A stretch of 64,000 nt of DNA from Pseudomonadota bacterium. Lineage in GTDB: Bacteria; Pseudomonadota; Gammaproteobacteria; Steroidobacterales; Steroidobacteraceae. Under the pieces are notes generated by a model, which had not been told where the DNA came from, did no database searches, and worked only from the letters and a program-made list of their open reading frames with translations. The DNA is taken from the NCBI GenBank assembly GCA_021851405.1, contig JAJZDW010000008.1, positions 1-64,000 on the forward strand, given 5' to 3'. Shown in pieces: positions 1 to 64,000 of this stretch. Both the position numbers and the translations under genes were made by a program. Position 1 is the first letter of the stretch. Each line of letters starts with the position of its first letter.

Positions 1-121
1 CGCTCTGCATGTGGATAGGCGCCCCACGGGGCGCAACCCACGATACACCGGAGGCAGACCTCTTCCCCTCAACCCTCAATATCCAGCCTGACCGTCGGTG
101 TGCCGCGTCAGGCCATATGGT

Positions 122-955
122 CTAGGGCACCTTCGGTGCGGGTAGTCCGAGCTTGCGATACAACATAGTGCGGAAGCGCCGGATTCGCGCCGCATTGCGC
201 CCGACGTCGCTTCCCCCGATGCGCGATTCGGAGCGGATGTCCAGGCGCGTTCCGTCCGGCTGCGGCTCGATCCGGATCACCACGTCGTCCGTGAACCCGA
301 ACCACAGCGTCGTACTGCTCGCCTCGATGATTCCGGTGTGCGGATGTTGCGAGTCGAGTGTCCAGCCCATGCTCCTCACGGTGCTCAGCGCCGCGGCGAA
401 GACCGTAGCGGGGGGCTTCTGAAAGATCATCGGCCGAATGTCCGGATACGCCTGGTGCTGCAACGCCGCGATCCGAGATCCTCCGTAAACCGGTGAATTC
501 GCAGCATGCGCCGCGGTACGCAGAGCGATCACGTCGGGTAGGAACTGAGGCGGGTTGTGCGTGTCGGTCGTGATGTCGTGAATGGCCGGGACCGATTCGG
601 CCTTCTTCAGCCACAGGTAGGGGACGCCCCAGGCGACGGCCCCCAACACGAGGGCGAGAACGCTCAATGCGATGGGTCGGACCGAGGCTCTCGAGACGGC
701 GCACCAGAGGAGTGCGAGCAGCGCAAGCGCCACGGCCGCCATGCCACCGAACGCGCCGTAACGAATGAGTCCGAAGGCTGCCCCGAGTCCGACCGCGCGC
801 AGCCGGTACAGCGGCCCGGGCAGGATGATGGCGAGGAGGGCCAGTACGGCGAGACCGAGGACCAGCGGGATCACCCGACGCAGGTTCCGCCCCAGGGGTG
901 TCGATGGACGACCCGCTGATGTGTCCCGAGTGCCCCCGGAGAGATTACTGCTCAT
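122..955 (-). CDS. DUF1499 family integral membrane protein
   Basis: The protein is about 277 aa. Three hydrophobic segments lie near residues 28-47, 67-87 and 94-114, followed by a soluble domain of about 150 residues that looks like DUF1499, a domain of unknown function common in Proteobacteria. I place the start at the ATG at 955: an AGGAG at 961-965 sits 5 nt upstream of it, whereas a GTG at 961 would overlap that ribosome binding site. It is transcribed away from the M61 peptidase gene, and the 489 bp between them hold no recognised gene. The function is unknown; a membrane-anchored periplasmic or cytoplasmic domain is all the sequence supports. Confidence 0.75.
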   Translation of the reverse strand: MSSNLSGGTRDTSAGRPSTPLGRNLRRVIPLVLGLAVLALLAIILPGPLYRLRAVGLGAAFGLIRYGAFGGMAAVALALLALLWCAVSRASVRPIALSVLALVLGAVAWGVPYLWLKKAESVPAIHDITTDTHNPPQFLPDVIALRTAAHAANSPVYGGSRIAALQHQAYPDIRPMIFQKPPATVFAAALSTVRSMGWTLDSQHPHTGIIEASSTTLWFGFTDDVVIRIEPQPDGTRLDIRSESRIGGSDVGRNAARIRRFRTMLYRKLGLPAPKVP

Positions 956-1444
956 GCCCACTCCTGCCCGTGATGTATGGGGTCATTGTTCGAGGGTCGG
1001 CCGGCGCCTGAGCGGCCCTCCCCGGCCGAGGAAGGTCACGCTTGAGGATCGGCCCGATGGCTCCGCTGCAGCCGCCCGCCGCGCACCCGCCCGTTGACCG
1101 GCCGATGGACGCACAGCGTAGGGCTGATCATGGCCCTGTCGCACGCGGGCCGCAACCGTCGGGTGCGGGTTCGTAACGACCCGTGCCGTCCGGCTCCGCT
1201 AAAACCCGTCACGCGGTGCGCGTTGCACCGACGCGCCGACGTGCCGCAGCGGTGGCATCGAACACTTTGAGTCCTCCCGGAGCGGGTGTACGGGGAGGCG
1301 AGCACGTATCGTCGTGCTGCACGAACGGTCTATCGCAATTTCCATCGACGGGGAGCATCGGCCATTGAGCACCTTGCATAGTGCTCGCCTTTGTCGCCGC
1401 CGGGGAATACCGGCCGGCGAGTCGCCGTGGGGAAGGAGATCACT
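956..1444. other. Intergenic region between divergent DUF1499 and M61 genes
   Basis: This stretch of 489 bp holds no convincing gene; short open frames here lack family resemblance and ribosome binding sites. A small inverted repeat, AGCACG (1301-1306) with CGTGCT (1313-1318), could be a regulator site or chance. An SD-like AAGGAGA at 1433-1439 belongs to the peptidase gene. I could not identify a convincing sigma-70 promoter. Confidence 0.4.
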
Positions 1445-3364
1445 GTGAAGCGAAAATCGATGTATTCGGTATGGGTCGTGGCGCTCCTTGGGCTCAGCGG
1501 TGCAGCAGGCGCTGCCGGCCTAATCCCGCAGCCCAACGCCGATGCGGTGCCGTATGCGACCCAGGCCGACCCGGAAACCTTGGTGTTGGATGCGCGGATG
1601 GCCGCACGCGGCATTGCAATCTCAACGCTGCACATTCCCGTACGGCCGGGTCCGTTTACGTTCGTCTATCCGAAATGGATTCCAGGCTACCACTCGCCGG
1701 CCGGTGTGCTGGCGGATATCTCTCAGCTCACGGTCAGTGCCGGCGGGCAGGCGCTCACCTGGCGGCGTGACAAGGTCGACATGTATGCCTTTCACGTGAC
1801 GGTGCCCGCCGGGGTGCGCTCGATCAGAGTGCAATTCACCATGTTGTTGAATGGCGGCACGAGCAAGCGGGCGACGCCGGACCTCGCCACCATTTGCTGG
1901 ACACGGGCGTTTTTCTATCAAAACGACATCAATTACCACGACTATTATCTGCGGGCGAGCATCATCCTGCCGAAGGGATGGGGATACGGCACCGCGCTCA
2001 CGACGGTGAGTCGGGTGGGGCAGCGAGTCAATTTTGCCGAGGAGCCCTTGACCTATGTCGGGGACTCACCGCTGTTCATGGGGCGCTACTACCGCAAAGT
2101 GCAATTGTGGCATCAGGGCAGTGCGCATATGTGGCTCGACATGTTTGCCGATGCCCCGCAGGAACTCGATGTGCCTGCCAAGTTGCTGGCTGCATACCAG
2201 CGCCTGCCGGATGAGGCGTTCGCATTGTACGGCTCGCGGCACTGGTACAACTATCACGCACTGCTCGCGATGTCGAATCAGATCAGTTACGACGGGATTG
2301 AGCATCACCAGTCGAGTGACGATCGCGCCGCGGCGGATTTCATGACCGATCCTGACCAGCAACTGATCGGTGGGGATCTCGTTCCGCATGAGTTTTCGCA
2401 CTCCTGGAACGGCAAATACCGCCGGCCGTGGGACCTGATCACGGATAACTACCAAATTCCACAGCGCACGGATCTGCTCTGGGTGTACGAGGGCATGAAT
2501 CAGTATCTGGGCGATCTGCTCTCGTTTCGCAGTGGCATTCGCCAGCCGAGCGAGTACCCGCAGTACCTGGCGATGATTTACAACGAAATGGCCACCGAGC
2601 CGGGTCGGGACACGGAGCCGTTGATCGATCTGACGACCGGTGCGCCGTATTTCTACATGACGGCCAACGGACAATACCCCTCGCTGCGCCGTTCGGCTGC
2701 GGACTTCTACACCGAAGGTGAGTTGCTCTGGCTCGACGTCGACACCATCATCCGTGCACGTACGCACGGCAAGAAGTCGCTCGATGATTTCTGGCACCTG
2801 TACTCGCAGCCGGCGATGACCGGTCCGATCACCAAGCCGTATACGCGCTCGGACATCGAGCATCTGCTCAATGAGGTCTGCCCTTACGACTGGCACGCCT
2901 TCTTCCAGAAACACGTGTACGAGGTATCCCGGCTGCCGCCCACCGGGGAGCTCGAGCGCTCGGGCTGGCGCCTGGTCTACACCGCACAGCCGAACCCGTT
3001 CATCACCGCGGCACAAGAGACTGACCACATCGATTATCAATGGTTGACCTATGGCTTCAATGTCGGCAGGTCTGGCGCGCTGACCGATGTGCGCGAGGGG
3101 TCGCCGGCGTGGAATGCCGGGATGTCCCCGGGGATGAAACTCCTCGCGGTCGACGGCCAGAAGTTCTCCCCGGGGGTGCTCCAGTACTACCTGCGCAAGG
3201 CGGCGCAGGACTCTGTGCCGACGCGATTCACGGTGGCGCAGGATGGCGGGGTCCGCACGATCGCGGTGGGCTATTTCGGCGGTCCTCGCTATCCGCACTT
3301 GGTACGGATGGCGGGCACGCAGAACATGCTGGCCAAGATCATGGCGCCGCACGCCGGGCACTGA
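1445..3364 (+). CDS. M61 family metallopeptidase with C-terminal PDZ domain
   Basis: A 639 aa exported zinc aminopeptidase-like protein of the glycyl aminopeptidase (M61) family. The start is GTG at 1445, preceded by AAGGAGA at 1433-1439; an earlier in-frame ATG at 1391 has no such site. Residues 1-25 form a signal peptide (basic start, hydrophobic core, small residues ending in AGAAG). The zinc motif HEFSH is at about residues 315-319 and the third ligand is probably the Glu in VYEG near 349. A PDZ domain with SPAWNAGM and GMKLLAVDG follows near residues 530-610. The family trims N-terminal Gly or Ala from peptides. A hairpin terminator follows at 3388. It faces two S10 peptidase genes, suggesting shared peptide scavenging. 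Confidence 0.9.
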   Translation: MKRKSMYSVWVVALLGLSGAAGAAGLIPQPNADAVPYATQADPETLVLDARMAARGIAISTLHIPVRPGPFTFVYPKWIPGYHSPAGVLADISQLTVSAGGQALTWRRDKVDMYAFHVTVPAGVRSIRVQFTMLLNGGTSKRATPDLATICWTRAFFYQNDINYHDYYLRASIILPKGWGYGTALTTVSRVGQRVNFAEEPLTYVGDSPLFMGRYYRKVQLWHQGSAHMWLDMFADAPQELDVPAKLLAAYQRLPDEAFALYGSRHWYNYHALLAMSNQISYDGIEHHQSSDDRAAADFMTDPDQQLIGGDLVPHEFSHSWNGKYRRPWDLITDNYQIPQRTDLLWVYEGMNQYLGDLLSFRSGIRQPSEYPQYLAMIYNEMATEPGRDTEPLIDLTTGAPYFYMTANGQYPSLRRSAADFYTEGELLWLDVDTIIRARTHGKKSLDDFWHLYSQPAMTGPITKPYTRSDIEHLLNEVCPYDWHAFFQKHVYEVSRLPPTGELERSGWRLVYTAQPNPFITAAQETDHIDYQWLTYGFNVGRSGALTDVREGSPAWNAGMSPGMKLLAVDGQKFSPGVLQYYLRKAAQDSVPTRFTVAQDGGVRTIAVGYFGGPRYPHLVRMAGTQNMLAKIMAPHAGH

Positions 3365-3387
3365 GAACACCGCGCCTAGGGCAAAGT

Positions 3388-3415
3388 AAGGCCCGGACCG
3401 GTCTGTCCGGGCCTT
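3388..3415 (+). terminator. Hairpin terminator after the M61 gene
   Basis: A perfect 11-bp stem (AAGGCCCGGAC / GTCCGGGCCTT) with a 6-nt loop begins 23 bp after the stop codon. Only two T residues follow the stem directly, so termination strength is uncertain. Confidence 0.65.
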
Positions 3416-3760
3416 GGCTGCGTGTGAGTCGTACGCGCCCGGCACGGTGCCGGTAAGGTGCCGCCGTGAGTCCGCACGGGGCGGGCGCGGCGCTCGAGCG
3501 CATCGGTCCTGGCCGCTGGGGCCGCTCGCCGGTGCGCATCGCGATCGCTGGGCGTGTGGAGCCAGCCGCTGCAGAGTTCAGCCGGGTCTGCGTGACGGGC
3601 ACGTGTTCAGGAATGACCGAGGGTCGGCGGGCGCCGATGCCGCTCTGGTCCAATCGTCTCGTTGCGATGGAGTGGTGCAGCGATGCCGTCAGCGCCCGGC
3701 GCATTGAGCAGATGCGCCTGTGCCGCAGGACGCGGGTGCGGTTCGCAACCGGACGGCGGT
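3416..3760. other. Non-coding stretch between two terminators
   Basis: These 345 bp lie between the terminators of the converging M61 and S10 genes. Open frames up to about 98 codons exist but their products are Arg/Pro-rich, match no family I know and have no ribosome binding site. I see no RNA gene. Confidence 0.4.
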
Positions 3761-3802
3761 AGAACAAAGAATGCGCCCGGCGGGAGCGGTCCCGCCGGGC
3801 GC
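3761..3802 (-). terminator. Rho-independent terminator of the S10 peptidase pair
   Basis: On the minus strand, a perfect 13-bp stem (arms at 3790-3802 and 3773-3785) with a 4-nt loop is followed by ATTCTTTGTTCT, a U-rich run. It lies 18 bp after the stop codon at 3820. Confidence 0.8.
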
Positions 3803-3819
3803 CAACGAGCGTCCGATGA

Positions 3820-5457
3820 CTACTGGTTCTCGGTCGAGGCGATGAACGCAGTGATGTTGTCGTGCAGAGTCTTCAGCGATGGGACATGAACATAGATCAT
3901 GTGCCCGGTCGGGTAGTAGTGGTACTGGATGTTGGCCTGTAGCTTGCGCGGCATGGGCAGGTGCTCCATCTCGTAAATGCCCTCGTAGAAGGGCGTGGCG
4001 AGATCGAAGTACCCGCCATTGAGCATGACTTTCAGGTCAGGGTCATACTTCATGGCGTTGGCAAGATCGGGCATCACGTTGAGCGCCTGCGGGAAGCCGT
4101 ACGAGACTCCCGGGGCGTGGTGCTTGAAGTCCCAGGTGCGCCACAGCGGGATCTCCGGCAGGTACGTCATGCCCTTGCCGTAGTGCAGGTCGGAGTGCAC
4201 ATAGGCATTGAATGCGGACACGTAGGCGGAGCTGATGGCCGCAGCCTGTGGGTCGTAGGCTGCGCGCTCGCTGAGCGGATTCATCGAGGGCCCCGCAAAG
4301 CGGGTGTCCAGCCGGCCGGTCGTTTCGTCCTGATCCGCCAGCAGCTCGTGCTCGAACTGTCCGCCATCGATGCGCAGGTTTGCCTTCTCGATGTACGCCA
4401 CCGGCAGGCCGGTGAACTCGTGCAGTTTGGCGGCAATTGCGGCGAACTTCGAGGCGCTGAGCTGCGAGCCGTCCCGCAGCGCCTGGGCATAGTCGGTCAT
4501 CGCGAACTGCTCGACCTGGGCGAGCAGTGGCTTCAGCGGCTGCGAGCTGTCGGGGAGCTTGTGGTGATACCACGCGGTGGCCGTCATGCTCGGCAACGCC
4601 AGCTCATAGGGCAGGTCGAGCCCGGGATCATACTGAGCCAAGCCCGTCGATGCGTTGTAGTTCAAGATCTGCGAGAGCAGGATGACGCCATTGAAGTCGA
4701 TGTTGTCGTGCGTCTCGAGCACGTTGATCAGGGCTGCGGAACGCGGTGTCCCGTAGCTCTCGCCGAGCAGATATTTCGGCGAATTCCAACGTCCATACTG
4801 GCTCAAGAACTTCATGATGAACTGCGAGAACGCGTGCACGTCCTGGTCCACTCCGAAGAAATGCTTGGCCGGATCCGGGCCGCGCACGCGGCTGTAGCCG
4901 GTTCCGGGCGCATCGATGAACACCAGGTCGCTGGAGTTGAGCAGGCTGTACTGGTTATTCACCAGCTGGTAGGGCGCCGGCGGGGTATGGGTGTGATCAC
5001 TGGTGACGACCCGGACCGGCCCGAAGGCGCCCATGTGCAACCACACCGTCGAGGAGCCCGGACCGCCGTTGTAGAGAAAGGTGATCGGGCGCTTGTTCGG
5101 ATGGCTGCCGTCCTTGAAATACGCGACGTAGAACATCGACGATTCGGCCGGCTGCTTCGCCTTGCCCGATTTCTCACCCGTCCCGTAGGTGTCCGTGGCG
5201 TCGTTCCAGCCGGCCGCGTGCACCAGGATCATGCCGGCCACGGCATGGTAGTGAATGGTCTTGCCTTCGACCTTGACCGTGCCGGAGGTCGTGCGGGTCG
5301 CGGTGCTGAAGTACGGGTTCACGTGGGCGGTGCTCGGCGCGGCGTGCGCCGGCTTCGCCATCGCCGGAGCTACCACGGTCCCCAGCATCAGCACCGAGGT
5401 GGCCGCCAGCACATCAATACCGCGCCGGATGAGACGGCTTCGTTTGGTGTCGCTCAT
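3820..5457 (-). CDS. S10 family serine carboxypeptidase, exported
   Basis: A 545 aa serine carboxypeptidase-like alpha/beta hydrolase (family S10), which removes C-terminal residues from peptides, usually best at acid pH. Residues 1 to about 39 form a signal peptide with a basic start (RLIRRG) and a hydrophobic core. GGPGSS is at residues 131-136, and the nucleophile is probably Ser234 in GESYG (232-236). The acid and base are likely the Asp in GYFDLATP and the His in PTGHMIYVH near the C-terminus. AGGAGG precedes the ATG and lies inside the end of the upstream paralogue, only 2 bp away, so the two are one transcript. The paralogues are very similar along their whole length, indicating tandem duplication. 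Confidence 0.92.
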   Translation of the reverse strand: MSDTKRSRLIRRGIDVLAATSVLMLGTVVAPAMAKPAHAAPSTAHVNPYFSTATRTTSGTVKVEGKTIHYHAVAGMILVHAAGWNDATDTYGTGEKSGKAKQPAESSMFYVAYFKDGSHPNKRPITFLYNGGPGSSTVWLHMGAFGPVRVVTSDHTHTPPAPYQLVNNQYSLLNSSDLVFIDAPGTGYSRVRGPDPAKHFFGVDQDVHAFSQFIMKFLSQYGRWNSPKYLLGESYGTPRSAALINVLETHDNIDFNGVILLSQILNYNASTGLAQYDPGLDLPYELALPSMTATAWYHHKLPDSSQPLKPLLAQVEQFAMTDYAQALRDGSQLSASKFAAIAAKLHEFTGLPVAYIEKANLRIDGGQFEHELLADQDETTGRLDTRFAGPSMNPLSERAAYDPQAAAISSAYVSAFNAYVHSDLHYGKGMTYLPEIPLWRTWDFKHHAPGVSYGFPQALNVMPDLANAMKYDPDLKVMLNGGYFDLATPFYEGIYEMEHLPMPRKLQANIQYHYYPTGHMIYVHVPSLKTLHDNITAFIASTENQ

Positions 5458-5459
5458 GG

Positions 5460-7082
5460 TCAGCCTCCTGAAACGTTGTCGGTCTTGCGGATGAACGCCG
5501 CAATGTTGGCGTGCAGCTGCTTCAGCGCGGGGATGTTCACGTAGATCATGTGTCCCGACTTGTAATAGTGGTACGAAATGTTCGACTGCAGACTGCTCGG
5601 GATCTGCAGATGATGCATCTCGTAGAGGCCTTCACAGAACGGTGTCGCCAGATCGTAGTACCCGCCGTTCAGCATCACTTTCAGCAGCGGGTCGTACTTC
5701 ATCGTGGCGGCCAGATCCGGCATGACGTTGGTCGCGATCGGCAGTTTGATCCGAGCCCCCGGCGGTCGATGCATGAAGTTCCAGTGCGCATCGATCTCCG
5801 GCAGATAGCGCAGATTCGTCGGGTAGTGCAGATCCTTGCTCGCATACGCGTTGAATGCGCTCACGTAGGCGGAGCTGATCGCCGCGGACTGCGGGTCGTA
5901 GAACGCCGTGCGGCTGAGCGGATCCATCGAGGGTCCCTCGAAGCGCGAATCCAGCCGACCGGTGGTCATGTCTTCGTTGGTGAGCAGTTCGTGCTCGAAT
6001 TCCGGACCGCTCACCTGCAGGCGCGCCTTCAGCAGGTAGGACACCGGCAGCCCGATGTACTGATGCATCTGCTCGGCGATGCTCTCTCGCTCGGCCGAGG
6101 GCAGGCTCGCACCCTGTGCCAGGGCGTCGGCGTATTTGCCCATGGCGAAGTGCTCGACCTGCTTCAGGAACGGGCGCAGATTCGACGGGCTCGAGGGCAG
6201 TGCGTGGTGATACCACGCGGTTGCCGCCATGCTCGGCAGGGCCAGTTCATACGGCAGTTCGACCCCCGGGTCCGAGCCCGGCGCATCATCGTTCAGCGAG
6301 AAGTTCAGGATCTGCGACAGCAGGATCACGCCGTTGAAATCCACGTTGCGATCGAGCGTCAGATCCTTGATCAGCACCGCCGAGCGCGGCGTGCCGTAGC
6401 TCTCGCCGAGGAGATACTTCGGGGAGTTCCAGCGCTTGTAGCGGGAGAGGAACTGGGTGATGAACGAGGCGAAGGCGTGCCCGTCGGGGTCGACGCCGTA
6501 GAACGCCTTGGCGGCGCCTTTGCCCTCGATGCGGCTGTAGCCGGTGCCGGGGGCGTCGATGAACACCAGGTCGGTGGCGTCGAGCAGGCTGTAGTGATTC
6601 TTCACCAGGCCATAAGGGGCGGCGGGCGTGTGCGTATCGTTGTTCGTCACGACCCGCACGGGCCCGAAGGCGCCCATGTGCAGCCACACGGTCGAGGAGC
6701 CCGGGCCGCCGTTGTAGAGGAAGGTGATCGGCCGGTCGTGCGACGGCACGCCGCGTTTGAAGTACGCGACATAGAACACCGAGGCGACGGGCGGACCGTC
6801 CGGCATGCCGAGGGCGTGCTTGCCGCTGCTCGGCGTGGCCGCATCGTCCCAGCCCTTGGGGTGCACGATGAGGGTTCCGGCGACCGCCTCGTAGGCGATC
6901 TTGTGGCCGTTGACGGTGACGGCGCCGTAGCTCTTCACCGCACGGGGGGTGAACAGTGCGGAGGCCGTCGCGGCCGCGGCCACGGGGGCCGGGGCCTGGG
7001 GGCCCGCGGCGAGCGCGGGGGGGATGCAGGCGTCACATGCGGCCAGCGAGAATACTGCCGCGAGCGCAACAACGTGCTTCAT
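5460..7082 (-). CDS. S10 family serine carboxypeptidase, possible lipoprotein
   Basis: First gene of the tandem S10 pair; 540 aa from the ATG at 7082, chosen because AGGAGGAG lies just upstream (an in-frame start at 7160 lacks this). Residues 1-15 are hydrophobic and end in a lipobox-like FSLAAC with Cys16, so it may be a lipoprotein, unlike its partner; a plain signal peptide cleaved after ALAAG is the alternative. GGPGSS is at 125-130, the nucleophile Ser228 is in GESYG, and GYYDLATP and KSGHMIYV hold the probable Asp and His. The substrate range is unknown. Different anchoring could divide labour between the two copies. Confidence 0.92.
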   Translation of the reverse strand: MKHVVALAAVFSLAACDACIPPALAAGPQAPAPVAAAATASALFTPRAVKSYGAVTVNGHKIAYEAVAGTLIVHPKGWDDAATPSSGKHALGMPDGPPVASVFYVAYFKRGVPSHDRPITFLYNGGPGSSTVWLHMGAFGPVRVVTNNDTHTPAAPYGLVKNHYSLLDATDLVFIDAPGTGYSRIEGKGAAKAFYGVDPDGHAFASFITQFLSRYKRWNSPKYLLGESYGTPRSAVLIKDLTLDRNVDFNGVILLSQILNFSLNDDAPGSDPGVELPYELALPSMAATAWYHHALPSSPSNLRPFLKQVEHFAMGKYADALAQGASLPSAERESIAEQMHQYIGLPVSYLLKARLQVSGPEFEHELLTNEDMTTGRLDSRFEGPSMDPLSRTAFYDPQSAAISSAYVSAFNAYASKDLHYPTNLRYLPEIDAHWNFMHRPPGARIKLPIATNVMPDLAATMKYDPLLKVMLNGGYYDLATPFCEGLYEMHHLQIPSSLQSNISYHYYKSGHMIYVNIPALKQLHANIAAFIRKTDNVSGG

Positions 7083-7596
7083 TCGGGTGCTCCTCCTGCG
7101 CGCGGCACGAGTTTTGGTGGACTGGTTCGCAGGGCCGGGCGCCGCCGTATCATGCCCCATCCCTCCGTCGTGAGGGTGCAGGCGTCAGGGAGCGCGATGC
7201 CATTTGCGGCGAACGCCCCGGACAGTGCGACGAAACGAAGTGCAGCGCCGCGCGCCGCGCGGCCGGCACCGACGCGGAGAGTTTCGAGCGTGAACATCAT
7301 CTCGGCTGCGTGCGCGTGAGGGCCCGGCAGGGCACCGCCGTGTCCGGTCCCGCTGTCGGTGCGCCGCAACACCGCAGTGTTGTGCGCGGCGTGAGCCTCT
7401 GCTGCGCACATCCGACCGCCGCCGTTGCTCCCCGCGCCTCAGTGCGCGGGCCGAGGGCCAGCTCCTGCCGGTCCACCGACCCCCGAGGGGGCGGTGGTTG
7501 ACGCTGCGGCGGTCGCGGCACACCGGTGCGCCATTGGACGGGCGCGCCGCTGCGCCGCTAAACTCACCCCGTCGCCCCTGAAGCACCGATACCGTC
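7083..7596. other. Intergenic region, no gene recognised
   Basis: These 514 bp separate the S10 pair (leftward) from the FAH-family gene (rightward). All long open frames here give Arg/Ala/Pro-rich products without family resemblance. I see no terminator, repeat or RNA gene and no clear promoter. Confidence 0.4.
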
Positions 7597-8292
7597 ATGA
7601 GTTATGTGTTTGCGCCTGCGCCGCCCGTCAGTGCCCCGGTCGTTGGAACGACTGCGCGCTTCCCGGTCCACCGAATCTACTGCGTGGGCTCGAATTACCG
7701 GGCGCATGCCCAGGAGATGGGCCGCACGGGCCGTGAGCCGCCGGTGTTCTTCATGAAGCCGGCCGATGCGCTCGTGCCGGTCGAGGCCGGCGCGACGGGC
7801 GAGGTGCCTTATCCGAGTCTGACGCACAATTTTCATCACGAAGTCGAGCTGGTGGTCGCCATCGGAATCGGCGGGCGGGACATCGCGGCCGATGAGGCGA
7901 TGCGGCACGTCTTCGGCTATGCCGTCGGACTGGATATGACCCGACGGGATCTGCAGGCGGAGATGAAGAAGCGCTCGGCCCCCTGGTGCATCGGCAAGGG
8001 GTTCGATCATGCCGCGCCGCTCGGACCGATCACCCTCGCGGCGCAGGCGGGGGCGATTCTGGAGGGGCAGATCTCCCTGTGCGTCAACGGCGCGCAACGC
8101 CAGAGCAGCGCGCTCGGGGAGATGACCTGGAGCGTGCCGGAGATCATCGCCCACCTGTCGGCGGCGTGGGCGCTCGCGCCGGGCGATCTGATCTACACCG
8201 GCACGCCCGCAGGCGTCGGCGCCGTCGAGCGTGGCGATCTGATCGAGGCGATGAGCACGGGCCTTCAGCCGCTGCGCGTGCGGATCGGCTGA
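7597..8292 (+). CDS. Fumarylacetoacetate hydrolase (FAH) family protein
   Basis: A 231 aa enzyme of the FAH superfamily, which cleaves or decarboxylates C-C bonds in oxo-acids from aromatic catabolism using Mg2+ or Mn2+. The start of the fold reads RIYCVGSNYRAHAQEM, followed by FMKP. Metal ligands are likely the two Glu in HEVELVVAIG and the Asp in GLDMTRRDLQ; the C-terminal TGTPAGVG is typical. Small stand-alone members of this type include fumarylpyruvate hydrolases and oxaloacetate decarboxylases, so the substrate cannot be fixed from sequence. Its stop lies 4 bp from that of the converging thiolase gene. The start ATG has no strong Shine-Dalgarno. Confidence 0.85.
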   Translation: MSYVFAPAPPVSAPVVGTTARFPVHRIYCVGSNYRAHAQEMGRTGREPPVFFMKPADALVPVEAGATGEVPYPSLTHNFHHEVELVVAIGIGGRDIAADEAMRHVFGYAVGLDMTRRDLQAEMKKRSAPWCIGKGFDHAAPLGPITLAAQAGAILEGQISLCVNGAQRQSSALGEMTWSVPEIIAHLSAAWALAPGDLIYTGTPAGVGAVERGDLIEAMSTGLQPLRVRIG

Positions 8293-8296
8293 GAGC

Positions 8297-9505
8297 TCAG
8301 AGCCGCTCGAGCAGCAGCGCGATGCCCTGGCCGACGCCGATGCACATCGTGCACAGTGCGCGATGCGCGCCGGTGGCCTCGAGCTGACTCAACGCGGTGG
8401 CCACGAGACGTGCACCGCTCGCCCCGAGCGGGTGGCCCACGGCGATGGCACCGCCGTTGGGATTGACGTGCTCTGCATCATCCGGCAGGCCGAGCTCTCG
8501 CAGTACGGCCAGGGACTGCGCGGCAAATGCCTCGTTCAACTCGATCACGTCGATGGCGCCGAGGGCGATGCCGGTGCGCTCGAGGAGCTTGCGCGTGGCC
8601 GGTGCAGGTCCGATGCCCATGATGCGCGGCGGCACGCCGGCAACGGCGCTGCCGAGGATGCGTGCGCGTGGCCTCAGACCGTACCGCGCCGCCGCGGCCT
8701 CGCTCGCCAGCAACACCGCGGCGGCACCGTCGTTGATTCCTGAGGCGTTGCCCGCGGTCACCGATCCGTCCGGGCGGACCACCCCCTTGAGCTTGCCGAG
8801 TGACTCGAGCGTCGAGTCGGGACGCGGATGTTCGTCCGCATCGATACGCAGCGCCGGTTGCTTGCGGCGCTCGAGGGTCACGGGAATGAGTTCGCGGGCG
8901 AAGAAGCCGCGCGCCTGGGCCCGTGCGTAGCGCTGCTGGCTGCGCAGGGCGAAGGCGTCCTGGTCGGTTCGGGAAATGCCGCGCTCGGCCACCAGGTTCT
9001 CCGCGGTCTGCGCCATGGAGTCGATGCCGAAGCGGCTCTGGATGAGGGGGTTGATGAAGCGCCAGCCGAGGGTGGTGTCCTCGAGCTTCGCACTGCGTTC
9101 GAACGCCTGTTCGGCTTTGCCCATCACAAATGGGGCGCGGCTCATGCTCTCGACGCCACCGGCGATCATCAACTCCGCCTCCCCGGCGAGGATGGCGCGG
9201 GCGGCGATCGCAACGGCATCGAGGCTCGAGCCGCACAACCGGTTCACCGTGGAGGCCGGGACGCTCTCGGGCAGACCCGAGAGCAGCACGGCCATGCGGG
9301 CCACGTTGCGGTTGTCCTCGCCGGCCTGATTGGCGCAGCCGAGGGACACATCATCGAGCCGTCCCCAGTCGAGTCCCGGATGGCGCTCCATCAGGGCGCG
9401 CAGCGGCAGGGCCGCCAAGTCGTCGGTGCGGACCGAGGCGAGCCCGCCGCCGTAGCGGCCGAACGGTGTACGCAGGGCGTCGCAGATGAGTGCGTGGGTC
9501 ATCAC
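8297..9505 (-). CDS. paaJ: Acetyl-CoA acyltransferase, 3-oxoadipyl-CoA thiolase type
   Basis: A 402 aa thiolase. The acyl-binding Cys91 is in NRLCGSS, the catalytic His is in GGAIAVGHPLG and the second Cys in CTMCIGVGQG. The sequence around AFALRSQQR, and the overall length, resemble the PaaJ/PcaF group, which cleaves 3-oxoadipyl-CoA to succinyl-CoA and acetyl-CoA; PaaJ also acts on 3-oxo-5,6-dehydrosuberyl-CoA. The phenylacetate operon at 42-48.6 kb lacks a thiolase, so this gene could serve it although about 33 kb away. A general acetoacetyl-CoA thiolase is the main alternative. ATG at 9505 and 9502 are both possible starts. Confidence 0.8.
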   Translation of the reverse strand: MMTHALICDALRTPFGRYGGGLASVRTDDLAALPLRALMERHPGLDWGRLDDVSLGCANQAGEDNRNVARMAVLLSGLPESVPASTVNRLCGSSLDAVAIAARAILAGEAELMIAGGVESMSRAPFVMGKAEQAFERSAKLEDTTLGWRFINPLIQSRFGIDSMAQTAENLVAERGISRTDQDAFALRSQQRYARAQARGFFARELIPVTLERRKQPALRIDADEHPRPDSTLESLGKLKGVVRPDGSVTAGNASGINDGAAAVLLASEAAAARYGLRPRARILGSAVAGVPPRIMGIGPAPATRKLLERTGIALGAIDVIELNEAFAAQSLAVLRELGLPDDAEHVNPNGGAIAVGHPLGASGARLVATALSQLEATGAHRALCTMCIGVGQGIALLLERL

Positions 9506-9621
9506 AGCTACCCAAGTAATTGAAAAACAAGGCGCGACACACTACTGCATCCGGCCGGGTTTATCCACGGCGGCGTGCCGCGCCGATACAATGGTGCCCT
9601 TCGAATTCGCCGGATGCGCCC

Positions 9622-10623
9622 ATGTCCTCGTTCAACGCCATACGTGTCCATCAGGGGCCGGCCGGAGTGCGCGCGACGCTCGAGCCGCTCGTGCGCCAGC
9701 CGCTCACCGCCGGGGAGGTGTGCGTCCGCGTGGCCTATTCGGGGCTGAACTACAAGGACGCGCTCGCCATCACCGGCCGCGGCGCCATCATGCGCAGCTA
9801 TCCGCGCGTGGCCGGCATCGATCTGGCCGGCGTGGTCGAGGCGAGCGAGGATCGCGCTTTCGCGCCAGGGGCGCGGGTGATCGCCACGGGCGCCGGTCTC
9901 GGGGAGTGGCTCGATGGCGGGCTCGCCGAGTACGCGCACGTACCGGCCGATGCGCTGCTCGCACTGCCGGCGGGATTGAGTCTGTTCGAAGCGATGGCCT
10001 TGGGCACGGCCGGGTTCACCGCGGCGCTCGCGCTGCGGCGCATGCTCGAGAACCATCAGGATCCGGCCCAGGGACCGATCGTGGTGACCGGCGCCACCGG
10101 CGGGGTCGGCAGCGTTGCTCTGATGCTCCTCGCCGGGGCGGGCTTCGAGACCGCGGCGCTCACCGGCAAACCGGAGGCGGCCGCGTACCTGCGCGATCTT
10201 GGCGCGGCGAGCGTGCTCGAGCGCAGCGCGCTCGATCTGGGCACCAAACCGCTCGAGAAAGCGGTGTGGGGCGGTGCGGTGGACAATCTCGGCGGCGAGG
10301 TGTTGGCGTACCTGACTCGCACGGTCAAGCCCTGGGGCAACATCGCCTGCATCGGACTGGCGCAGTCCGCGCAGCTGCACACCTCGGTGATGCCGCTGAT
10401 TCTGCGCGGCGTGAGTTTGCTCGGCATCCACTCCGTGCAGGTGCCGCGGCCCTGGCGCGAGGCGCTCTGGGGGCTGCTCGCCGGTCCCTGGAAGCCGCCG
10501 CACCTCGAGTCGCGGCTGGTGCGCTCGGTGATCTCTCTGGAGCAGGTGGCCGAGGCCGCTCACGAGCTCATCGCCGGCCGGGCGAGAGGCCGCTACGTCG
10601 TGCGGATCGGCGCAGAGCTCTGA
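9622..10623 (+). CDS. acuI: YhdH/AcuI-type NADPH-dependent acryloyl-CoA reductase family protein
   Basis: A 333 aa zinc-free medium-chain dehydrogenase/reductase. GLNYKDALAITGRG near the N-terminus and the nucleotide-binding VVTGATGGVGSVA are hallmarks of the YhdH/YhfP group, whose members reduce acryloyl-CoA to propionyl-CoA and detoxify reactive enoyl-CoA. I start at ATG 9622 because the fold begins there (SSFNAIRVHQG); an in-frame start at 9520 would add 34 unrelated residues. A -10-like TACAAT lies at 9587-9592, giving a short leader. It is divergent from the thiolase gene. The family is clear; the true substrate is not shown by sequence. Confidence 0.85.
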   Translation: MSSFNAIRVHQGPAGVRATLEPLVRQPLTAGEVCVRVAYSGLNYKDALAITGRGAIMRSYPRVAGIDLAGVVEASEDRAFAPGARVIATGAGLGEWLDGGLAEYAHVPADALLALPAGLSLFEAMALGTAGFTAALALRRMLENHQDPAQGPIVVTGATGGVGSVALMLLAGAGFETAALTGKPEAAAYLRDLGAASVLERSALDLGTKPLEKAVWGGAVDNLGGEVLAYLTRTVKPWGNIACIGLAQSAQLHTSVMPLILRGVSLLGIHSVQVPRPWREALWGLLAGPWKPPHLESRLVRSVISLEQVAEAAHELIAGRARGRYVVRIGAEL

Positions 10624-10827
10624 GCAGGGGGCGCTGCCGGGTGCACGAGGCGGCGCGCGCCGTTATGCTTCGCATCACCGCGCCGTCGCTCGGCGCATCT
10701 CGATCCATCGGCAGGCGGAGCAGATGAGCAGGGCATTGACAGCGCGATTCGCTCCGCGGAGCGGTGGGCAGTGCCGTGCACCGGGGGCCGCAGCGCCCGG
10801 CGCGGACCGACGCTGAGCGCCCCGCCC

Positions 10828-12447
10828 ATGGCATCCCTGAAATCTGCGGCGCGCGCCGACGCGCCGGGCGAGCGGCTCAATACCAAGGCGGCCGGAGTCG
10901 TCGCGCTGGCGGTGCTGTGCAGCCGCATCCTCGGGCTGGTGCGCCTGCAGGTCTTTGCCGCGCTCTTTGGCGCCGGCCGGCTGATGGACGTCTTCTTCAT
11001 CGCCTTTCGCATTCCGAATCTGCTGCGCGACATGGTGGGGGAGGGGGCGCTCTCGACCGCGTTCGTCACCACGTTCAGCAAGACCGCGGCGCGCGAGGGC
11101 GATGCGACCGCCTGGCAGCTCGCCAACAAGGTCGTGACGTTGACGGCGGTGGTGGTGAGCATCCTGGTGCTGATCGGGATCCTGCTCGCCCCCTGGCTGG
11201 TGGCGTTGCTGGGGTGGGGGTTCGGGCCGGCCAAGGCGGCCCTCACCGTCGAGCTGACGCGGATCATGTATCCGTTCATTCTGATCGTGTCGCTCGCCGC
11301 GCTCGTCATGGGCATGCTCAATGCGCGCAACGTGTTCGGCGTCCCGGCGCTCGCCTCGACGTTCTTCAACCTCGGTCTGATCCTCACCGGGGCGGGTCTT
11401 GGCTGGTGGCTCGATCCGCACTTCGGGCCGAAGGCGACCGTCGCGCTCGCGGTGGGCGTGCTGGTCGGGGGCCTGCTGCAGCTCGGCGTGCAGCTCCCCT
11501 CTCTGCGCCGATTCGGCTACCGCTACCGGCCGGACTTCCGCTGGCGCGACCCGGGCGTGAAGGCCATGCTGCTGATCATGGGGCCGTCGGTGATCGCGGC
11601 GAGCACCGTGCAGGTGAACGTGGTGGTGAATTCCGCGTTCGCCTCGATGCTCGGCAACGGGCCGATTTCCTGGCTGGGATACGCCTTTCGGCTGATGCAG
11701 TTCCCGATCGGGATGTTCGGTGTGGCGCTCGGCACCGTCTCGCTGCCGATGCTCTCGCGCCTGGCGGTGGCCGGCGATCGGGAGCGCTTTCGCAGCGAGC
11801 TCGCGCGCGGGCTGCGCATGGTGTTCTTCATGACGATTCCGGCGGCCATCGGCCTGATGGTGCTCTCAGGCCCGATCGTCTCGGTGCTCTATCAACACGG
11901 CCGCTTCAGCCCCTACGATGCGCGCCAGACCGCCTCGGCGCTGCGCTTCTACGCGCTCGGATTGTGTGGGTATGCGGCGCTGAAAGTGCTGGTGAATGCG
12001 TTCTACGCCATCGACCGGCGCCGCACGCCGATGGTCGTGAGCTTAAGTGCGATGGGGCTGAATCTGCTGCTGTGCTGGTTCACCACGCAGGTTCTGCACT
12101 GGGGCGTGCGGGGGCTCGCGCTGTCGGTCGCCGTGGTGGCAACGGTGAACTTCCTCGTGCTCTATGCGCTGATGCGCCGCCACCTCGGCCGGCTCGCCTC
12201 GCGCGAGATGTTCTCGATGCTCGCGCGCCTGGGCGTCGCCAGCGCGGTGCTCGCGCTGATCTGCTGGGGCGGACTGCACTGGCCGCTCGCGCACTGGCAG
12301 TCCGGGCCGTTCTGGGCGAAACTCGGTGCACTGGCGCTGGTCATCGTCGCCGGCGCCGGTGCGTTCTTTGCTTGTGCGCTGGCGCTCGGTATCGCCGAGA
12401 TGCGCGACATTGCGCACGTCGTCAAACGCAAGCTGCGCGCGGCCTGA
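10828..12447 (+). CDS. murJ: Lipid II flippase MurJ
   Basis: A 539 aa polytopic membrane protein of the MviN/MurJ family (MOP superfamily) that moves lipid II across the inner membrane for peptidoglycan synthesis; normally essential. The N-terminal segment NTKAAGVVALAVLCSRILGL, the loop GAGRLMDVFFIAFRIPNLLR and EGALSTAFV are family signatures, and about 14 hydrophobic segments follow. I prefer ATG 10828 (ASLKSAARAD) over an in-frame start at 10771 that adds a Pro/Arg-rich leader. In many Gammaproteobacteria murJ sits near rpsT and ribF; here it stands alone. The 204 bp before it contain a TTGACA at 10735-10740 but no good -10 element. Confidence 0.95.
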   Translation: MASLKSAARADAPGERLNTKAAGVVALAVLCSRILGLVRLQVFAALFGAGRLMDVFFIAFRIPNLLRDMVGEGALSTAFVTTFSKTAAREGDATAWQLANKVVTLTAVVVSILVLIGILLAPWLVALLGWGFGPAKAALTVELTRIMYPFILIVSLAALVMGMLNARNVFGVPALASTFFNLGLILTGAGLGWWLDPHFGPKATVALAVGVLVGGLLQLGVQLPSLRRFGYRYRPDFRWRDPGVKAMLLIMGPSVIAASTVQVNVVVNSAFASMLGNGPISWLGYAFRLMQFPIGMFGVALGTVSLPMLSRLAVAGDRERFRSELARGLRMVFFMTIPAAIGLMVLSGPIVSVLYQHGRFSPYDARQTASALRFYALGLCGYAALKVLVNAFYAIDRRRTPMVVSLSAMGLNLLLCWFTTQVLHWGVRGLALSVAVVATVNFLVLYALMRRHLGRLASREMFSMLARLGVASAVLALICWGGLHWPLAHWQSGPFWAKLGALALVIVAGAGAFFACALALGIAEMRDIAHVVKRKLRAA

Positions 12448-12507
12448 GGGCGCGGCGCGGCGAGCGGCGCAGTGAGGCGCCCCGGAGCGCCCTAAGGAGT
12501 CCGTCCC

Positions 12508-13188
12508 GTGAACCGACATTTTCTTCCGCTGGGCGCGCTGGCGCTGCTGGGCTTATCCGGCCGCGCCCTGGCGCAGACGTACTATGATCAGACCTTCGCG
12601 CCGGTCGAGCCGGTGCACTGGCATCTGCAGATCGGCTACAGCCCGACGGTGGGCTCGACCTCGTCGTACTTTCAGGGCGGGGTTACCTTGGGCGGAGGCT
12701 TGAGCTGGAAGCCCGATCCGCAGGGACCGTTCGCGCTGCGGGCCGACCTCGAGTACAGCCGGTTCGATGCCACCCGCAATCTGATCGCCATCAATGAACT
12801 CGCCGATCAGACCCAAATCGATGGCGGCTACGGCGAGCTGATCGGCCTGAACATCGATGGGGAGTTCAAGCGGCCCATCACGCCGTGGGTGAGCGCCTTT
12901 GCGCTGGCCGGCGTCGGCATCGCTCATCTGCACGTCGCCCTCACTCAAACCGTCGCGTACGGCACGTACGTGTGCGACCCGTGGTTCGGCTACTGCAACT
13001 ACGGGCTGATCCCCGGGGATATCGTGGTCGCGAGTGGAAATTCCACCCGCATGTCCTGGAATGCGGGGGTGGGGCTCGATTTTCTGCTGCGCGACGGGCA
13101 GACCTTCTTCATCGAGGCGCGCTACCAGCGCATCAATACCACCCAGCCGACGGTCTTCGTCCCGCTCACGGTGGGCCTGCGCTTCTGA
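12508..13188 (+). CDS. Outer-membrane beta-barrel protein of unknown function
   Basis: A 226 aa exported protein. Residues 1-23 form a signal peptide ending ALAQ. The rest alternates polar and aromatic or hydrophobic residues in short strands (for example FALRADLEYSRF, FFIEARYQRI) and ends VGLRF with the terminal Phe expected of BamA-dependent barrels. Two Cys in CDPWFGYC could form a disulfide in a loop. It resembles small OmpA/OmpW-like eight-stranded porin folds in general form, but I cannot name a family. It lies just before the arn genes yet is separated from them by a strong hairpin, so co-transcription is doubtful. Confidence 0.6.
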   Translation: MNRHFLPLGALALLGLSGRALAQTYYDQTFAPVEPVHWHLQIGYSPTVGSTSSYFQGGVTLGGGLSWKPDPQGPFALRADLEYSRFDATRNLIAINELADQTQIDGGYGELIGLNIDGEFKRPITPWVSAFALAGVGIAHLHVALTQTVAYGTYVCDPWFGYCNYGLIPGDIVVASGNSTRMSWNAGVGLDFLLRDGQTFFIEARYQRINTTQPTVFVPLTVGLRF

Positions 13189-13205
13189 GCGCTGCACCGC
13201 TCGGA

Positions 13206-13245
13206 CTTGCCACCGGCGGCGGCGGGTGCCGCCGCCGGTGGCAAG
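13206..13245. terminator. Long GC-rich hairpin between the barrel gene and the arn operon
   Basis: An 18-bp perfect stem (arms 13206-13223 and 13228-13245) with a 4-nt loop (GGGT) starts 17 bp after the barrel gene's stop codon. No U-tract follows directly; T-rich DNA appears only at 13278-13292. It is probably a terminator or an mRNA 3' end stabiliser. Confidence 0.6.
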
Positions 13246-13327
13246 TGCGCATGCGCGCCGGCGGGAAGCTGCTAAAATTCTTCTTTTTTATTGTGCGCTC
13301 GGGGTGAACCGGGCACGAAGGGCTTCC

Positions 13328-14386
13328 ATGGCACTTAAGATCATGATTCTCGGCGCGAATGGGTTCATTGGCAGCGCGCTCACCGGGGCGATCCTGCGCG
13401 AGCGCGATTGGGAGGTCTACGGAATCGATCTCTCGGACAACAAGCTCGGGGATCTGCCGAAGGACAATCGCTTCCACTTCGTCGAGGGTGACATCACCAT
13501 CAACAAGGAGTGGGTCGAGTATCACGTCAAGAAGTGCGATGTGGTGGTGCCGCTGGTCGCCATTGCCAATCCGGCCCAGTACGTGACCCATCCGCTGAAG
13601 GTGTTCGAGCTCGATTTCGAGGCGAACGTCGAGATCGTGCGCCACTGCGTCAAGTACGGCAAGCGGCTGATTTTCCCCTCGACCTCAGAGCTCTACGGCA
13701 TGTCCCCCGATCCGCTGCTCGACGAGGAGAGCAGTCCGCTCGTGTACGGACCGATCAACAAGCAGCGCTGGATCTATGCGGCCTCGAAGCAGCTGCTCGA
13801 CCGGGTGATCTACGCCTACGGCGTGCGCGACAGCCTCGACTACACGCTGTTCCGGCCGTTCAACTTCATCGGTCCGAACCTCGACAACATCGAGGAGCCG
13901 AAGGAGGGCAGCTCGCGGGTGTTCACGCAGTTCCTCTCCAACGTGCTGTACCGACGGCCGATCAAACTGGTCGACGGCGGCAATCAGAAGCGCTCGTTCA
14001 CCTACATCGATGATGCCATCGAGTGCCTGCTCACCATCCTCGAGAACACCGACGGGCGCGCCACGCGTCGGATCTTCAATATCGGCAATCCCGACAACTG
14101 CGTTTCGATCCGCGATCTCGCCGAGCGCACCATCCGCATCGCCCAGGAGTTCCCCGATCTGCGCGATGCCGCCAAGGGCACGGAGATCATCGAGGTGTCG
14201 GCCGGGGAGTACTACGGCAAGTACTATCAGGACATCCAGGTGCGGGTGCCGGCGATCGAGGCGGCCAAGCGAGATCTCGGCTGGCGCCCGCGCACCGACA
14301 TGGACACTGCGATCCGCCGCACGATCGATTTCTACGTCAAGCTCGGCAGCTTCAACGCGTTGAACGCCTCGGCGTCGGGGCTGTGA
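13328..14386 (+). CDS. arnA: UDP-glucuronate decarboxylase (stand-alone ArnA dehydrogenase domain)
   Basis: A 352 aa extended short-chain dehydrogenase equivalent to the C-terminal half of E. coli ArnA, which oxidises and decarboxylates UDP-glucuronic acid to UDP-4-keto-pentose. It has the NAD motif GANGFIGSA at 9-17, STSELYG with the Ser and Glu needed for decarboxylation, YAASKQLLDR with the Tyr-x3-Lys pair, and the conserved Arg in DIQVRVPAIE. The start is ATG 13328, preceded by AAGGG. It is first in an operon with arnT, an arnE/F-like gene, arnB, arnC, the formyltransferase and arnD. In enterics both activities sit on one protein; here the formyltransferase is four genes downstream. A -10-like TAAAAT lies at 13273-13278. 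Confidence 0.93.
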   Translation: MALKIMILGANGFIGSALTGAILRERDWEVYGIDLSDNKLGDLPKDNRFHFVEGDITINKEWVEYHVKKCDVVVPLVAIANPAQYVTHPLKVFELDFEANVEIVRHCVKYGKRLIFPSTSELYGMSPDPLLDEESSPLVYGPINKQRWIYAASKQLLDRVIYAYGVRDSLDYTLFRPFNFIGPNLDNIEEPKEGSSRVFTQFLSNVLYRRPIKLVDGGNQKRSFTYIDDAIECLLTILENTDGRATRRIFNIGNPDNCVSIRDLAERTIRIAQEFPDLRDAAKGTEIIEVSAGEYYGKYYQDIQVRVPAIEAAKRDLGWRPRTDMDTAIRRTIDFYVKLGSFNALNASASGL

Positions 14387-14419
14387 GCGGTTGGCGGCGG
14401 TGACGGGGGGAGTGCGTCT

Positions 14420-16081
14420 ATGAGTGCGGCGCAAGCGCGGACGCAGCGGTTGCGGTGGTGGGCCTGGGTGCTGATGGCGGCCGTCTGGTTCGTCACGGTG
14501 CAGGTGCGCCCGATGTTCGACCCGGACGAGGGCCGCTACGCGGAGATCCCGCGTGAGATGGTGGCCAGTGGCAACTGGGTAACGCCGCGCCTCGATGGGC
14601 TGAAGTACTTCGAGAAGCCGGTGCTGCAGTACTGGGCGACCGCCACCGTGTACTCGGTGTTCGGGCTGAGCAACTGGTCCTCGCGCCTGTGGACCGTCGG
14701 GCTCGGCTTCGGCTGCCTGGCGCTGATCTATGCGTGGCTCGCACGCCTCTACGACCGACGCGCGGCCATCTTCGCGGTCGCGCTGCTCGCGATGAGTCCG
14801 TATTTCGGCATCATTGGTCATCTCGACCTGCTCGATGCGGGACTGACCTTCTGGCTCACCGCAATGGTGCTCGCCTTCACCCGCGCGCAATGCTCGCCGG
14901 AGGGCTCGGGCGCGGAGCGCAACTGGATGCTGCTGTCCTGGGCGATGGCGGCACTTGCGCTGCTCACCAAGGGGCTGGAGGTGTACGTGCTCGCGGGGCT
15001 CGCACTCGTCAGCTACACCGCGATCGAGCGCGACGCACGTCCCTGGCGGCGGCTGCATCTGCTGACCGGGATCCCGCTGATGGTGCTCATCGCCGCGCCG
15101 TGGTTCGTCGCCGTCTCCCTGCGCAATCACGTGTTCGCCGAGTACTTCTTCATCCACGAGCACTTCCAGCGCTTTCTCACCGATGAGGCGCGGCGAGTCG
15201 AGCCGTGGTGGTACTTCATCGCGCTGTTGGTGATCGGGGCGTTCGCGTGGCTCGCCCCGCTCGCGCGCGCCGCGCGCGCGGCCTGGCACGAGCCCGGTCC
15301 GGTGGCGCACTTCAAACCACTGAAGTTCCTGCTGCTGTATTCGCTCCTGACGGTGATCTTCTTCTCCCTCTCGGACTCGAAGCTCGCCACCTACATCCTG
15401 CCGGTGTTCCCGCCGCTCGCGGCGCTCACCGGGGTGTACCTGACGCGCCGCCCGCGCGTGCTCGAGCGCTCGGTGTGGGCCGCGGCGGGGCTCGCGGTGT
15501 TCCTGGCCGCCGGACTGCTCGTGTACTCGCATCACCGCGACGGGTTCATCCCGCCGCATGCCATCGGCTGGGGCGCCGCGGCGCTCGCCGCCGTGCTGGC
15601 GGCGGTGGCGGCCTGCGCGTTTGGCGGACGCACTGCGCCGAATGCCGATGAGGCTGGGGCGGGCGGTATCGCCACCCCGCTCATCGTCACGCTCGCCTTC
15701 ATCTTCGCCTGGCAGGCGCTGCTCTGTCAGTACGCGGTCATCCCGCCGTCGCGCTCGGCCTATCAGCTGGTGCAGCAGATCAAGTCCGAGGTGCATCCGG
15801 ACACGAAGCTCTACAGCGTCAACCAGTACCGCCAGACCATTCCGCCGTACCTCGGCCGGCTGCTGACGCTGGTGAATTACTCCGGGGAGCTCGGACCGGG
15901 AGAGCGCTGGCAGCCGGGACTGCTGACCGCCACACCGGCGCAGTTCGTGCAGCAGTGGGATGCCAGCCGCAACGCCGTGGCGTTCTTCCCGCCGGCCGTG
16001 TGGCGGCGCTATCACGCCCAGGGTCTGCCGGGTCGGGTGATTGGCGAGGACAGTTTCACCGTGGCGGTGGCCCGCCAATGA
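14420..16081 (+). CDS. arnT: 4-amino-4-deoxy-L-arabinose lipid A transferase-type glycosyltransferase (GT83)
   Basis: A 553 aa integral membrane glycosyltransferase of the ArnT/PMT (GT83) superfamily. It would transfer aminoarabinose from undecaprenyl phosphate to lipid A phosphates on the periplasmic face, lowering surface charge. The first periplasmic loop carries the signature DPDEGRYAEIPREM, then FEKPVLQYW, and about 12 hydrophobic segments follow to a soluble C-terminal domain. Position within a full arn set supports the ArnT role, though family members can attach other sugars such as galactosamine. The start is ATG 14420, 33 bp after the dehydrogenase gene; its stop overlaps the next start (ATGA). 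Confidence 0.9.
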   Translation: MSAAQARTQRLRWWAWVLMAAVWFVTVQVRPMFDPDEGRYAEIPREMVASGNWVTPRLDGLKYFEKPVLQYWATATVYSVFGLSNWSSRLWTVGLGFGCLALIYAWLARLYDRRAAIFAVALLAMSPYFGIIGHLDLLDAGLTFWLTAMVLAFTRAQCSPEGSGAERNWMLLSWAMAALALLTKGLEVYVLAGLALVSYTAIERDARPWRRLHLLTGIPLMVLIAAPWFVAVSLRNHVFAEYFFIHEHFQRFLTDEARRVEPWWYFIALLVIGAFAWLAPLARAARAAWHEPGPVAHFKPLKFLLLYSLLTVIFFSLSDSKLATYILPVFPPLAALTGVYLTRRPRVLERSVWAAAGLAVFLAAGLLVYSHHRDGFIPPHAIGWGAAALAAVLAAVAACAFGGRTAPNADEAGAGGIATPLIVTLAFIFAWQALLCQYAVIPPSRSAYQLVQQIKSEVHPDTKLYSVNQYRQTIPPYLGRLLTLVNYSGELGPGERWQPGLLTATPAQFVQQWDASRNAVAFFPPAVWRRYHAQGLPGRVIGEDSFTVAVARQ

Positions 16082-16449
16082 AATGGTCGGTGTATGGATT
16101 TCTGCTCGCCGGGATTTTGCTGAATCTCGCCGCGCAGCTCGGTCTGAAGGCCGCCACCGATGCGACCGGACCGCTGTTCGGCGGCGGCGTGGACGTGCCG
16201 AAGCGCATGCTGCAGCTGCTGACGGTTCCGTGGCTGTGGCTCGCGCTCGCCTGCTACGGCATCTCGGTGATCGCCTGGGTGGTGGGCCTCTCGCGCATCC
16301 CGGTGAGCCAGGCCTACCCGATGCTCTCGCTGAACTACGTGCTGATGGTGCCGCTCGCCTGGTGGCTGCTCGGGGAAGCGCCGAATGCCGAGCGCCTGGG
16401 CGGTATCGTCGTGATCATTTTCGGTGTGTTCCTGGTGGCTCGCTCATAA
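16078..16449 (+). CDS. EmrE-like flippase subunit (ArnE/ArnF-type)
   Basis: A 123 aa four-helix membrane protein of the drug/metabolite transporter group. In E. coli, ArnE and ArnF are two such proteins thought together to flip undecaprenyl-phosphate-aminoarabinose to the periplasm. Only one copy is present here. Helices lie near residues 4-22, 48-68, 75-95 and 100-120; the motif SRIPVSQAYPMLSLNYVL is characteristic. The ATG overlaps the arnT stop (ATGA), so the two are translationally coupled. A homodimer, or a partner elsewhere, would be required. I leave the symbol empty because ArnE and ArnF cannot be told apart with confidence. Confidence 0.85.
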   Translation: MKWSVYGFLLAGILLNLAAQLGLKAATDATGPLFGGGVDVPKRMLQLLTVPWLWLALACYGISVIAWVVGLSRIPVSQAYPMLSLNYVLMVPLAWWLLGEAPNAERLGGIVVIIFGVFLVARS

Positions 16450-16453
16450 CTCT

Positions 16454-17581
16454 ATGAACTCATTCCTGCCGTTCACCCGCCCCAGCATCGATGAGCAGAC
16501 GATCGCCGAGGTCGCCGACGTGCTGCGTTCCGGCTGGCTCGCCAGCGGCCCGAAGGTCAAGGCCTTCGAGGCGGCGCTCTCGCAGTACTGCGGCGGCCGT
16601 CCGGTGCGCAGCCAGACCTCGGCGACGGCCAGTCTCGAACATGCGCTGCTCGTGTGCGGCGTCGGCGCCGGCGATGAGGTGATCGTGCCGGCCATGAGCT
16701 TCGTCGCCAGCGCCAACGTGGTGGTGCGCACCGGAGCGCGGCCGGTGTTCGTCGATGTCGATCTGCACACCCGCAACATTGATCTGGCGCAGGCCGAGGC
16801 GGCGGTGAGCGCGCGCACCCGCGCCATCATGCCGGTGCACCTGTGCGGTCTGCCGGTCGATCTGGAGCGCATCTACGCGCTCGCCGAACGGCACCGGTTG
16901 CGGGTGATCGAGGATGCGGCCCAGGCGATGGGCTCGAGTTATCGCGGCCAGCGCATCGGCAGCTTCGGTGACCTGGTGTGCTTCAGCTTCCATCCGAACA
17001 AGAACATCACCAGCATCGAGGGCGGCGCGGTGGTCGGCGGCTCCCCGGAGGAGGTGCACGAGCTCGAGCTGCAGCGCTTCCACGGTCAGGAGAAAACCGC
17101 CGCCGATGCGTTCGAGACATTCTTCGCCGGCGGCAAGGCCAATCTGTCCGACGTGGCCGCCTGCGTCGGCCTCGGCCAGCTGCGCCAGCTCGAGGCGTTC
17201 AATGCGCGCCGGCGCGAACTCGCGGCGCGCTACTTCGAACTGTGGGGTGAGGCGGCGCCGCTGGCGCTGCCGGCCCGGGGCGATGCCGGACACAACTGGC
17301 ACATGTTCGCCGCCCGGCTGCCGCTCGGGGAGATGCGCATCAGCCGGCTCGAGTTCATCGAGGCGATGGCCGCGCGCGGCATCGGCATCGGGGTGCATTA
17401 TCCGGCCATGCACCTCTTCAGCGCCTATCGCGCACTCGGGTACCGCGAGGGGCAGTTCCCCAACGCCGAGCGCATCGGCCGTGAGACGGTGACCCTGCCG
17501 CTGTTCCCGGCGATGAGCTTCGCGGACGTCGAGCGCGTCGTGGCCGCGGTGAACGAGGTGCTGCGCGGAGTGATCCGATGA
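16454..17581 (+). CDS. arnB: UDP-4-amino-4-deoxy-L-arabinose aminotransferase
   Basis: A 375 aa PLP-dependent aminotransferase of the DegT/DnrJ/EryC1/StrS family, which converts the UDP-4-keto-pentose to UDP-aminoarabinose using glutamate. The N-terminus FLPFTRPSIDEQTI is typical of ArnB. The PLP Lys lies in FHPNKNIT, and EDAAQAMGSSY carries the cofactor-contacting Asp. The start is ATG 16454, 4 bp after the flippase stop; an upstream in-frame ATG at 16424 would lie inside that gene. It overlaps arnC by ATGA. Confidence 0.94.
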   Translation: MNSFLPFTRPSIDEQTIAEVADVLRSGWLASGPKVKAFEAALSQYCGGRPVRSQTSATASLEHALLVCGVGAGDEVIVPAMSFVASANVVVRTGARPVFVDVDLHTRNIDLAQAEAAVSARTRAIMPVHLCGLPVDLERIYALAERHRLRVIEDAAQAMGSSYRGQRIGSFGDLVCFSFHPNKNITSIEGGAVVGGSPEEVHELELQRFHGQEKTAADAFETFFAGGKANLSDVAACVGLGQLRQLEAFNARRRELAARYFELWGEAAPLALPARGDAGHNWHMFAARLPLGEMRISRLEFIEAMAARGIGIGVHYPAMHLFSAYRALGYREGQFPNAERIGRETVTLPLFPAMSFADVERVVAAVNEVLRGVIR

Positions 17582-18630
17582 GCGCAACGCTCTCGATCGT
17601 CATTCCCGTCTACAACGAGGAGGCGGGGCTCGCGGAGCTGTTCGAGCGGCTGTATCCGGCGCTCGATGCGCTCTCGCGCCAGTACGAAGTGATTTTCGTC
17701 GATGACGGCAGCCGTGACCGCTCCGCGGCGGTGCTGCGCGAGCAGTTCACCCGCCGCCCGGATCACACTCGCGTGGTTCTCCTGACGCGCAACGCCGGCC
17801 AGCACATGGCGATTCTGGCCGGCTTCGCGCACGCGCGCGGGGACTACATCATCACCCTCGATGCGGACTTGCAGAACCCGCCGGAGGAGGTCGCCAAGGT
17901 GGTCGCGGCCATGGACCAGGGCGCGGACTACGTCGGCACGGTGCGTGCCCGGCGCCACGATGTCTACTGGCGCAAGATGGCCTCGCGGCTGATGAACCGG
18001 ATCCGCGAGCGCACCACGCAGATCCGCATCACCGATCAGGGCTGCATGCTGCGCGGCTATCATCGCTCGATCGTCGAGGCCATCAATCGCTGCGTCGAGG
18101 TGAGCACGTTCGTGCCCGCCCTCGGTTACACCTTCGCCCGTCATCCCACCGAGGTGGAAGTGGCACATGCCGAGCGTGCCGCCGGCCAGTCGAAATATTC
18201 GCTCTACCGGCTGATCCGCCTGAACTTCGATCTGATGACCGGCTTCTCGGTCGCGCCGCTGCAGTTCTTCACGATGTTCGGCATTCTGATTGCGCTGATC
18301 TCACTCGGCTTCGTGGTCGTGCTGGCGATCCGCCGTCTGTTCATCGGTCCGGAAGTGCAGGGCGTGTTCACGTTGTTCGGCCTCGCGTTCTTCTTCATCG
18401 GCGTGCTGCTGGTGAGCGTCGGGATGGTCGGGGAGTACGTCGGGCGCATTTACGAGCAGGTGCGCCAGCGTCCGCGCTACACCGTCACGGCCATCCTCGA
18501 GCAGGGTGCGGGACTGGAGCGCGGCGAGCGCCCGGCGCGCCCGGCGCTGGTGCTGCCGCCGGCCGTGCAGGCCGAGATCGATCACAGCGAGATGCTGCGC
18601 GCCGAGCACGAACCCGGTGAGCGCCGGTGA
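17578..18630 (+). CDS. arnC: Undecaprenyl-phosphate 4-deoxy-4-formamido-L-arabinose transferase
   Basis: A 350 aa family 2 glycosyltransferase that moves formylated aminoarabinose from UDP to undecaprenyl phosphate on the cytoplasmic face. It starts with the GT-A core (SIVIPVYNEEAG), has the metal and nucleotide motifs VDDGSRD and LDADLQNPPEE, and ends with two transmembrane helices near residues 228-252 and 262-286, followed by a charged tail somewhat longer than in E. coli. Overlaps by 4 bp at both ends couple it to arnB and the formyltransferase gene. Other DPM1-like transferases share the layout, but the neighbours settle the role. Confidence 0.93.
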   Translation: MSATLSIVIPVYNEEAGLAELFERLYPALDALSRQYEVIFVDDGSRDRSAAVLREQFTRRPDHTRVVLLTRNAGQHMAILAGFAHARGDYIITLDADLQNPPEEVAKVVAAMDQGADYVGTVRARRHDVYWRKMASRLMNRIRERTTQIRITDQGCMLRGYHRSIVEAINRCVEVSTFVPALGYTFARHPTEVEVAHAERAAGQSKYSLYRLIRLNFDLMTGFSVAPLQFFTMFGILIALISLGFVVVLAIRRLFIGPEVQGVFTLFGLAFFFIGVLLVSVGMVGEYVGRIYEQVRQRPRYTVTAILEQGAGLERGERPARPALVLPPAVQAEIDHSEMLRAEHEPGERR

Positions 18631-19556
18631 GCCGGCGCGCCCGCGCGGTCGTCTTCGCCTACCACGATGTCGGTGTCCGCTGCTTGAAGGCGCTGCTCTC
18701 GGGCGGTGTCGAGGTGGTGCAGGTGGTCACGGTGGCGGACGACCCGACGGAGACGCAGTGGTTCGCGAGCGTCGCGCAGACGGCGCACGATTACGGGCTG
18801 GCGGTGGAGAGGCCCGAAGATCCCAACGACGCGGCGTTCGTCGAGCGGATCGCGGCCCTCGATGCGGATTTTCTCTTCTCGTTCTACTACCGCTCCATGC
18901 TCGGCGCGCCGCTGCTGAAGTGTGCGCGGCGCGGGGCTCTCAACATGCACGGCTCGCTGCTGCCGAACTATCGTGGCCGCGCGCCGGTGAACTGGGCGAT
19001 CCTCAATGGCGAGCGCGAGATCGGCGCGACGCTGCACTACATGGTGGACCGTGCCGATGCCGGGGACATCGTCGATCAGCAGGCGGTGCCGATTCTCGCC
19101 GACGATGAGGCGCGCGAGGTGTATGCCAAGGTCACGACCGCCGCCGAAATGGTGCTGGTGCGCTCGCTGCCGGGCCTGATCGAGGGCCGTGCGCCGCGGC
19201 GCGTGCAGCCGATCGTGCCCGGGCAGTATTTCGGGCGGCGCCGTCCGGAGGACGGGCGCATCAACTGGCGCTGGCCGGCCGAGCGCATCCATAACCTGGT
19301 GCGGGCCCTCGCCCCGCCGTTCCCCGGCGCGTTCGGGGAGGTGGGCGCCGAGCGTTGGTGGCTGCATCGCACGCGCCTCGCGCCGCAGACGCTGACCCCG
19401 GGGGAGCCGCGGTTGATCGGTGCGCACGGCGAGTGCCAGTTGATCTGCGCCGACGGCTCGGTGCTACGGATTCTGCAGGCGGCCGGCGCGTCCGGGGCGC
19501 TCGATCTGCCGCGCCTGGCGCACGATTTCGAGCGCCGTCCGGTGACGCTGGGCTGA
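18627..19556 (+). CDS. arnA: UDP-4-amino-4-deoxy-L-arabinose formyltransferase (stand-alone ArnA formyltransferase domain)
   Basis: A 309 aa 10-formyl-tetrahydrofolate-dependent formyltransferase equivalent to the N-terminal half of E. coli ArnA; it formylates the amino sugar before transfer to the lipid carrier. The catalytic Asn and His are in NMHGSLLPNYRGRAP and the Asp in DRADAGDIVDQ. The N-terminus VVFAYHDVGVRCLKALL also matches ArnA. The start is GTG in a GTGA overlap with arnC. A methionyl-tRNA formyltransferase is excluded by the ArnA-like N-terminus and the context. The separate dehydrogenase half is at 13328. Confidence 0.93.
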   Translation: MSRRARAVVFAYHDVGVRCLKALLSGGVEVVQVVTVADDPTETQWFASVAQTAHDYGLAVERPEDPNDAAFVERIAALDADFLFSFYYRSMLGAPLLKCARRGALNMHGSLLPNYRGRAPVNWAILNGEREIGATLHYMVDRADAGDIVDQQAVPILADDEAREVYAKVTTAAEMVLVRSLPGLIEGRAPRRVQPIVPGQYFGRRRPEDGRINWRWPAERIHNLVRALAPPFPGAFGEVGAERWWLHRTRLAPQTLTPGEPRLIGAHGECQLICADGSVLRILQAAGASGALDLPRLAHDFERRPVTLG

Positions 19557-19586
19557 GCGGGCAGTGCCGTCCGCTGCGGGGGTGCC

Positions 19587-20489
19587 GTGACCACGATCGC
19601 GCTGAAAATCGACGTCGACACCTATCGCGGAACGCTCGAGGGCGTGCCGCGGCTCGCCGCTGCGCTCGAGCGCAGCGGGGCGCGGGCGACGTTTCTCTTT
19701 TCGCTCGGCCCCGATCACACCGGCCGGGCCCTGAAGCGGGTGTTTCGCCGCGGCTTTCTCGGCAAGGTGCGCCGCACCTCGGTCGTCAGCCATTATGGCG
19801 TGCGCACGCTGCTCTACGGCGTGCTCCTGCCGGGCCCGCGCATCGGCCGGCGCTGCGAGGGCGAGTTGCAGGCGATCGAAGCCCGCGGCTTCGAGGTCGG
19901 TGTGCACACCTGGGATCACGTCAAGTGGCAGGACGGGGTGGCGCGCGCCGAGCGGCAATGGACCCGCCGGCAGTTCGAACTGGCCTGCGAGGAGTTCGCC
20001 CGTGTGTTCGGGCACGCCCCGGCGACCCACGGCGCGGCCGGTTGGCAGATGAACGCGCACGTGCCCGCGCTGCAGGCCGAGCGCGGCATGTCGTACGCCT
20101 CCGATACCCGCGGTCGCGGTCCCTTCGTTCCGCTCATCGGGGGGCGCGAAGTGCCGGTACTGCAACTGCCGACCACGCTGCCGACGCTCGATGAGCTGAT
20201 CGGCCGTGAGGACCTCGGGGGGGCCGATCCGATCGAGCATCTGCTGCGCGTGAGCGCCGATGGCGCCGATCACGTCTTCACGCTTCATGCGGAGCTCGAG
20301 GGCGGGGCGTACCTGGAGGGTTTCGAGCGGTTGCTCGGCGCGTGGCGCGCGCGTGGGGTGGTCCTGACGGATCTGGCCACGTACGCCTCGGGTCTGGACC
20401 TGGCACGGCTGCCGCGCTGCCCGATCGACTCCGCCCGCGTGCCGGGACGCGCCGGCACGCTGGCGGTGCAGGGGGAGGTGCGGACATGA
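19587..20489 (+). CDS. arnD: 4-deoxy-4-formamido-L-arabinose-phosphoundecaprenol deformylase
   Basis: A 300 aa NodB-type polysaccharide deacetylase. It removes the formyl group from the lipid-linked sugar, making the pathway irreversible before the flip. The metal site starts with LKIDVDTYRGT (Asp pair) and continues in GVHTWDHVKWQDG (His pair); AATHGAAGWQMN follows. The start is GTG 19587, 30 bp after the formyltransferase gene, with a GGGGG stretch upstream. Its stop overlaps the start of a quinone oxidoreductase gene (ATGA). The overall fit to ArnD is good. Confidence 0.93.
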   Translation: MTTIALKIDVDTYRGTLEGVPRLAAALERSGARATFLFSLGPDHTGRALKRVFRRGFLGKVRRTSVVSHYGVRTLLYGVLLPGPRIGRRCEGELQAIEARGFEVGVHTWDHVKWQDGVARAERQWTRRQFELACEEFARVFGHAPATHGAAGWQMNAHVPALQAERGMSYASDTRGRGPFVPLIGGREVPVLQLPTTLPTLDELIGREDLGGADPIEHLLRVSADGADHVFTLHAELEGGAYLEGFERLLGAWRARGVVLTDLATYASGLDLARLPRCPIDSARVPGRAGTLAVQGEVRT

Positions 20490-21484
20490 CCGTGTTGCCC
20501 GAGAGCATGCAGGTGATCGAGATCACCGCACCCGGGGGACCGCAGGTGCTGCAGCCGGCGCGGCGTCCGCTGCCGACCCCCGGTCCGAACGAGGTGTTGA
20601 TCCGGGTGCGCGCCGCGGGCGTCAATCGACCGGATGTGCTGCAGCGGCGCGGTGCGTATCCGCCGCCGCCCGGGGCGAGCGACATCCCGGGGCTCGAGAT
20701 CGCCGGGGAAGTGGTCGCACTCGGGGCCGAGGTGCACCCGTGGCAGCGCGGCGATGCCGTCTGCGCGCTGCTGGCCGGGGGCGGGTATGCCGAGTACGCG
20801 CTCGCCCCGGCCGTGCAATGCCTGCCGGTGCCCCAGGGGTTCAGCCTCGAGCAGGCTGCGGTCCTGCCCGAGACGGTCTTTACCGTGTATTACAACGTCT
20901 GGGAGCGCTCGCATCTGCGCCCCGGGGAGTGGCTGCTGGTACATGGCGGCACGAGCGGCATCGGCACGACGGCGATCCTGCTGGCCAAGGCATTCGGGGC
21001 GCACGTCATTGCGACCGCCGGCAGTGCGCAGAAATGCGCCGCCTGTGTACGCCTCGGCGCCGATGTCGCAATCGATTACAAGAACGCGGACTTCGTCACC
21101 GGTGCGCTCGAGGCGACGCAGGGGCGCGGCGTGGATGTCATTCTCGACATGGTGGGCGGGACGTACGTGGCGCGCGACATCGCCGCGGCGGCGCCGGAAG
21201 GGCGCATCGCCGTCATCGCGACGCAGGGCGGGCGACTGGCGGAAATTGATCTGGGCGCGCTCATGGGCAAACGGCTCACGATCGGAGGTTCGACGCTGCG
21301 GCCGCAGACGGTCGCGCGCAAGGGTGAACTCGCCGCGGCGCTGCGCCGGGAGATCTGGCCGCTACTCGAGGCCGGTGCACTGCGCCTGCCGATCCATGCC
21401 CGATTCCCTCTGACCCAAGCCGCGCAGGCGCATGCGCTGATGGAATCCGGCGAGCACGTCGGCAAGATCGTCCTTGAGCCCTAG
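20486..21484 (+). CDS. NAD(P)H quinone oxidoreductase, PIG3-like MDR family
   Basis: A 332 aa zinc-free medium-chain dehydrogenase of the PIG3 (TP53I3)-like quinone oxidoreductase group. AGVNRPDVLQRRG and the nucleotide fold LVHGGTSGIGTTAI are characteristic. ATG 20486 overlaps the arnD stop as ATGA with GGGGGAGG just upstream, so it is translationally coupled to the arn operon; ATG 20507 is a less coupled alternative. No role in aminoarabinose synthesis is known for this family, so the pairing may be only transcriptional. It converges with the Lrp gene, and the two stop codons overlap by 4 bp. Confidence 0.85.
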   Translation: MTVLPESMQVIEITAPGGPQVLQPARRPLPTPGPNEVLIRVRAAGVNRPDVLQRRGAYPPPPGASDIPGLEIAGEVVALGAEVHPWQRGDAVCALLAGGGYAEYALAPAVQCLPVPQGFSLEQAAVLPETVFTVYYNVWERSHLRPGEWLLVHGGTSGIGTTAILLAKAFGAHVIATAGSAQKCAACVRLGADVAIDYKNADFVTGALEATQGRGVDVILDMVGGTYVARDIAAAAPEGRIAVIATQGGRLAEIDLGALMGKRLTIGGSTLRPQTVARKGELAAALRREIWPLLEAGALRLPIHARFPLTQAAQAHALMESGEHVGKIVLEP

Positions 21485-21954
21485 TGGCTGGCCGGGCGCA
21501 GGGGCAACACCGCCGAGTGCGTGACGGTGCGCATCGCGAAGCTCGACTGCACGCGCACGACACTCGGTAGGCGCGTCAGGTGCTGGCTGTGGATGCGCTC
21601 GAAGTCATCCAGATCGGCGACCACCAGGCGCAGCAGATAGTCGTGCTCGCCGGTCATCAGGTAGCACTCCATCACTTGCGGGATGCGGCGCACCGCCGCC
21701 TCGAATGCCTCGAGTCCCGATTGGCTCTGCCGATCGAGCGTGATGTTGACGAACACGTTCACCGGATAGCCCGCCCGGTGCTGGTTCACCAGTGCCGTGT
21801 AGCCCTCGATCAGCCCGCAGTCCTCGAGCGCCTTGACGCGCCGCAGGCAGGCCGACTCGGACAGGTTCACCTCACTCGCCAGCCGGGCGTTGGTGATGCG
21901 GGCATCCTGTTGCAGCCGGCGCAGGATGGCGTGATCGTAGCGGTCGAGCTCCAT
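21481..21954 (-). CDS. Lrp/AsnC family transcriptional regulator
   Basis: A 157 aa regulator. The N-terminal winged helix reads ELDRYDHAILRRLQQDARI with recognition helix LSESACLRRVKALE; the C-terminal RAM (ligand-binding) domain contains CYLMTGEHDYLLRLV. The start is ATG 21954; a longer frame to 22026 adds residues not found in the family. It is divergent from ald across 137 bp that contain three phased half-sites, so it most likely activates alanine dehydrogenase in response to alanine, as in other Lrp-ald pairs. Autoregulation is likely but not shown. Confidence 0.9.
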   Translation of the reverse strand: MELDRYDHAILRRLQQDARITNARLASEVNLSESACLRRVKALEDCGLIEGYTALVNQHRAGYPVNVFVNITLDRQSQSGLEAFEAAVRRIPQVMECYLMTGEHDYLLRLVVADLDDFERIHSQHLTRLPSVVRVQSSFAMRTVTHSAVLPLRPASH

Positions 21955-21957
21955 ATG

Positions 21958-22031
21958 AGAAATATTCTGCCATAAAAAGACAATAAAGTCGCAGATTCTG
22001 CCGTCATCGCCGGCCGGCACGGCCATTTTGC
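21958..22031. promoter_or_regulatory. Phased Lrp-type sites between the lrp-like gene and ald
   Basis: ATTCTGC occurs at 21964-21970 and 21995-22001, and ATTTTGC at 22025-22031, i.e. 31 and 30 bp apart, about three helical turns each. The first sits in AGAAATATTCT (21958-21968) and the second in the perfect inverted repeat GCAGATTCTGC (21991-22001). Regular spacing suits an Lrp octamer wrapping DNA. The sites are inferred, not tested. Confidence 0.55.
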
Positions 22032-22091
22032 AAGTTCCCGCCAGCGACGCCCCTTAATCTCTTCCCCATCCAAAACCTGGGGGACTCTCCT

Positions 22092-23204
22092 ATGCGTATC
22101 GGCGTTCCGCGCGAAATCAAAGTGCATGAATATCGGGTCGGTCTGGTTCCGGCCGGTGTGCGCGAGCTCACCGCCGCCGGCCACGAGGTCCTGATCGAGA
22201 CCGGCGCAGGCGCCGGGATCGGCATCGCGGACGCGGAGTACGTGGCCGTCGGGGCCCGGATCGTCTCGAGCGCCGCGGAGGTGTTCGCCGGCGCCGAACT
22301 CATCGTGAAGGTGAAGGAGCCGCAGCCGGCCGAGTGCGCGATGCTGCGCCGCGAGCAGGTGCTGTTCACCTATCTGCACCTCGCGCCCGATCCGCAGCAG
22401 GCCCGCGCGCTGATGAACTCCGGCGTCACCGCCATTGCCTATGAGACCGTGACGCGCCGCGGCGCGCTGCCGTTGCTGACGCCGATGAGCGAGGTCGCCG
22501 GGCGCATGTCCGTGCAGGTCGGGGCGAGCGGTCTGCAGAAGGCGAACGGCGGGCGCGGCGTGCTGCTCGGGGGCGTGCCGGGCGTGCTGCCGGCGAAAGT
22601 GGTGATCCTCGGCGGCGGTGTCGCCGGGACCCATGCGGCGCAGATGGCCGTCGGCATGCATGCCGACGTCACGGTCGTCGACCGCTCGATCGAGCGGTTG
22701 CGCGAGCTGTCGGATCTGTTCGGCTCCTCGCTGCGCACGGCGTACTCGACCGCTGCGACCATCGAGCGGCTGGTGAAGGAGGCGGATCTGGTCATCGGCG
22801 CGGTGTTGATCGCCGGGGCCGCGGCCCCGAAGCTGGTCACGCGCGCGATGCTCTCGAGCATGCAGCCCGGCTCGGTGCTGGTGGACATCGCGATCGATCA
22901 GGGCGGGTGTTTCGAGACGAGCAAGCCGACCACGCACGCCGAGCCGACCTTCATCGTCGAGGGCATCGTGCATTACTGCGTGGCCAACATGCCGGGCGCG
23001 GTGGCCCGTACCTCCACGTTCGCGCTCACCAATGCGACGCTGCCGTACGTGCGCCAGCTCGCCGATCTGGGCTGGCAGGAGGCCCTGCGTCAGGATGCGG
23101 GCTTCGCCGCCGGTCTGAACGTGCATGCCGGTGGCATCACCCATGCGGCGGTGGCCGACTCCCTCGGGGTGGCGCTGGCGGCCTCGCCGATCCAGGCTGG
23201 TTAA
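22092..23204 (+). CDS. ald: Alanine dehydrogenase
   Basis: A 370 aa NAD-dependent alanine dehydrogenase interconverting L-alanine with pyruvate and ammonia. The N-terminal MRIGVPREIKVHEYRVG is diagnostic, with the substrate-binding Arg and Lys; the catalytic His is in TYLHLAPD, and the NAD motif is VVILGGGVAGTHAA. It ends with VADSLG, as is usual. Length matches the family. The Lrp-like regulator is divergent, with candidate operators between. It would let cells use alanine released by the peptidases encoded nearby. Confidence 0.96.
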   Translation: MRIGVPREIKVHEYRVGLVPAGVRELTAAGHEVLIETGAGAGIGIADAEYVAVGARIVSSAAEVFAGAELIVKVKEPQPAECAMLRREQVLFTYLHLAPDPQQARALMNSGVTAIAYETVTRRGALPLLTPMSEVAGRMSVQVGASGLQKANGGRGVLLGGVPGVLPAKVVILGGGVAGTHAAQMAVGMHADVTVVDRSIERLRELSDLFGSSLRTAYSTAATIERLVKEADLVIGAVLIAGAAAPKLVTRAMLSSMQPGSVLVDIAIDQGGCFETSKPTTHAEPTFIVEGIVHYCVANMPGAVARTSTFALTNATLPYVRQLADLGWQEALRQDAGFAAGLNVHAGGITHAAVADSLGVALAASPIQAG

Positions 23205-23320
23205 ACGCATGTAACGTCTGGCGCGCCGCGGGCCGCTGCCGGTAGGCTAGCGGCTCGCGTCGTGCCCGGCGGTGTATCGTCTCCGCCGGCAGACGCGTCA
23301 GTTCAACCTGGAGGATCTCG

Positions 23321-23905
23321 ATGCGTCTCACCAAGCTGATTATCCCGATGGCGCTGCTCGCGCTGTATGCGGGCGCGGCATTCGCCAAACCGGTCACCTA
23401 TGTGTGCGATCCGACGCACACGCACCCGAGCTTCTCGACCGACCACTTCGGCGGGCTGTCGGTGTGGCGCGGGGTGTTCCGCAAATCCACCTGCACCATC
23501 GTGCTCGATCGCAAGGCCCACACCGGCACGGTGCACGTGACGGTGCAGACCGCCTCGGATGACTTCGGCGAGTCACAGCTGAACAAGGATGCGCGCGGCG
23601 CGCAGATCCTCGATGTGGCCCAATACCCGACCGCGACCTACGTCGGGCGTCTGGCGGACTTCAAAAACGGCGCACCGACGCGCGTGCTCGGCACCTTCAC
23701 TCTGCACGGGGTGACCCGACCGCTGACGCTCGTCATCCGCCATTTCGAGTGCAAGGAAGTCGTCTTCTTCCACCAGTACCGCTGCGGCGCGGATGCCTAC
23801 GCCGAGTTCAACCGGGCCGATTACGGCATCAGCTACGGCAAGGCCTTCGGGTTCCAGATGTGGGTGCGGCTGCACATCCAGGTCGAGGCGGTGCGCCAGG
23901 GCTGA
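23321..23905 (+). CDS. YceI family periplasmic protein
   Basis: A 194 aa exported protein: residues 1-22 are a signal peptide ending AFA, followed by a YceI lipocalin-like beta-barrel (DPTHTHPSFSTDHFG, TYVGRLADF, GTFTLHGVTRPLTLVIRHFEC). YceI proteins bind polyisoprenoid molecules such as quinones, and some respond to alkaline or osmotic stress. Two Cys in this copy (FECKE and QYRCGAD) may pair. GGAGG lies upstream of ATG 23321. It is a single gene closed by the terminator at 23956. Confidence 0.9.
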   Translation: MRLTKLIIPMALLALYAGAAFAKPVTYVCDPTHTHPSFSTDHFGGLSVWRGVFRKSTCTIVLDRKAHTGTVHVTVQTASDDFGESQLNKDARGAQILDVAQYPTATYVGRLADFKNGAPTRVLGTFTLHGVTRPLTLVIRHFECKEVVFFHQYRCGADAYAEFNRADYGISYGKAFGFQMWVRLHIQVEAVRQG

Positions 23906-23955
23906 GCCCCGATCCGGGTGAGAGCCTATTCACATAGCCGGAAAGTCTGAGCGGC

Positions 23956-23991
23956 GAGCCGCCCCGTGGCCGGACCCGGGGCGGCTCTTTG
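23956..23991 (+). terminator. Rho-independent terminator after the YceI gene
   Basis: A perfect 10-bp stem (GAGCCGCCCC at 23956-23965, GGGGCGGCTC at 23978-23987) with a 12-nt loop is followed by TTTGTG, about 50 bp after the stop codon. Confidence 0.75.
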
Positions 23992-24029
23992 TGTAGACTT
24001 GGGCACTGGATTTCCTCAGGAACGATCCG

Positions 24030-24842
24030 GTGCCACCGACTGACGATTCGAATTTGCTCGAGGCGCTGCTGCCCGTGGCGGTGGCCGCCGGGCGCGAAGC
24101 CCACGCGATTTACCTGCGCGGCTGCCCGGTCGAGCACAAGGCGGACCACACGCCCGTGACCGAAGCGGATCGGGCCGCCGAGGCCGTGATCCTCGCGCAT
24201 CTGGCCAAGCTCGCACCGCACATCCCGGTGGTCGCCGAGGAGTCCTGCGCGGTGGGAGGGATTCCCGAGGTTGGCGCGACGTTCTTTCTGGTCGACCCGC
24301 TCGATGGCACCAAGGAGTTCATCGCGCGGCGCGGGGATTTCACCGTCAACATCGCATTGGTGCGCGCCGGCATGCCGGTGATCGGCGTCGTCTACGCACC
24401 CGTGGGCGGGATGCTCTACGCCGGCGACGTCGCCGCGCACCGCGCCTTTCGCTGCGCGCAGCCGGCCGACGGGAGTGACACCGGTGCGCGTCAGGCGCTG
24501 CACGTGCGCCCCGTCCCATCGGCCGGATTGACGGCCGTGGTGTCGCGCTCGCATGCGACGCCGCAGACCGAGCAGTACCTCGAGGGCTACTCGGTGCACG
24601 AGCGCGTGTCGGTCGGCTCGTCGCTGAAGTTCTGCCTGGTGGCGAGCGGCGAGGCGGATCTGTATCCGCGCCTCGGTCCGACCATGGAGTGGGATACGGC
24701 CGCGGGTCACGCGGTGCTCAGCGCCGCCGGCGGGCAGGTGCTCGCCCCGGGCGGCGGGCCGCTGTGCTACGGCAAACCCGATTTTCGCAACACCTACTTC
24801 GTCGCCGCAGGGGCGTTCCCGCTCGTGCCGCTGACGGCCTGA
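24030..24842 (+). CDS. cysQ: 3'(2'),5'-bisphosphate nucleotidase CysQ
   Basis: A 270 aa inositol-monophosphatase-superfamily enzyme that hydrolyses 3'-phosphoadenosine 5'-phosphate, the by-product of PAPS use. The metal site is formed by [16 protein letters not shown] and, near the C-terminus, [11 protein letters not shown]. The start is GTG 24030 with AGGA a few bases upstream. It is 4 bp from cysD and almost certainly co-transcribed with cysD and cysNC. Presence of CysQ suggests that PAPS is made and consumed in this organism. Confidence 0.92.
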
Positions 24843-24846
24843 ACCG

Positions 24847-25767
24847 ATGAGCACCCAATCCCGCATGGCTCTCACGCCCCATCTGCGCCAACTCGAATCC
24901 GAGTCGATCGGCATCATCCGCGAGGTGGCCGCGGAGTTCCGCAACCCGGTGATGCTCTACTCCATCGGCAAGGACTCAGGTGTGATGCTGCACCTGGCGA
25001 TGAAGGCGTTCCATCCCTCCAAGCCGCCGTTCCCGCTGCTGCACATCGATACGCGCTGGAAGTTCCGCGCGATGATCGAGCACCGCGACGCGATCGCCGA
25101 GCGCTACGGGGTGAAGCTGCTGGTGCACACCAACCCCGACGGAGTGGCGCGCGACATCAACCCGATCAGTTCCGGCTCGCAACTGCACACGCAGGTGATG
25201 AAGACCGAAGCGCTGAAGCAGGCACTCGACAAGTGGCAGTTCGATGCCGCCTTCGGCGGCGCGCGCCGCGACGAGGAGAAGAGCCGCGCCAAGGAGCGCG
25301 TCTTCTCGTTCCGCTCCGCCGGTCACGTCTGGGATCCGCGCAACCAACGGCCGGAGCTGTGGAATCTGTACAACACCCGGATCAGCCAGGGCGAGACCAT
25401 CCGAGTGTTTCCGCTCTCGAATTGGACGGAACTCGACATCTGGCAGTACACGCGCGCGGAGCAGATCCCGGTCGTGCCGCTGTACTTCGCCGCACCGCGC
25501 CCGGTCATCGAGCGTGACGGGCAGCTGATCATGCGCGACGATGAGCGCATGGCGCTGAAGCCCGGGGAGCGCGAGCAGGTGCGCATGGTGCGCTTCCGCT
25601 CGCTCGGATGTTATCCGCTCTCGGCGGCGATCGAGAGCCGTGCGGCGACGCTCGATGAGATCATCGCGGAGATGCTCGCCTCGCGCACCTCGGAGCGTTC
25701 CGGGCGACTGATCGACAGCGACGAGGCGGCCTCGATGGAGAAGAAGAAACGTGACGGCTACTTCTGA
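24847..25767 (+). CDS. cysD: Sulfate adenylyltransferase subunit 2
   Basis: A 306 aa ATP sulfurylase small subunit of the PAPS-reductase-like PP-loop superfamily, forming APS from ATP and sulfate with CysN. The PP-loop motif is [41 protein letters not shown] and the C-terminal KKKRDGYF are CysD signatures. Length is as expected. Its 3' end overlaps the start of cysNC by 17 bp. Confidence 0.97.
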
Positions 25768-27625
25768 CGACGCGCGCACCCGCAAGGGGTTGCTGCGCTT
25801 TCTCACCTGCGGCTCGGTGGATGATGGCAAGTCGACCCTGATCGGGCGGCTGCTGTACGACACCCAACTCGTGCTCGAGGATCAGCTCGCCGCGCTCGAG
25901 CGCGACAGCGCCAAGCACGGCACCACGGGCGAGGACCTCGATCTGGCGCTGCTCGTCGATGGTCTGCAGGCCGAGCGTGAGCAGGGCATCACCATTGACG
26001 TGGCCTACCGGTTCTTCTCCACGCCGCGGCGCGCGTTCATCGTGGCGGACACCCCGGGGCACGAGCAGTACACGCGCAACATGGCCACCGGCGCATCGAA
26101 CAGCCAGGCCGCCGTGATCCTGATCGACGCGCGCAAGGGTGTGCTCACGCAGACGCGCCGGCACAGCTACATCTGTGCGCTGCTCGGCATCAAGAATGTC
26201 GTGCTCGCGGTCAACAAGATCGACCTGGTGGAGTTCTCCGGTGAGCGCTTCCATCGGATCGTCGCCGACTATCTCGGCTTCGCCGCGCCGCTGAAGTTCG
26301 CCGCGGTCACCAGCATTCCGCTCTCGGCGCGCTTTGGCGACAACGTGATCCGCCGCTCCGAGCACACCCCCTGGTACGATGGCCCGACGCTGATCGAGCA
26401 TCTGGAGTCGATCGACGTCCGCGAGGGTCTGGAGGAGAAGCCGTGGCGCTTCCCGGTCCAGTGGGTGAATCGCCCGAATCTCGATTTTCGCGGCTTCTCC
26501 GGCACCGTGGCCTCGGGCGTGGTCCGCCCCGGCGAGCGGGTGGTGGTCGCCGCCTCGGGTCGCGAGAGCGTCATCCAGCGCATCGTCACGGCGGATGGAG
26601 ATCTGCCCGAGGCGCGGGCCGGCGATGCGGTCACCCTGACGCTCGCCGATGAGGTCGACGTGGCGCGCGGGGACGTGCTGGCCCATGCCGATGCACGCCC
26701 CGAGGTGGTCGATCAGTTCGCCGCCGAAGTGCTGTGGATGATCGAGGAGCCGATGCTGCCCGGGCGCTCGTATCTGATGCGCATCGGCACGCAGTACGTG
26801 CCGGCGCGCGTGACCAGCCTGAAGCACAAGACCGACGTCAACACGCTCGAGCACATGGCGGCCAAGACGCTCGCGCTGAACGAGATCGGTTTCTGCAACC
26901 TCGCCACCGCCACCCCGGTGGCGCTCGATCCGTACGCCGACAACCGCGCCACCGGCGCGTTCGTACTGATCGACCGCTTCACCAATGCCACCGCCGGCGC
27001 CGGCATGATCAGTTTCGGGTTGCGCCGCGCAACCAACATCCATCGCCAGGCGCTGCTGGTCGACAAATCCGCGCGGGTGCGCCTCAATGGCCATCGGCCC
27101 GCGGTGCTGTGGTTCACCGGTCTGTCCGGGTCCGGCAAGAGCACCATCGCCAACGTCGTCGAGCGTGAGTTGCACGCCCTCGGGGTGCACACCTACATGC
27201 TCGACGGCGACAACGTCCGGCACGGCTTGAACCGCGACCTGGGGTTCACCGACGCCGATCGCGTCGAGAACATCCGGCGCGTGGGCGAAGTGGCCAAGCT
27301 GTTCGTCGACGCCGGTGCGGTCGTGTTGTGCTCGTTCATCTCCCCGTTCCGCGCCGAGCGGCGCATGGTGCGCGAGTTGCTCGCCGCCGAGGAGTTCATC
27401 GAGATCTTCGTCGACACGTCGCTCGAGGAGTGCCAGCGACGCGATCCGAAGGGCCTCTACGCGCGTGCGCTCGAGGGCAAGATCAAGAACTTCACCGGCA
27501 TCGATTCGCCCTACGAGGCGCCGCAGAATGCGGAGGTCGTGCTGACGCCGAGTCCGCTCGGACCGGAAGAAGAGGCGCGCCTCGTGCTCGAGGCTCTCAG
27601 GGCGCGCCAGATCATCGGCAGCTGA
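25751..27625 (+). CDS. cysNC: Bifunctional sulfate adenylyltransferase subunit 1 / adenylylsulfate kinase
   Basis: A 624 aa fusion. Residues 1 to about 430 are the CysN GTPase (P-loop [12 protein letters not shown] near residue 21, switch [17 protein letters not shown]), which drives APS formation with CysD. From about residue 450 it is APS kinase ([24 protein letters not shown], and FISPFRAER), giving PAPS. The start is GTG 25751 inside the cysD 3' end; no better start lies near. CysN-CysC fusions are well known in Proteobacteria. The kinase half makes PAPS even though the reductase encoded at 56846 has the four-cysteine APS-reductase type motif. Confidence 0.95.
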
Positions 27626-27644
27626 CCGCGGCGCGCCGCCGCGG
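27626..27644 (+). terminator. Hairpin directly after cysNC
   Basis: A perfect 8-bp stem (CCGCGGCG / CGCCGCGG) with a 3-nt loop begins at the base after the cysNC stop codon. No U-tract follows. It belongs to a class of such stop-adjacent hairpins seen several times in this window. Confidence 0.5.
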
Positions 27645-27704
27645 CGGCTCGATAAGGCGCACGCGCCGCGCTACCATCGCCCGATCGTTGCGTTGGGGAA
27701 TGCC

Positions 27705-29768
27705 GTGCCGACTCATTACCGTTGCGACGGCGACGTCGCTGTCCTTGAAATCGACCACCCGCCGGTCAATGCGCTCAGTCTCGAGGTGCGCCGTGGGCTG
27801 ATGGAGGGTTTGAACCGAGCCGCGAGTGACCCGGCGGTGCGGGCGGTGGTCCTCAGTGGGGCGAACGGCTCGTTCCCCGCCGGCGCGGACATCCGCGAGA
27901 TTGCCTCCGGTGCCGCCTTCGAGCCGCCGATCCTGCTCGAGGTGATCGCGCGGATCGAATCGCTCGGCAAGCCGGTCGTGGCGGCCCTCGAGGGCGTGGC
28001 GCTCGGCGGCGGCTTCGAACTCGCACTCGCCTGTCATGCGCGCATCGCCGCGAGCGGGGCCCGCGTGGGCCTGCCGGAGGTGAAGCTCGGTCTGATTCCC
28101 GGGGCCGGCGGCACGCAGCGATTCACGCGGCTCGCCGGTCCGCAGGCGGCGCTCGAGGTGATCTCGACGGGCGAGGCGCTTGCGGCGGCGCGCGCCCGCA
28201 CGCTCGGGGTGCTCGATGCGCTCGCCGATGTGCCGCTGCCCGAGGCGCTCGCCTGGGCGCGCCGTCTCGCCGAGGAGGGCGTCCCGCCGCTCGCCCGTGA
28301 GCGCGAGGAGAAGATCACCGCCGTCGACCCTCAGCTCTTTGACGCCTGGCGCGCGGCGCATGCGCGCAAGTTCCAGGGCCAGCTCGCCCCCTGGCGCATC
28401 GCCGATGCGATCGAGGCGGCCTGTACCCGCGGGCGCGAGGAGGCGTTCGCGCTCGAGCGTCAGTATTACCTGGAGTGTCGCGAGAGCCCGCAACGCAAGG
28501 CGCTGATGCACGTGTTCGAGGCGGAGCGGGCCGCCCGCAAGATCGAGGGGGTGGGACCCGAGGTCGCGCCGCTGCCGATCCGGCGCGCCGCCGTGGTCGG
28601 TGGCGGCACCATGGGCGCCGGGATTGCGGTGCTGTTCGCCAATGCGGACATCCCGGTGACGCTGCTCGATGTCTCGGCGGCGGCGCTCGCCGCCGCGATG
28701 GAGCGCATCCGCGCGGTGTATGCGCAAACCGTCGAGCGCGGGCGGCTGACGCGCCCGCAGGCCGATGCCGCGCTGCAGCGGATCTGCGCCACCACCGACT
28801 ACGCATCGCTCGGGCAGACCGACATTGCCATTGAGGCCGTATTCGAGGACCCGGCGCTGAAGCGCACCGTGTTCGAGCAGCTCGATCGGAATTTGCCGGC
28901 GCACGCCATTCTCGCCACCAACACCTCGACGCTCGACATCGATGCGCTCGCGCGGGTGACCGGCCGGCCCGAGCAGGTGGTCGGCACCCATTTCTTCAGT
29001 CCCGCGCACGTGATGAAGCTGATGGAGAACGTGCGCGGCGCGCAGAGTGCCCCGCAGACGCTCGCCACCGTGATGGCGCTCGCCAAGCGCCTGGGCAAGA
29101 TCCCGGTGATGGCGGGCAATTGCGACGGGTTCATCGGCAACCGGATGCTGCTCTACTACGGTGTGGAGGCCGAGCGGCTGCTCGAGGAAGGCGCGACTCC
29201 AGAGCAGGTCGACGGGGTGATCGAGGCGTTCGGGTTTGCCATGGGGCCGCTGGCGATGCGCGATCTGGCGGGCAATGACGTCGGCTGGGCCATCCGCCGC
29301 AATCGCACGCTGCCGCCGGATGAGCGCTGGTCGCCGATCCTGCAGCGCATGGCCGAGGAGGGCCGTCTGGGGCGCAAGAGCGCTCAGGGGTTCTACCGCT
29401 ACGAGGGCGGCAAGCGTCATCACAACCCCGAGGCGCTCGCCTTGATCGAGTCCGTGTCGCGCTCGCTCGGTATCGAGCGGCGATCGATTGCCGATGCGGA
29501 AATTCTGGCGCGGTTGCTGCATCCGCTGGTCAACGAAGGGGCGAAGATCCTCACCGAGCGGATCGCGAGCCGCTCGGGCGACATCGACGTGGTCTATATC
29601 CACGGGTACGGCTTTCCGGCCTACAAGGGCGGACCGATGTACTGGGGCCTTCAGGAGGGCCTGGAGAAGGTGATCGCGACGATGGAGCGGCTCGCACCGA
29701 GTCACGGCGCACGCTGGGCGGCGACGCCGCGACTGCGCGAAGCGGCGGCGCGCGGCCGCTGGGAGTGA
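27705..29768 (+). CDS. Multifunctional enoyl-CoA hydratase / 3-hydroxyacyl-CoA dehydrogenase (ECH first)
   Basis: About 687 aa. An N-terminal crotonase domain (EIDHPPVNALSLEV, GANGSFPAGADIREI, GGGFELALACHARIAAS, then PEVKLGLIPGAGGTQR) is followed by a 3-hydroxyacyl-CoA dehydrogenase with the NAD motif VVGGGTMGAGIA near residue 300 and GTHFFSPAHVMKLME. It would hydrate enoyl-CoA and oxidise the hydroxy product in beta-oxidation. The layout matches the FadJ/peroxisomal-type group. The start is uncertain: GTG 27705, preceded by GGGGA, or TTG 27693. It precedes a PsrA-like regulator gene. A role in phenylacetate breakdown as the missing PaaF/PaaH step is conceivable but unsupported. Confidence 0.88.
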   Translation: MPTHYRCDGDVAVLEIDHPPVNALSLEVRRGLMEGLNRAASDPAVRAVVLSGANGSFPAGADIREIASGAAFEPPILLEVIARIESLGKPVVAALEGVALGGGFELALACHARIAASGARVGLPEVKLGLIPGAGGTQRFTRLAGPQAALEVISTGEALAAARARTLGVLDALADVPLPEALAWARRLAEEGVPPLAREREEKITAVDPQLFDAWRAAHARKFQGQLAPWRIADAIEAACTRGREEAFALERQYYLECRESPQRKALMHVFEAERAARKIEGVGPEVAPLPIRRAAVVGGGTMGAGIAVLFANADIPVTLLDVSAAALAAAMERIRAVYAQTVERGRLTRPQADAALQRICATTDYASLGQTDIAIEAVFEDPALKRTVFEQLDRNLPAHAILATNTSTLDIDALARVTGRPEQVVGTHFFSPAHVMKLMENVRGAQSAPQTLATVMALAKRLGKIPVMAGNCDGFIGNRMLLYYGVEAERLLEEGATPEQVDGVIEAFGFAMGPLAMRDLAGNDVGWAIRRNRTLPPDERWSPILQRMAEEGRLGRKSAQGFYRYEGGKRHHNPEALALIESVSRSLGIERRSIADAEILARLLHPLVNEGAKILTERIASRSGDIDVVYIHGYGFPAYKGGPMYWGLQEGLEKVIATMERLAPSHGARWAATPRLREAAARGRWE

Positions 29769-29790
29769 CCCGGCGGGGCGGGGCGGCGGC

Positions 29791-29834
29791 TTGACCTGGC
29801 CATAAAATAAATGTACGTTTAAAACAGACGTTTG
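29791..29834 (+). promoter_or_regulatory. Promoter and PsrA-like operator before the TetR regulator gene
   Basis: A -35-like TTGACC (29791-29796) is followed after 17 nt by TACGTT (29814-29819). Immediately downstream, AAAC-AGAC-GTTTG (29822-29834) matches the known PsrA half-site pattern AAAC-N2-4-GTTT. An imperfect palindrome AAATGTACGTTT (29809-29820) overlaps the -10. The regulator encoded next is PsrA-like, so autoregulation is likely. Confidence 0.6.
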
Positions 29835-29846
29835 AGACGCTGCCCG

Positions 29847-30548
29847 GTGAAATCCCCCTCGCTATCCGATGACGGTACGCCCGTTGAGCCGAAGTACTCG
29901 GAGACCGCTTTGCGGATTCTCGAGGCGGCCGAGCGGCTGTTCGTCGAGCTCGGGCTGGAGGCCACCTCGCTGCGGCTGATTACCCAGCAGGCGGGGGTGA
30001 ATCTCGCCGCGGTCAACTACCACTTCCGGTCCAAGGCTGCGCTGTTCGAGGCGGTCTTCGCCCGCCGTTTCGAGCCCTGGGCGCGTGAGTGCCTGCGCGA
30101 ACTCGGGCGGCTCGAGGCGCGCGCCTCGGCGGGGACTGCGCGATTTGACGCCGAGGCAGTGATGATGTGCTACGTGCGTCCGGCGCTCGCGCTCTCGAAG
30201 GACCCCGCACGCGGCGGCGCGCTGTTCGTGCGCCTGTTCTCACGCGTGCTCGTGGAGAATCACCGGGTGTTGCGCGAGACGCTCTCGCGCGATTGGGGGC
30301 ACCTGGTCACGCGCTACAGCGAAGCGCTGGGGCGCGCCCTGCCGGGGCTCTCGGCCGAGGAGGTCGCCTGGCGGCTGCACCTGGGCTTCAGCGTGATGTT
30401 CCACGCCTTCGCCGGCAACGACATTTTGAAACTCTTCGGCCGTTCGGCCGTTTCGGCGCGTGATCCGGATTTGATCGTCAAGCACGTCGTGCCGTTCGTG
30501 CTGGCCGGCATGGGGGCCGTGCCCCGTGCCGGGAGTTCCGCGCAGTGA
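29847..30548 (+). CDS. PsrA-like TetR family regulator of fatty acid oxidation
   Basis: A 233 aa TetR-type repressor. The DNA-binding region ALRILEAAERLF...TSLRLITQQAGVNLAAVNYHF is nearly the same as that of Pseudomonas PsrA, which represses fadBA operons and is released by long-chain fatty acids such as oleate. The C-terminal domain is more divergent. GTG 29847 is used as start; a TTG at 29832 would lie within the operator-like site, and neither has a clear Shine-Dalgarno. It stands between two multifunctional beta-oxidation genes, and a PsrA-type box lies in its promoter, so it probably controls itself and the downstream pair. Confidence 0.85.
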   Translation: MKSPSLSDDGTPVEPKYSETALRILEAAERLFVELGLEATSLRLITQQAGVNLAAVNYHFRSKAALFEAVFARRFEPWARECLRELGRLEARASAGTARFDAEAVMMCYVRPALALSKDPARGGALFVRLFSRVLVENHRVLRETLSRDWGHLVTRYSEALGRALPGLSAEEVAWRLHLGFSVMFHAFAGNDILKLFGRSAVSARDPDLIVKHVVPFVLAGMGAVPRAGSSAQ

Positions 30549-30634
30549 ACGGACCGCAGGCCCTACGAGCGGCCCGGCGCTGAGGGCCGCGCCATGAACG
30601 GTCCGCCGCGCGGACCGCAGCAGCAGAGGAAGTC

Positions 30635-33004
30635 ATGTCTGAGACGAATTTCATGATCCGCAAGGTCGCCGTGCTCGGCGCGGGCGTGATGGGTGCGCAG
30701 ATCGCCGCGCACCTGCTCAACGCGCAGGTGCCGACGCTGCTCTACGATCTGCCCGATCCCAACGGTGGCAGCGGCATCGCCGCGAAGGCCATCGCCGCGC
30801 TGCGCAAGCAGCAGCCGGCGCCGCTCGCCGCGGCCGGCCTCGCCGAGCTCATCCAACCGGCCAACTATGCCGAGGACCTCGGCCGGCTCGCCGAGTGTGA
30901 TCTGGTCATCGAGGCGATTGCCGAGCGGCTCGAGTGGAAGCGCGAGCTGTACCACAAGGTAGCCCCCGTGCTCGGGGCGCGGACGATCTTCGCCACCAAC
31001 ACCTCGGGGTTGTCGATCGAGGCGCTCGCCGCGGCCTGTCCGCCGGGGCTGCGGACGCGCTTTTGCGGGGTGCACTTCTTCAACCCGCCGCGCTACATGC
31101 ATCTGGCCGAGCTGATTCCGTGCAGCGCCTCGGATGCCCCGATGCTCGATCATCTCGAGACGTTCCTGGTCAGCACTCTCGGCAAGGGCGTGATCCGCGC
31201 CAAGGACACCCCGAATTTCGTCGCCAACCGCGTCGGGGTCTTCTCGTTGCTCGCCACGCTCGCCAACGCGGCGAAATACCAACTTCGATTCGACGTCGTC
31301 GATGATCTGACCGGACCGCGCCTCGGGCGGCCGAAGTCCGCGACGTTTCGCACCGCCGACGTGGTGGGGCTGGACACCTTTGCCCACGTGGTGCGCACGA
31401 TGCGCGAGGGCCTGGCGGAGGATCCCTGGCATGACCTGTTCGTCTGCCCGCCGTGGCTCGAGAAGCTGATCGCCGCCGGGGCGCTCGGGGCCAAGACCCA
31501 CGGTGGCATCTACTTGAAGAAGGGACAGGATCTCTCGGTGCTCGATCCGACCCGCGGCACGCATGTGCCGGCCGGCGAGAAGGCCGATGCCGCGGTCACC
31601 GAGATGCTCAAGATCGAAGAGGCCGGGGCGCGCCTCGAGGCGCTGCGCTTAAGCGATCACCCGCAGGCGAAGTTCCTCTGGGCCTGCTGGCGCGACACGT
31701 TTCACTACATCGCCTGCCACCTCGGGCAGATCGCCCATTCGGCGCGCGATGTGGATCTGGCCATGCGCTGGGGCTTCGGCTGGCAGCGCGGACCGTTCGA
31801 GGTGTGGCAGGCGGCCGGCTGGGCGCGCGTGGCGGGGTGGATCGAGGCGGACATCCGTGCCGGGGAGACGCTCGCCTCGGCGCCGCTGCCGGCGTGGGTG
31901 CTCGAGGCGGGCCGCACGGGGGTGCATGCGCCCGAGGGCTCCTACGATGCGGCTCAGCAGCGCCTCGTGGGGCGCTCGCAGTTGCCGGTGTACCGGCGCC
32001 AGCTGTGGCCGGTGGCGCTCGTCGGGGAGCGGCGCGAGCTCGGCGAGACGGTGTACGAGAACGCGGCCGTACGGGCCTTCACCAGCGGCGATGGCGTGCT
32101 GGTGGCCTCACTGAAGACCAAGGCGCACTCGATCTCCCCCGAGGCGCTCGAGGGGCTGAACCAGGCGATCGACCTCGCCGAGGCGCACTACCGCGCGCTC
32201 GTGTTCTGGCAGAGCGAGCCCCCGTTTTCCGTCGGTGCGAATCTCGAGGCACTGCGCCCGGCGCTCGCCGCCGGGGACTGGAAGACGCTCGAGGCGGTGA
32301 TCGCACGCTTCCAGAGCACCTCGATGCGCCTGCGCTACAGCCTCATCCCGACCGTCGCGGCCACGCAGGGCTACGTGTTTGGCGGGGGCTGCGAGTTCAT
32401 GCTGCACTGCGACCGGGTGGTCGCGGCGCTGGAGTCCTACGTCGGTCTGGTCGAGGCCGGCGTCGGGCTGCTGCCGGGGGGCGGGGGCTGCAAGGAGTTC
32501 GCGCGCCGCGCGGCGCACGAGAGCCGCGGCGATCTGTTCGCGGCGCTGAAGGACTACTACATGGCGATCGGCACCGCCAAGGTCGCCGGCAGCGGCCTCG
32601 AGGCACGCCAGCTCGGCTTCCTGCGCGCCAGCGATCCGGTGGTGTTCAACGCCGATGAGCTGTTGTATGTCGCGAAGCAGCAGGCGCTCGCGCTGGCCGA
32701 GGCAGGCTATCGGCCGCCGCTCGCCGGGGCGCGCTTCCCGGTGGCCGGACGCACCGGTGCGGCCTCGATCAAAGCACAGCTGGTGAATCTGCTCGAGGGA
32801 CACTTCATCAGTCCGTACGACTTCGAGATCGGCTCGCGCATCGCCGAGGTCATGACGGGCGGGGACGTGGAGGCGGGCACCGAGGTCGATGAGGACTGGA
32901 TCCTCGCACTCGAGCGGCGCCACTTCCTCGCCCTGCTCGGCAACGCGAAGACCCAGGAGCGCATCGTGCACACGCTGAAGACCGGCAAGCCGCTGCGCAA
33001 TTGA
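30635..33004 (+). CDS. 3-hydroxyacyl-CoA dehydrogenase / enoyl-CoA hydratase (FadN-type, dehydrogenase first)
   Basis: A 789 aa protein with the domain order reversed from the enzyme at 27705: the NAD motif VAVLGAGVMGAQIAAHLL is near residue 12, the dehydrogenase signature FCGVHFFNPPRYMHL near residue 145, and the crotonase domain (FGGGCEFMLHCDRVVA, EAGVGLLPGGGG) in the last third. Length and order match Bacillus FadN (YusL) and related proteobacterial enzymes that work with a FadA thiolase. The gene is followed after 22 bp by a thiolase gene, forming a FadN-FadA-like unit. No acyl-CoA dehydrogenase gene is nearby. Confidence 0.9.
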   Translation: MSETNFMIRKVAVLGAGVMGAQIAAHLLNAQVPTLLYDLPDPNGGSGIAAKAIAALRKQQPAPLAAAGLAELIQPANYAEDLGRLAECDLVIEAIAERLEWKRELYHKVAPVLGARTIFATNTSGLSIEALAAACPPGLRTRFCGVHFFNPPRYMHLAELIPCSASDAPMLDHLETFLVSTLGKGVIRAKDTPNFVANRVGVFSLLATLANAAKYQLRFDVVDDLTGPRLGRPKSATFRTADVVGLDTFAHVVRTMREGLAEDPWHDLFVCPPWLEKLIAAGALGAKTHGGIYLKKGQDLSVLDPTRGTHVPAGEKADAAVTEMLKIEEAGARLEALRLSDHPQAKFLWACWRDTFHYIACHLGQIAHSARDVDLAMRWGFGWQRGPFEVWQAAGWARVAGWIEADIRAGETLASAPLPAWVLEAGRTGVHAPEGSYDAAQQRLVGRSQLPVYRRQLWPVALVGERRELGETVYENAAVRAFTSGDGVLVASLKTKAHSISPEALEGLNQAIDLAEAHYRALVFWQSEPPFSVGANLEALRPALAAGDWKTLEAVIARFQSTSMRLRYSLIPTVAATQGYVFGGGCEFMLHCDRVVAALESYVGLVEAGVGLLPGGGGCKEFARRAAHESRGDLFAALKDYYMAIGTAKVAGSGLEARQLGFLRASDPVVFNADELLYVAKQQALALAEAGYRPPLAGARFPVAGRTGAASIKAQLVNLLEGHFISPYDFEIGSRIAEVMTGGDVEAGTEVDEDWILALERRHFLALLGNAKTQERIVHTLKTGKPLRN

Positions 33005-33026
33005 GGCGGTACGGGAGAGTTTTGTC

Positions 33027-34229
33027 ATGACGAAACAGATTCAAGACGCTTACATCGTTGCCGCCACCCGTACTCCGGTGGGCAAGGCCCCGCGCGGCAT
33101 GCTGCGCCAGGTGCGCCCCGATGACCTGCTGGTGCACGCCCTGCGCAGCGTACTGGCGCAGGCCCCGGGGCTCGAGCCCTCGAGCATCGAGGACGTGGTG
33201 GTCGGCTGCGCGTTTCCGGAGGCCGAGCAGGGCCTGAACATGGCGCGGGTCGCCGCGCTCCTCGCCGGTCTGCCCGACACCGTGCCGGGCGTGACCGTGA
33301 ACCGCTACTGCTCCTCGGGCTTGAATGCCGTGCAGATCGCCGCCGACCGCATCCGTCTCGGCGAGGCCGACGTGGTGATCGCAGGCGGCGCCGAGTCGAT
33401 GTCGATGGTGCCGATGATGGGCAACAAAGTGGCGATCAATCCGCAGGTGTTCGCGCACGAGGAGAATTACGCGATCGCCTACGGCATGGGCATCACCGCG
33501 GAGAAGGTCGCGCGCCAGTGGAAGGTCTCGCGCGAGGACCAGGACGCGTTCGCCCTCGAATCGCACCGGCGCGCGCTCGCGGCCCGGGCCGCCGGCGGCT
33601 TCGGCGCCGAGATCTCCCCGCTCGAGGTGACCTACCGGATCGCGGATCTGGCCGCCGGTGAGGTACGCCACGAGGTGAAGCGTCTGGCCGAGGACGAGGG
33701 GCCGCGGGCGGACACCTCGCTCGAGGCGCTGGGGAAATTGCGGCCGGTGTTTGATGCCAAGGGCAGCGTCACGGCGGGCAACAGCTCGCAGACCTCCGAC
33801 GGCGCTGCCGCGGTGCTGCTGGTCTCAGAGACCATGCTCAAGCGCTACCACCTCACGCCGCTCGCCCGCTACGTGACGTTCGCGGTCAAAGGGGTGCCGC
33901 CGCAGATCATGGGCATCGGCCCGAAGGAAGCGGTTCCGGCGGCGCTGCGGGGCGCTGGCTTGAAACAGGACGCGCTCGAGTGGATCGAGCTCAACGAAGC
34001 CTTCGCCGCGCAGTCACTCGCCGTGATTCGCGATCTCGGCCTCGATCCGCAGCGGGTCAACCCGCACGGTGGTGCCATTGCGCTCGGTCACCCGCTCGGG
34101 GCCACCGGGGCGATTCGCACCGCGACGCTGGTGCACGGCATGCGCCACAAGGCACAGAAGGGCTACGGCATGGTCACGATGTGCATCGGGACCGGCATGG
34201 GTGCCGCCGGCATCTTCGAAGTGTACTGA
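33027..34229 (+). CDS. Acetyl-CoA C-acyltransferase (FadA-type thiolase)
   Basis: A 400 aa thiolase II performing the last beta-oxidation step. The nucleophile Cys95 is in NRYCSSGLNAVQ, the catalytic His in GGAIALGHPLGATG and the second Cys in TMCIGTGMGA. The start is ATG 33027, 22 bp after the FadN-type gene, with GGGAG upstream. It differs clearly from the PaaJ-like thiolase at 8297. Adjacent position and the PsrA-like regulator point to fatty acid oxidation. Confidence 0.92.
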   Translation: MTKQIQDAYIVAATRTPVGKAPRGMLRQVRPDDLLVHALRSVLAQAPGLEPSSIEDVVVGCAFPEAEQGLNMARVAALLAGLPDTVPGVTVNRYCSSGLNAVQIAADRIRLGEADVVIAGGAESMSMVPMMGNKVAINPQVFAHEENYAIAYGMGITAEKVARQWKVSREDQDAFALESHRRALAARAAGGFGAEISPLEVTYRIADLAAGEVRHEVKRLAEDEGPRADTSLEALGKLRPVFDAKGSVTAGNSSQTSDGAAAVLLVSETMLKRYHLTPLARYVTFAVKGVPPQIMGIGPKEAVPAALRGAGLKQDALEWIELNEAFAAQSLAVIRDLGLDPQRVNPHGGAIALGHPLGATGAIRTATLVHGMRHKAQKGYGMVTMCIGTGMGAAGIFEVY

Positions 34230-34392
34230 GCGAGGCGAGTGCGGGTGCGCGGTCGCGCAGGCGCGCAGTCGCGCCGTGGCGCGAACGGTGGGCGAGGCGG
34301 GCCGAGTGAGCCTGCGCGCCCACCCGTCTTGTGCGCGCAGGCGCCGCCCTGCGAGACTGCCGCCTCCGGGGTCCGTCCGGGAGCAGCGCGAA

Positions 34393-35568
34393 GTGGAGCA
34401 CACCGTTTCATCGAACCCATGGGCTTCGCTCTGGAGGCTCGATCCGAAGGTTCTCTATCTGAACCACGGATCGTTCGGCGCCTGCCCCACCGCGGTGCTG
34501 CGCGCGCAGTCGCGGCTGCGCGCCGAGATGGAGCGCGAGCCGGTGGATTTCCTCGACGGCGCGCTCCCCGAGCGGCTGGCGCGCACACGCGTGGCTCTGG
34601 CGGGGTTTCTCGGCGCGGACCCTGCCGATCTGGTGTTCGTTCCCAACGCGACCACCGCGGTGAATGCGGTATTGCAGTCGCTGCCGCTCGCGCCGGGCGA
34701 TGAGCTGCTGCTGACGAGCCAGACCTACGGCGCGTGCCGCAAGAGCGCCGAGTTCGTGGCCGCGCGCACCGGTGCGCGCATCGTGACGGTGCCGTTGCCG
34801 TTCCCCGTCGCGCACGAGGAGGAGTTGATCGAGCCGGTGCTCGCCGCCGTCACGCCGCGCACGCGCCTCGCGCTGCTCGATCACGTGACGAGCCCGACGG
34901 CGCTCATCATGCCGATCGAACGGTGGGTGCGCGAACTCGATGCGCGTGGGGTCGATACGCTCATCGATGGCGCGCATGCCCCGGGCATGGTGCCCCTCGA
35001 TTTGCGCCGCCTCGGCGCATCGTTCTATACCGGCAACGCCCATAAGTGGCTGTGCGCCCCGAAGGGCGCGGCGTTTCTGCACGTGCGCGCCGATCGCCAC
35101 GGACAGGTGCACCCCACGGTCATCAGTCACGGGTACGGCGGCCGATGGCAGGCGCAGTTCGACTGGACCGGGACCACGGACCCCTCGCCATGGCTGTGCA
35201 TTCCCGCGGCGCTGGAGCACCTCGGTGCGCAGCTGCCCGGGGGGTGGCCGGCCCTGATGGCGCGCAACCACGCGCTCGCGCTCGAGGCGCGCGCACTGTT
35301 GCTCGCGGCGCTCGAGCTGCCCGCACCGTGTCCGGCGCAGATGATCGGCTCGATGGCCTCGGTCCTGCTGCCCGTCCCGCGGCTGGGCACAGCGGCTGCC
35401 GGGCGCGATTGCCGGCAGCTGCACGCTTGGTTCCGGGCGCGTGGGATCGAGACGTGGCTGTTCCCGGAACCGGCGCCGCTGCTGCGCATCTCGGCGCAGC
35501 TGTACAACGATCGGGAGCAGTTCGTGCGCCTCGCCGAGCAGGTTCGGGAGTGCTTCCGCGGCGGCTGA
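34393..35568 (+). CDS. Class V aminotransferase fold protein, isopenicillin N epimerase-like
   Basis: A 391 aa PLP enzyme. LYLNHGSFGACP at the start is typical of the isopenicillin N epimerase-like / cysteine desulfurase-like subgroup; the cofactor Asp-His pair is in LIDGAHAPGM and the PLP Lys in GNAHKWLCAPKG. I chose GTG 34393 because GGGAG lies about 10 nt upstream and the fold begins soon after; longer frames upstream run back into the thiolase. The substrate is unknown; relatives include L-cysteine desulfidases and ergothioneine lyases. It lies just before a decayed amino acid permease gene. Confidence 0.8.
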   Translation: MEHTVSSNPWASLWRLDPKVLYLNHGSFGACPTAVLRAQSRLRAEMEREPVDFLDGALPERLARTRVALAGFLGADPADLVFVPNATTAVNAVLQSLPLAPGDELLLTSQTYGACRKSAEFVAARTGARIVTVPLPFPVAHEEELIEPVLAAVTPRTRLALLDHVTSPTALIMPIERWVRELDARGVDTLIDGAHAPGMVPLDLRRLGASFYTGNAHKWLCAPKGAAFLHVRADRHGQVHPTVISHGYGGRWQAQFDWTGTTDPSPWLCIPAALEHLGAQLPGGWPALMARNHALALEARALLLAALELPAPCPAQMIGSMASVLLPVPRLGTAAAGRDCRQLHAWFRARGIETWLFPEPAPLLRISAQLYNDREQFVRLAEQVRECFRGG

Positions 35569-36331
35569 GCGCTCGACGTTCGACACCGCGAGGGTGGTGT
35601 TCAGTCTGGTGGTCGGTATCGGCATCTTCCGCACCCCGGCGATCGTGGCGCGCGCCGCCGGCAGTACCGCGGTGTTCTTCACCGCGTGGATCCTCGCCGG
35701 CGTGGTCAGCCTCATCGGGGCGTTCGTGTTCGCGGAGATCGGCGCCCGTCATCCGCGCGCCGGCGGTTCCTACCGGGTCGTCGCGGACTGTTATCACCCT
35801 GCGCTCGCGTTCATGCTCAACTGGTCACAGACGCTGATGCAGGGGGCGGGAGCCGCCGGCGTGGCGTTCATCGGTGCGGACTCCCTCGCCCCGATGGTGC
35901 TGCCGGCCGCGCAGGGGACTCCGCACACGAAACGGGTGGTGGCGTGTGTGAGCATGCTGGTGCTGCTGGCGCTGAACGATCGCGGCGTGCGCATGGGTGC
36001 GCGGGCGCAGACGGTGCTCTTGGTGCTGAAGATCGCGCTCATGGCGGCGCTCGTGATCTGCGCGTTCGTCCTCGGTGCGCACGGCGCGCCGGCGCGCGCG
36101 ATGCTGCCGGTGGCGCACGGCTCTTCGGTGCTGCGGCTCGCCACGGCGCGGGTGCTCGGCTCGTTCGGCACGTGGCTCGATGACCTCATCCGGGTCGACA
36201 CGGTGACCCTCGCCGTGGTCGCATCGACGCTGTTCGTGCTGCGGCGCCGATCGGGCGGCGCGGCGGGATTTGCCCTCTGGGGCGATCCGCTGTTCCGGTT
36301 CGGACGGCGGCTGTTCGGCACGGGTGCCTGA
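35569..36331 (+). pseudogene. Amino acid permease (APC family) remnant with internal deletion
   Basis: The frame begins like an APC transporter (FSLVVGIGIFRTPAIVA, then FAEIGARHPRAGGSYR) and shows about five helices. It then passes from HGSSVLRLATARVLG directly to FGTWLDDLIRVDTVTLAVVASTLFVLRRR, which resembles helices 10 and following of the family. Helices 6 to 9, about 150-200 residues, are missing in frame, and the end is not an ordinary APC C-terminus. No ATG, GTG or TTG lies where the family normally starts; GTG at 35594 or 35597 falls inside helix 1. I call it a pseudogene. A reduced but translated membrane protein is the alternative. Confidence 0.65.
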
Positions 36332-36337
36332 GTGGCA

Positions 36338-36805
36338 TCAGGCGAGCGGCAGCTGCGTGGTGAATTTCTTCGTGCGCAGCACGAAGCTGGTGTTGACCGA
36401 GCGGACCGCCGCCTGTTGCAGCAGGTGCGTGGAGAGAAAGTGCTCGTAAGCCTCCATGCTGGCCGCGACGATGCGCAGCAGATAATCGTTGGTGCCGCTC
36501 ATCGAGTGGCACTCGAGTACCTCGGGACGGTCGCGCACGAGTCGATCGAACGCCGCGACGGTCTCGGTGTGGTGATTCTCCAGCGACACCTGTGCGTAGG
36601 CCAGGATGGGCAGTCCGATCGCCGGCGCCGACAGCAGCGTCGCATAGCCGTCGATGATCCCTTCACTCTCCAGCCGCTTCAGCCGCCGCCAGCACGGGGC
36701 GGGCGAGAGACCCACCCGCTTGGCGAGGTCCTGGTTCGTGATCCGGGCTTCGAGCTGCAGCGTGGCGAGGATGCGGCGATCGATCCGATCGAGCGGGCGG
36801 GACAC
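36338..36805 (-). CDS. Lrp/AsnC family regulator, BkdR-like
   Basis: A 155 aa regulator with helix-turn-helix LDRIDRRILATLQLEARITNQDLAKRV / SPAPCWRRLKRLE and a RAM domain (CHSMSGTNDYLLRIVA). GTG 36805 is the likely start; a TTG at 36835 would extend into the palindrome. It is divergent from the branched-chain oxoacid dehydrogenase genes with a strong palindrome between them. In Pseudomonas, BkdR is an Lrp-family activator of the divergent bkd operon, and the layout here is the same. The exact effector is not visible; branched-chain amino acids are expected. Confidence 0.88.
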   Translation of the reverse strand: MSRPLDRIDRRILATLQLEARITNQDLAKRVGLSPAPCWRRLKRLESEGIIDGYATLLSAPAIGLPILAYAQVSLENHHTETVAAFDRLVRDRPEVLECHSMSGTNDYLLRIVAASMEAYEHFLSTHLLQQAAVRSVNTSFVLRTKKFTTQLPLA

Positions 36806-36829
36806 GGCGGGACTCCAGTGAGGCCAGAT

Positions 36830-36846
36830 TGGCAATAATATTGCCA
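36830..36846. promoter_or_regulatory. 17-bp palindromic operator between the bkdR-like gene and bkd genes
   Basis: TGGCAATAATATTGCCA is a perfect 8-1-8 inverted repeat; a further half-site-like AATTGCCC follows at 36850-36857. Its place just upstream of the Lrp-type gene and about 90 bp before the divergent bkd start suggests the binding site of that regulator. Confidence 0.7.
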
Positions 36847-36933
36847 GAATTGCCCGGAAGCGAGCAAGAAAGGCAAGCCTATTTCCCGGACGAGGGCATA
36901 CGCTTACCGAATCGACTCATTCGGGGGGTTTTC

Positions 36934-39045
36934 ATGGCGGCACCTGCCACTTCCTCTGCGCCGGCGGGGTACGAGGACGCGCCTGCGTCTCAGCCCGACT
37001 GGCACCGCGTCACGCGACTGCTGCGCCACTCGCGGGCGCTCGATGACCTGGAGGAGACGCGCCTGCTGCCGGCGCGAGAGGTGCTCTACCAGTTCTCTGC
37101 GCGTGGCCACGATCTGGCGCAGATTCTGCTCGGGCTGCAGCTGACCGATCCGCACGATGCGGTGACGGTGTACTACCGCTCCCGGCCGATCATGCTTGCC
37201 CTCGGCGTCGACCTGGAGGAGGCGGCGGCCGGCCCGCTGGCGCGTGCCGGCTCGTTCAGCGATGGCCGGGACATCGGCGTGGTGTTCAACAAGCCCGCCC
37301 GGGGCGCCGCGACGGTGTTGCCGGCCTGTGGTGGCGTCGGTGCGCAGTACACGCCGGCGGCCGGCTGGGCGCAGGCGATCGGATATCACCGCGACGTGCT
37401 CGGCGAGGCCGCCTACGGGCGCAGCATCGCGGTCGTCCTCGGCGGGGACGGATCGGTGGCGACGGGCGGATTCTGGTCCGCGCTCACCCTGGCGACGACG
37501 CTGAAGTTGCCGCTGCTGATCTACATCGAGGACAACGGGTTCGGCATTTCGGTCAGCTCGCGCATGCAGACCCCGGGTGGCAACATCGCGGCCAACCTGC
37601 GGTCGTTCGCGGGTCTGACGATTTTCGAGGGCGACGGTGCCGACCCGCAGGAGGCCGCCGAGCGCATCGGCGCGGCCGTCGGCTTCGTGCGCGAGCAGCG
37701 CGCTCCGGCACTGCTGCGCCTGACGGTGCCGCGTCTGAACGGGCATTCCGGTCAGGATACGCAGACGTACAAGACGCCGGAGATCATCGCGGGCGAACGG
37801 GCCAGCGATCCGCTGCGCCGGCTCGAGCGCTACCTCGTGCCGCAGCGCATGAGCGAGCGCGAGTGGCGCGAGATCGGCGAAAGCGCCGAGCGCGAGGTCG
37901 AGCAGGCGGTCGAGCGCGCCTTGATGCGCCCGCGGCCGGATCCCAGCGGAATCACTCGGCACGTGTTCACGGAGTTCGATGCCGCGGGCCGGGCGCAGTT
38001 GCAGGAGCAGGGCGGGCTCGCCCCACTCGGCATCGCCGCGCCGCGCTCGAGCAGCGTGGCGCACCCTGAGCCGACTCGCATCAACATGCTGACGGCGATC
38101 CGGCGCACACTCGATGCCGAACTCACGGCCAATCCGCGCATGATGGTGTTCGGCGAGGACGTCGGACCGAAGGGCGGCGTGCACGGGGCGACGCTCGGGC
38201 TGCAGGAGAAGCACGGCGTGGGCCGAGTGTTCGATACCAGTCTCTCGGAGGAAGGCATCATCGGTCGGGCCGTCGGGATGGCGCTCGCCGGGCTCCTGCC
38301 GGTGCCCGAGATCCAGTTCCGCAAGTACGCCGATCCGGCCACCGAACAGATGAATGATTGCGGCACCATGCGCTGGCGCACCGCGAATCGCTTCGCCGCG
38401 CCGATGGTGGTGCGCATGCCGGGCGGGTTCTTCAAGTGCGGCGATCCGTGGCACAGCCAGACCAACGAGGTCGCCTGGGTGCACGGGATCGGCTGGCAGG
38501 TGGCCGTGCCGTCGAACGCCGAGGATGCCGTCGGGCTGCTGCGCGCGGCGCTGCGCGGCAACGAACCGACCCTGTTCTTCGAGCACCGCGCGCTGCTCGA
38601 TGGCGCCTGGGCGCGGCGGCCGTACCCGGGCGATGAGTACCTCGTCCCCTTCGGCAAGGCGCACTGCGTGTGCGAGGGCTCGGAACTCACCGTGGTGACC
38701 TGGGGTGCGATGGTCGAGCGCTGCGAGCGGGCCGCGCAGGTCTCCGGGGTGCTCGCCGAGGTGCTCGATCTGCGCACGCTGGCGCCTTGGGACCGTGAGA
38801 CGGTGTTGACCTCGGTGCGCAAGACGCGCCGCTGTCTGATCGTGCACGAAGACAACCTCACGGCCGGGTTCGGTGCCGAAGTGGCCGCCGTGCTCGCCCG
38901 GGAGGCGTTCTTCAGCCTCGAGGCGCCCATCGAGCGGCTGACCATGCCGGACATCCCGAGTCCGCATGCCCCGGTGCTGCTCGAGGCGGTCGTGCCCAGC
39001 GTCGAATCCATCACGCGCGCCATCCGCGCGCTGGCGAGCGTGTAG
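36934..39045 (+). CDS. Fused alpha-beta E1 of branched-chain 2-oxoacid dehydrogenase
   Basis: A 703 aa single-chain E1. The first half is E1 alpha with the thiamine diphosphate motif GGDGSVATGGFWSAL...IEDNGFG near residues 168-205. The second half, from about residue 385, is E1 beta (INMLTAIRRTLDAEL, FGEDVG, SLSEEGIIGRAVGMAL, EIQFRKYADPA). It decarboxylates branched-chain 2-oxoacids and acylates E2. In Pseudomonas the halves are separate bkdA1 and bkdA2. ATG 36934 is preceded by GGGGGG; an earlier in-frame start at 36829 runs through the operator. E2 follows after 2 bp. No E3 (lpd) gene is in the window. Confidence 0.9.
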   Translation: MAAPATSSAPAGYEDAPASQPDWHRVTRLLRHSRALDDLEETRLLPAREVLYQFSARGHDLAQILLGLQLTDPHDAVTVYYRSRPIMLALGVDLEEAAAGPLARAGSFSDGRDIGVVFNKPARGAATVLPACGGVGAQYTPAAGWAQAIGYHRDVLGEAAYGRSIAVVLGGDGSVATGGFWSALTLATTLKLPLLIYIEDNGFGISVSSRMQTPGGNIAANLRSFAGLTIFEGDGADPQEAAERIGAAVGFVREQRAPALLRLTVPRLNGHSGQDTQTYKTPEIIAGERASDPLRRLERYLVPQRMSEREWREIGESAEREVEQAVERALMRPRPDPSGITRHVFTEFDAAGRAQLQEQGGLAPLGIAAPRSSSVAHPEPTRINMLTAIRRTLDAELTANPRMMVFGEDVGPKGGVHGATLGLQEKHGVGRVFDTSLSEEGIIGRAVGMALAGLLPVPEIQFRKYADPATEQMNDCGTMRWRTANRFAAPMVVRMPGGFFKCGDPWHSQTNEVAWVHGIGWQVAVPSNAEDAVGLLRAALRGNEPTLFFEHRALLDGAWARRPYPGDEYLVPFGKAHCVCEGSELTVVTWGAMVERCERAAQVSGVLAEVLDLRTLAPWDRETVLTSVRKTRRCLIVHEDNLTAGFGAEVAAVLAREAFFSLEAPIERLTMPDIPSPHAPVLLEAVVPSVESITRAIRALASV

Positions 39046-39047
39046 TC

Positions 39048-40307
39048 ATGTCGAACGAGATCGTGGCGGTTCGGGCCCCTGAGGAGCAGGAGGAGGGCAC
39101 CCGCTCGCAGGTGCTGCGCTGGCTCAAGGCGCCCGGTGAGCCGGTGAGTGCGCACGAGCCGCTGATCGAGCTCGAGACCGACAAGGTGACCGTGGAGGTG
39201 GCCGCACCGGTGTCGGGGGTGCTCGCCGAAGTGTTGAAGCGCGAGCGGGAAGAGGTGGCCCCCGGGGAGGTGCTCGGGCGCATCGCGACGGGCGCAGAAC
39301 CTCACCTCGCCGCGGCGCACACGTCACGGCCGTCCGCACCCGAGGAGCGTGCGCTCCCCGGCGCTGCGGCACTCCCCGCCGCAGCCCCCGTGGCGGCGCA
39401 TCCGGCGTCGGGCGCCGGCACGTCGTGCAGTCCAGCGGTGCGCCGGCTGCTCGCCGAGCGGGGCCTCGAGCCCGCCGACGTGCGCGGCACGGGCCCGGCC
39501 GGAAGAATCACCGTGGAGGATGTGCTCGGCGCCGCGGCGCGCGGCCCCGAATCGGCAAGTGTCTCGCCGCCGCCGCAACAACAGCAGCAGCAGGCCGAAC
39601 CGTCGGGCATCAGGGTGCGTCGGGTTGCGCACAGCGCGGTCCGCCAGCGGATCGCGGCCCGTATGGTCGAGAGCCTGCTGCACACCGCGCCGCACGTCAC
39701 CACCGTGTTCGAAGTCGATCTCACCGCCGTGCTCGATCACCGCGAGCGTCACCGCCCGTCCTTCGCCGCGCGCGGCGTGCCGTTGACCCTCTCGGCGTAT
39801 TTCGTGCGGGCCGCGGTCGCGGCCATCGAGGAGGTGCCGGAGGCCAACAGCCGCTGGAGTGAGGCGGCGCTCGAGATCTACCAGACCGTGAACTTCGGCA
39901 TCGGCACCGCCGCGCCCGAGGGTCTGGTGGCCCCGGTGTTGCGCGGCGCGGAGACGCTCGATCTGCAGCAGACCGCGCAGAGCATCGACGCGCTCGTGCG
40001 GCGCGCCCGCGCCGGGCAGCTCAGTCCCGAGGACGTCCGCGGGGGCACGTTCACCATGTCCAACCATGGGGTCAGCGGCAGCCTGATCGCCACGCCCATC
40101 ATCCTCTTCCCCGGGCAGGCGGCCATCCTCGGGGTGGGCAAGCTCGAGAAACGAGCCGCCGTGGTGCCGCACGGTGCGACCGAGCGCATTGAAATCCGCC
40201 CCCGTTGCTATGCCACGCTCACCATCGATCACCGGGTCATGGATGGGGTGCGTGCCAACCGCTTCATGCAGGTGTTCGCCGAGCGGCTCGGCCTCTGGAG
40301 CGAGTGA
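39048..40307 (+). CDS. bkdB: Dihydrolipoyl acyltransferase E2 of branched-chain 2-oxoacid dehydrogenase
   Basis: A 419 aa E2. A single lipoyl domain carries the lipoylated Lys46 in ETDKVTVE; a Pro/Ala-rich linker leads to an E3/E1-binding domain (SPAVRRLLAERGLEPADV, GPAGRITVEDVL) near residues 127-160. After a second linker with six consecutive Gln (CAA/CAG codons at 39576-39593) comes the catalytic domain ending in DHRVMDG near residue 394. Substrate class is inferred from the fused E1 and BkdR-like regulator. E3 must come from elsewhere. A hairpin directly follows the stop codon. Confidence 0.9.
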   Translation: MSNEIVAVRAPEEQEEGTRSQVLRWLKAPGEPVSAHEPLIELETDKVTVEVAAPVSGVLAEVLKREREEVAPGEVLGRIATGAEPHLAAAHTSRPSAPEERALPGAAALPAAAPVAAHPASGAGTSCSPAVRRLLAERGLEPADVRGTGPAGRITVEDVLGAAARGPESASVSPPPQQQQQQAEPSGIRVRRVAHSAVRQRIAARMVESLLHTAPHVTTVFEVDLTAVLDHRERHRPSFAARGVPLTLSAYFVRAAVAAIEEVPEANSRWSEAALEIYQTVNFGIGTAAPEGLVAPVLRGAETLDLQQTAQSIDALVRRARAGQLSPEDVRGGTFTMSNHGVSGSLIATPIILFPGQAAILGVGKLEKRAAVVPHGATERIEIRPRCYATLTIDHRVMDGVRANRFMQVFAERLGLWSE

Positions 40308-40308
40308 G

Positions 40309-40333
40309 GCCGGGGCCGGACCGGCGTCCCGGC
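40309..40333 (+). terminator. Hairpin directly after bkdB
   Basis: GCCGGG (40309-40314) pairs with CCCGGC (40328-40333), with an inner GCCG/CGGC stem and a small bulge. It starts 1 bp after the stop codon and no U-tract follows. Confidence 0.4.
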
Positions 40334-40412
40334 GTGGTCGGCCGCAGGGCATAGTGACGAGAGGCCCCCGGCGGGCTACCATGCGCGCAGTACTCCCGCG
40401 GAGGACTTCAGC

Positions 40413-41078
40413 ATGACCGAGGGCACCACCACGTTGTCGGGCCCGCCGAGCGATGAGTCCGAGCCTGATTTGAGCCGCCGGCGCATGTTGACGGCGGCCA
40501 CCGCGGCGGTCGGCGCGGTGGGCGTCGGTCTGGCCGCGACGCCGTTCATCGAGTCGATGGAGCCGAGCGAGACGGCGCGCGCACTCGGGGCGCCGGTCAC
40601 TATCGACATCTCCGCGCTCGAACCGAAGCAGATGTTGGTCTCTTCCTGGCGGCGCCGGCCGATCTACGTGCTGCGGCGCACCGAGGCGGAGCTGAAAACA
40701 CTCTCGAGTCTCAACGGCCAACTGAAGGACCCGTTGTCCAAGGCCGATCAGCAGCCGGCGAATTTGCCCGGCTGGAACCCCATCCAACGCTCCATCGTGC
40801 CGGAGTACCTGGTGGTGGTGGGGATCTGCACGCACCTCGGCTGCATGCCGAAGCTGCACCCGAGTCCGGGCGATCCGCTGCTCGGGGCGAGCTGGCCGGG
40901 CGGGTACTACTGCCCCTGCCACGGGTCACGCTACGATCTGGCCGGGCGCGTGATGGACGGTTCACCGGCGCCGTTGAACCTGCCCGTGCCGCCCCATTAT
41001 TACAAAGACGCCAAGACCATCGTGGCGGGCGAACTGTCGAACGGCACCGAGCAGAACTGGGAGCCGAATACCTGGTGA
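40413..41078 (+). CDS. petA: Ubiquinol-cytochrome c reductase Rieske iron-sulfur subunit (orphan)
   Basis: A 221 aa Rieske protein. A twin-arginine segment (SRRRMLTAATAAVGAVGVG, about residues 23-41) anchors it; the [2Fe-2S] ligands are in CTHLGCMPKLHP near 139-144 and YCPCHGSRYD near 169-176. Length is normal for the bc1 subunit, which passes electrons from ubiquinol to cytochrome c1. GGAGG at 40400-40404 precedes ATG 40413. The expected petB and petC genes are absent: the next gene is paaX on the other strand. It may be a second copy or a displaced subunit. Confidence 0.93.
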   Translation: MTEGTTTLSGPPSDESEPDLSRRRMLTAATAAVGAVGVGLAATPFIESMEPSETARALGAPVTIDISALEPKQMLVSSWRRRPIYVLRRTEAELKTLSSLNGQLKDPLSKADQQPANLPGWNPIQRSIVPEYLVVVGICTHLGCMPKLHPSPGDPLLGASWPGGYYCPCHGSRYDLAGRVMDGSPAPLNLPVPPHYYKDAKTIVAGELSNGTEQNWEPNTW

Positions 41079-41082
41079 GCCG

Positions 41083-41100
41083 GCCGCGCTACGGCGCGGC
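41083..41100. terminator. Hairpin with UNCG tetraloop shared by petA and paaX ends
   Basis: GCCGCGC (41083-41089) and GCGCGGC (41094-41100) form a perfect 7-bp stem closed by C(TACG)G, a UNCG-type stable tetraloop on the plus strand. It begins 4 bp after the petA stop and spans the paaX stop codon on the other strand. Confidence 0.5.
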
Positions 41101-42000
41101 GAGGCCCCCGAAGCGTGCAAACGCCTCGGGGCCGGCGCTCGGCAGCGCCCCATCGAGGGTCGACCCGTGCGCATCGAGGTGGCGCTCTGCGGCGTTGAAC
41201 ACCGCGGCGTACAGTCGCCGGCACAGCGCGTAGGCCTCGGTGCCGATCCAGTCCTCCGGCAGCAGAGCCGGGGGCAGCAGCGGGTCGCGCAGATGGATCT
41301 TGCGATATTCGTGAATGAGCAGCGTGCGCACCACGAACGCGGACTCCGGCGTCAGCTGCCGCAGGGCGCCGCGGGCCTCGATCGGCGCGAACGCATCGCG
41401 AAAGCGCCGGTAGCGGCGCGCCAGTTCTGCCCAATCCCATGCGGCCGCCGCCAGACGACGGTCGGCGGCCAGGTCCTCGCCGCGGCTGGTAAAGAGCCAG
41501 CCCTCTGCGGGTCGATCGCGGTGTGAGCGCTGCGCCGAGGCGCTCGGGTGCACGAACACCCCGGGGGCGAGTTGCCCGAATCCCGACCAGCGCAGCCGCT
41601 CGCGCAGCTCGGCTCGCGCGCCCCCACCCGGCGGGACCGCCAGCAGCGTCCAGTACCCGTCCCAGGCACCCGGACTCACCGCGTAAATGCGCTCGGTGGC
41701 TTCGGCGAACCGCCCGTGGCCGGTGTCGCTCAGGCGGTACTCGCTGCGCCGGCCGCGCTTGAGGGGGGTGAGCCAGCCGTCGGCGGCGAGCCGCGCGACG
41801 CTGGTGCGCACCAGGCGCTCGGCGAGCCCGAACGGTGCGGCGAGGCCAATGAGGCTGCCGAGGCTGACGCGCGCGCCGCGCGGGGCGATGGCATCGCCGA
41901 ACACGGTCATCAGTAGCGATCCGCCGCGCAGCGGGCGCTGCGCGCGGAACCGCCGCAGCAGCGCAGCGACGGCGGGATACGGGTCACGCAGGGCGTCCAT
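41089..42000 (-). CDS. paaX: Phenylacetate-responsive transcriptional repressor PaaX
   Basis: A 303 aa PaaX-family regulator, which in E. coli represses the paa genes until phenylacetyl-CoA binds. The N-terminal winged helix includes RGGSLLMTVFGDAIAPRGARVSLGSLI and ERLVRTSVARLAADGWL; the central part has GRRSEYRLSDTGHGRF and WDGYWTLLAVP. The start is ATG 42000 with AAGG upstream; a frame reaching 42054 would cross the promoter. It is divergent from paaA with 111 bp between. The family and position make the function nearly certain, although affinity for phenylacetyl-CoA is inferred. Confidence 0.93.
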   Translation of the reverse strand: MDALRDPYPAVAALLRRFRAQRPLRGGSLLMTVFGDAIAPRGARVSLGSLIGLAAPFGLAERLVRTSVARLAADGWLTPLKRGRRSEYRLSDTGHGRFAEATERIYAVSPGAWDGYWTLLAVPPGGGARAELRERLRWSGFGQLAPGVFVHPSASAQRSHRDRPAEGWLFTSRGEDLAADRRLAAAAWDWAELARRYRRFRDAFAPIEARGALRQLTPESAFVVRTLLIHEYRKIHLRDPLLPPALLPEDWIGTEAYALCRRLYAAVFNAAERHLDAHGSTLDGALPSAGPEAFARFGGLAAP

Positions 42001-42045
42001 CAGGCCTTCAGGGCGAGGAAAACCGCCATTCTGCCACGAAAATTC

Positions 42046-42086
42046 TTGACACAAAAATCATGATAGAGGTAGTTTTTATGTATCAT
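42046..42086 (+). promoter_or_regulatory. paaA promoter with candidate PaaX operator
   Basis: A consensus -35 TTGACA (42046-42051) is followed after 18 nt by TAGTTT (42070-42075). Overlapping it is the inverted repeat ATGATA (42060-42065) N15 TATCAT (42081-42086), and ATCATGAT (42057-42064) is itself a palindrome. The region is strikingly AT-rich for this window. PaaX is the likely ligand. Confidence 0.6.
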
Positions 42087-42111
42087 ATGGGTTTCCCGCA
42101 CAGGCGTGAGC

Positions 42112-43125
42112 ATGTATACGCAGGCTTTGGATTCTCCGGCGGCCGGGGCGGATGAGGCGAGCGAGGAACGCGAGCGGCTCGAGCGGTTTCAGGCGCGGAT
42201 CGATCGGGACGAGAAGATCGAGCCGAAGGACTGGATGCCCGAGGCGTACCGCCAGACCCTGATCCGCCAGATCGCCCAGCACGCGCATTCGGAGATCGTC
42301 GGGATGCTGCCGGAGGGCAACTGGATCACCCGCGCTCCCTCGCTGCGGCGCAAAGCGGTGCTGATCGCCAAAGTGCAGGACGAGGGCGGGCACGGGATGT
42401 ACCTGTACAGCGCCGCCGAGACCCTCGGAGTCGCGCGCGGGGAACTCATCGAGCAGCTGCTCTCGGGGCGAGCCAAATACTCGAGCATCTTCAACTACCC
42501 GACGCTCACCTGGGCGGACATTGGGGCGATCGGCTGGCTGGTCGACGGCGCGGCGATCATGAACCAAGTGCCGCTGTGTCGCTGCTCCTACGGGCCGTAC
42601 GCGCGCGCCATGGTGCGCATCTGCAAGGAGGAGAGTTTTCACCAGCGCCAGGGCTATGAGCTGATGCTGACGCTCGCACGCGGCAGCGAAGACCAGCACG
42701 CGATGGCGCAGGATGCGCTGAACCGCTGGTGGTGGCCGTCGCTGATGATGTTCGGGCCGAGCGACGCGCACTCGGTGCACACCGCGCAGTCGATGCGCTG
42801 GAAGATCAAACGCTTCACCAACGATGAGCTGCGCCAGAAGTTCATCGACGTGACGGTGCCGCAGGCCGAGTACCTCGGCCTCACCGTGCCCGATCCTGAT
42901 CTTCACTGGAACGAGGCGAGCCAGCACTACCGCTTCGGTGAGATCAATTGGAGCGAGTTCCAGGCGGTGCTGAAGGGCGAGGGTCCGTGCAATCGCGAGC
43001 GCCTCGAGGCGCGTCGCGCCGCGCACGAGAACGGTCGCTGGGTGCGCGAGGCCGCCGCCGCCTATGCCGCGAAACATCAAGGGCCGGCACGCGCGATGAA
43101 GGCCGGTGCAGGAGCGCTGTCATGA
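42112..43125 (+). CDS. paaA: Phenylacetyl-CoA 1,2-epoxidase subunit PaaA
   Basis: A 337 aa catalytic subunit of the diiron oxygenase that epoxidises the ring of phenylacetyl-CoA. Iron ligands are expected in [13 protein letters not shown] and [26 protein letters not shown] and [16 protein letters not shown]-type segments are PaaA hallmarks. The start is ATG 42112 with AGG 8 nt upstream; a GTG 6 nt earlier is possible. It opens the operon paaABCDEGZ and overlaps paaB by ATGA. Confidence 0.96.
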
Positions 43126-43406
43126 ACGAAGACTGGGTGCTGTACGAGGTGTTCATCCGCTCGCGCTCGGGGCTCGAGCACAAGCACGTCGGGAGCCTGC
43201 ATGCCGCCGATGCGCGCATGGCGATCGAGCATGCCCGCGATGCCTACACGCGCCGCCAGGAGGGCGTGAGCATCTGGGTGGTGCCCTCGAGCGAGATCAT
43301 CGCCTCCGATCCGGGCGAAGCCGATGCTCTCTTTGAGCCGGCGCGCGACAAGGTGTACCGCCATCCGACCTTCTATGTCATCCCCGATGAGGTGAAGAAC
43401 ATATGA
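43122..43406 (+). CDS. paaB: Phenylacetyl-CoA epoxidase subunit PaaB
   Basis: A 94 aa small structural subunit of the PaaABCE oxygenase, proposed to bridge the AC heterodimers. [20 protein letters not shown] and [21 protein letters not shown] are typical of PaaB. It overlaps paaA (ATGA) and paaC (ATGA), so stoichiometric coupled translation is likely. Confidence 0.96.
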
Positions 43407-44191
43407 GCGCGGCGGTCGAGGTCGGCTCCGCGCAGGTGAGCCTCGCTGAGCGTGTCGAGTACCTGCTGCGCCTCGCCGACACCAGTCTGATCGCCGGCCA
43501 GCGGCTCGCGGAGCTGCTCGGGCATGGTCCGACCCTCGAGGAGGATCTGGCGCTCGGCAACATCTCGCTCGATCTGATCGGCCAGGCGCGTCTGCTGCTC
43601 GCGCTCGCCGGGCGCATCGAGGACAACGGTCGCGACGAGGACGCACTGGCGTTTCGGCGCGATGCGCCGCAGTTTCGCAACATGTCCCTCGCCGAGCAGC
43701 CGAATGAGGATTTCGCCGCGACCATCGTGCGCCAGTGTCTGCTCGATGCCTGGCAGCTCGAGACCTACGAGAGTCTGACCGGCTCGCGCGAGGAGGCGCT
43801 CGCCGACATCGCGCACAAAGCGCTCAAGGAGTGCCGCTACCACTGGCGCTTCAGCGCCGGCTGGCTGGTGCGCCTCGGTGACGGTACCGAGGAGAGTCAT
43901 GCGCGGGTGAGCGCAGCGCTCGGGGCACTGTGGCGGTTCACCGATGAGCTGCTGACGCCCGATGCGCTCGATGCGCGCATGGCCGTGTGTGGCATTGGCC
44001 CTGCGCCCAGCCTGATCCGCGAGCGCTGGGACACTCGCGTGAGCGCGACGCTCGCGGAGGCGAAGCTCCCGAAGCCGCCCCATCGGCACTATCCGTGGCA
44101 CGGCAAGCGCGGCGTGCACTCCGAACACCTCGGCCACCTGCTCACCGAGATGCAGTTCCTGCCGCGCGTCTATCCCGGTGCGACATGGTAG
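43403..44191 (+). CDS. paaC: Phenylacetyl-CoA epoxidase subunit PaaC
   Basis: A 262 aa structural partner of PaaA with the same ferritin-like fold but no iron. LADTSLIAGQRLAELLGHGPTLEED, then GNISLDLIGQARLLL and PNEDFAATIVRQ identify it. Within the operon, it overlaps paaB by 4 bp and paaD by 7 bp. Confidence 0.95.
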   Translation: MSAAVEVGSAQVSLAERVEYLLRLADTSLIAGQRLAELLGHGPTLEEDLALGNISLDLIGQARLLLALAGRIEDNGRDEDALAFRRDAPQFRNMSLAEQPNEDFAATIVRQCLLDAWQLETYESLTGSREEALADIAHKALKECRYHWRFSAGWLVRLGDGTEESHARVSAALGALWRFTDELLTPDALDARMAVCGIGPAPSLIRERWDTRVSATLAEAKLPKPPHRHYPWHGKRGVHSEHLGHLLTEMQFLPRVYPGATW

Positions 44192-44664
44192 AGGCGGCAC
44201 GCCCCGAGGGACGCGAGCGGCAGATTTGGCGCGCGCTCGAGTCGGTGGCCGATCCGGAGATCCCGGTGGTCAACATCGTCGAGCTCGGCATCGTGCGTCA
44301 GGTGCGTGCCGGAGCGGACGGACAGCTGCGCGTCAGAATCACTCCGACCTACTCGGGGTGCCCGGCCACGGAGGTCATCGCACGCTCGATTCGCGACACG
44401 CTCGATCAGAGCGGCTTTGCTGACGTCATGCTCGAGACGGTGCTCTGGCCACCCTGGTCGAGTGAGTGGTTGAGCGAGTCGGGGCGACACAAGCTCGAGG
44501 CGTTCGGCATCGCTGTCGAGGGCGGCGCGCGGAGTCCGGTGGCCTGTCCGCGCTGCGCCGCGCATCAGGTGGAGCGCATCAGCGAGTTCGGGTCCACGCC
44601 CTGCAAGGCCCATTACCGCTGTCGCGAGTGCCTCGAACCCTTCGATACCTTCAAGTGCCTTTGA
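44185..44664 (+). CDS. paaD: PaaD, iron-sulfur assembly-like maturation protein
   Basis: A 159 aa protein needed for epoxidase activity, thought to help [2Fe-2S] assembly in PaaE. The N-terminal MIP18/DUF59 domain reads ESVADPEIPVVNIVELGIV with TPTYSGCPATEVI; the C-terminal zinc-ribbon-like part has Cys pairs in CPRCAAHQ and YRCREC. The start is ATG 44185 inside the paaC end; longer frames are artefacts of the overlap. Confidence 0.94.
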   Translation: MVEAARPEGRERQIWRALESVADPEIPVVNIVELGIVRQVRAGADGQLRVRITPTYSGCPATEVIARSIRDTLDQSGFADVMLETVLWPPWSSEWLSESGRHKLEAFGIAVEGGARSPVACPRCAAHQVERISEFGSTPCKAHYRCRECLEPFDTFKCL

Positions 44665-44665
44665 T

Positions 44666-45745
44666 ATGTTGAAATTTCATTCGCTGCGCGTCGTCGACGT
44701 GCGACCCGAGGCCGAGGACGCCATCGCGCTGACGCTCGAGGTGCCCGAGGATCTCGCCGCCGAATACCGCGGCAGTGCCGGTCAGCACGTCGTGGTGCGC
44801 TTGAGTGCCGACGGGGAGGAGCTGCGCCGGACGTATTCGTTCACCAATGCGCCGGGGGAGCGGTTTTTGCGCCTGCTGGTGCGTCTGCAGCCGCAGGGGC
44901 GCGTCTCGGCGCTCCTCGGGCGGCTCGAGCCGGGCACCGGTCTCGAGGTGTTGCCGCCGAACGGCAGCTTCACGCCGCAGGTGGCGGCGCTCGACGCGGG
45001 CCTGCGGGTCGCCTTCGCCGCCGGCAGCGGCATCACGCCGGTGCTCGCGGTGACCCGCGCGGTGCTCGGCGCCGGCGGCGCCATGATGGTGTTCTACGGC
45101 AACCGCAGTGCCGCCCGCACGATGGGGCTCGAGGCGCTGCAGGCGCTGAAGGACCAGTACCCTGAGCGGCTCGCGCTGCACTTCATCATGAGTGAGGAGC
45201 CACAGGAGGTGGCGCTGTACAACGGCCGCCTGGAGCGCGGCAAGGTGCTTGAGCTCGCGCACGCGTTCTTCGATCCGACTCGGGTCGTCGAGTACTTCGT
45301 GTGCGGCCCCGGTCACATGGATGCACAGGTGTGCGCGGCGCTGGCGGAGCTCGGCATTGCGCGCGAGCGCATCCGCGTGGAGCACTTCAGCGTCGCGGCC
45401 GACGGCGCCGCCGCCCTCGCGCCGACCGCTGCCGCGCCGCCTGCGCCGCCGCAGGCCGAGGGGATGGCGGAGGTCACGGTGCTCCTCGACGGACGGCGGC
45501 GCACGTTCACCATGGCCATCGAGGGCGACTCGGTGCTCGATGCCGCCGAGCGCGCCGGTCTCGATCTGCCGTTCTCCTGTCGCTCCGGGGTGTGCTCGAC
45601 GTGTCGGACCAAGGTCGTGCGCGGCAAGGTGCGCATGGCCGAGAACTATGCGCTCGAGGCGTGGGAGCTCGAGCAGGGCTACGTGCTCGCCTGTCAGTCG
45701 ACGTGCCTCACGCCCGAGCTGGAACTCGATTACGACGAGAAATAA
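44666..45745 (+). CDS. paaE: Phenylacetyl-CoA epoxidase reductase subunit PaaE
   Basis: A 359 aa NADPH-dependent reductase that feeds electrons to PaaA. Residues 1 to about 235 are ferredoxin-NADP reductase-like (RRTYSFTNAPG for flavin, AFAAGSGITPVLAV and YFVCGPGHMDAQV). After a Pro/Ala linker, a plant-type [2Fe-2S] domain carries CRSGVCSTCRTK near 304-311 and a last Cys in LACQS. The start is ATG 44666, 1 bp after the paaD stop. Confidence 0.95.
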   Translation: MLKFHSLRVVDVRPEAEDAIALTLEVPEDLAAEYRGSAGQHVVVRLSADGEELRRTYSFTNAPGERFLRLLVRLQPQGRVSALLGRLEPGTGLEVLPPNGSFTPQVAALDAGLRVAFAAGSGITPVLAVTRAVLGAGGAMMVFYGNRSAARTMGLEALQALKDQYPERLALHFIMSEEPQEVALYNGRLERGKVLELAHAFFDPTRVVEYFVCGPGHMDAQVCAALAELGIARERIRVEHFSVAADGAAALAPTAAAPPAPPQAEGMAEVTVLLDGRRRTFTMAIEGDSVLDAAERAGLDLPFSCRSGVCSTCRTKVVRGKVRMAENYALEAWELEQGYVLACQSTCLTPELELDYDEK

Positions 45746-45776
45746 GCCGGCCGGCCGCACCGCCGGTGAGGATGTC

Positions 45777-46568
45777 ATGACCTATCCAACCATTACGTAC
45801 ACCACGGCCAACGGCGTGGCCCGCCTGACGTTGAACCGACCGGAGCGACTGAACAGCTTCAATGCGCAGATGCACGAGGACGTGCGCCATGCGCTCGCGG
45901 CCCTCGAGGCCGACGCCGAGGCGCGCGTGCTGGTGCTCACCGGTGCGGGCCGGGGGTTCTGTGCCGGGCAGGATCTGTCCGATCGCACCGTCGCGCCGGG
46001 CGCCTCGCGGGCCGATCTCGGTGAGTCGATCGAGCGCCACTACAAGCCGCTCATTCTCACGCTGCGCCGGCTGCCGATCCCGGTGCTCGCGGCGGTGAAC
46101 GGGGTGGCGGCCGGCGCCGGTGCCAACATCGCACTCGCCTGCGACCTGGTGCTCGCCACGCGCTCGGCGAGCTTCGTGCAGGCCTTCTCGCGCATCGGGC
46201 TGCTGCCGGACTCGGGCGGCACCTGGTTCCTGCCGCGCCTGGTCGGATCGGCGCGCGCGCTCGGTCTGGCGCTGCTCGGGGAGAAGCTGTCGGCCCCGCA
46301 GGCGGCCGAGTGGGGTCTGATTTGGCGTTGCGTCGAGGATGAGGATTTCACCGCCGAAGTCGATGCGCTCGCCGCCGGCCTCGCCGCCGCACCGACGCTC
46401 GCCCTGCGGCACATCAAGCAGGCCGTGCAGGCCGCCTGGCACCACACGCTCGAGCAGCAGATCGATCTGGAGCGCGATGCGCAGCGCGAGCTCGGATACA
46501 GCGCCGATTACGCCGAGGGCGTCGCGGCATTCATGGCCAAGCGTGAACCGCGCTTCACCGGCCGATAA
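45777..46568 (+). CDS. paaG: 1,2-epoxyphenylacetyl-CoA isomerase PaaG
   Basis: A 263 aa crotonase-fold enzyme that isomerises the ring epoxide to the seven-membered oxepin-CoA. The similarity to E. coli PaaG is close throughout: LNRPERLNSFNAQMH, LTGAGRGFCAGQDLSDR, VNGVAAGAGANIAL, LLPDSGGTWFLPR and C-terminal AKREPRFTG. GAGG lies 6 nt before ATG 45777; frames starting further upstream run antiphase through paaE. A generic enoyl-CoA hydratase is unlikely given this match. Confidence 0.94.
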   Translation: MTYPTITYTTANGVARLTLNRPERLNSFNAQMHEDVRHALAALEADAEARVLVLTGAGRGFCAGQDLSDRTVAPGASRADLGESIERHYKPLILTLRRLPIPVLAAVNGVAAGAGANIALACDLVLATRSASFVQAFSRIGLLPDSGGTWFLPRLVGSARALGLALLGEKLSAPQAAEWGLIWRCVEDEDFTAEVDALAAGLAAAPTLALRHIKQAVQAAWHHTLEQQIDLERDAQRELGYSADYAEGVAAFMAKREPRFTGR

Positions 46569-46589
46569 CGCAGACGGGTGAGCGTTCAG

Positions 46590-48641
46590 ATGCAACTGCA
46601 AAGCTATTGTGAAGGCCGCTGGATGAGCGGCACGGGTCAGGCCGTGCTGCTGCGCGATGCGAGCACCGCCGAGGTGATCGCGAGCGCCACGAGCGAGGGG
46701 TTGGATTTCGGCGCGATGCTCGCGCATGCGCGCACGATCGGAGGGGCGAACCTGCGCCGCCTGACGTTCCATGAGCGCGCGGCCATTCTGAAGGCGTTGG
46801 CCAAGCACCTGAATGAGAAGAAGGACGAGCTGTACCGGCTCTCCTATGCGACCGGGGCGACGAAGTCGGATGCGTGGATCGATATCGACGGGGGCATCGG
46901 CACGCTGTTCGTGTACGCCAGCAAGGGCATGAAGGAGTTGCCGGACAGCCGCGTGTACGTCGATGGCGCGCTCGAGACGCTCGCCAAGAGTGGCGGGTTC
47001 CTCGGACAGCACATCTACGTCTCTCTCGAGGGCGCGGCGGTTCACATCAACGCGTTCAATTTCCCGGTCTGGGGCATGCTCGAGAAACTCGCCCCGGCCT
47101 TCCTGGCCGGCGTTCCGGTGATCGTCAAGCCCGCGACCGCGACGGCCTACCTGACCGAACTCGCGTTCCGTCAGATCATCGAGTCGGGCCTGCTGCCTGA
47201 GGGGGCCGCGCAGCTGATCTGCGGCGGCGTCGGGGACCTCTTCGAGCACCTGACTTGCCAGGACGTGATCGCCTTCACCGGGTCGGCGTCCACCGCCCGA
47301 AAACTGCGCATGCATCCGCGCGTGATCGAGCAGGCCGTGCGGTTCACGGCGGAGACCGATTCGCTCAACTCCTGCATCCTGGCGCCGGATGCGGTGGCCG
47401 GCACCCCGGAATTCGATCTGTTCGTGCGCGAAGTGGTGCGCGAGATGACCGTCAAGGCGGGCCAGAAGTGCACCGCCATCCGCAAGGCCATCGTGCCCTC
47501 GAGTCAGTGCGCCGCGGTGCTCGAGGCGCTGCGCGCCTCGCTGGCGAAGATCGTGATCGGCAATCCACGCGAGGAGACGGTGCGCATGGGGCCGGTGGCC
47601 TCCCTGGCGCAGCGGCGCGAGGTGCTCGAGCAGCTCGCACGCCTCGAGCGCGAAACGGAGGTCGTCTACGGCGGCAGCGGGACGAGGGCCCCGGCGGGCG
47701 CCGATGCCGACCGCGGTGCGTTTCTCACCCCGACGCTGCTGCACTGCCGGGACATCGCCAGCGCCCGCGCGGTGCACGAGGTCGAGGCGTTCGGCCCGGT
47801 GAGCACGGTGGTTCCGTACGCGGGTCTCGAGCAGGCGATCGACCTGGCCCGGCGCGGTGCCGGCAGTCTCGTCGGCTCGGTGTTCAGCGCCGATGAGTCG
47901 ATTGCCGCGCAGCTGGTGTTGGGACTTGCGCCGTTCCACGGGCGCATTCTCGTCGTCAATCGGCACTGTGCGAAGGACTCGACGGGACACGGATCCCCGC
48001 TGCCGCATTTGGTGCACGGCGGGCCGGGCCGCGCCGGCGGCGGCGAGGAGATGGGCGGCATCCGCGGCGTGCTGCACTACATGCAGCGCACCGCAGTGCA
48101 GGGCACGCCCGATGTGTTGACGGCGGTCACCGGCCGGTGGGTGAGGGGCGCACGGGAGCTCGATCCGGGCGTACACCCGTTTCGCAAGCCGTTCGGGGCG
48201 CTGCGCATCGGCGACACGTTCCGCTCCGGGGAGCGCGAGGTGACGCTCGAGGATATCGAGCGGTTCGCGGCGCTCTCCGGCGATCATTTTTATGCGCACA
48301 TGGACGAGGCGGCCGCGCGGCGCAATCCGATCTTCGGTGGCCGCGTTGCGCACGGGTACTTCCTCATCTCGGCCGCCGCGGGCCTGTTCGTCGATCCGCC
48401 GCTCGGCCCGGTGCTCGCCAACTACGGCCTCGACGGTCTGCGGTTCACCCAGCCGGTCAAACCGGGCGACCGCATCCGGGTGCGCCTGACCTGCAAGGAG
48501 AAATCACTGCGCCTCGGTCAGGGATATGGCGAGGTGCGCTGGGATACGCAAATCACCAACCAGGACGGCGAGACCGTTGCGCAATATGACGTGCTCACCA
48601 TGGTGAGCGAGCACGAGATGCCGGACCACCCGGCCGCCTGA
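46590..48641 (+). CDS. paaZ: Oxepin-CoA hydrolase / 3-oxo-5,6-dehydrosuberyl-CoA semialdehyde dehydrogenase PaaZ
   Basis: About 683 aa, matching the E. coli length (681). The N-terminal aldehyde dehydrogenase domain has the catalytic Cys in KAGQKCTAIRKAI and the general base Glu in RFTAETDSL; the C-terminal MaoC-type hydratase has SGDHFYAHMDEAAAR and GGRVAHGYFLIS with the catalytic Asp-His pair. Both activities therefore look intact: ring opening, then aldehyde oxidation. ATG 46590 is preceded by GGTGAG; GTG 46578 is an alternative. Last gene of the operon, followed by a hairpin. paaF, paaH, paaI and paaK are not in the window. Confidence 0.95.
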   Translation: MQLQSYCEGRWMSGTGQAVLLRDASTAEVIASATSEGLDFGAMLAHARTIGGANLRRLTFHERAAILKALAKHLNEKKDELYRLSYATGATKSDAWIDIDGGIGTLFVYASKGMKELPDSRVYVDGALETLAKSGGFLGQHIYVSLEGAAVHINAFNFPVWGMLEKLAPAFLAGVPVIVKPATATAYLTELAFRQIIESGLLPEGAAQLICGGVGDLFEHLTCQDVIAFTGSASTARKLRMHPRVIEQAVRFTAETDSLNSCILAPDAVAGTPEFDLFVREVVREMTVKAGQKCTAIRKAIVPSSQCAAVLEALRASLAKIVIGNPREETVRMGPVASLAQRREVLEQLARLERETEVVYGGSGTRAPAGADADRGAFLTPTLLHCRDIASARAVHEVEAFGPVSTVVPYAGLEQAIDLARRGAGSLVGSVFSADESIAAQLVLGLAPFHGRILVVNRHCAKDSTGHGSPLPHLVHGGPGRAGGGEEMGGIRGVLHYMQRTAVQGTPDVLTAVTGRWVRGARELDPGVHPFRKPFGALRIGDTFRSGEREVTLEDIERFAALSGDHFYAHMDEAAARRNPIFGGRVAHGYFLISAAAGLFVDPPLGPVLANYGLDGLRFTQPVKPGDRIRVRLTCKEKSLRLGQGYGEVRWDTQITNQDGETVAQYDVLTMVSEHEMPDHPAA

Positions 48642-48660
48642 GCGGGCGCTTGGCGCCCGC
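48642..48660 (+). terminator. Hairpin directly after paaZ
   Basis: A perfect 8-bp stem (GCGGGCGC / GCGCCCGC) with a 3-nt loop starts at the base after the stop codon. No U-tract follows. Confidence 0.5.
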
Positions 48661-48809
48661 CGGGGTGCCGTCGCGGGGCGCGCGCACGGCAGCACGGGGG
48701 CTCACGAGTGGTCGCTCGAGGCCTTCTCTGCTAACTTGCCGGTACCGACGGATCGCACGTCCCGCGCGCCAGTCGCCGCTCGAACGGGTCATCCCCGTGA
48801 GGCGGATCG

Positions 48810-49538
48810 GTGCGCGGTGACTGTACCGGCACCATCCGCGCACAGCAGGAGCCACTCATCAATACGATCGGGTATCTGGCGTCCACCTGGATCATTCCAG
48901 CGGTCCTCGCCATTACGCTGCACGAGGCTGCGCACGGCTACGTTGCCATGCGCCTCGGGGATGACACCGCCTGGAAGCTCGGGCGCGTGACCTTCAATCC
49001 GCTCAAACACATCGACCCCTTCGGCACGATCCTGCTTCCGGGCATTCTGCTGCTCGCCCACGCGCCCTTCCTGTTCGGTTACGCCAAGCCGGTTCCCGTC
49101 CAGTTTGGACGCTTGCGCAATCCTCGGCGCGACATGGTGTGGGTGGCCGCCGCGGGACCGGCCATGAACCTTCTCATGGCCACGATCGCCGCCTTCCTGC
49201 TGCACACGGTGGGATTTCTGCCGCCGGTTGCAGGCCAGTGGCTGCTCGACAATCTCGTGCACGCGATCGAGCTCAATGTGATCCTCGCCGTGTTCAACTT
49301 GATCCCATTGCCGCCGCTCGATGGCGGACGGGTTGCCGTCGGCCTGCTGCCGAACGCGCTGGCGCTGCCGCTGGCTCGCCTCGAGCGCTACGGCATGCTC
49401 ATCGTGATCGGCGGACTGCTCGTGCTGCCGGTGGTGGCGCAGAGTCTCGGCTGGCACTTCGATCTGTTTGGCGAGATCGTCGGTCGCCCCGCGGAAGCAC
49501 TGATCCGAGCGCTCCTGTTTCTCACCGGGATGCACTGA
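48810..49538 (+). CDS. Site-2 protease family (M50) membrane metalloprotease
   Basis: A polytopic zinc metalloprotease-like protein. HEAAHG (His38, Glu39, His42 counted from GTG 48810) lies in the first membrane segment, and the third ligand Asp is in NLIPLPPLDGGR near residue 172. AAAGPAMN is also typical. It belongs to the small group without PDZ domains, substrates unknown. The start is unclear: GTG 48810 has no ribosome binding site, whereas AGGAG at 48847-48851 sits before CTC ATC AAT AC, where relatives begin, but offers no standard start codon. An ATC start at 48858, or a sequence error there, is possible. Length is then 226 instead of 242 aa. Confidence 0.85.
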   Translation: MRGDCTGTIRAQQEPLINTIGYLASTWIIPAVLAITLHEAAHGYVAMRLGDDTAWKLGRVTFNPLKHIDPFGTILLPGILLLAHAPFLFGYAKPVPVQFGRLRNPRRDMVWVAAAGPAMNLLMATIAAFLLHTVGFLPPVAGQWLLDNLVHAIELNVILAVFNLIPLPPLDGGRVAVGLLPNALALPLARLERYGMLIVIGGLLVLPVVAQSLGWHFDLFGEIVGRPAEALIRALLFLTGMH

Positions 49539-49870
49539 GTCGCCGGTCGATCGTGCGCCAGGTCGCGGGTCCTCGGCGCACGGCCACGGATCTCGAGGGG
49601 CGAATCCCGAGGACACCGTGCGCGGGCCGCTCGAGGCGAAGAGCGACGACGGCTCGCTGGAGGTGAACCGTGGGCGCGATGATGGGCAGAGGCGTCCGGA
49701 ACCGGTGTGCGGTGTGACGCGCCGCTGCGCCGCGGTGGCACGTGTGAAGGACGGCCTCGCCCCCGGGTTCGCGGGGGTAGGCCTCGGGCGGGCGGATCGA
49801 TCGGGGTGGCGAGCGGCCGGCGAGCGCAACGGTGCACGTCCGTGCACCGCGCGGGGCCGGCCAACGCGTC
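49539..49870. other. Intergenic region between the M50 and wrbA genes
   Basis: These roughly 330 bp between convergent genes encode nothing I recognise. Open frames on both strands are Arg-rich and lack ribosome binding sites. A large hairpin closes the stretch at 49871. Confidence 0.4.
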
Positions 49871-49908
49871 CGTCCCGATGCCGGCCGCGGCCGGCCGGCA
49901 TCGGGACG
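49871..49908 (-). terminator. Long hairpin after wrbA
   Basis: A 16-bp perfect stem (arms 49871-49886 and 49893-49908) with a 6-nt loop lies 8 bp beyond the wrbA stop codon. No U-tract follows on the minus strand. It could stop transcription from both convergent genes. Confidence 0.55.
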
Positions 49909-49916
49909 CAGGCCGA

Positions 49917-50537
49917 TCAGCCGCGCTCCCCGGCGCCCCGCTTCAGACGGGCGGCGATCTCGGCGACGTGACGCCCCTGGAAGTGCGCTCCGGCGAGCTC
50001 GTTGGCACTCGGCTGGCGTGAGCCGTCGGCGCCGGCCAGCGTCGAGGCGCCGTACGGGCTGCCGCCGGTGATCTCGTCCATGCGCGTCAGCCCCGGGAAT
50101 GCGTAGGGCAGCCCGACGATGAGCATGCCGTGGTGCAGCAGGGTGTTGTGGAAGCTGGTGATGGTGGTTTCCTGGCCCCCATGCTGGGTGCCCGTGGAGA
50201 CGAACACGCTGCCGACCTTCCCGACGAGAGCGCCCTTGACCCACAGCCCGCCGGTCTGGTCGAGGAAGTTGCGCATCTGGGCGGCCATGTTGCCAAAGCG
50301 CGTCGGGGTGCCGAAGATGATCGCATCGTACTCGGCGAGTTCATCGACGCTCGCCACCGGTGCCTTCTGCTCGGTTTTCAGGCCGGCTTTGCGCGCGAGT
50401 TCGTCGGAAACCAGTTCCGGAACACGCTTGACGGTCGCCGTGGCGCCGGTGACCGATGCGACGCCTTCTGCGATCGCCTGCGCCATGCGCTCGACGTGTC
50501 CGTAGGAGGAATAATAGAGGATCAGGATCTTGGCCAT
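49917..50537 (-). CDS. wrbA: NAD(P)H:quinone oxidoreductase WrbA
   Basis: A 206 aa flavodoxin-fold quinone reductase that reduces quinones by two electrons, avoiding semiquinone radicals. The FMN loop [14 protein letters not shown], then [25 protein letters not shown] and [14 protein letters not shown] with the ATTI(T)SFH segment, and [12 protein letters not shown] are WrbA signatures. GGAG is found upstream of ATG 50537. It is a single gene on the minus strand, divergent from the TAXI gene. Confidence 0.95.
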
Positions 50538-50630
50538 GCGAGGAGTCTCCGGTGGTCCATGAGCCTCGCAGTATACGACTCGCCGGTGCCTTCATCCTGC
50601 GCCCGGTGCCAATGATAGACTGTGTCTCGC

Positions 50631-52037
50631 ATGGAACCGAAGCCGCCATTGGACGAGGATCGGCCGAGCGCTGCGGCGCGGCGGCCGCTCGCGCTGAAGA
50701 TCACCACGATTTCCTGGTCCGATCTGGCGAACACCTTGATTCCCATCCTGATGCTCAGTGCGGCGGCGATCTGGTTGACGCTGCACTTCGTACAGCCGGC
50801 GCCGCCGCATACTCTCACCATCAGCAGCGGACCGCCGGGCAGTTCGTTCGAGCTCGCCGCCGAGCGCTTGCGCGCCATTCTGGCGCGCAACGGCATCACG
50901 CTGAAAATCCGGACCTCGCAGGGCTCAGCGCAGAACCTTGAGCGGCTGACGCGGCCTCACTCGGGCGTGAACATCGCATTCGTGCAGTCGGGCAGCGCCC
51001 CGCCGGGGGCGGACGGGGCAGCACCGCAGCACAACCAGGACGACGACGGGCACGGACTGGTCTCCCTCGGCAGCATGTTCTACCAGCCGCTTGCGGTCTT
51101 CTACCGCGGGCCGCCGGTGAGCCGACTGTCGCAGTTGCGCGGGGAGCGGATCGCGATCGGCAAGGCGGGCAGCGGCACGCGCGCGCTCGCGCTGACGCTG
51201 TTGAAGGCGAACGGTATCGTTCCGGGCGGCCCGACCGGCCTGGTCGACCTCGAAGGCAGCGCCGCCCGCGATGCGCTGCTCGCCGGCCGGGTCAACGCGA
51301 TCTTCATGTCCGGGGACTCGACCCCGCCGGCGGTGATCGTGAAGTTGGTGCACACCCCGGGGCTGCGTCTGTTCGATTTCGTGCAGGCGCCGGCCTACGT
51401 GCGGCGCTTTCCGTACTTGCACGCGATGCCCATCCCGGCCGGCGCGTTCGATCTCGGCGCGAACCTGCCGCACAAGCCCATCGTCCTGCTCGGTCCGGCG
51501 GTCGAGTTGCTGGCCCATGCCGATCTGCACCCGGCGCTGTGCGATCTGCTGATTCAGGCCGCGCAGCAGATCTACGGACAGGCGACGTTGCTGCACCCGG
51601 CGCACGTGTTTCCGAACACCGCCACGTACACCTATCCGCTTGATACCGAGGCGGCGCGCTTCTACAAGACGGGCGATAAGAGCTTCACGTACCGATACCT
51701 GCCGTTCTGGCTGGCGAGCCTGGTCAATCGCATCCTCGTGATGCTGGTGCCGATCGTCGTGGTGTTGATCCCGGGGCTGCGGTTTCTGCCGCAGCTGTAC
51801 GGCTGGCGCGTCAACACGCGCATCCACCGGCGCTACGGGGAGCTGATGGCGCTCGAGCGCGAGTCGCTCGGGCCGCTCACGAGCGAGCGGCGCGCGGCGC
51901 TGTTGGAACGGCTGCACGAGATCGAGCGCGCGGTGATCCTGCGCAAGATGCCCGGCTCGCACGCCGAGCAGATCTATCAGTTGCGCGAGCACATGCAGTT
52001 CGTGCGCAACAATCTCGCGCGCGCCGCGCACGACTAA
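50631..52037 (+). CDS. Membrane-tethered TAXI-family TRAP solute-binding protein
   Basis: A 468 aa protein. A hydrophobic helix near residues 35-55 (LANTLIPILMLSAAAIWLTL) leads to a TAXI-type periplasmic domain (LTISSGPPGSSFELAAERL, then IAIGKAGSGTRALALTLL and AIFMSGDSTPPAV). A second helix near 370-390 (ILVMLVPIVVVLIPGLRFL) is followed by a charged cytoplasmic tail of about 70 residues. No TRAP membrane subunits lie nearby, so it may act as a sensor or with an unlinked partner. The start is ATG 50631 (GTG 50622 is alternative); no Shine-Dalgarno is visible, but TAGACT lies 9 nt before the ATG. Confidence 0.85.
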   Translation: MEPKPPLDEDRPSAAARRPLALKITTISWSDLANTLIPILMLSAAAIWLTLHFVQPAPPHTLTISSGPPGSSFELAAERLRAILARNGITLKIRTSQGSAQNLERLTRPHSGVNIAFVQSGSAPPGADGAAPQHNQDDDGHGLVSLGSMFYQPLAVFYRGPPVSRLSQLRGERIAIGKAGSGTRALALTLLKANGIVPGGPTGLVDLEGSAARDALLAGRVNAIFMSGDSTPPAVIVKLVHTPGLRLFDFVQAPAYVRRFPYLHAMPIPAGAFDLGANLPHKPIVLLGPAVELLAHADLHPALCDLLIQAAQQIYGQATLLHPAHVFPNTATYTYPLDTEAARFYKTGDKSFTYRYLPFWLASLVNRILVMLVPIVVVLIPGLRFLPQLYGWRVNTRIHRRYGELMALERESLGPLTSERRAALLERLHEIERAVILRKMPGSHAEQIYQLREHMQFVRNNLARAAHD

Positions 52038-52045
52038 CCGGCGGA

Positions 52046-53281
52046 TCAGTGCGCGGGCGCAGCGGCGCTCGGGGAGTGCGTCGTGCCGTGCTGCCACAGG
52101 AGCGTTACTCGGTGCTGGAGCAGGGCGACGAAATGCTGCACCTCGGGCATGTGCGTGCCGAGCAGCCAGAGCAGCACCGCAAACAGCACCAGTCCACTGA
52201 GCGCTTCGGACGCGGCGTGCACGCGGTAATGACCGGGGTAAAAGTAGGGCGAGTGTGCGTAGCGCAGCGCTCGCAGTGAGCCGGCGAGCAACTGATAGAG
52301 CAGCAGAAGAATCACCACCGCGGCCCAGAGCGGCAGATGCGCAAAGGACCAGCCGAAGACGGTGCCGTTCGCGAACAGCGAGAGCAGCGCCAACACCCAC
52401 GTCAGAGTCACGATCCCGAGCAGGATGCCGAGCGCCGTACGGCTCACGCCAACGACGAGCGCGGCGAGCGGCGGCAACGGCGGGTAGTGCTCGGGCGGTG
52501 GCGGCGCGAGGCCGGCACCCCGCCAGTATGCCCGCCTGTGCGCACGGCTCGCGCGCCACTCGCGTCGCCACTGCCCTCGAGCGCGCCGCCATTCGGACTG
52601 CCAGCGCATCCGCTCGGCCGGCGAACCGTCCGCGCGTGCGGCGTAAGCGGCAGCGCCGGCAAACTCGGCCGCTTTGCGCTTCCATTGCTCGACCAGGATC
52701 CGCGCGTTGAAGGGCAGGCCGCCGGCGGCGGCGATCTGCTCCGGGGTGTCGGCGTAGGGCACGAGGAACATCAGGGCGAGATACCCGAGCGCGGCAATCC
52801 CGCCGGTGAGCACGGCGGCGACGACGAACACGAGGCGTACGAGCGTCACGTCCACGTCGTAGTAGACGGCGAGGCCCCTGCACACGCCGCTGAGCAGGGC
52901 GCCATCGCTGATCTGATAGAGCCGTTTGGAGCTGGCCGGCGATGCCCAGCCGCCCGAGGGGGCACCGCGATTCTCTTGCGCCGATGCGCCGGATGCGTCC
53001 GCGGACGGGCTCGTTCCAGAGCCGATGCCGTCACTGACGGGGCCCATTTCGCTGAGGATCTGCTCGATGTCGGCGCGCGTCATGACGTTCTTGTGCGCGC
53101 TGAGGAAGCGCTCGCCCTTATCGGCGATCGCCTGTTCCAGATCGGCGAGGATCTCGGCGCGGTCGGGATTTGCGCTGAGGGCGTGCTCCGCCGCGCTCAA
53201 ATACTGCGCAAGCGCCGCGTGTGCATCATCCTCCAGTTGAAAGACGCGCGCGCCCAAACTGACTGCAATGACCGCTCGCAT
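52046..53281 (-). CDS. PspC domain membrane protein with N-terminal HAAS-like domain
   Basis: A 411 aa protein. Residues 25-90 (YLSAAEHALSANPDRAEIL, then MTRADIEQILSEMGPV) resemble the HAAS domain, known to be encoded with PadR regulators. A PspC domain follows (SKRLYQISDGALLSGVCRGLAVYYDVD, LVRLVFVVAAVLTGG) near 118-175. Then come an Arg-rich stretch, and three or four more helices to the C-terminus. GGGGAG precedes the ATG inside the end of the padR-like gene 3 bp away, so they form one operon. PspC is a membrane partner in the phage-shock response; the role of this longer form is unknown. Confidence 0.85.
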   Translation of the reverse strand: MRAVIAVSLGARVFQLEDDAHAALAQYLSAAEHALSANPDRAEILADLEQAIADKGERFLSAHKNVMTRADIEQILSEMGPVSDGIGSGTSPSADASGASAQENRGAPSGGWASPASSKRLYQISDGALLSGVCRGLAVYYDVDVTLVRLVFVVAAVLTGGIAALGYLALMFLVPYADTPEQIAAAGGLPFNARILVEQWKRKAAEFAGAAAYAARADGSPAERMRWQSEWRRARGQWRREWRASRAHRRAYWRGAGLAPPPPEHYPPLPPLAALVVGVSRTALGILLGIVTLTWVLALLSLFANGTVFGWSFAHLPLWAAVVILLLLYQLLAGSLRALRYAHSPYFYPGHYRVHAASEALSGLVLFAVLLWLLGTHMPEVQHFVALLQHRVTLLWQHGTTHSPSAAAPAH

Positions 53282-53284
53282 GGT

Positions 53285-53608
53285 CTACTCCCCGAGTGAT
53301 TGAATCGTCTGGTTCAAATGCGCCCAGTACGCCTGGAACGCCGCGAGTTGTTCGGCGCCGCGGCTCGTGAGGCGGTAGTACTTGCGCGGCGGTCCGGTGT
53401 CCGATTCCTGCCATTGGTAATCCAGCAGGCCCTCGCGGCGCAGTCGGCTGAGCAGCGGATAGAGAGTGCCTTCCTGGCTCGCAAAATCCGTGGCCGCGAG
53501 TTTCTTCAGAATGTCCGCAGCGTAGACGCTCGCGCCACTGATGATGCGCAGCACCAGGAACTCCAGGAATCCCTTGCGCAGCGCGACGAGTTTCGGGTCA
53601 TCCGACAT
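53285..53608 (-). CDS. PadR family transcriptional regulator
   Basis: A 107 aa stand-alone PadR-type winged helix. FLEFLVLRIISGASVYAADI, then QEGTLYPLLSRLRREGLLDYQWQESDTGPPRKYYRLT shows the usual wing and the terminal helix. It sits directly before the HAAS-PspC gene, a linkage known for HAAS-domain membrane proteins, and a palindrome lies upstream at 53622, so it likely represses its own operon in response to an unidentified envelope signal or ligand. Confidence 0.92.
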   Translation of the reverse strand: MSDDPKLVALRKGFLEFLVLRIISGASVYAADILKKLAATDFASQEGTLYPLLSRLRREGLLDYQWQESDTGPPRKYYRLTSRGAEQLAAFQAYWAHLNQTIQSLGE

Positions 53609-53621
53609 GGTGTCAATATGC

Positions 53622-53641
53622 TACCTTTCGTAAAAAAGGTA
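53622..53641. promoter_or_regulatory. Candidate PadR operator
   Basis: TACCTTT (53622-53628) N6 AAAGGTA (53635-53641) is a perfect inverted repeat in an AT-rich patch 13 bp upstream of the padR-like start codon. Its position suits autorepression. Confidence 0.65.
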
Positions 53642-53809
53642 CCTGTGCACGACCGTGGTGTCAAGGGGCTCCCGGGACTCTGGAGCGCCGCGGCGAAGGT
53701 CGACGGGGGTGAGGGCGGAGTGCGGCCCTCGCGGCGGTGGACCGGGGGACGCGGGCCGAGCGCAAGCGTGCGGTCCGTCGCGAGCACCGTGGCGGGTGCG
53801 CCGCCCCGA

Positions 53810-54313
53810 TCAGGGTGCAGGTCCGTTCCCCTGCCGGGGATGCCGTAGCGGTATTGCCGCCAGATCGAACAGCGTGAAGAGCGCGCTGAGGAGCGCCGCG
53901 CTCGCCACACTGATGTGCAGCGCACCGGCGAGCGTGAGCAGGGGCAGCAGCGCCTCGGGGATCTGATCCAGACCCGGGATCTCGCGTCCCGGTGCGAGCC
54001 GCAGGCGACGTTTCAGCAGGCTCGAGAGCAGATCGCCGCTCATCGCGAGCGCCGCGAACGCCAGACCGAGACCGATCCGGTAGCCGAGCAGCGGTGCGAT
54101 GAGTGCGCACAGCAGCAGCGCCGCCAGTGCGCCGCGCCAGGTCTTGTGCGCCCCGAACAGGCGCGCGCCATCGGGCAGGATCGCCTCGCCGTCGATCGGT
54201 GCGGCCCAGCGGCCCCCGAGCAGACGAGCGGCCGCCCAGGGCGCCGTGTGCGCCGCTGCGAGCAGCGCGAACGCCCGAAGCCCGGGCGGAACGCTCAACA
54301 CCGGGAGGTTCAT
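53810..54313 (-). CDS. CDP-archaeol synthase (CarS)-like membrane protein
   Basis: A 167 aa membrane protein with about four hydrophobic segments. FGAHKTWRGALAAL and GDLLSSLLKRRLRLAPGREIPGLDQIPEALLPL are the conserved motifs of the CarS/DUF46 group, relatives of phosphatidate cytidylyltransferase that make CDP-archaeol in Archaea. Bacterial members exist; what lipid they activate is unclear. The gene starts 25 bp after the cysK stop on the same strand, so it may be the last member of the cysHGK transcript. The two clusters share no obvious function. Confidence 0.8.
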   Translation of the reverse strand: MNLPVLSVPPGLRAFALLAAAHTAPWAAARLLGGRWAAPIDGEAILPDGARLFGAHKTWRGALAALLLCALIAPLLGYRIGLGLAFAALAMSGDLLSSLLKRRLRLAPGREIPGLDQIPEALLPLLTLAGALHISVASAALLSALFTLFDLAAIPLRHPRQGNGPAP

Positions 54314-54338
54314 CGAGGCGCTCGCGCCGAGGGAGCGC

Positions 54339-55370
54339 TCAGCCGTTCATCACGGCGCGCAGGTCGATGGGCTCCCCGCCGCGCCCGACGCTCGCCGCTG
54401 CGGCAAGACCCTTCTGCGCGAGCCATGCGCGATTGAACAGACGCGACTGATATTTCGCCCCGCCGTCGCACAACATGGTGACCACCGTGTGGCCGGGGCC
54501 GAGTTCGCGCGCCACGGCGACGGCGGCCGCCACGTTGATGCCGCTCGTGCTGCCGAGGAATAAACCCTCGGCGTAGAGCAGCGCATAGACCTGACGGACC
54601 GTCTCGGTGTCCTCGATATGCACCGCGTCGTCGATGGGCGCGTCCTGCAGGTTGGCCGTGACACGGCCGATCCCGATGCCCTCGGTGATCGAGCCGGAAC
54701 CGGTGGCCTTCAGCGCGCCGTTGCGCACGTATTCATACAGGCTGCTGCCGGGCGGATCGGCGAGCACGCAGCGCACGCTGGCGCGCTGGGACTTCAGCGC
54801 GTGCGAGACGCCCGCAAAGGTTCCCCCGGTGCCCGCGGCACAGGTGAACGCATCGATGTGCCCGCCGGTCTGCTCCCAGATCTCAGGTCCCGTCGTGTCG
54901 ATGTGCGCCTGGCGATTGACGGTGTTGTCGAACTGGTTGGCCCAGATCGCATTCGGCAGCTGCGCGGCGAGCCGGCCGGCGACCTTCTGGTATTGGTTCG
55001 GATGGCTGTAGGGCACCACCGGGACTTTGTGTACCTCGGCACCGAGCGCCTCGAGCAGGGCGTATTTCTCCGGCGACTGGTTGTCCGGCATCACGATCAC
55101 GCAGCGGTAGCCGCGCGCGTTGCACATGTGCGCCAGTCCGATGCCGGTGTTGCCCGCCGTGCCCTCGACCACCGTTCCAGCCGGCCCGAGCGCGCCGCTG
55201 CGTTCGGCCGCGAGCACGATGGCGCGGGCGGCGCGATCCTTGACCGAACCGCCGGGGTTGGTGAATTCGGCCTTGCCGAGGATCTCGCAGCCGGTCTCCT
55301 CGCTCATGCGGCGCAGGCGGATCAGGCGGGTCTGACCGACCGCGCTGATGAACCCCGCTTCAAAATTCAT
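54339..55370 (-). CDS. Cysteine synthase (O-acetylserine sulfhydrylase)
   Basis: A 343 aa PLP enzyme, somewhat longer than classical CysK, forming cysteine from O-acetylserine and sulfide. The PLP Lys is in NPGGSVKDRAA; the phosphate-binding loop GTGGTFAGV and the substrate loop EGTAGNTGIGL are present. A GGAGAG precedes ATG 55370; longer frames run through cysG. It overlaps the 3' end of the siroheme synthase gene by 11 bp, placing it in the cysH-cysG transcript. Cystathionine beta-synthase-like activity is a less likely alternative, so I leave the symbol empty. Confidence 0.88.
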   Translation of the reverse strand: MNFEAGFISAVGQTRLIRLRRMSEETGCEILGKAEFTNPGGSVKDRAARAIVLAAERSGALGPAGTVVEGTAGNTGIGLAHMCNARGYRCVIVMPDNQSPEKYALLEALGAEVHKVPVVPYSHPNQYQKVAGRLAAQLPNAIWANQFDNTVNRQAHIDTTGPEIWEQTGGHIDAFTCAAGTGGTFAGVSHALKSQRASVRCVLADPPGSSLYEYVRNGALKATGSGSITEGIGIGRVTANLQDAPIDDAVHIEDTETVRQVYALLYAEGLFLGSTSGINVAAAVAVARELGPGHTVVTMLCDGGAKYQSRLFNRAWLAQKGLAAAASVGRGGEPIDLRAVMNG

Positions 55371-56829
55371 GCACGCTCTCCAGAGGATGAAGCGCCGCGG
55401 CCGTCGCGGCCGCAGGTCCGTACGCACTGTCGCTCGCCCCGCCCAGGTGCGCAAGCGCAGCCACCTCGCCGACGATGAGCAACGCCGGTGGGGTGATGCC
55501 GGCCCGCTCGGCGAGCGCTGCAATGCTGGCCAGCGTGCCGCGCAGCACGCGCTCGCCGGGGAGCGTCGCGCGCTCGATGAGCGCCACCGGCAGGCTCTCA
55601 CGAGCGCCGGCCGCCGTCAGCTGCGCGCAGATGCGCCCCAGGTGCGCCACCCCCATGTAGAACACCACCGTCTGGTGCTCGCGGGCGAGGGCGCTCCAGT
55701 CGAGCGCATCGTCCTGCATCGGATGGCCGGTGACGAACGTGACGCTCTGGGCCACGTGGCGATGGGTGAGCGGGATCCCGGCCGACGCGGCGGCCCCGAG
55801 TGCCGCGGTGATGCCGGGCACGATCACGTAGGGGATGCCGTGACGGGCGAGGCACTCGGCTTCCTCGCCCCCGCGGCCGAACACGAACGGGTCGCCGCCC
55901 TTGAGTCGAGCGACGCGCAGCCCCTGGCGCGCGTAATGCACCATCAACTCGTGGATCTGCGCCTGCGGGGTCGTCTCCTCCCTCGCTCGTCCGGAATGCT
56001 TGCCGACGAACACCCGCTCGGCATCGCGGCGCGAGCGCTCGAGTACGGCGGCGGGCACGAGACGGTCATAGAGAATGACGTCGGCCTGCTGCAGCAGCTG
56101 CAGCGCACGCAGGGTGAGGAGGTCAGCATCGCCGGGGCCGGCGCCGATCAGATACACCTCGCCGAGGCGTTGCGCGCCGGTGGCGCTCGAGGCGGTCAGC
56201 TGCGCCGTGCGCAGTTCGCGTGCATACGCACGCTCGGCGCCTGCGCCATCGCCGGCGAGGACCCGGGCCCCGGCCGTCCCGCGCACGACCCGTTCCCAGA
56301 ACGGACGGCGAGCCGCTGGCGCGAGCGCCTGGCGCACCGCTTCGCGCCGGGCACCCATGAACCGAGCCAGGGTGCCGAGGGTGGCCGGCAGCAGCGCTTC
56401 GATCTGCTCGCGCACCCAGCGCGCGAGCACCGGGGCCCGTCCGCCGGAGCCGATCGCCACGATGAGCGGCGAGCGGTCGACGATGGCCGGGAAATAGAAC
56501 GTCGAGAGCTCCGGGTCATCGACGACGTTGACCGGGAGGAAGCGAGCGCGAGCGGCCTGTGAGACCGAGGTATTGAGGGGTTTGAGGTCGGTGGCGGCGA
56601 TGACGAGGCGCATGCCGTCGAGGTCTTCGGTGGCGAACCGGGCCGCGCGGTGCTCGAGCTGCCCGCGGGCGGCGCGCTCTGCGAGCTCGGCGGTGAGCTG
56701 CGGGGCGACGATCGTGATGCGCGCCCCGACCCGCAGCAGCAGGTCGATTTTGCGCTGCGCGATGCGCCCGCCGCCGACGACGAGCACGGGCACCTCGCGC
56801 AGCTGCAGGAAGATCGGCAGATGATCCAT
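55360..56829 (-). CDS. cysG: Siroheme synthase CysG
   Basis: A 489 aa trifunctional enzyme making siroheme, the cofactor of sulfite reductase, from uroporphyrinogen III. Residues 1 to about 215 form the precorrin-2 dehydrogenase/ferrochelatase half (LPIFLQLREVPVLVVGGGRIAQRK). From about residue 220 comes the SAM-dependent methyltransferase (VYLIGAGPGDADLLTLRAL, DRLVP, RLKGGDPFVFGRGGEE, GITAALGAAASAGIPLTHR). Length fits enteric CysG. The start is ATG 56829, 16 bp after cysH. Confidence 0.95.
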   Translation of the reverse strand: MDHLPIFLQLREVPVLVVGGGRIAQRKIDLLLRVGARITIVAPQLTAELAERAARGQLEHRAARFATEDLDGMRLVIAATDLKPLNTSVSQAARARFLPVNVVDDPELSTFYFPAIVDRSPLIVAIGSGGRAPVLARWVREQIEALLPATLGTLARFMGARREAVRQALAPAARRPFWERVVRGTAGARVLAGDGAGAERAYARELRTAQLTASSATGAQRLGEVYLIGAGPGDADLLTLRALQLLQQADVILYDRLVPAAVLERSRRDAERVFVGKHSGRAREETTPQAQIHELMVHYARQGLRVARLKGGDPFVFGRGGEEAECLARHGIPYVIVPGITAALGAAASAGIPLTHRHVAQSVTFVTGHPMQDDALDWSALAREHQTVVFYMGVAHLGRICAQLTAAGARESLPVALIERATLPGERVLRGTLASIAALAERAGITPPALLIVGEVAALAHLGGASDSAYGPAAATAAALHPLESVHEF

Positions 56830-56845
56830 GGGCTGCGAACGCGAA

Positions 56846-57562
56846 TCAGGCTTCGGCCGCCGCGGGGCGCGCCCGCGGATGCAGGCCGCACTCGCGCGAC
56901 TCCGACTGCTCCCACCACCAGCGTCCGGCGCGGTGACTCTCCCCGGGCTGAATGGCCCGCGTGCACGGCGCGCAGCCGATGCTCGGAAACTGTCGATCGT
57001 GCAGTACGTTGTACGGCAGCTTGCGCTCGCGGATGTACTGCCAGATCTGCGCCTCGCTCCACTCGAGCAGCGGACTGACTTTGTACAGTCCGTACTGCGT
57101 GTCCCACTCGAGCGGCTGGGCCAGGGCGCGTGCGGCGGACTGTTCGCGGCGCACCCCCGTGACCCACGCGTCGTACCCCGCGATGGCGCGCTTGAACGGC
57201 TCGACCTTGCGCACCTCGCAGCACGAGAGGCGCGCCTCGAGGCTGTGGTAGAACCCGTTGACGCCACGCTCGGCGGTCAAGCGCTCGAGTGCCTCGGCGT
57301 GCGGGTGCACCAGGCGCAACGTGCGCCGGTAGCGCCACTGCAGCTTCTCGATCAGGTCGTAGGTTTCCTGGTGCAGCCGGCCGGTGTCGATGCTGAAGAT
57401 CTCGATCTGCGGCACGTGCGTCCAGATGATGTCGGTGAGCACCATCGCCTCGGCGCCGAGACTGTTGGCATAGACGACCCGTCCCTGCGTGCGTACCGCC
57501 GCGGCGAGCGCAGCGCGCACGGCCTCGGCCTTCTGTTCAATGCGGTTTGGCAGCTCACCCAT
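56846..57562 (-). CDS. cysH: Phosphoadenylylsulfate/adenylylsulfate reductase, [4Fe-4S] type
   Basis: A 238 aa thioredoxin-dependent reductase giving sulfite from activated sulfate. The PP-loop region YANSLGAEAMVLTDII is N-terminal. Cys pairs in LSCCEVRKVEPF and GCAPCTRA form the CC...CxxC cluster motif typical of APS reductases rather than enteric PAPS reductases; ECGLHP near the C-terminus carries the catalytic Cys. First gene of the cysH-cysG-cysK transcript. A -10-like TATAGT lies only 9 nt before the ATG and there is no Shine-Dalgarno, suggesting a near-leaderless mRNA. Confidence 0.93.
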   Translation of the reverse strand: MGELPNRIEQKAEAVRAALAAAVRTQGRVVYANSLGAEAMVLTDIIWTHVPQIEIFSIDTGRLHQETYDLIEKLQWRYRRTLRLVHPHAEALERLTAERGVNGFYHSLEARLSCCEVRKVEPFKRAIAGYDAWVTGVRREQSAARALAQPLEWDTQYGLYKVSPLLEWSEAQIWQYIRERKLPYNVLHDRQFPSIGCAPCTRAIQPGESHRAGRWWWEQSESRECGLHPRARPAAAEA

Positions 57563-57569
57563 GGTGGTG

Positions 57570-57600
57570 GGACTATAGCCAGGGGGCCGGCGGCCCTAAA
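57570..57600 (-). promoter_or_regulatory. cysH promoter-like block matching the one at cysI
   Basis: On the minus strand, TTTAGG (57600-57595) is followed after 16 nt by CTATAGTCC (57578-57570). TATAGT is a 5/6 match to the -10 consensus and ends 9 nt before the start codon. The same two blocks occur before cysI with a 17-nt gap. Confidence 0.65.
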
Positions 57601-57671
57601 CGAATGATTGCTTCTGAGGCGCTGCGCGGCGGTTATGGATGCCTCCGGGGCGTTGCGCTACGCTGCGGTGC

Positions 57672-58643
57672 ATGAAACTGCACCAACTGCGCTACCTGGC
57701 GGCGATCGCCCAAAGCGGACTGAACATCACTGCGGCGGCCCAGAAGCTGCACACGTCCCAGCCCGGCGTGAGCAAGCAGATCAAATTGCTCGAGGACGAA
57801 CTCGGGTTTCAGATCTTCGTGCGCGAGGGGCGCACGTTGACCCGCATTACCCCGGCCGGGCAGCAGGTGATCGATCGGGCCCTGCGGGTGCTGCAGGAAG
57901 TGCAGAGCATCCGCGGGCTCTCGACGGAGCTGCGTGATGAGGGGCGCGGCAGCTTGTCGATCGGCACGACCCACACCCAGGCCCGGTACGTGCTGCCGGC
58001 GGTGATCCGGGAGTTCCGCGACCGGTATCCGAACGTGCGGTTGAACCTGCACCAGGGCACCTCGGAGCAGATCGCCGCCATGGTCGCCGAGGACCGCATC
58101 GACTGCGCGATCGCCACCGGGTCCGAGCAGCGCTTCGCCGGGCTGACGGTGCTGCCCTGCTACCGCTGGAGCCGGGTCGTGATCGTGCCCCGCGCGCACC
58201 CGCTGGCGCGCAGCGAGCGGCTGACCTACCAGGCGCTCGCCAAGCATCCGATCATCACCTACACCTTCAGTTTCACCGGCGCGTCCTCGCTGAACGACGC
58301 GTTTGCCAAGGCGGGACTGACGCCCAACGTGGTCATCACCGCGCAGGACGCCGACGTCATCGTCACCTACGTGCGGCTCGGCCTCGGGGTGGGGATCGTG
58401 GCACCGATGGCCGTCGCCGAGGACGCCGAGGATTTGGCGGTGCTCGATGCCTCGCATCTGCTGCCCGCGCACACCACCTGGCTCGGGTTTCGGCGCGGCA
58501 CGCTGCTGCGCAAGTTCATGTACGATTTCGCGCAACTGCTCGCCCCGCACCTGGATCGCCGCCTGGTCGACCGGGCGCACCGCGCGGCGAACACCGAGGA
58601 GACCGCCGCGTTGTTTGCCGACCTCGAACTGCCGCAGCGCTAG
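57672..58643 (+). CDS. cysB: LysR-type regulator CysB
   Basis: A 323 aa LysR-family activator of sulfur assimilation genes that responds to N-acetylserine and sulfide. The N-terminal helix-turn-helix KLHQLRYLAAIAQSGLNITAAAQKLHTSQPGVSKQIKLLEDEL is diagnostic in parts (LHTSQPGVSKQI), and the effector domain has the CysB-like IGTTHTQARYVLPAVI and TFSFTGASSLNDAF. The start is ATG 57672. It is divergent from cysH, so it is placed to control both itself and the cysHGK genes. Cbl, a close relative, is an alternative. Confidence 0.92.
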   Translation: MKLHQLRYLAAIAQSGLNITAAAQKLHTSQPGVSKQIKLLEDELGFQIFVREGRTLTRITPAGQQVIDRALRVLQEVQSIRGLSTELRDEGRGSLSIGTTHTQARYVLPAVIREFRDRYPNVRLNLHQGTSEQIAAMVAEDRIDCAIATGSEQRFAGLTVLPCYRWSRVVIVPRAHPLARSERLTYQALAKHPIITYTFSFTGASSLNDAFAKAGLTPNVVITAQDADVIVTYVRLGLGVGIVAPMAVAEDAEDLAVLDASHLLPAHTTWLGFRRGTLLRKFMYDFAQLLAPHLDRRLVDRAHRAANTEETAALFADLELPQR

Positions 58644-58686
58644 GGGCGCGCACCGGAGTCATTGCCTGGATACGCCGCCGCTCCCC

Positions 58687-60024
58687 GTGTTCGACCGCCG
58701 CCGCGCCGGGGTCCTGCTTCACCTCGCCTCGCTCGAGGCGCCGCTCGGTCGCGGCGGGCGAGCCTTCATCGACTGGCTGGCCGCGGCCGGATTCAGCGTC
58801 TGGCAGTTCCTGCCGCTGGCGCCCACCGGCGCGGACCGATCCCCGTATTTCGCCCGTTCGGACTTCGCCGGCAGTCCGGCGCTGCTCGACCCGGCCGAGC
58901 CGCCGGCCGATGAGGCGGAGCGGACGGCGTTCGCGACGGCGACGCAGTCCTGGTTGGAGGATTACGCGCTGTTCGAGACGATCAGCGCGCGCTGCCCGGG
59001 GCTGCCGTGGTGGGAATGGCCGGCGCCGCTGCGCGCCCGGGAGGCCGGTGCGCTCGAGCGCATCCGGCGCGAGTGCGCCGGCGCGCTCGAGCGCATCGGC
59101 GCCGAGCAACGCGAGTTCTTCGCCCAGTGGAGCCGGCTGCGCCGCTACGCGCACGCACGCGGCGTGCGCCTGTTTGGGGATCTGCCGTTTTACGTCGGAC
59201 CGATGTCGGCCGAGACCTGGGCGCACCCCGGACAATTCCAGTTGGCCCCCGACGGCCGTCCGGCGGCCGTCGCCGGGGTGCCGCCGGATTATTTCTCGGC
59301 GCTCGGTCAGGTCTGGGGCAATCCGCTCTACGACTGGGATGCGATGCAGCGCGACGGGTTTGCATTCTGGCGCGCGCGCCTCGGGGCGCAGCTCGAGCGG
59401 CTCGATGTGCTGCGCGTGGATCACTTTCGCGCCTTTGCGGCCCATTGGGCCGTGCCGGCGGGCGCCGCGGATGCGCGCGGGGGCGAGTGGCGCCCGACGC
59501 CGGGGTGGGCACTGTTCGAGCGGCTGCGCGCCGAGCGAGGCACGCTGCCGATCGTGGCGGAGGATCTCGGTCTGATCACCGCGGACGTGACGGCGCTGCG
59601 CCAGGCGTTCGAGCTGCCGGGCATGCGCGTGCTGCAGTTCGGGTTCGACGGCTCGCCGGACAATCCGCATCTGCCGGCGCGCATCGACGCGGACTGCGTC
59701 GTGTACACCGGGACGCACGACAATGACACCACGCTCGGGTGGTACCGCAGCCTCGATGAGCAGACCCGCGGGTATGTGGATCGGACGCTCGGGGTTTCGC
59801 CGGCCTCGATGCCCGAAGGCATGGTGCGCGCCGCGCTTGCGACGGTCGGGGCGCTCGCCGTCATCCCGGTGCAGGATCTGCTCGGGCTCGGCAGCGAGGC
59901 GCGCCTGAACATCCCCGGTACGCAGCGCGCGGAAAACTGGAGTTGGCATCTGCCCGCCGGCGCACTCAGCGCGCAGCGGGCCGCGCACTGGGCCGCCGTC
60001 AACGCCGCCTCAGGGCGCGTTTGA
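58687..60024 (+). CDS. malQ: 4-alpha-glucanotransferase (GH77)
   Basis: About 445 aa. A GH77 amylomaltase moving maltodextrin segments between glucans. FDRRRAGVLLHLASL at the start and WQFLPLAPTG are typical; the nucleophile Asp is in VLRVDHFRAF, the acid/base Glu in PIVAEDLG and the third Asp in TGTHDNDTT. GTG 58687 is the first standard start near the fold; a CTG at 58666 has a better placed GGAG (58655-58658) and may be the true start. It shares only 15 bp with the converging DUF934 gene and has no glycogen genes beside it, so it looks inserted in the sulfur cluster. Confidence 0.9.
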   Translation: MFDRRRAGVLLHLASLEAPLGRGGRAFIDWLAAAGFSVWQFLPLAPTGADRSPYFARSDFAGSPALLDPAEPPADEAERTAFATATQSWLEDYALFETISARCPGLPWWEWPAPLRAREAGALERIRRECAGALERIGAEQREFFAQWSRLRRYAHARGVRLFGDLPFYVGPMSAETWAHPGQFQLAPDGRPAAVAGVPPDYFSALGQVWGNPLYDWDAMQRDGFAFWRARLGAQLERLDVLRVDHFRAFAAHWAVPAGAADARGGEWRPTPGWALFERLRAERGTLPIVAEDLGLITADVTALRQAFELPGMRVLQFGFDGSPDNPHLPARIDADCVVYTGTHDNDTTLGWYRSLDEQTRGYVDRTLGVSPASMPEGMVRAALATVGALAVIPVQDLLGLGSEARLNIPGTQRAENWSWHLPAGALSAQRAAHWAAVNAASGRV

Positions 60025-60531
60025 CCCCGTTGCGTCGGCGGCGCTCGCGCGGCGGCGCACCCAGATCGGGGTGTGACCGTCGGCGGCCGGTTGGTAGGCG
60101 AGGCGGATCTCATCGAGCGCCTGACGGCAGGCCTCCAGATCCTGGTCGGGCCGCGGCACGAGGACATCGAAGCCGCAGCGTCCGAGCCAGAACACCAGAT
60201 CGCGCACCACGTCCCCGACCGCACGCAGCTCACCACGGTAGCCGAGCCGATTGCGCAGCAGTACCGCCTGCGTGAGCGCGCGGCCGTCGGCGAACGCCGG
60301 AAACTGCAGTGCGATCACCGGACTGGCGGCGATCTGCGGGTAGAGCGTCTCGACGTCCGCGGTATTCGGCAACAGCACGCCGAGGGCGCCGGCACCGAGC
60401 GTGTCGCGCTCCGCGCGCCAGCGGGCGAGCGGCACGATCCAGCGGTCGGCGGCCGAGGGGGCCGCGGTCATGTCCACGGCCAGCGTCCAGTCGTCCTCGA
60501 CGATGGCGCGATGACGCAGGATGCGGCTCAT
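60010..60531 (-). CDS. DUF934 family protein, CysI partner
   Basis: A 173 aa protein of DUF934, often annotated as an oxidoreductase probably involved in sulfite reduction because it is always next to cysI. Conserved features visible here are LGVLLPNTADVETL, FPAFADGRALTQAVLLRNRLGYRGELRAVGDVVRD and LVPRPDQDLE. No cofactor motif is apparent. ATG 60531 overlaps the cysI stop codon (ATGA), giving translational coupling. A role in electron supply or assembly of sulfite reductase is plausible but unproven. Confidence 0.9.
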   Translation of the reverse strand: MSRILRHRAIVEDDWTLAVDMTAAPSAADRWIVPLARWRAERDTLGAGALGVLLPNTADVETLYPQIAASPVIALQFPAFADGRALTQAVLLRNRLGYRGELRAVGDVVRDLVFWLGRCGFDVLVPRPDQDLEACRQALDEIRLAYQPAADGHTPIWVRRRASAADATGSNAP

Positions 60532-62225
60532 GCCGCCTCCGCCTCTGAGTCGGCCTCGGCCTCGGTCCCGTAGAGCCGCGCCTTGAAGGGAGCGAGTCCA
60601 ATCCGTCGGTAACACTCGAGAAAGGTTTCCTCCTCGTCGCTGCGCCGTTCGAGGTAGGTGTGGATCAGTCGCTCGATCCCCTCGGCGATTTCGCTGCGGG
60701 CGAGCGCACGGCCGACGCGCTCGCCGATCGACGCGTCGTTGCCGGGGCTGCCGCCGAGGGTGACCTGGTACCACTCCTCACCATGCTTGTCGACGCCGAG
60801 AATGCCGATGTGCCCGACACTGTGATGGCCGCAGCCGTTCATGCAGCCGCTCATGGTGATGCGGATCGGACCGATGTCGTACTGCGCTTCGAGCGAATCA
60901 AAACGTCGATAGATCTCGTGCGTGACGCCGATCGTGCCGGCATTGGCCAGACCACAGAAATCAAGTCCCGGGCAGGCGACGATGTCGGTGGTGAGCCCGA
61001 TGTTGGGCGTGGCGAGCCGTGCCGCCTCGAGCTGCAACCACAGCGCATGCAGATCGCGCTCGGCCACGTCCGGCAGGACGAGGTTCTGATCGTACGTGGC
61101 GCGCAGCTCGCCGAAACTGTACGCGTCGGCGAGCTGCGCAAGCGCCTCGAACTGCTCGGCGGTGCAGTCCCCTGGGGCCTGCTCGGGCGCCTTCAGCGAT
61201 ACGAACACCACTCGGTAGCCCGGCATCTTGTGCGCGCGCACGTTGCGCTTCAGCCAGGCGGCAAAGCGCGCATCGTGGGTTGCCCGTTCCGCGAGGTCCG
61301 CTCCGGCCTCGTGCGCCGGGCGGTAGGGCGGGGCGCTGAAGTGCGTGCCCATCCGCTCGATGTCCTCCGGCCACAGTCGCAGCTGCTCACCCTCGTCGCT
61401 GGCGAGGATCTTGGCGTATTCCGTCTCGAGGGCCGCCCGGAATCGCTCGATGCCCCACTCGCGCAGCACGATCTTGATGCGCGCCTTGTGGATATTGTCG
61501 CGCCGTCCGAACAGGTTGAACGTGCGCAAAATGGCGCAGGCGTAGATCAGCAGGTCCGATTCGGGCACGAAGCCGTTCATCTCCTGCCCGAGCATCGGCA
61601 GGCGGCCAAGACCGCCGCCGACGAAGAACCGGTAGCCGATCACCCCGTCGCGCCGCAGCACGTGCACCGCCGCATCGTTGGTGCGCGTGGCGGCGCGATC
61701 AGTGGTTGCGCCGCTGAAGCCAAATTTGAATTTGCGCGGCAGCCAGTAGAACTCCGGATGCAGCGTCACGAACTGGCGCAACAGCTCGCAGTAGGCGCGT
61801 GGATCGACCTGCTCATCGTCGGCCGCCCCGGCGAGGTAGTCGCAGGTGATGTTGCGGGTGTCGTTGCCGCAGGCCTGGATGCTGTGCAGCTGTACCTCGG
61901 CGAGCTCGGCGAGCAAATCCGGGACCTGCTCGAGCCGCGGCCAGTTCAGCTGGATGTTCTGCCGGGTCGTGAAGTGCGCGTACCCCTTGTCATAGGCGCG
62001 CACCACGTGCGCCATGGCGCGCAGCTGCGCCGAGCCGAGCAGTCCGTACGGCACCGAGATGCGCAGCATCGGTGCGTGACGCTGCTGGTACAGCCCGTTG
62101 CGCAGGCGCAGCTGGCGAAAATCATCCTCCGGGAGCTCCCCGGCGAGGTAGCGGCGCGTCTGATCGCGAAACTGCTCGGTGCGCTGGCGCAGCAGCTCGC
62201 GGTCGGTCTGATCGTAGCGATACAT
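60528..62225 (-). CDS. cysI: Sulfite reductase hemoprotein subunit
   Basis: A 565 aa siroheme [4Fe-4S] enzyme reducing sulfite to sulfide by six electrons. HFTTRQNIQLNW and the siroheme-contacting Arg residues lie in the first half; cluster ligands are in ACPGLDFCGLA and MSGCMNGCGHHS. No cysJ flavoprotein gene is in the window, so electrons may come from ferredoxin or an unlinked partner. The start is ATG 62225; a longer frame crosses the promoter. No Shine-Dalgarno is present, and a TATAGT -10-like element ends only 7 nt upstream, suggesting a leaderless mRNA. Confidence 0.94.
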   Translation of the reverse strand: MYRYDQTDRELLRQRTEQFRDQTRRYLAGELPEDDFRQLRLRNGLYQQRHAPMLRISVPYGLLGSAQLRAMAHVVRAYDKGYAHFTTRQNIQLNWPRLEQVPDLLAELAEVQLHSIQACGNDTRNITCDYLAGAADDEQVDPRAYCELLRQFVTLHPEFYWLPRKFKFGFSGATTDRAATRTNDAAVHVLRRDGVIGYRFFVGGGLGRLPMLGQEMNGFVPESDLLIYACAILRTFNLFGRRDNIHKARIKIVLREWGIERFRAALETEYAKILASDEGEQLRLWPEDIERMGTHFSAPPYRPAHEAGADLAERATHDARFAAWLKRNVRAHKMPGYRVVFVSLKAPEQAPGDCTAEQFEALAQLADAYSFGELRATYDQNLVLPDVAERDLHALWLQLEAARLATPNIGLTTDIVACPGLDFCGLANAGTIGVTHEIYRRFDSLEAQYDIGPIRITMSGCMNGCGHHSVGHIGILGVDKHGEEWYQVTLGGSPGNDASIGERVGRALARSEIAEGIERLIHTYLERRSDEEETFLECYRRIGLAPFKARLYGTEAEADSEAEAA

Positions 62226-62230
62226 GGAGC

Positions 62231-62262
62231 GGACTATAGGCGCTCGGGAGCGGGGGCCTAAA
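62231..62262 (-). promoter_or_regulatory. cysI promoter-like block matching the one at cysH
   Basis: On the minus strand, TTTAGG (62262-62257), 17 nt, then CTATAGTCC (62239-62231). TATAGT ends 7 nt before the ATG, so transcription would begin at or very near the start codon. Confidence 0.65.
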
Positions 62263-62356
62263 TACCCGCTGGTTTGGCGAGCGGCCCGAGCGGTTATGAG
62301 CTCGGCGCGGCCGGTGCGATAATGGCGCATCGCCTGGACGCCAAGAGAGTGGCACG

Positions 62357-62806
62357 ATGGGACTTTATTTCGAGGAATTCACGGTGGGGCAGCGGTTCGA
62401 GCACCAGGTGCGCCGCACGGTCACCGAGACCGACAATCTGCTGTTCAGCGCATTGACGATGAACCCGGCGGCGATCCATCTGGATGCCGAGTACAGCCGC
62501 GACACGCCCTTCGGCGAGCGCATCGTCAACAGCGTGTTCACGCTCGGGTTGATGGTCGGGCTGTCGGTGTACGACACCACCTTCGGCACGACGATCGGCA
62601 ACCTCGGCTGGGAGGAAGTGAAGTTCCCGCGGCCGGTGCGCGTCGGGGATACGTTGCGGGCGGTGACGAGCGTCTTCTCGGTGCGCGAGAGTCGCTCGCG
62701 GCCGGACTCCGGGATCGTGGTGTTCGACCACCGCGCCTACAATCAACGCGACGAGGAGGTGGCCTCGTGCCGCCGCGCCGCGCTGATGCTGAAGAAGCCG
62801 GCATGA
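62357..62806 (+). CDS. MaoC family (hot-dog fold) hydratase
   Basis: A 149 aa single-domain MaoC-like dehydratase. FEEFTVGQRFEHQVRRTVTETD with MNPAAIHLDAEYS places the catalytic Asp/His region in its usual spot, though the canonical Asp-x4-His is modified (NPAAIHLD); this resembles the mesaconyl-CoA hydratase-type subgroup. It overlaps the CitE-like lyase gene by ATGA. A hydratase and CitE-like lyase pair is known in methylmalyl-CoA and citramalyl-CoA metabolism; the exact substrate is inference. A -10-like GATAAT is at 62318-62323. Confidence 0.85.
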   Translation: MGLYFEEFTVGQRFEHQVRRTVTETDNLLFSALTMNPAAIHLDAEYSRDTPFGERIVNSVFTLGLMVGLSVYDTTFGTTIGNLGWEEVKFPRPVRVGDTLRAVTSVFSVRESRSRPDSGIVVFDHRAYNQRDEEVASCRRAALMLKKPA

Positions 62807-63723
62807 GCGGCACGGTGCTGCGCTCGCTGCTGTTCGTGCCGGGCGACAGTGAGCGCAAACTGACCAAGGGACTCGCCAGCGGCGCCGATGCGCTCATCGT
62901 CGATCTCGAGGACTCGGTGGCCCCGGAGCGGCTCGGGTTCGCGCGCGGGCTGGTGCTCGAGTTTCTGCAGGCCCACGCGGCGAGCGCCGCGGCGCAGCTG
63001 TGGGTGCGGGTCAACTCACTGGCCAGCGGACGGCTCTACGAGGATGCCACGGCGGTGCTCTCGGCGCGCCCGGCCGGACTGGTGCTGCCGAAGGTGGACC
63101 GCTACGCGGACATCGAGCGCATCGCCCTCACGCTCGAGGCAATCGAGGCGGGCAACGGCCTGGCGGTCGGCAGCACCGCGCTGCTGGTGATCGGGACCGA
63201 GACGCCGGCCGGACTGCTCGCGCTGCCGTCCTACCCGCAGGCCGCGGCAGTGCATCGCGCGTCGGCGCGGCGCCTCGCCGGGCTCACCTGGGGGATGGAG
63301 GATCTCTCGGCGGCCCTCGGCGCGCGCGTGCGGTCCAACCCGGACGGGACGTTGCGGCCGGTGTTTGAGCAGGCCCGCACGACGTGCCTGCTCGCGGCCG
63401 CCGCGCTCGGGATTGCGGCCATCGATGGGGTGTTCGTCGATTTTCGCGAGAGCGACGGATTGCGCCGGGAGGCCGAGCTCGCCCGCGGGGACGGCTTCAG
63501 CGGCAAACTCGCCATCCATCCGGCGCAGGTCCCGGTGATCAACGCGGTGTTCACCCCGAGTGCGCACGAGCTCGACTGGGCGCGGCGGGTGGTGGCGGCG
63601 TTCGAGGCGGCCGGCGGCGCCGGCGTCACGGCGCTCGACGGTGAGATGATCGACCGGCCGCACTGGCTGCTCGCGCGGCGTATCCTCGCCAGCGAGGCGG
63701 CCGCCGAGCCGCAGGGCACGTAA
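62803..63723 (+). CDS. HpcH/HpaI aldolase / CitE-like acyl-CoA lyase
   Basis: A 306 aa TIM-barrel lyase of the CitE family. RSLLFVPGDSERKLTKGLASGADALIVDLEDSV is the characteristic start (VPGDSERK, DLEDSV with the metal Asp), followed by WVRVN, LVLPKV, IGTETPAGLLAL with the metal Glu, and GKLAIHPAQVPVIN. Relatives cleave citramalyl-CoA, malyl-CoA or beta-methylmalyl-CoA. Coupled start (ATGA) with the MaoC gene; followed after 12 bp by a small conserved gene that is probably co-transcribed. Confidence 0.9.
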   Translation: MSGTVLRSLLFVPGDSERKLTKGLASGADALIVDLEDSVAPERLGFARGLVLEFLQAHAASAAAQLWVRVNSLASGRLYEDATAVLSARPAGLVLPKVDRYADIERIALTLEAIEAGNGLAVGSTALLVIGTETPAGLLALPSYPQAAAVHRASARRLAGLTWGMEDLSAALGARVRSNPDGTLRPVFEQARTTCLLAAAALGIAAIDGVFVDFRESDGLRREAELARGDGFSGKLAIHPAQVPVINAVFTPSAHELDWARRVVAAFEAAGGAGVTALDGEMIDRPHWLLARRILASEAAAEPQGT

Positions 63724-63735
63724 GGAGAGGTCCGC

Positions 63736-64000
63736 ATGAAGCTGAGAATCAAGGGCAATGCTCTGCGGGCGCGCCTGACGCAGGGGGAGATCCGCGCGTT
63801 CGCGGCCACCGGTCAGGTCGAGGAGCGCACCGAGTTTCCGGGCGGCACGGCGCTGATCTATCGGGTGCGACAGGTCGAACAAATCAACGATATTTCAGTG
63901 AGATATGACGGGAATCTCATTGAATTTCAGATTCCCGCGGCGCTCGCCGAGCGCTGGTGCACCACGGACCTGGTGACGCTGCAGGCGGCCCCGGCCCTCC
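63736..64000 (+). CDS. Small conserved protein, 3' end beyond the window
   Basis: The first 88 codons of a gene running off the window edge. AGGAGAGG at 63723-63730 precedes ATG 63736. The N-terminus KLRIKGNALRARLTQGEI is basic and amphipathic, then EERTEFPGGTALIYRV and ISVRYDGNLIEFQIP give beta-strand-like segments. It resembles a family of small proteins of unknown function that I recognise only by its start (often called DUF7009). No signal peptide or membrane helix is seen. Codon use around IEFQIP is less GC-rich than in neighbours. Confidence 0.7.
   Translation, partial: MKLRIKGNALRARLTQGEIRAFAATGQVEERTEFPGGTALIYRVRQVEQINDISVRYDGNLIEFQIPAALAERWCTTDLVTLQAAPAL

Follow-up and report, generated by a model that had tools for sequence, protein, structure and literature searches.

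A rearranged arn operon of Steroidobacteraceae with separate ArnA halves and a probable replacement of its dehydrogenase gene by a Verrucomicrobia-like one

When the fused ArnA of enteric bacteria is taken as the reference, separate genes for its dehydrogenase (DH) and formyltransferase (FT) halves appear as an oddity. Such separate genes, arnA1 and arnA2, have been described in Burkholderia cenocepacia, where both are required for Ara4N according to the portions of the reports considered here (PMC3123600, PMC4993015). Moreover, a recent study, in the part on which we draw, concluded that the separation of DH and FT is ancestral and the fusion derived, its survey having scored DH and FT homologues of every kind at E < 1e-5 and not arn clusters (PMC12650200, 2025). 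Here we analysed a stretch of 64,000 nucleotides (the window; contig JAJZDW010000008.1) from a bacterium of Steroidobacteraceae. Separate ArnA halves are already known; what is out of the ordinary here is the place and the probable origin of A2.

The arn operon of the window

The arn locus occupies 13328-20489 on the plus strand as seven tandem intact frames in the order A2(DH)-T-E/F-B-C-A1(FT)-D. The genes and the rearranged order are as stated in the sequence-only reading, and they are repeated in stretches of the same genus (see below). For A2, E/F and B we placed the start at an internal ATG codon. The first gene, arnA2 (13328..14386, +), encodes a stand-alone UDP-glucuronate oxidative decarboxylase, the DH half of ArnA, identified by its residues and by its match to the stand-alone ArnA2 model of NCBIfam (PRK11908, NF008872; 553.9 bits over a curated cut-off of 294) and to the structures PDB 3slg, 2bll and 1z7e; its trees place it in a Verrucomicrobia-like lineage. 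It is followed on the same strand by arnT for the lipid A aminoarabinosyltransferase (14420..16081; Arnt_C 86.8 bits over a cut-off of 26.5, NF009784 221 bits under a cut-off of 567), a single gene for an arnE/F-like flippase subunit (16078..16449; EamA 34.3 bits, ArnF 55.4 and ArnE 50.2 bits, the latter two under cut-off), arnB for the UDP-4-keto-pentose aminotransferase (16454..17581; DegT family, best NCBIfam match NF008658 with 318.5 bits under a cut-off of 631) and arnC for the undecaprenyl-phosphate aminoarabinose transferase (17578..18630; NF007986 359 bits under a cut-off of 529). The last two are arnA1 for the stand-alone UDP-Ara4N formyltransferase, the FT half of ArnA (18627..19556; stand-alone ArnA1 model PRK06988, NF005414, 379 bits over a cut-off of 316), which is native to the family by its tree, and arnD for the undecaprenyl-phosphate Ara4FN deformylase (19587..20489; NF011923 214 bits under a cut-off of 382). 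A GC-rich inverted repeat at 13210..13241 (no strand), found by eye between an upstream outer-membrane protein gene and A2, is a candidate boundary of the locus; it is absent from the terminator-like sites found by scan, and the promoter scan gave no sigma-70-like site. A tRNA-Val called by ARAGORN across the end of A1 reached no Rfam gathering score and is probably spurious.

The bifunctional ArnA model PRK08125 (cut-off 777) matched two separate genes, with 462 and 278.7 bits, both under the cut-off. With regard to arnB, arnC, arnD, arnT and arnE/F, Arn models are the top NCBIfam matches, all under the equivalog cut-offs, and in another genome (G126) an independent cluster has its T, E, B and C likewise under the NCBIfam cut-offs. 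Identity to E. coli K-12 ArnA is 39.8% in FT and 50.4% in DH, and N106, H108 and D144 of A1 and T119, S120, E121, Y150, K154, N179 and R306 of A2 are the same as in that protein by alignment. We take these aligned A1 residues and the T/S/E, Y-x3-K, N and R of A2 to be the catalytic positions. Every position checked matches, in agreement with the claim that the catalytic residues of both halves are intact. The mutant of N492, which corresponds to N179 of A2, was inactive in the part of the ArnA study considered here (PMC12650200).

The Arn set of A, B, C, D, T and E/F is complete, and a general model for NDP-sugar dehydrogenases points to a source of UDP-GlcA; the genome has one NDP-sugar dehydrogenase over the cut-off and one LpxC. 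From identities assigned by sequence and chemistry taken from the families, we infer that the cluster encodes the full route from UDP-glucuronate to lipid A aminoarabinose. In this route A2 would oxidise and decarboxylate UDP-GlcA, B would transaminate and A1 would formylate the product, C would load it onto undecaprenyl phosphate, D would deformylate it, E/F would flip it and T would transfer it to lipid A, with the two ArnA activities on separate enzymes. Such a gene set would equip the cell to put a protective sugar on its outer membrane. It is highly improbable that the genes serve another sugar pathway such as UDP-xylose or a PseC-like amino sugar: the score of arnB for the PseC model (306.6 bits) is nearly equal to that for ArnB, but ArnT with Arnt_C, ArnC, ArnD, ArnE/F and A1 lie together in one tight operon, and the identical gene set recurs across phyla.

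Some genomes of the same class carry T-E-B-C-A2 without a dedicated A1 or ArnD. These clusters suggest, by their gene content, a formylation-free variant, and with them it becomes a question whether every Arn pathway formylates UDP-Ara4N.

Fused and separate ArnA

Relative to enterics ArnA is indeed split here, A2 at 13328-14386 and A1 at 18627-19556 being two genes. On the other hand, to regard the split as the oddity, as the sequence-only reading did, is misleading, since separate and adjacent A1 and A2 were found in 59 of 80 named loci (gene order counted by match position), a set picked by similarity to the window A2 and so biased toward split genes, and since they had already been published for Burkholderia. 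Among the split clusters fetched, T-E-B-C-A1-A2-D is the most frequent layout. Separate halves are common outside the clade of fused ArnA, and the split itself is ordinary. The reference point is thereby corrected: it is the fused ArnA that marks one clade.

Whether the split is ancestral or secondary had also been asked. A secondary fission of an ancestral fused ArnA appears improbable. The A1 tree rooted with Fmt has its root at the fused rows, as fission would have it, on a very long outgroup branch (4.84), whereas the A2 tree rooted with UXS-like proteins nests the fused rows inside the split ones on an equally unreliable branch of 10. These outgroup-rooted trees, which leave out L142 and 7 of the 10 genus rows, gave opposite answers and were discarded. 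Against fission, each of three trees shows a single change between the fused and the split state, at least six phyla contain separate pairs, and the separation was concluded to be ancestral in the part of the published study used here (PMC12650200). In line with that study, the split is probably ancestral, and what would be secondary in this operon is the loss and replacement of the native A2.

Gene order and origin of arnA2

The full order A2-T-E/F-B-C-A1-D was found in 41 of 46 same-genus stretches, and the remaining 5 start with A2-T and end short of A1, so that the order of the window is neither chance nor misassembly. Four more genomes of the genus with a match over the cut-off (G008, G013, G022, G030) lie outside these 46 long stretches. 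A2 was matched once at 1e-60 in each of 36 same-genus genomes, among them that of the window; a second, native copy was therefore not seen in this set. In other genera of the family the native A2 sits between A1 and D. Among 20 long stretches that represent 13 further genus groups of the family, A1 and A2 are adjacent in 11, and A2 is first in 5 and last in 4.

Moved A2, including that of the window, groups with Verrucomicrobia A2 with support of 98 (85 rows), 100 (81 rows) and 100/99 (54 rows), and the native A2 of the family together with that of Betaproteobacteria forms a separate clade (99 and 100/99). Forcing the moved A2 with the native/Beta A2 was rejected by the AU test (p 0.0063). The other genes tell a different history. 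In a quick A1 tree (83 rows) the moved rows lie within the family/Beta clade (support 99), and in a quick B+C+D tree (70 of the 85 selected rows) they are monophyletic (99) and nested in the family/Beta clade (100); placing them with Verrucomicrobia was rejected for A1 (p 0.0007) and for B+C+D (p 4e-7). These 85 rows were picked from the fetched loci and include 10 of the 46 genus stretches, and the AU groups were picked after the BLAST ranking was known. The long branches L129, L137, L142 and L168 were dropped for the A1 and A2 AU tests and the change counts, L105 and L142 for A1, and L221, L226, L031 and L105 for C. Because A2 goes with Verrucomicrobia while A1 and B+C+D go with family/Beta, we consider it probable that the operon lost its native A2, which had lain between A1 and D, and that a foreign A2 took over at another place. 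By the trees and gene order, this loss would have occurred in the ancestor of the genus and a few sister genera, and the DH gene of the Verrucomicrobia-like lineage would have come to lie downstream of D or upstream of T. On the A1 tree the A2-last rows do not form one clade with the A2-first rows. Moved and Verrucomicrobia A2 are sisters, so the donor and the direction of transfer may be read either way.

The window A2 shares 55-60% identity with native A2 within its family and 63-67% with that of Opitutia, but it is also 64% identical to L125, L128 and L129; Verrucomicrobia are not set apart by identity alone, and the placement thus rests on the trees. Simple relocation, in which the family's own A2 left its site between A1 and D for the operon head without any foreign gene, is quite unlikely. 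Relocation without replacement does occur, as in Solimonas soli (L161), where A2 is first and of Betaproteobacteria type, but the lower identity to native A2, the separate clades (100/99) and the AU result above argue against it here. Ancient paralogy, an ancestor with two A2 genes of which the moved lineage retained the other, is also unlikely: duplication followed by many losses would yield the same discordance of the A1 and A2 trees, and two A2 matches, of whatever lineage, occur in some genomes (G473, G799, G862), but parallel losses over Beta and Gamma lineages would be required where a single transfer is enough, and on the B+C+D tree two changes suffice to account for the A2 lineage.

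Contacts of A2 and comparison with known systems

The window A2 keeps the DH-DH dimer/trimer contacts E407, E411, R418, L451, P455, R472, Y477, E366, D368, Y378 and K381 and differs at R400, V453 and K480; all 19 moved and all 11 native A2 compared share E407, E411, R418, P455, R472, E366, D368 and Y378. The DH-FT contact position 521 is E or D in all 5 fused rows, Y, H or F in moved A2 and R or A in native A2. None of the reported DH-FT contact residues is kept in the window, which carries Y at 521, I at 601, R at 298 and L at 303, but among the fused rows themselves little or no variation is confined to 521 and 298; R601 is variable among them, position 303 is R in 2 of 5, the FT end is poorly aligned, and L298 is present also in 3 of 19 moved A1. 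Scheme-1 contact mutations of ArnA had a negligible effect on activity in the part of the study considered here (PMC12650200). Because the DH-DH residues are conserved in split A2 and E521 is not, these few residues suggest that A2 probably forms its own DH-DH oligomer, with A1 perhaps working alongside undocked; they bear only indirectly on whether the two halves associate.

Taken together, it is rather likely that the window encodes a full Arn route with separate ArnA enzymes, in which a Verrucomicrobia-like DH replaced the native A2 and A1 may act undocked. We put forward more tentatively, as a reading that may just as well fail, the broader possibility that DH and FT differ in origin, with the native FT kept and the native DH replaced, that DH is a free-standing module, that docking or channelling is limited to the enteric-type fusion, and that some genomes use a formylation-free Ara4N route. 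If so, a foreign DH beside a native FT, and clusters without FT and ArnD, would show that DH works free-standing. The operon would be a natural swap experiment on the mutual need of the two ArnA activities, as the foreign DH appears to serve with the native FT. Moreover, targeting of the ArnA hexamer or of inter-domain surfaces may apply differently in split-ArnA bacteria.

Compared with the known systems, the window shares separate arnA1 and arnA2 with Burkholderia cenocepacia, where the two are neighbours by the locus numbers in the portions used (BCAL1933, BCAL1934), whereas in the window A2 lies at the opposite end of the operon and belongs to a different lineage. RsU4kpxs of Ralstonia solanacearum, as far as its description in the part considered here goes (PMC5607165), is a stand-alone DH half that shares the NCBIfam family name with the window A2, but the latter is in the Verrucomicrobia-like clade and its activity is predicted. 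E. coli K-12 (arnBCADTEF, fused hexameric ArnA; L178) has the same pathway, checked catalytic residues and most DH-DH contact residues, while the window is unfused, has another order and one E/F gene, and differs at DH-FT position 521. Solimonas soli has an order identical to that of the window, A2-T-E-B-C-A1-D, but its A2 is unlike the window A2 in type, and the relocation looks independent. Finally, in mosaic operons a gene of an operon is displaced through horizontal transfer by a homologue from a distant lineage. One operon gene would likewise have been swapped in the window, with the replacement at another position, not in place.

The arn cluster and its divided ArnA

The aminoarabinose (arn) cluster occupies 13328-20489 of the window as seven tandem genes on the forward strand, and the reading frames bear out the order A2-T-E/F-B-C-A1-D proposed in the sequence-only reading, where A1 and A2 are the formyltransferase (FT) and dehydrogenase (DH; UDP-glucuronate oxidative decarboxylase) halves of ArnA and the other letters denote arnT, an arnE/F-like gene, arnB, arnC and arnD. 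Neighboring genes overlap by 4 bases (T-E/F, B-C and C-A1) or are spaced by 4 (E/F-B), 33 (A2-T) and 30 bases (A1-D), which is compatible with a single transcript. A2 scored 553.9 bits against PRK11908 (cut-off 294) and A1 379 bits against PRK06988 (cut-off 316). ArnT carries an Arnt_C domain, and the top NCBIfam models for arnT, B, C, D and E/F are all Arn models, each below its cut-off, with PseC almost level with the Arn model for ArnB. The source genome (3.5 Mb, 76 contigs, 97% complete) also encodes LpxC and one NDP-sugar dehydrogenase above cut-off. The FT and DH halves are 39.8% (299 positions) and 50.4% (347 positions) identical to E. coli K-12 ArnA, and their catalytic residues are intact as had been supposed, every checked one being the same as in E. 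coli. A PIG3-type quinone oxidoreductase gene (20486-21484) overlaps arnD by 4 bases, and such a gene comes after the arn cluster in many stretches of the same genus. A tRNA-Val(gac) called by ARAGORN at 19508-19583, running from the tail of A1 through its gap to arnD, is probably spurious, as it did not reach the Rfam gathering score; the Rfam search of the window returned no family at that score.

The two halves are indeed separate in the window, but this split, which had been singled out as a peculiarity, is an ordinary arrangement. An alignment led by the window A2 gave 576 confirmed relatives, and gene order was counted in the best 80, all named loci, a selection that favours split genes. 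A1 and A2 are separate and adjoining in 59 of these loci, while A2 is first in 7 (5 from the window's genus), last in 2 and in another order in 1, and 11 stretches contain no A1. The adjoining pairs come from Verrucomicrobiota, Acidobacteriota, Myxococcota (by NCBI placement of the record names), Nitrospirota, Thermodesulfobacteriota and Pseudomonadota, and arnA1 and arnA2 of B. cenocepacia already appear in PMC3123600 and PMC4993015. Fused ArnA is also common, within its own clade. A class-wide even draw of 370 genomes gave an A2 match at 1e-60 in 45; among the 30 loci listed from it, A1 and A2 share a single open frame in 4 (L028-L031), are separate and adjoining in 14, and lie in a short stretch without A1 in 12. 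In the phylum set (397 genomes), 28 of the 56 A2 matches fall in frames of at least 659 aa (51-55% identity), which on frame length only would fit fused ArnA, and a 708-aa frame with 59% identity (genome G862) lies outside these 28. The fusion is described as a derived trait of Gammaproteobacteria in PMC12650200. On our trees the fused or split state changes once, as the proposed phylogeny of the halves could show, but outgroup rooting gave contradictory answers, so that these trees alone do not fix the direction.

ArnA contact residues in the separate halves

Contact residues of the E. coli ArnA hexamer are named in PMC12650200, and we compared them (E. coli numbering) in A2 of the window's family lying between A1 and D (native A2), in A2 of that family lying first or last, away from A1 (moved A2), and in other groups. 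The DH-DH dimer residues E407, E411, R418, P455 and R472 and the trimer residues E366, D368 and Y378 are unchanged in every split A2 group (moved 19/19, native 11/11, Verrucomicrobia 8/8, Beta 10/10), and also in all six A2 whose clusters have no A1 close by; R400, V453 and K480 are variable. For the stand-alone DH whose structure is solved, the 3slg entry lists six chains, a count that may differ from the assembly. At position 521, in the first DH-FT contact, fused ArnA has E or D (5/5), moved A2 Y, H or F (19/19) and native A2 R or A (11/11). The facing FT position, 303, is R, H or Q in fused rows, and nearly all moved and native A1 have L there (18/19 and 10/11); thus, the apparent exchange of the DH at this site has no counterpart in the FT. 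The second DH-FT contact is uninformative, because R601 varies even among fused rows, and L298, present in all five fused rows, is shared by some split A1 (moved 3/19, Beta 1/10); the FT end is poorly aligned. The same source reports a negligible activity effect of the scheme-1 DH-FT contact mutations and lowered activity of R472A at the DH-DH interface. From these residues we infer that split A2 retains the DH oligomer and, with less support, that A1 may be undocked on A2, unlike the arrangement in E. coli.

Clusters without A1 and ArnD

In ten same-class clusters (stretches of 12.8-18 kb) A2 is present without an A1 match, and nine of them lack both A1 and D within the stretch; three of the nine have the order T-E-B-C-A2 (L288, L290 and L291), each of the others misses at least one of T, E, B and C, and the tenth, L295, has D. 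Whole-genome searches at 1e-10 found no ArnD in 9 of 14 such genomes, in seven of which the top FT match (119-153 bits) is methionyl-tRNA formyltransferase (Fmt), while G178 has short, partial FT matches of at most 77 bits and G126 none. G126 has open frames for all five genes, T, E, B, C and A2 (L288, 3709-9070). ArnD is present in the other 5 genomes, with an A1-like gene adjoining it in one (G201). Besides L288, the Arn-like clusters without A1 and ArnD (T, E, B, C, A2 or subsets) include L287, L289, L290, L291, L293 and L296, and L142 is of the same type as judged from its stretch alone. The gene content of the nine genomes suggests that aminoarabinose may be transferred with no formyl cycle, a route on which our literature search found nothing (weak evidence of absence), and these clusters support modularity of the ArnA halves.

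Placement and ancestry of A2

Unlike the split, the placement of A2 is out of the ordinary. The rearranged order recurs, as the proposed survey of relatives revealed, in 41 of 46 fetched stretches of the same genus (A2-T-E-B-C-A1-D), the remaining 5 starting with A2-T and ending before A1. A2 matches at 1e-60 were found in 94 of 154 family genomes. In 20 long stretches from 13 other genus groups of the family, A1 and A2 adjoin in 11, A2 is first in 5 (L220, L223, L224, L228 and L229) and last in 4 (L219, L226, L230 and L231); 29 of 30 short stretches have adjoining A1-A2 and one ends before A1. Both types occur inside genus groups g20 and g297. A2 also lies apart from A1 in L133 (Geomonas; T-A2-B-C-A1-D) and L129 (Parvibaculaceae; A2-D-E-C-A1-T).

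The window-type A2 appears to have a history different from the rest of the operon. Identity to the window A2 is 66-80% for moved A2 of other genera, 55-60% for native A2 of the same family and 63-67% for Opitutia A2, but it is not decisive by itself, since A2 of other lineages (L125, L128 and L129) reach 64% and that of Limisphaerales (L137) 61%. In the 85-row tree and in the careful one of 54 rows, all moved A2 group with Verrucomicrobia (support 98 and 100/99, respectively), and the native A2 of the family forms a separate clade with that of Betaproteobacteria (99 and 100/99). Forcing moved A2 with this second clade cost 56 log units (AU test, p 0.0063). On the other hand, in quick trees, A1 of the moved rows falls within the family/Beta clade (99), with A2-first and A2-last rows apart, and B+C+D forms one clade (99) within the family/Beta clade (100); forcing them with Verrucomicrobia cost 126 log units (p 0.0007) and 192 (p 4e-7), respectively, the groups held in these tests having been chosen after the BLAST ranking was known. 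The simplest history would be a single putative transfer of a Verrucomicrobia-like A2 into the ancestor of the moved clade, followed by loss of the native A2, with two placements of the incoming gene, after D and before T. Literature searches, with most subscription journals outside reach, found no published replacement of arn A2.

The position of A2 changes at least four times on the B+C+D tree. Solimonas soli (L161, 9001-16221) apparently relocated its A2 independently, so that relocation occurred more than once: its A2-first order is that of the window, whereas its own A2 is, unlike the window's, of Betaproteobacteria type.
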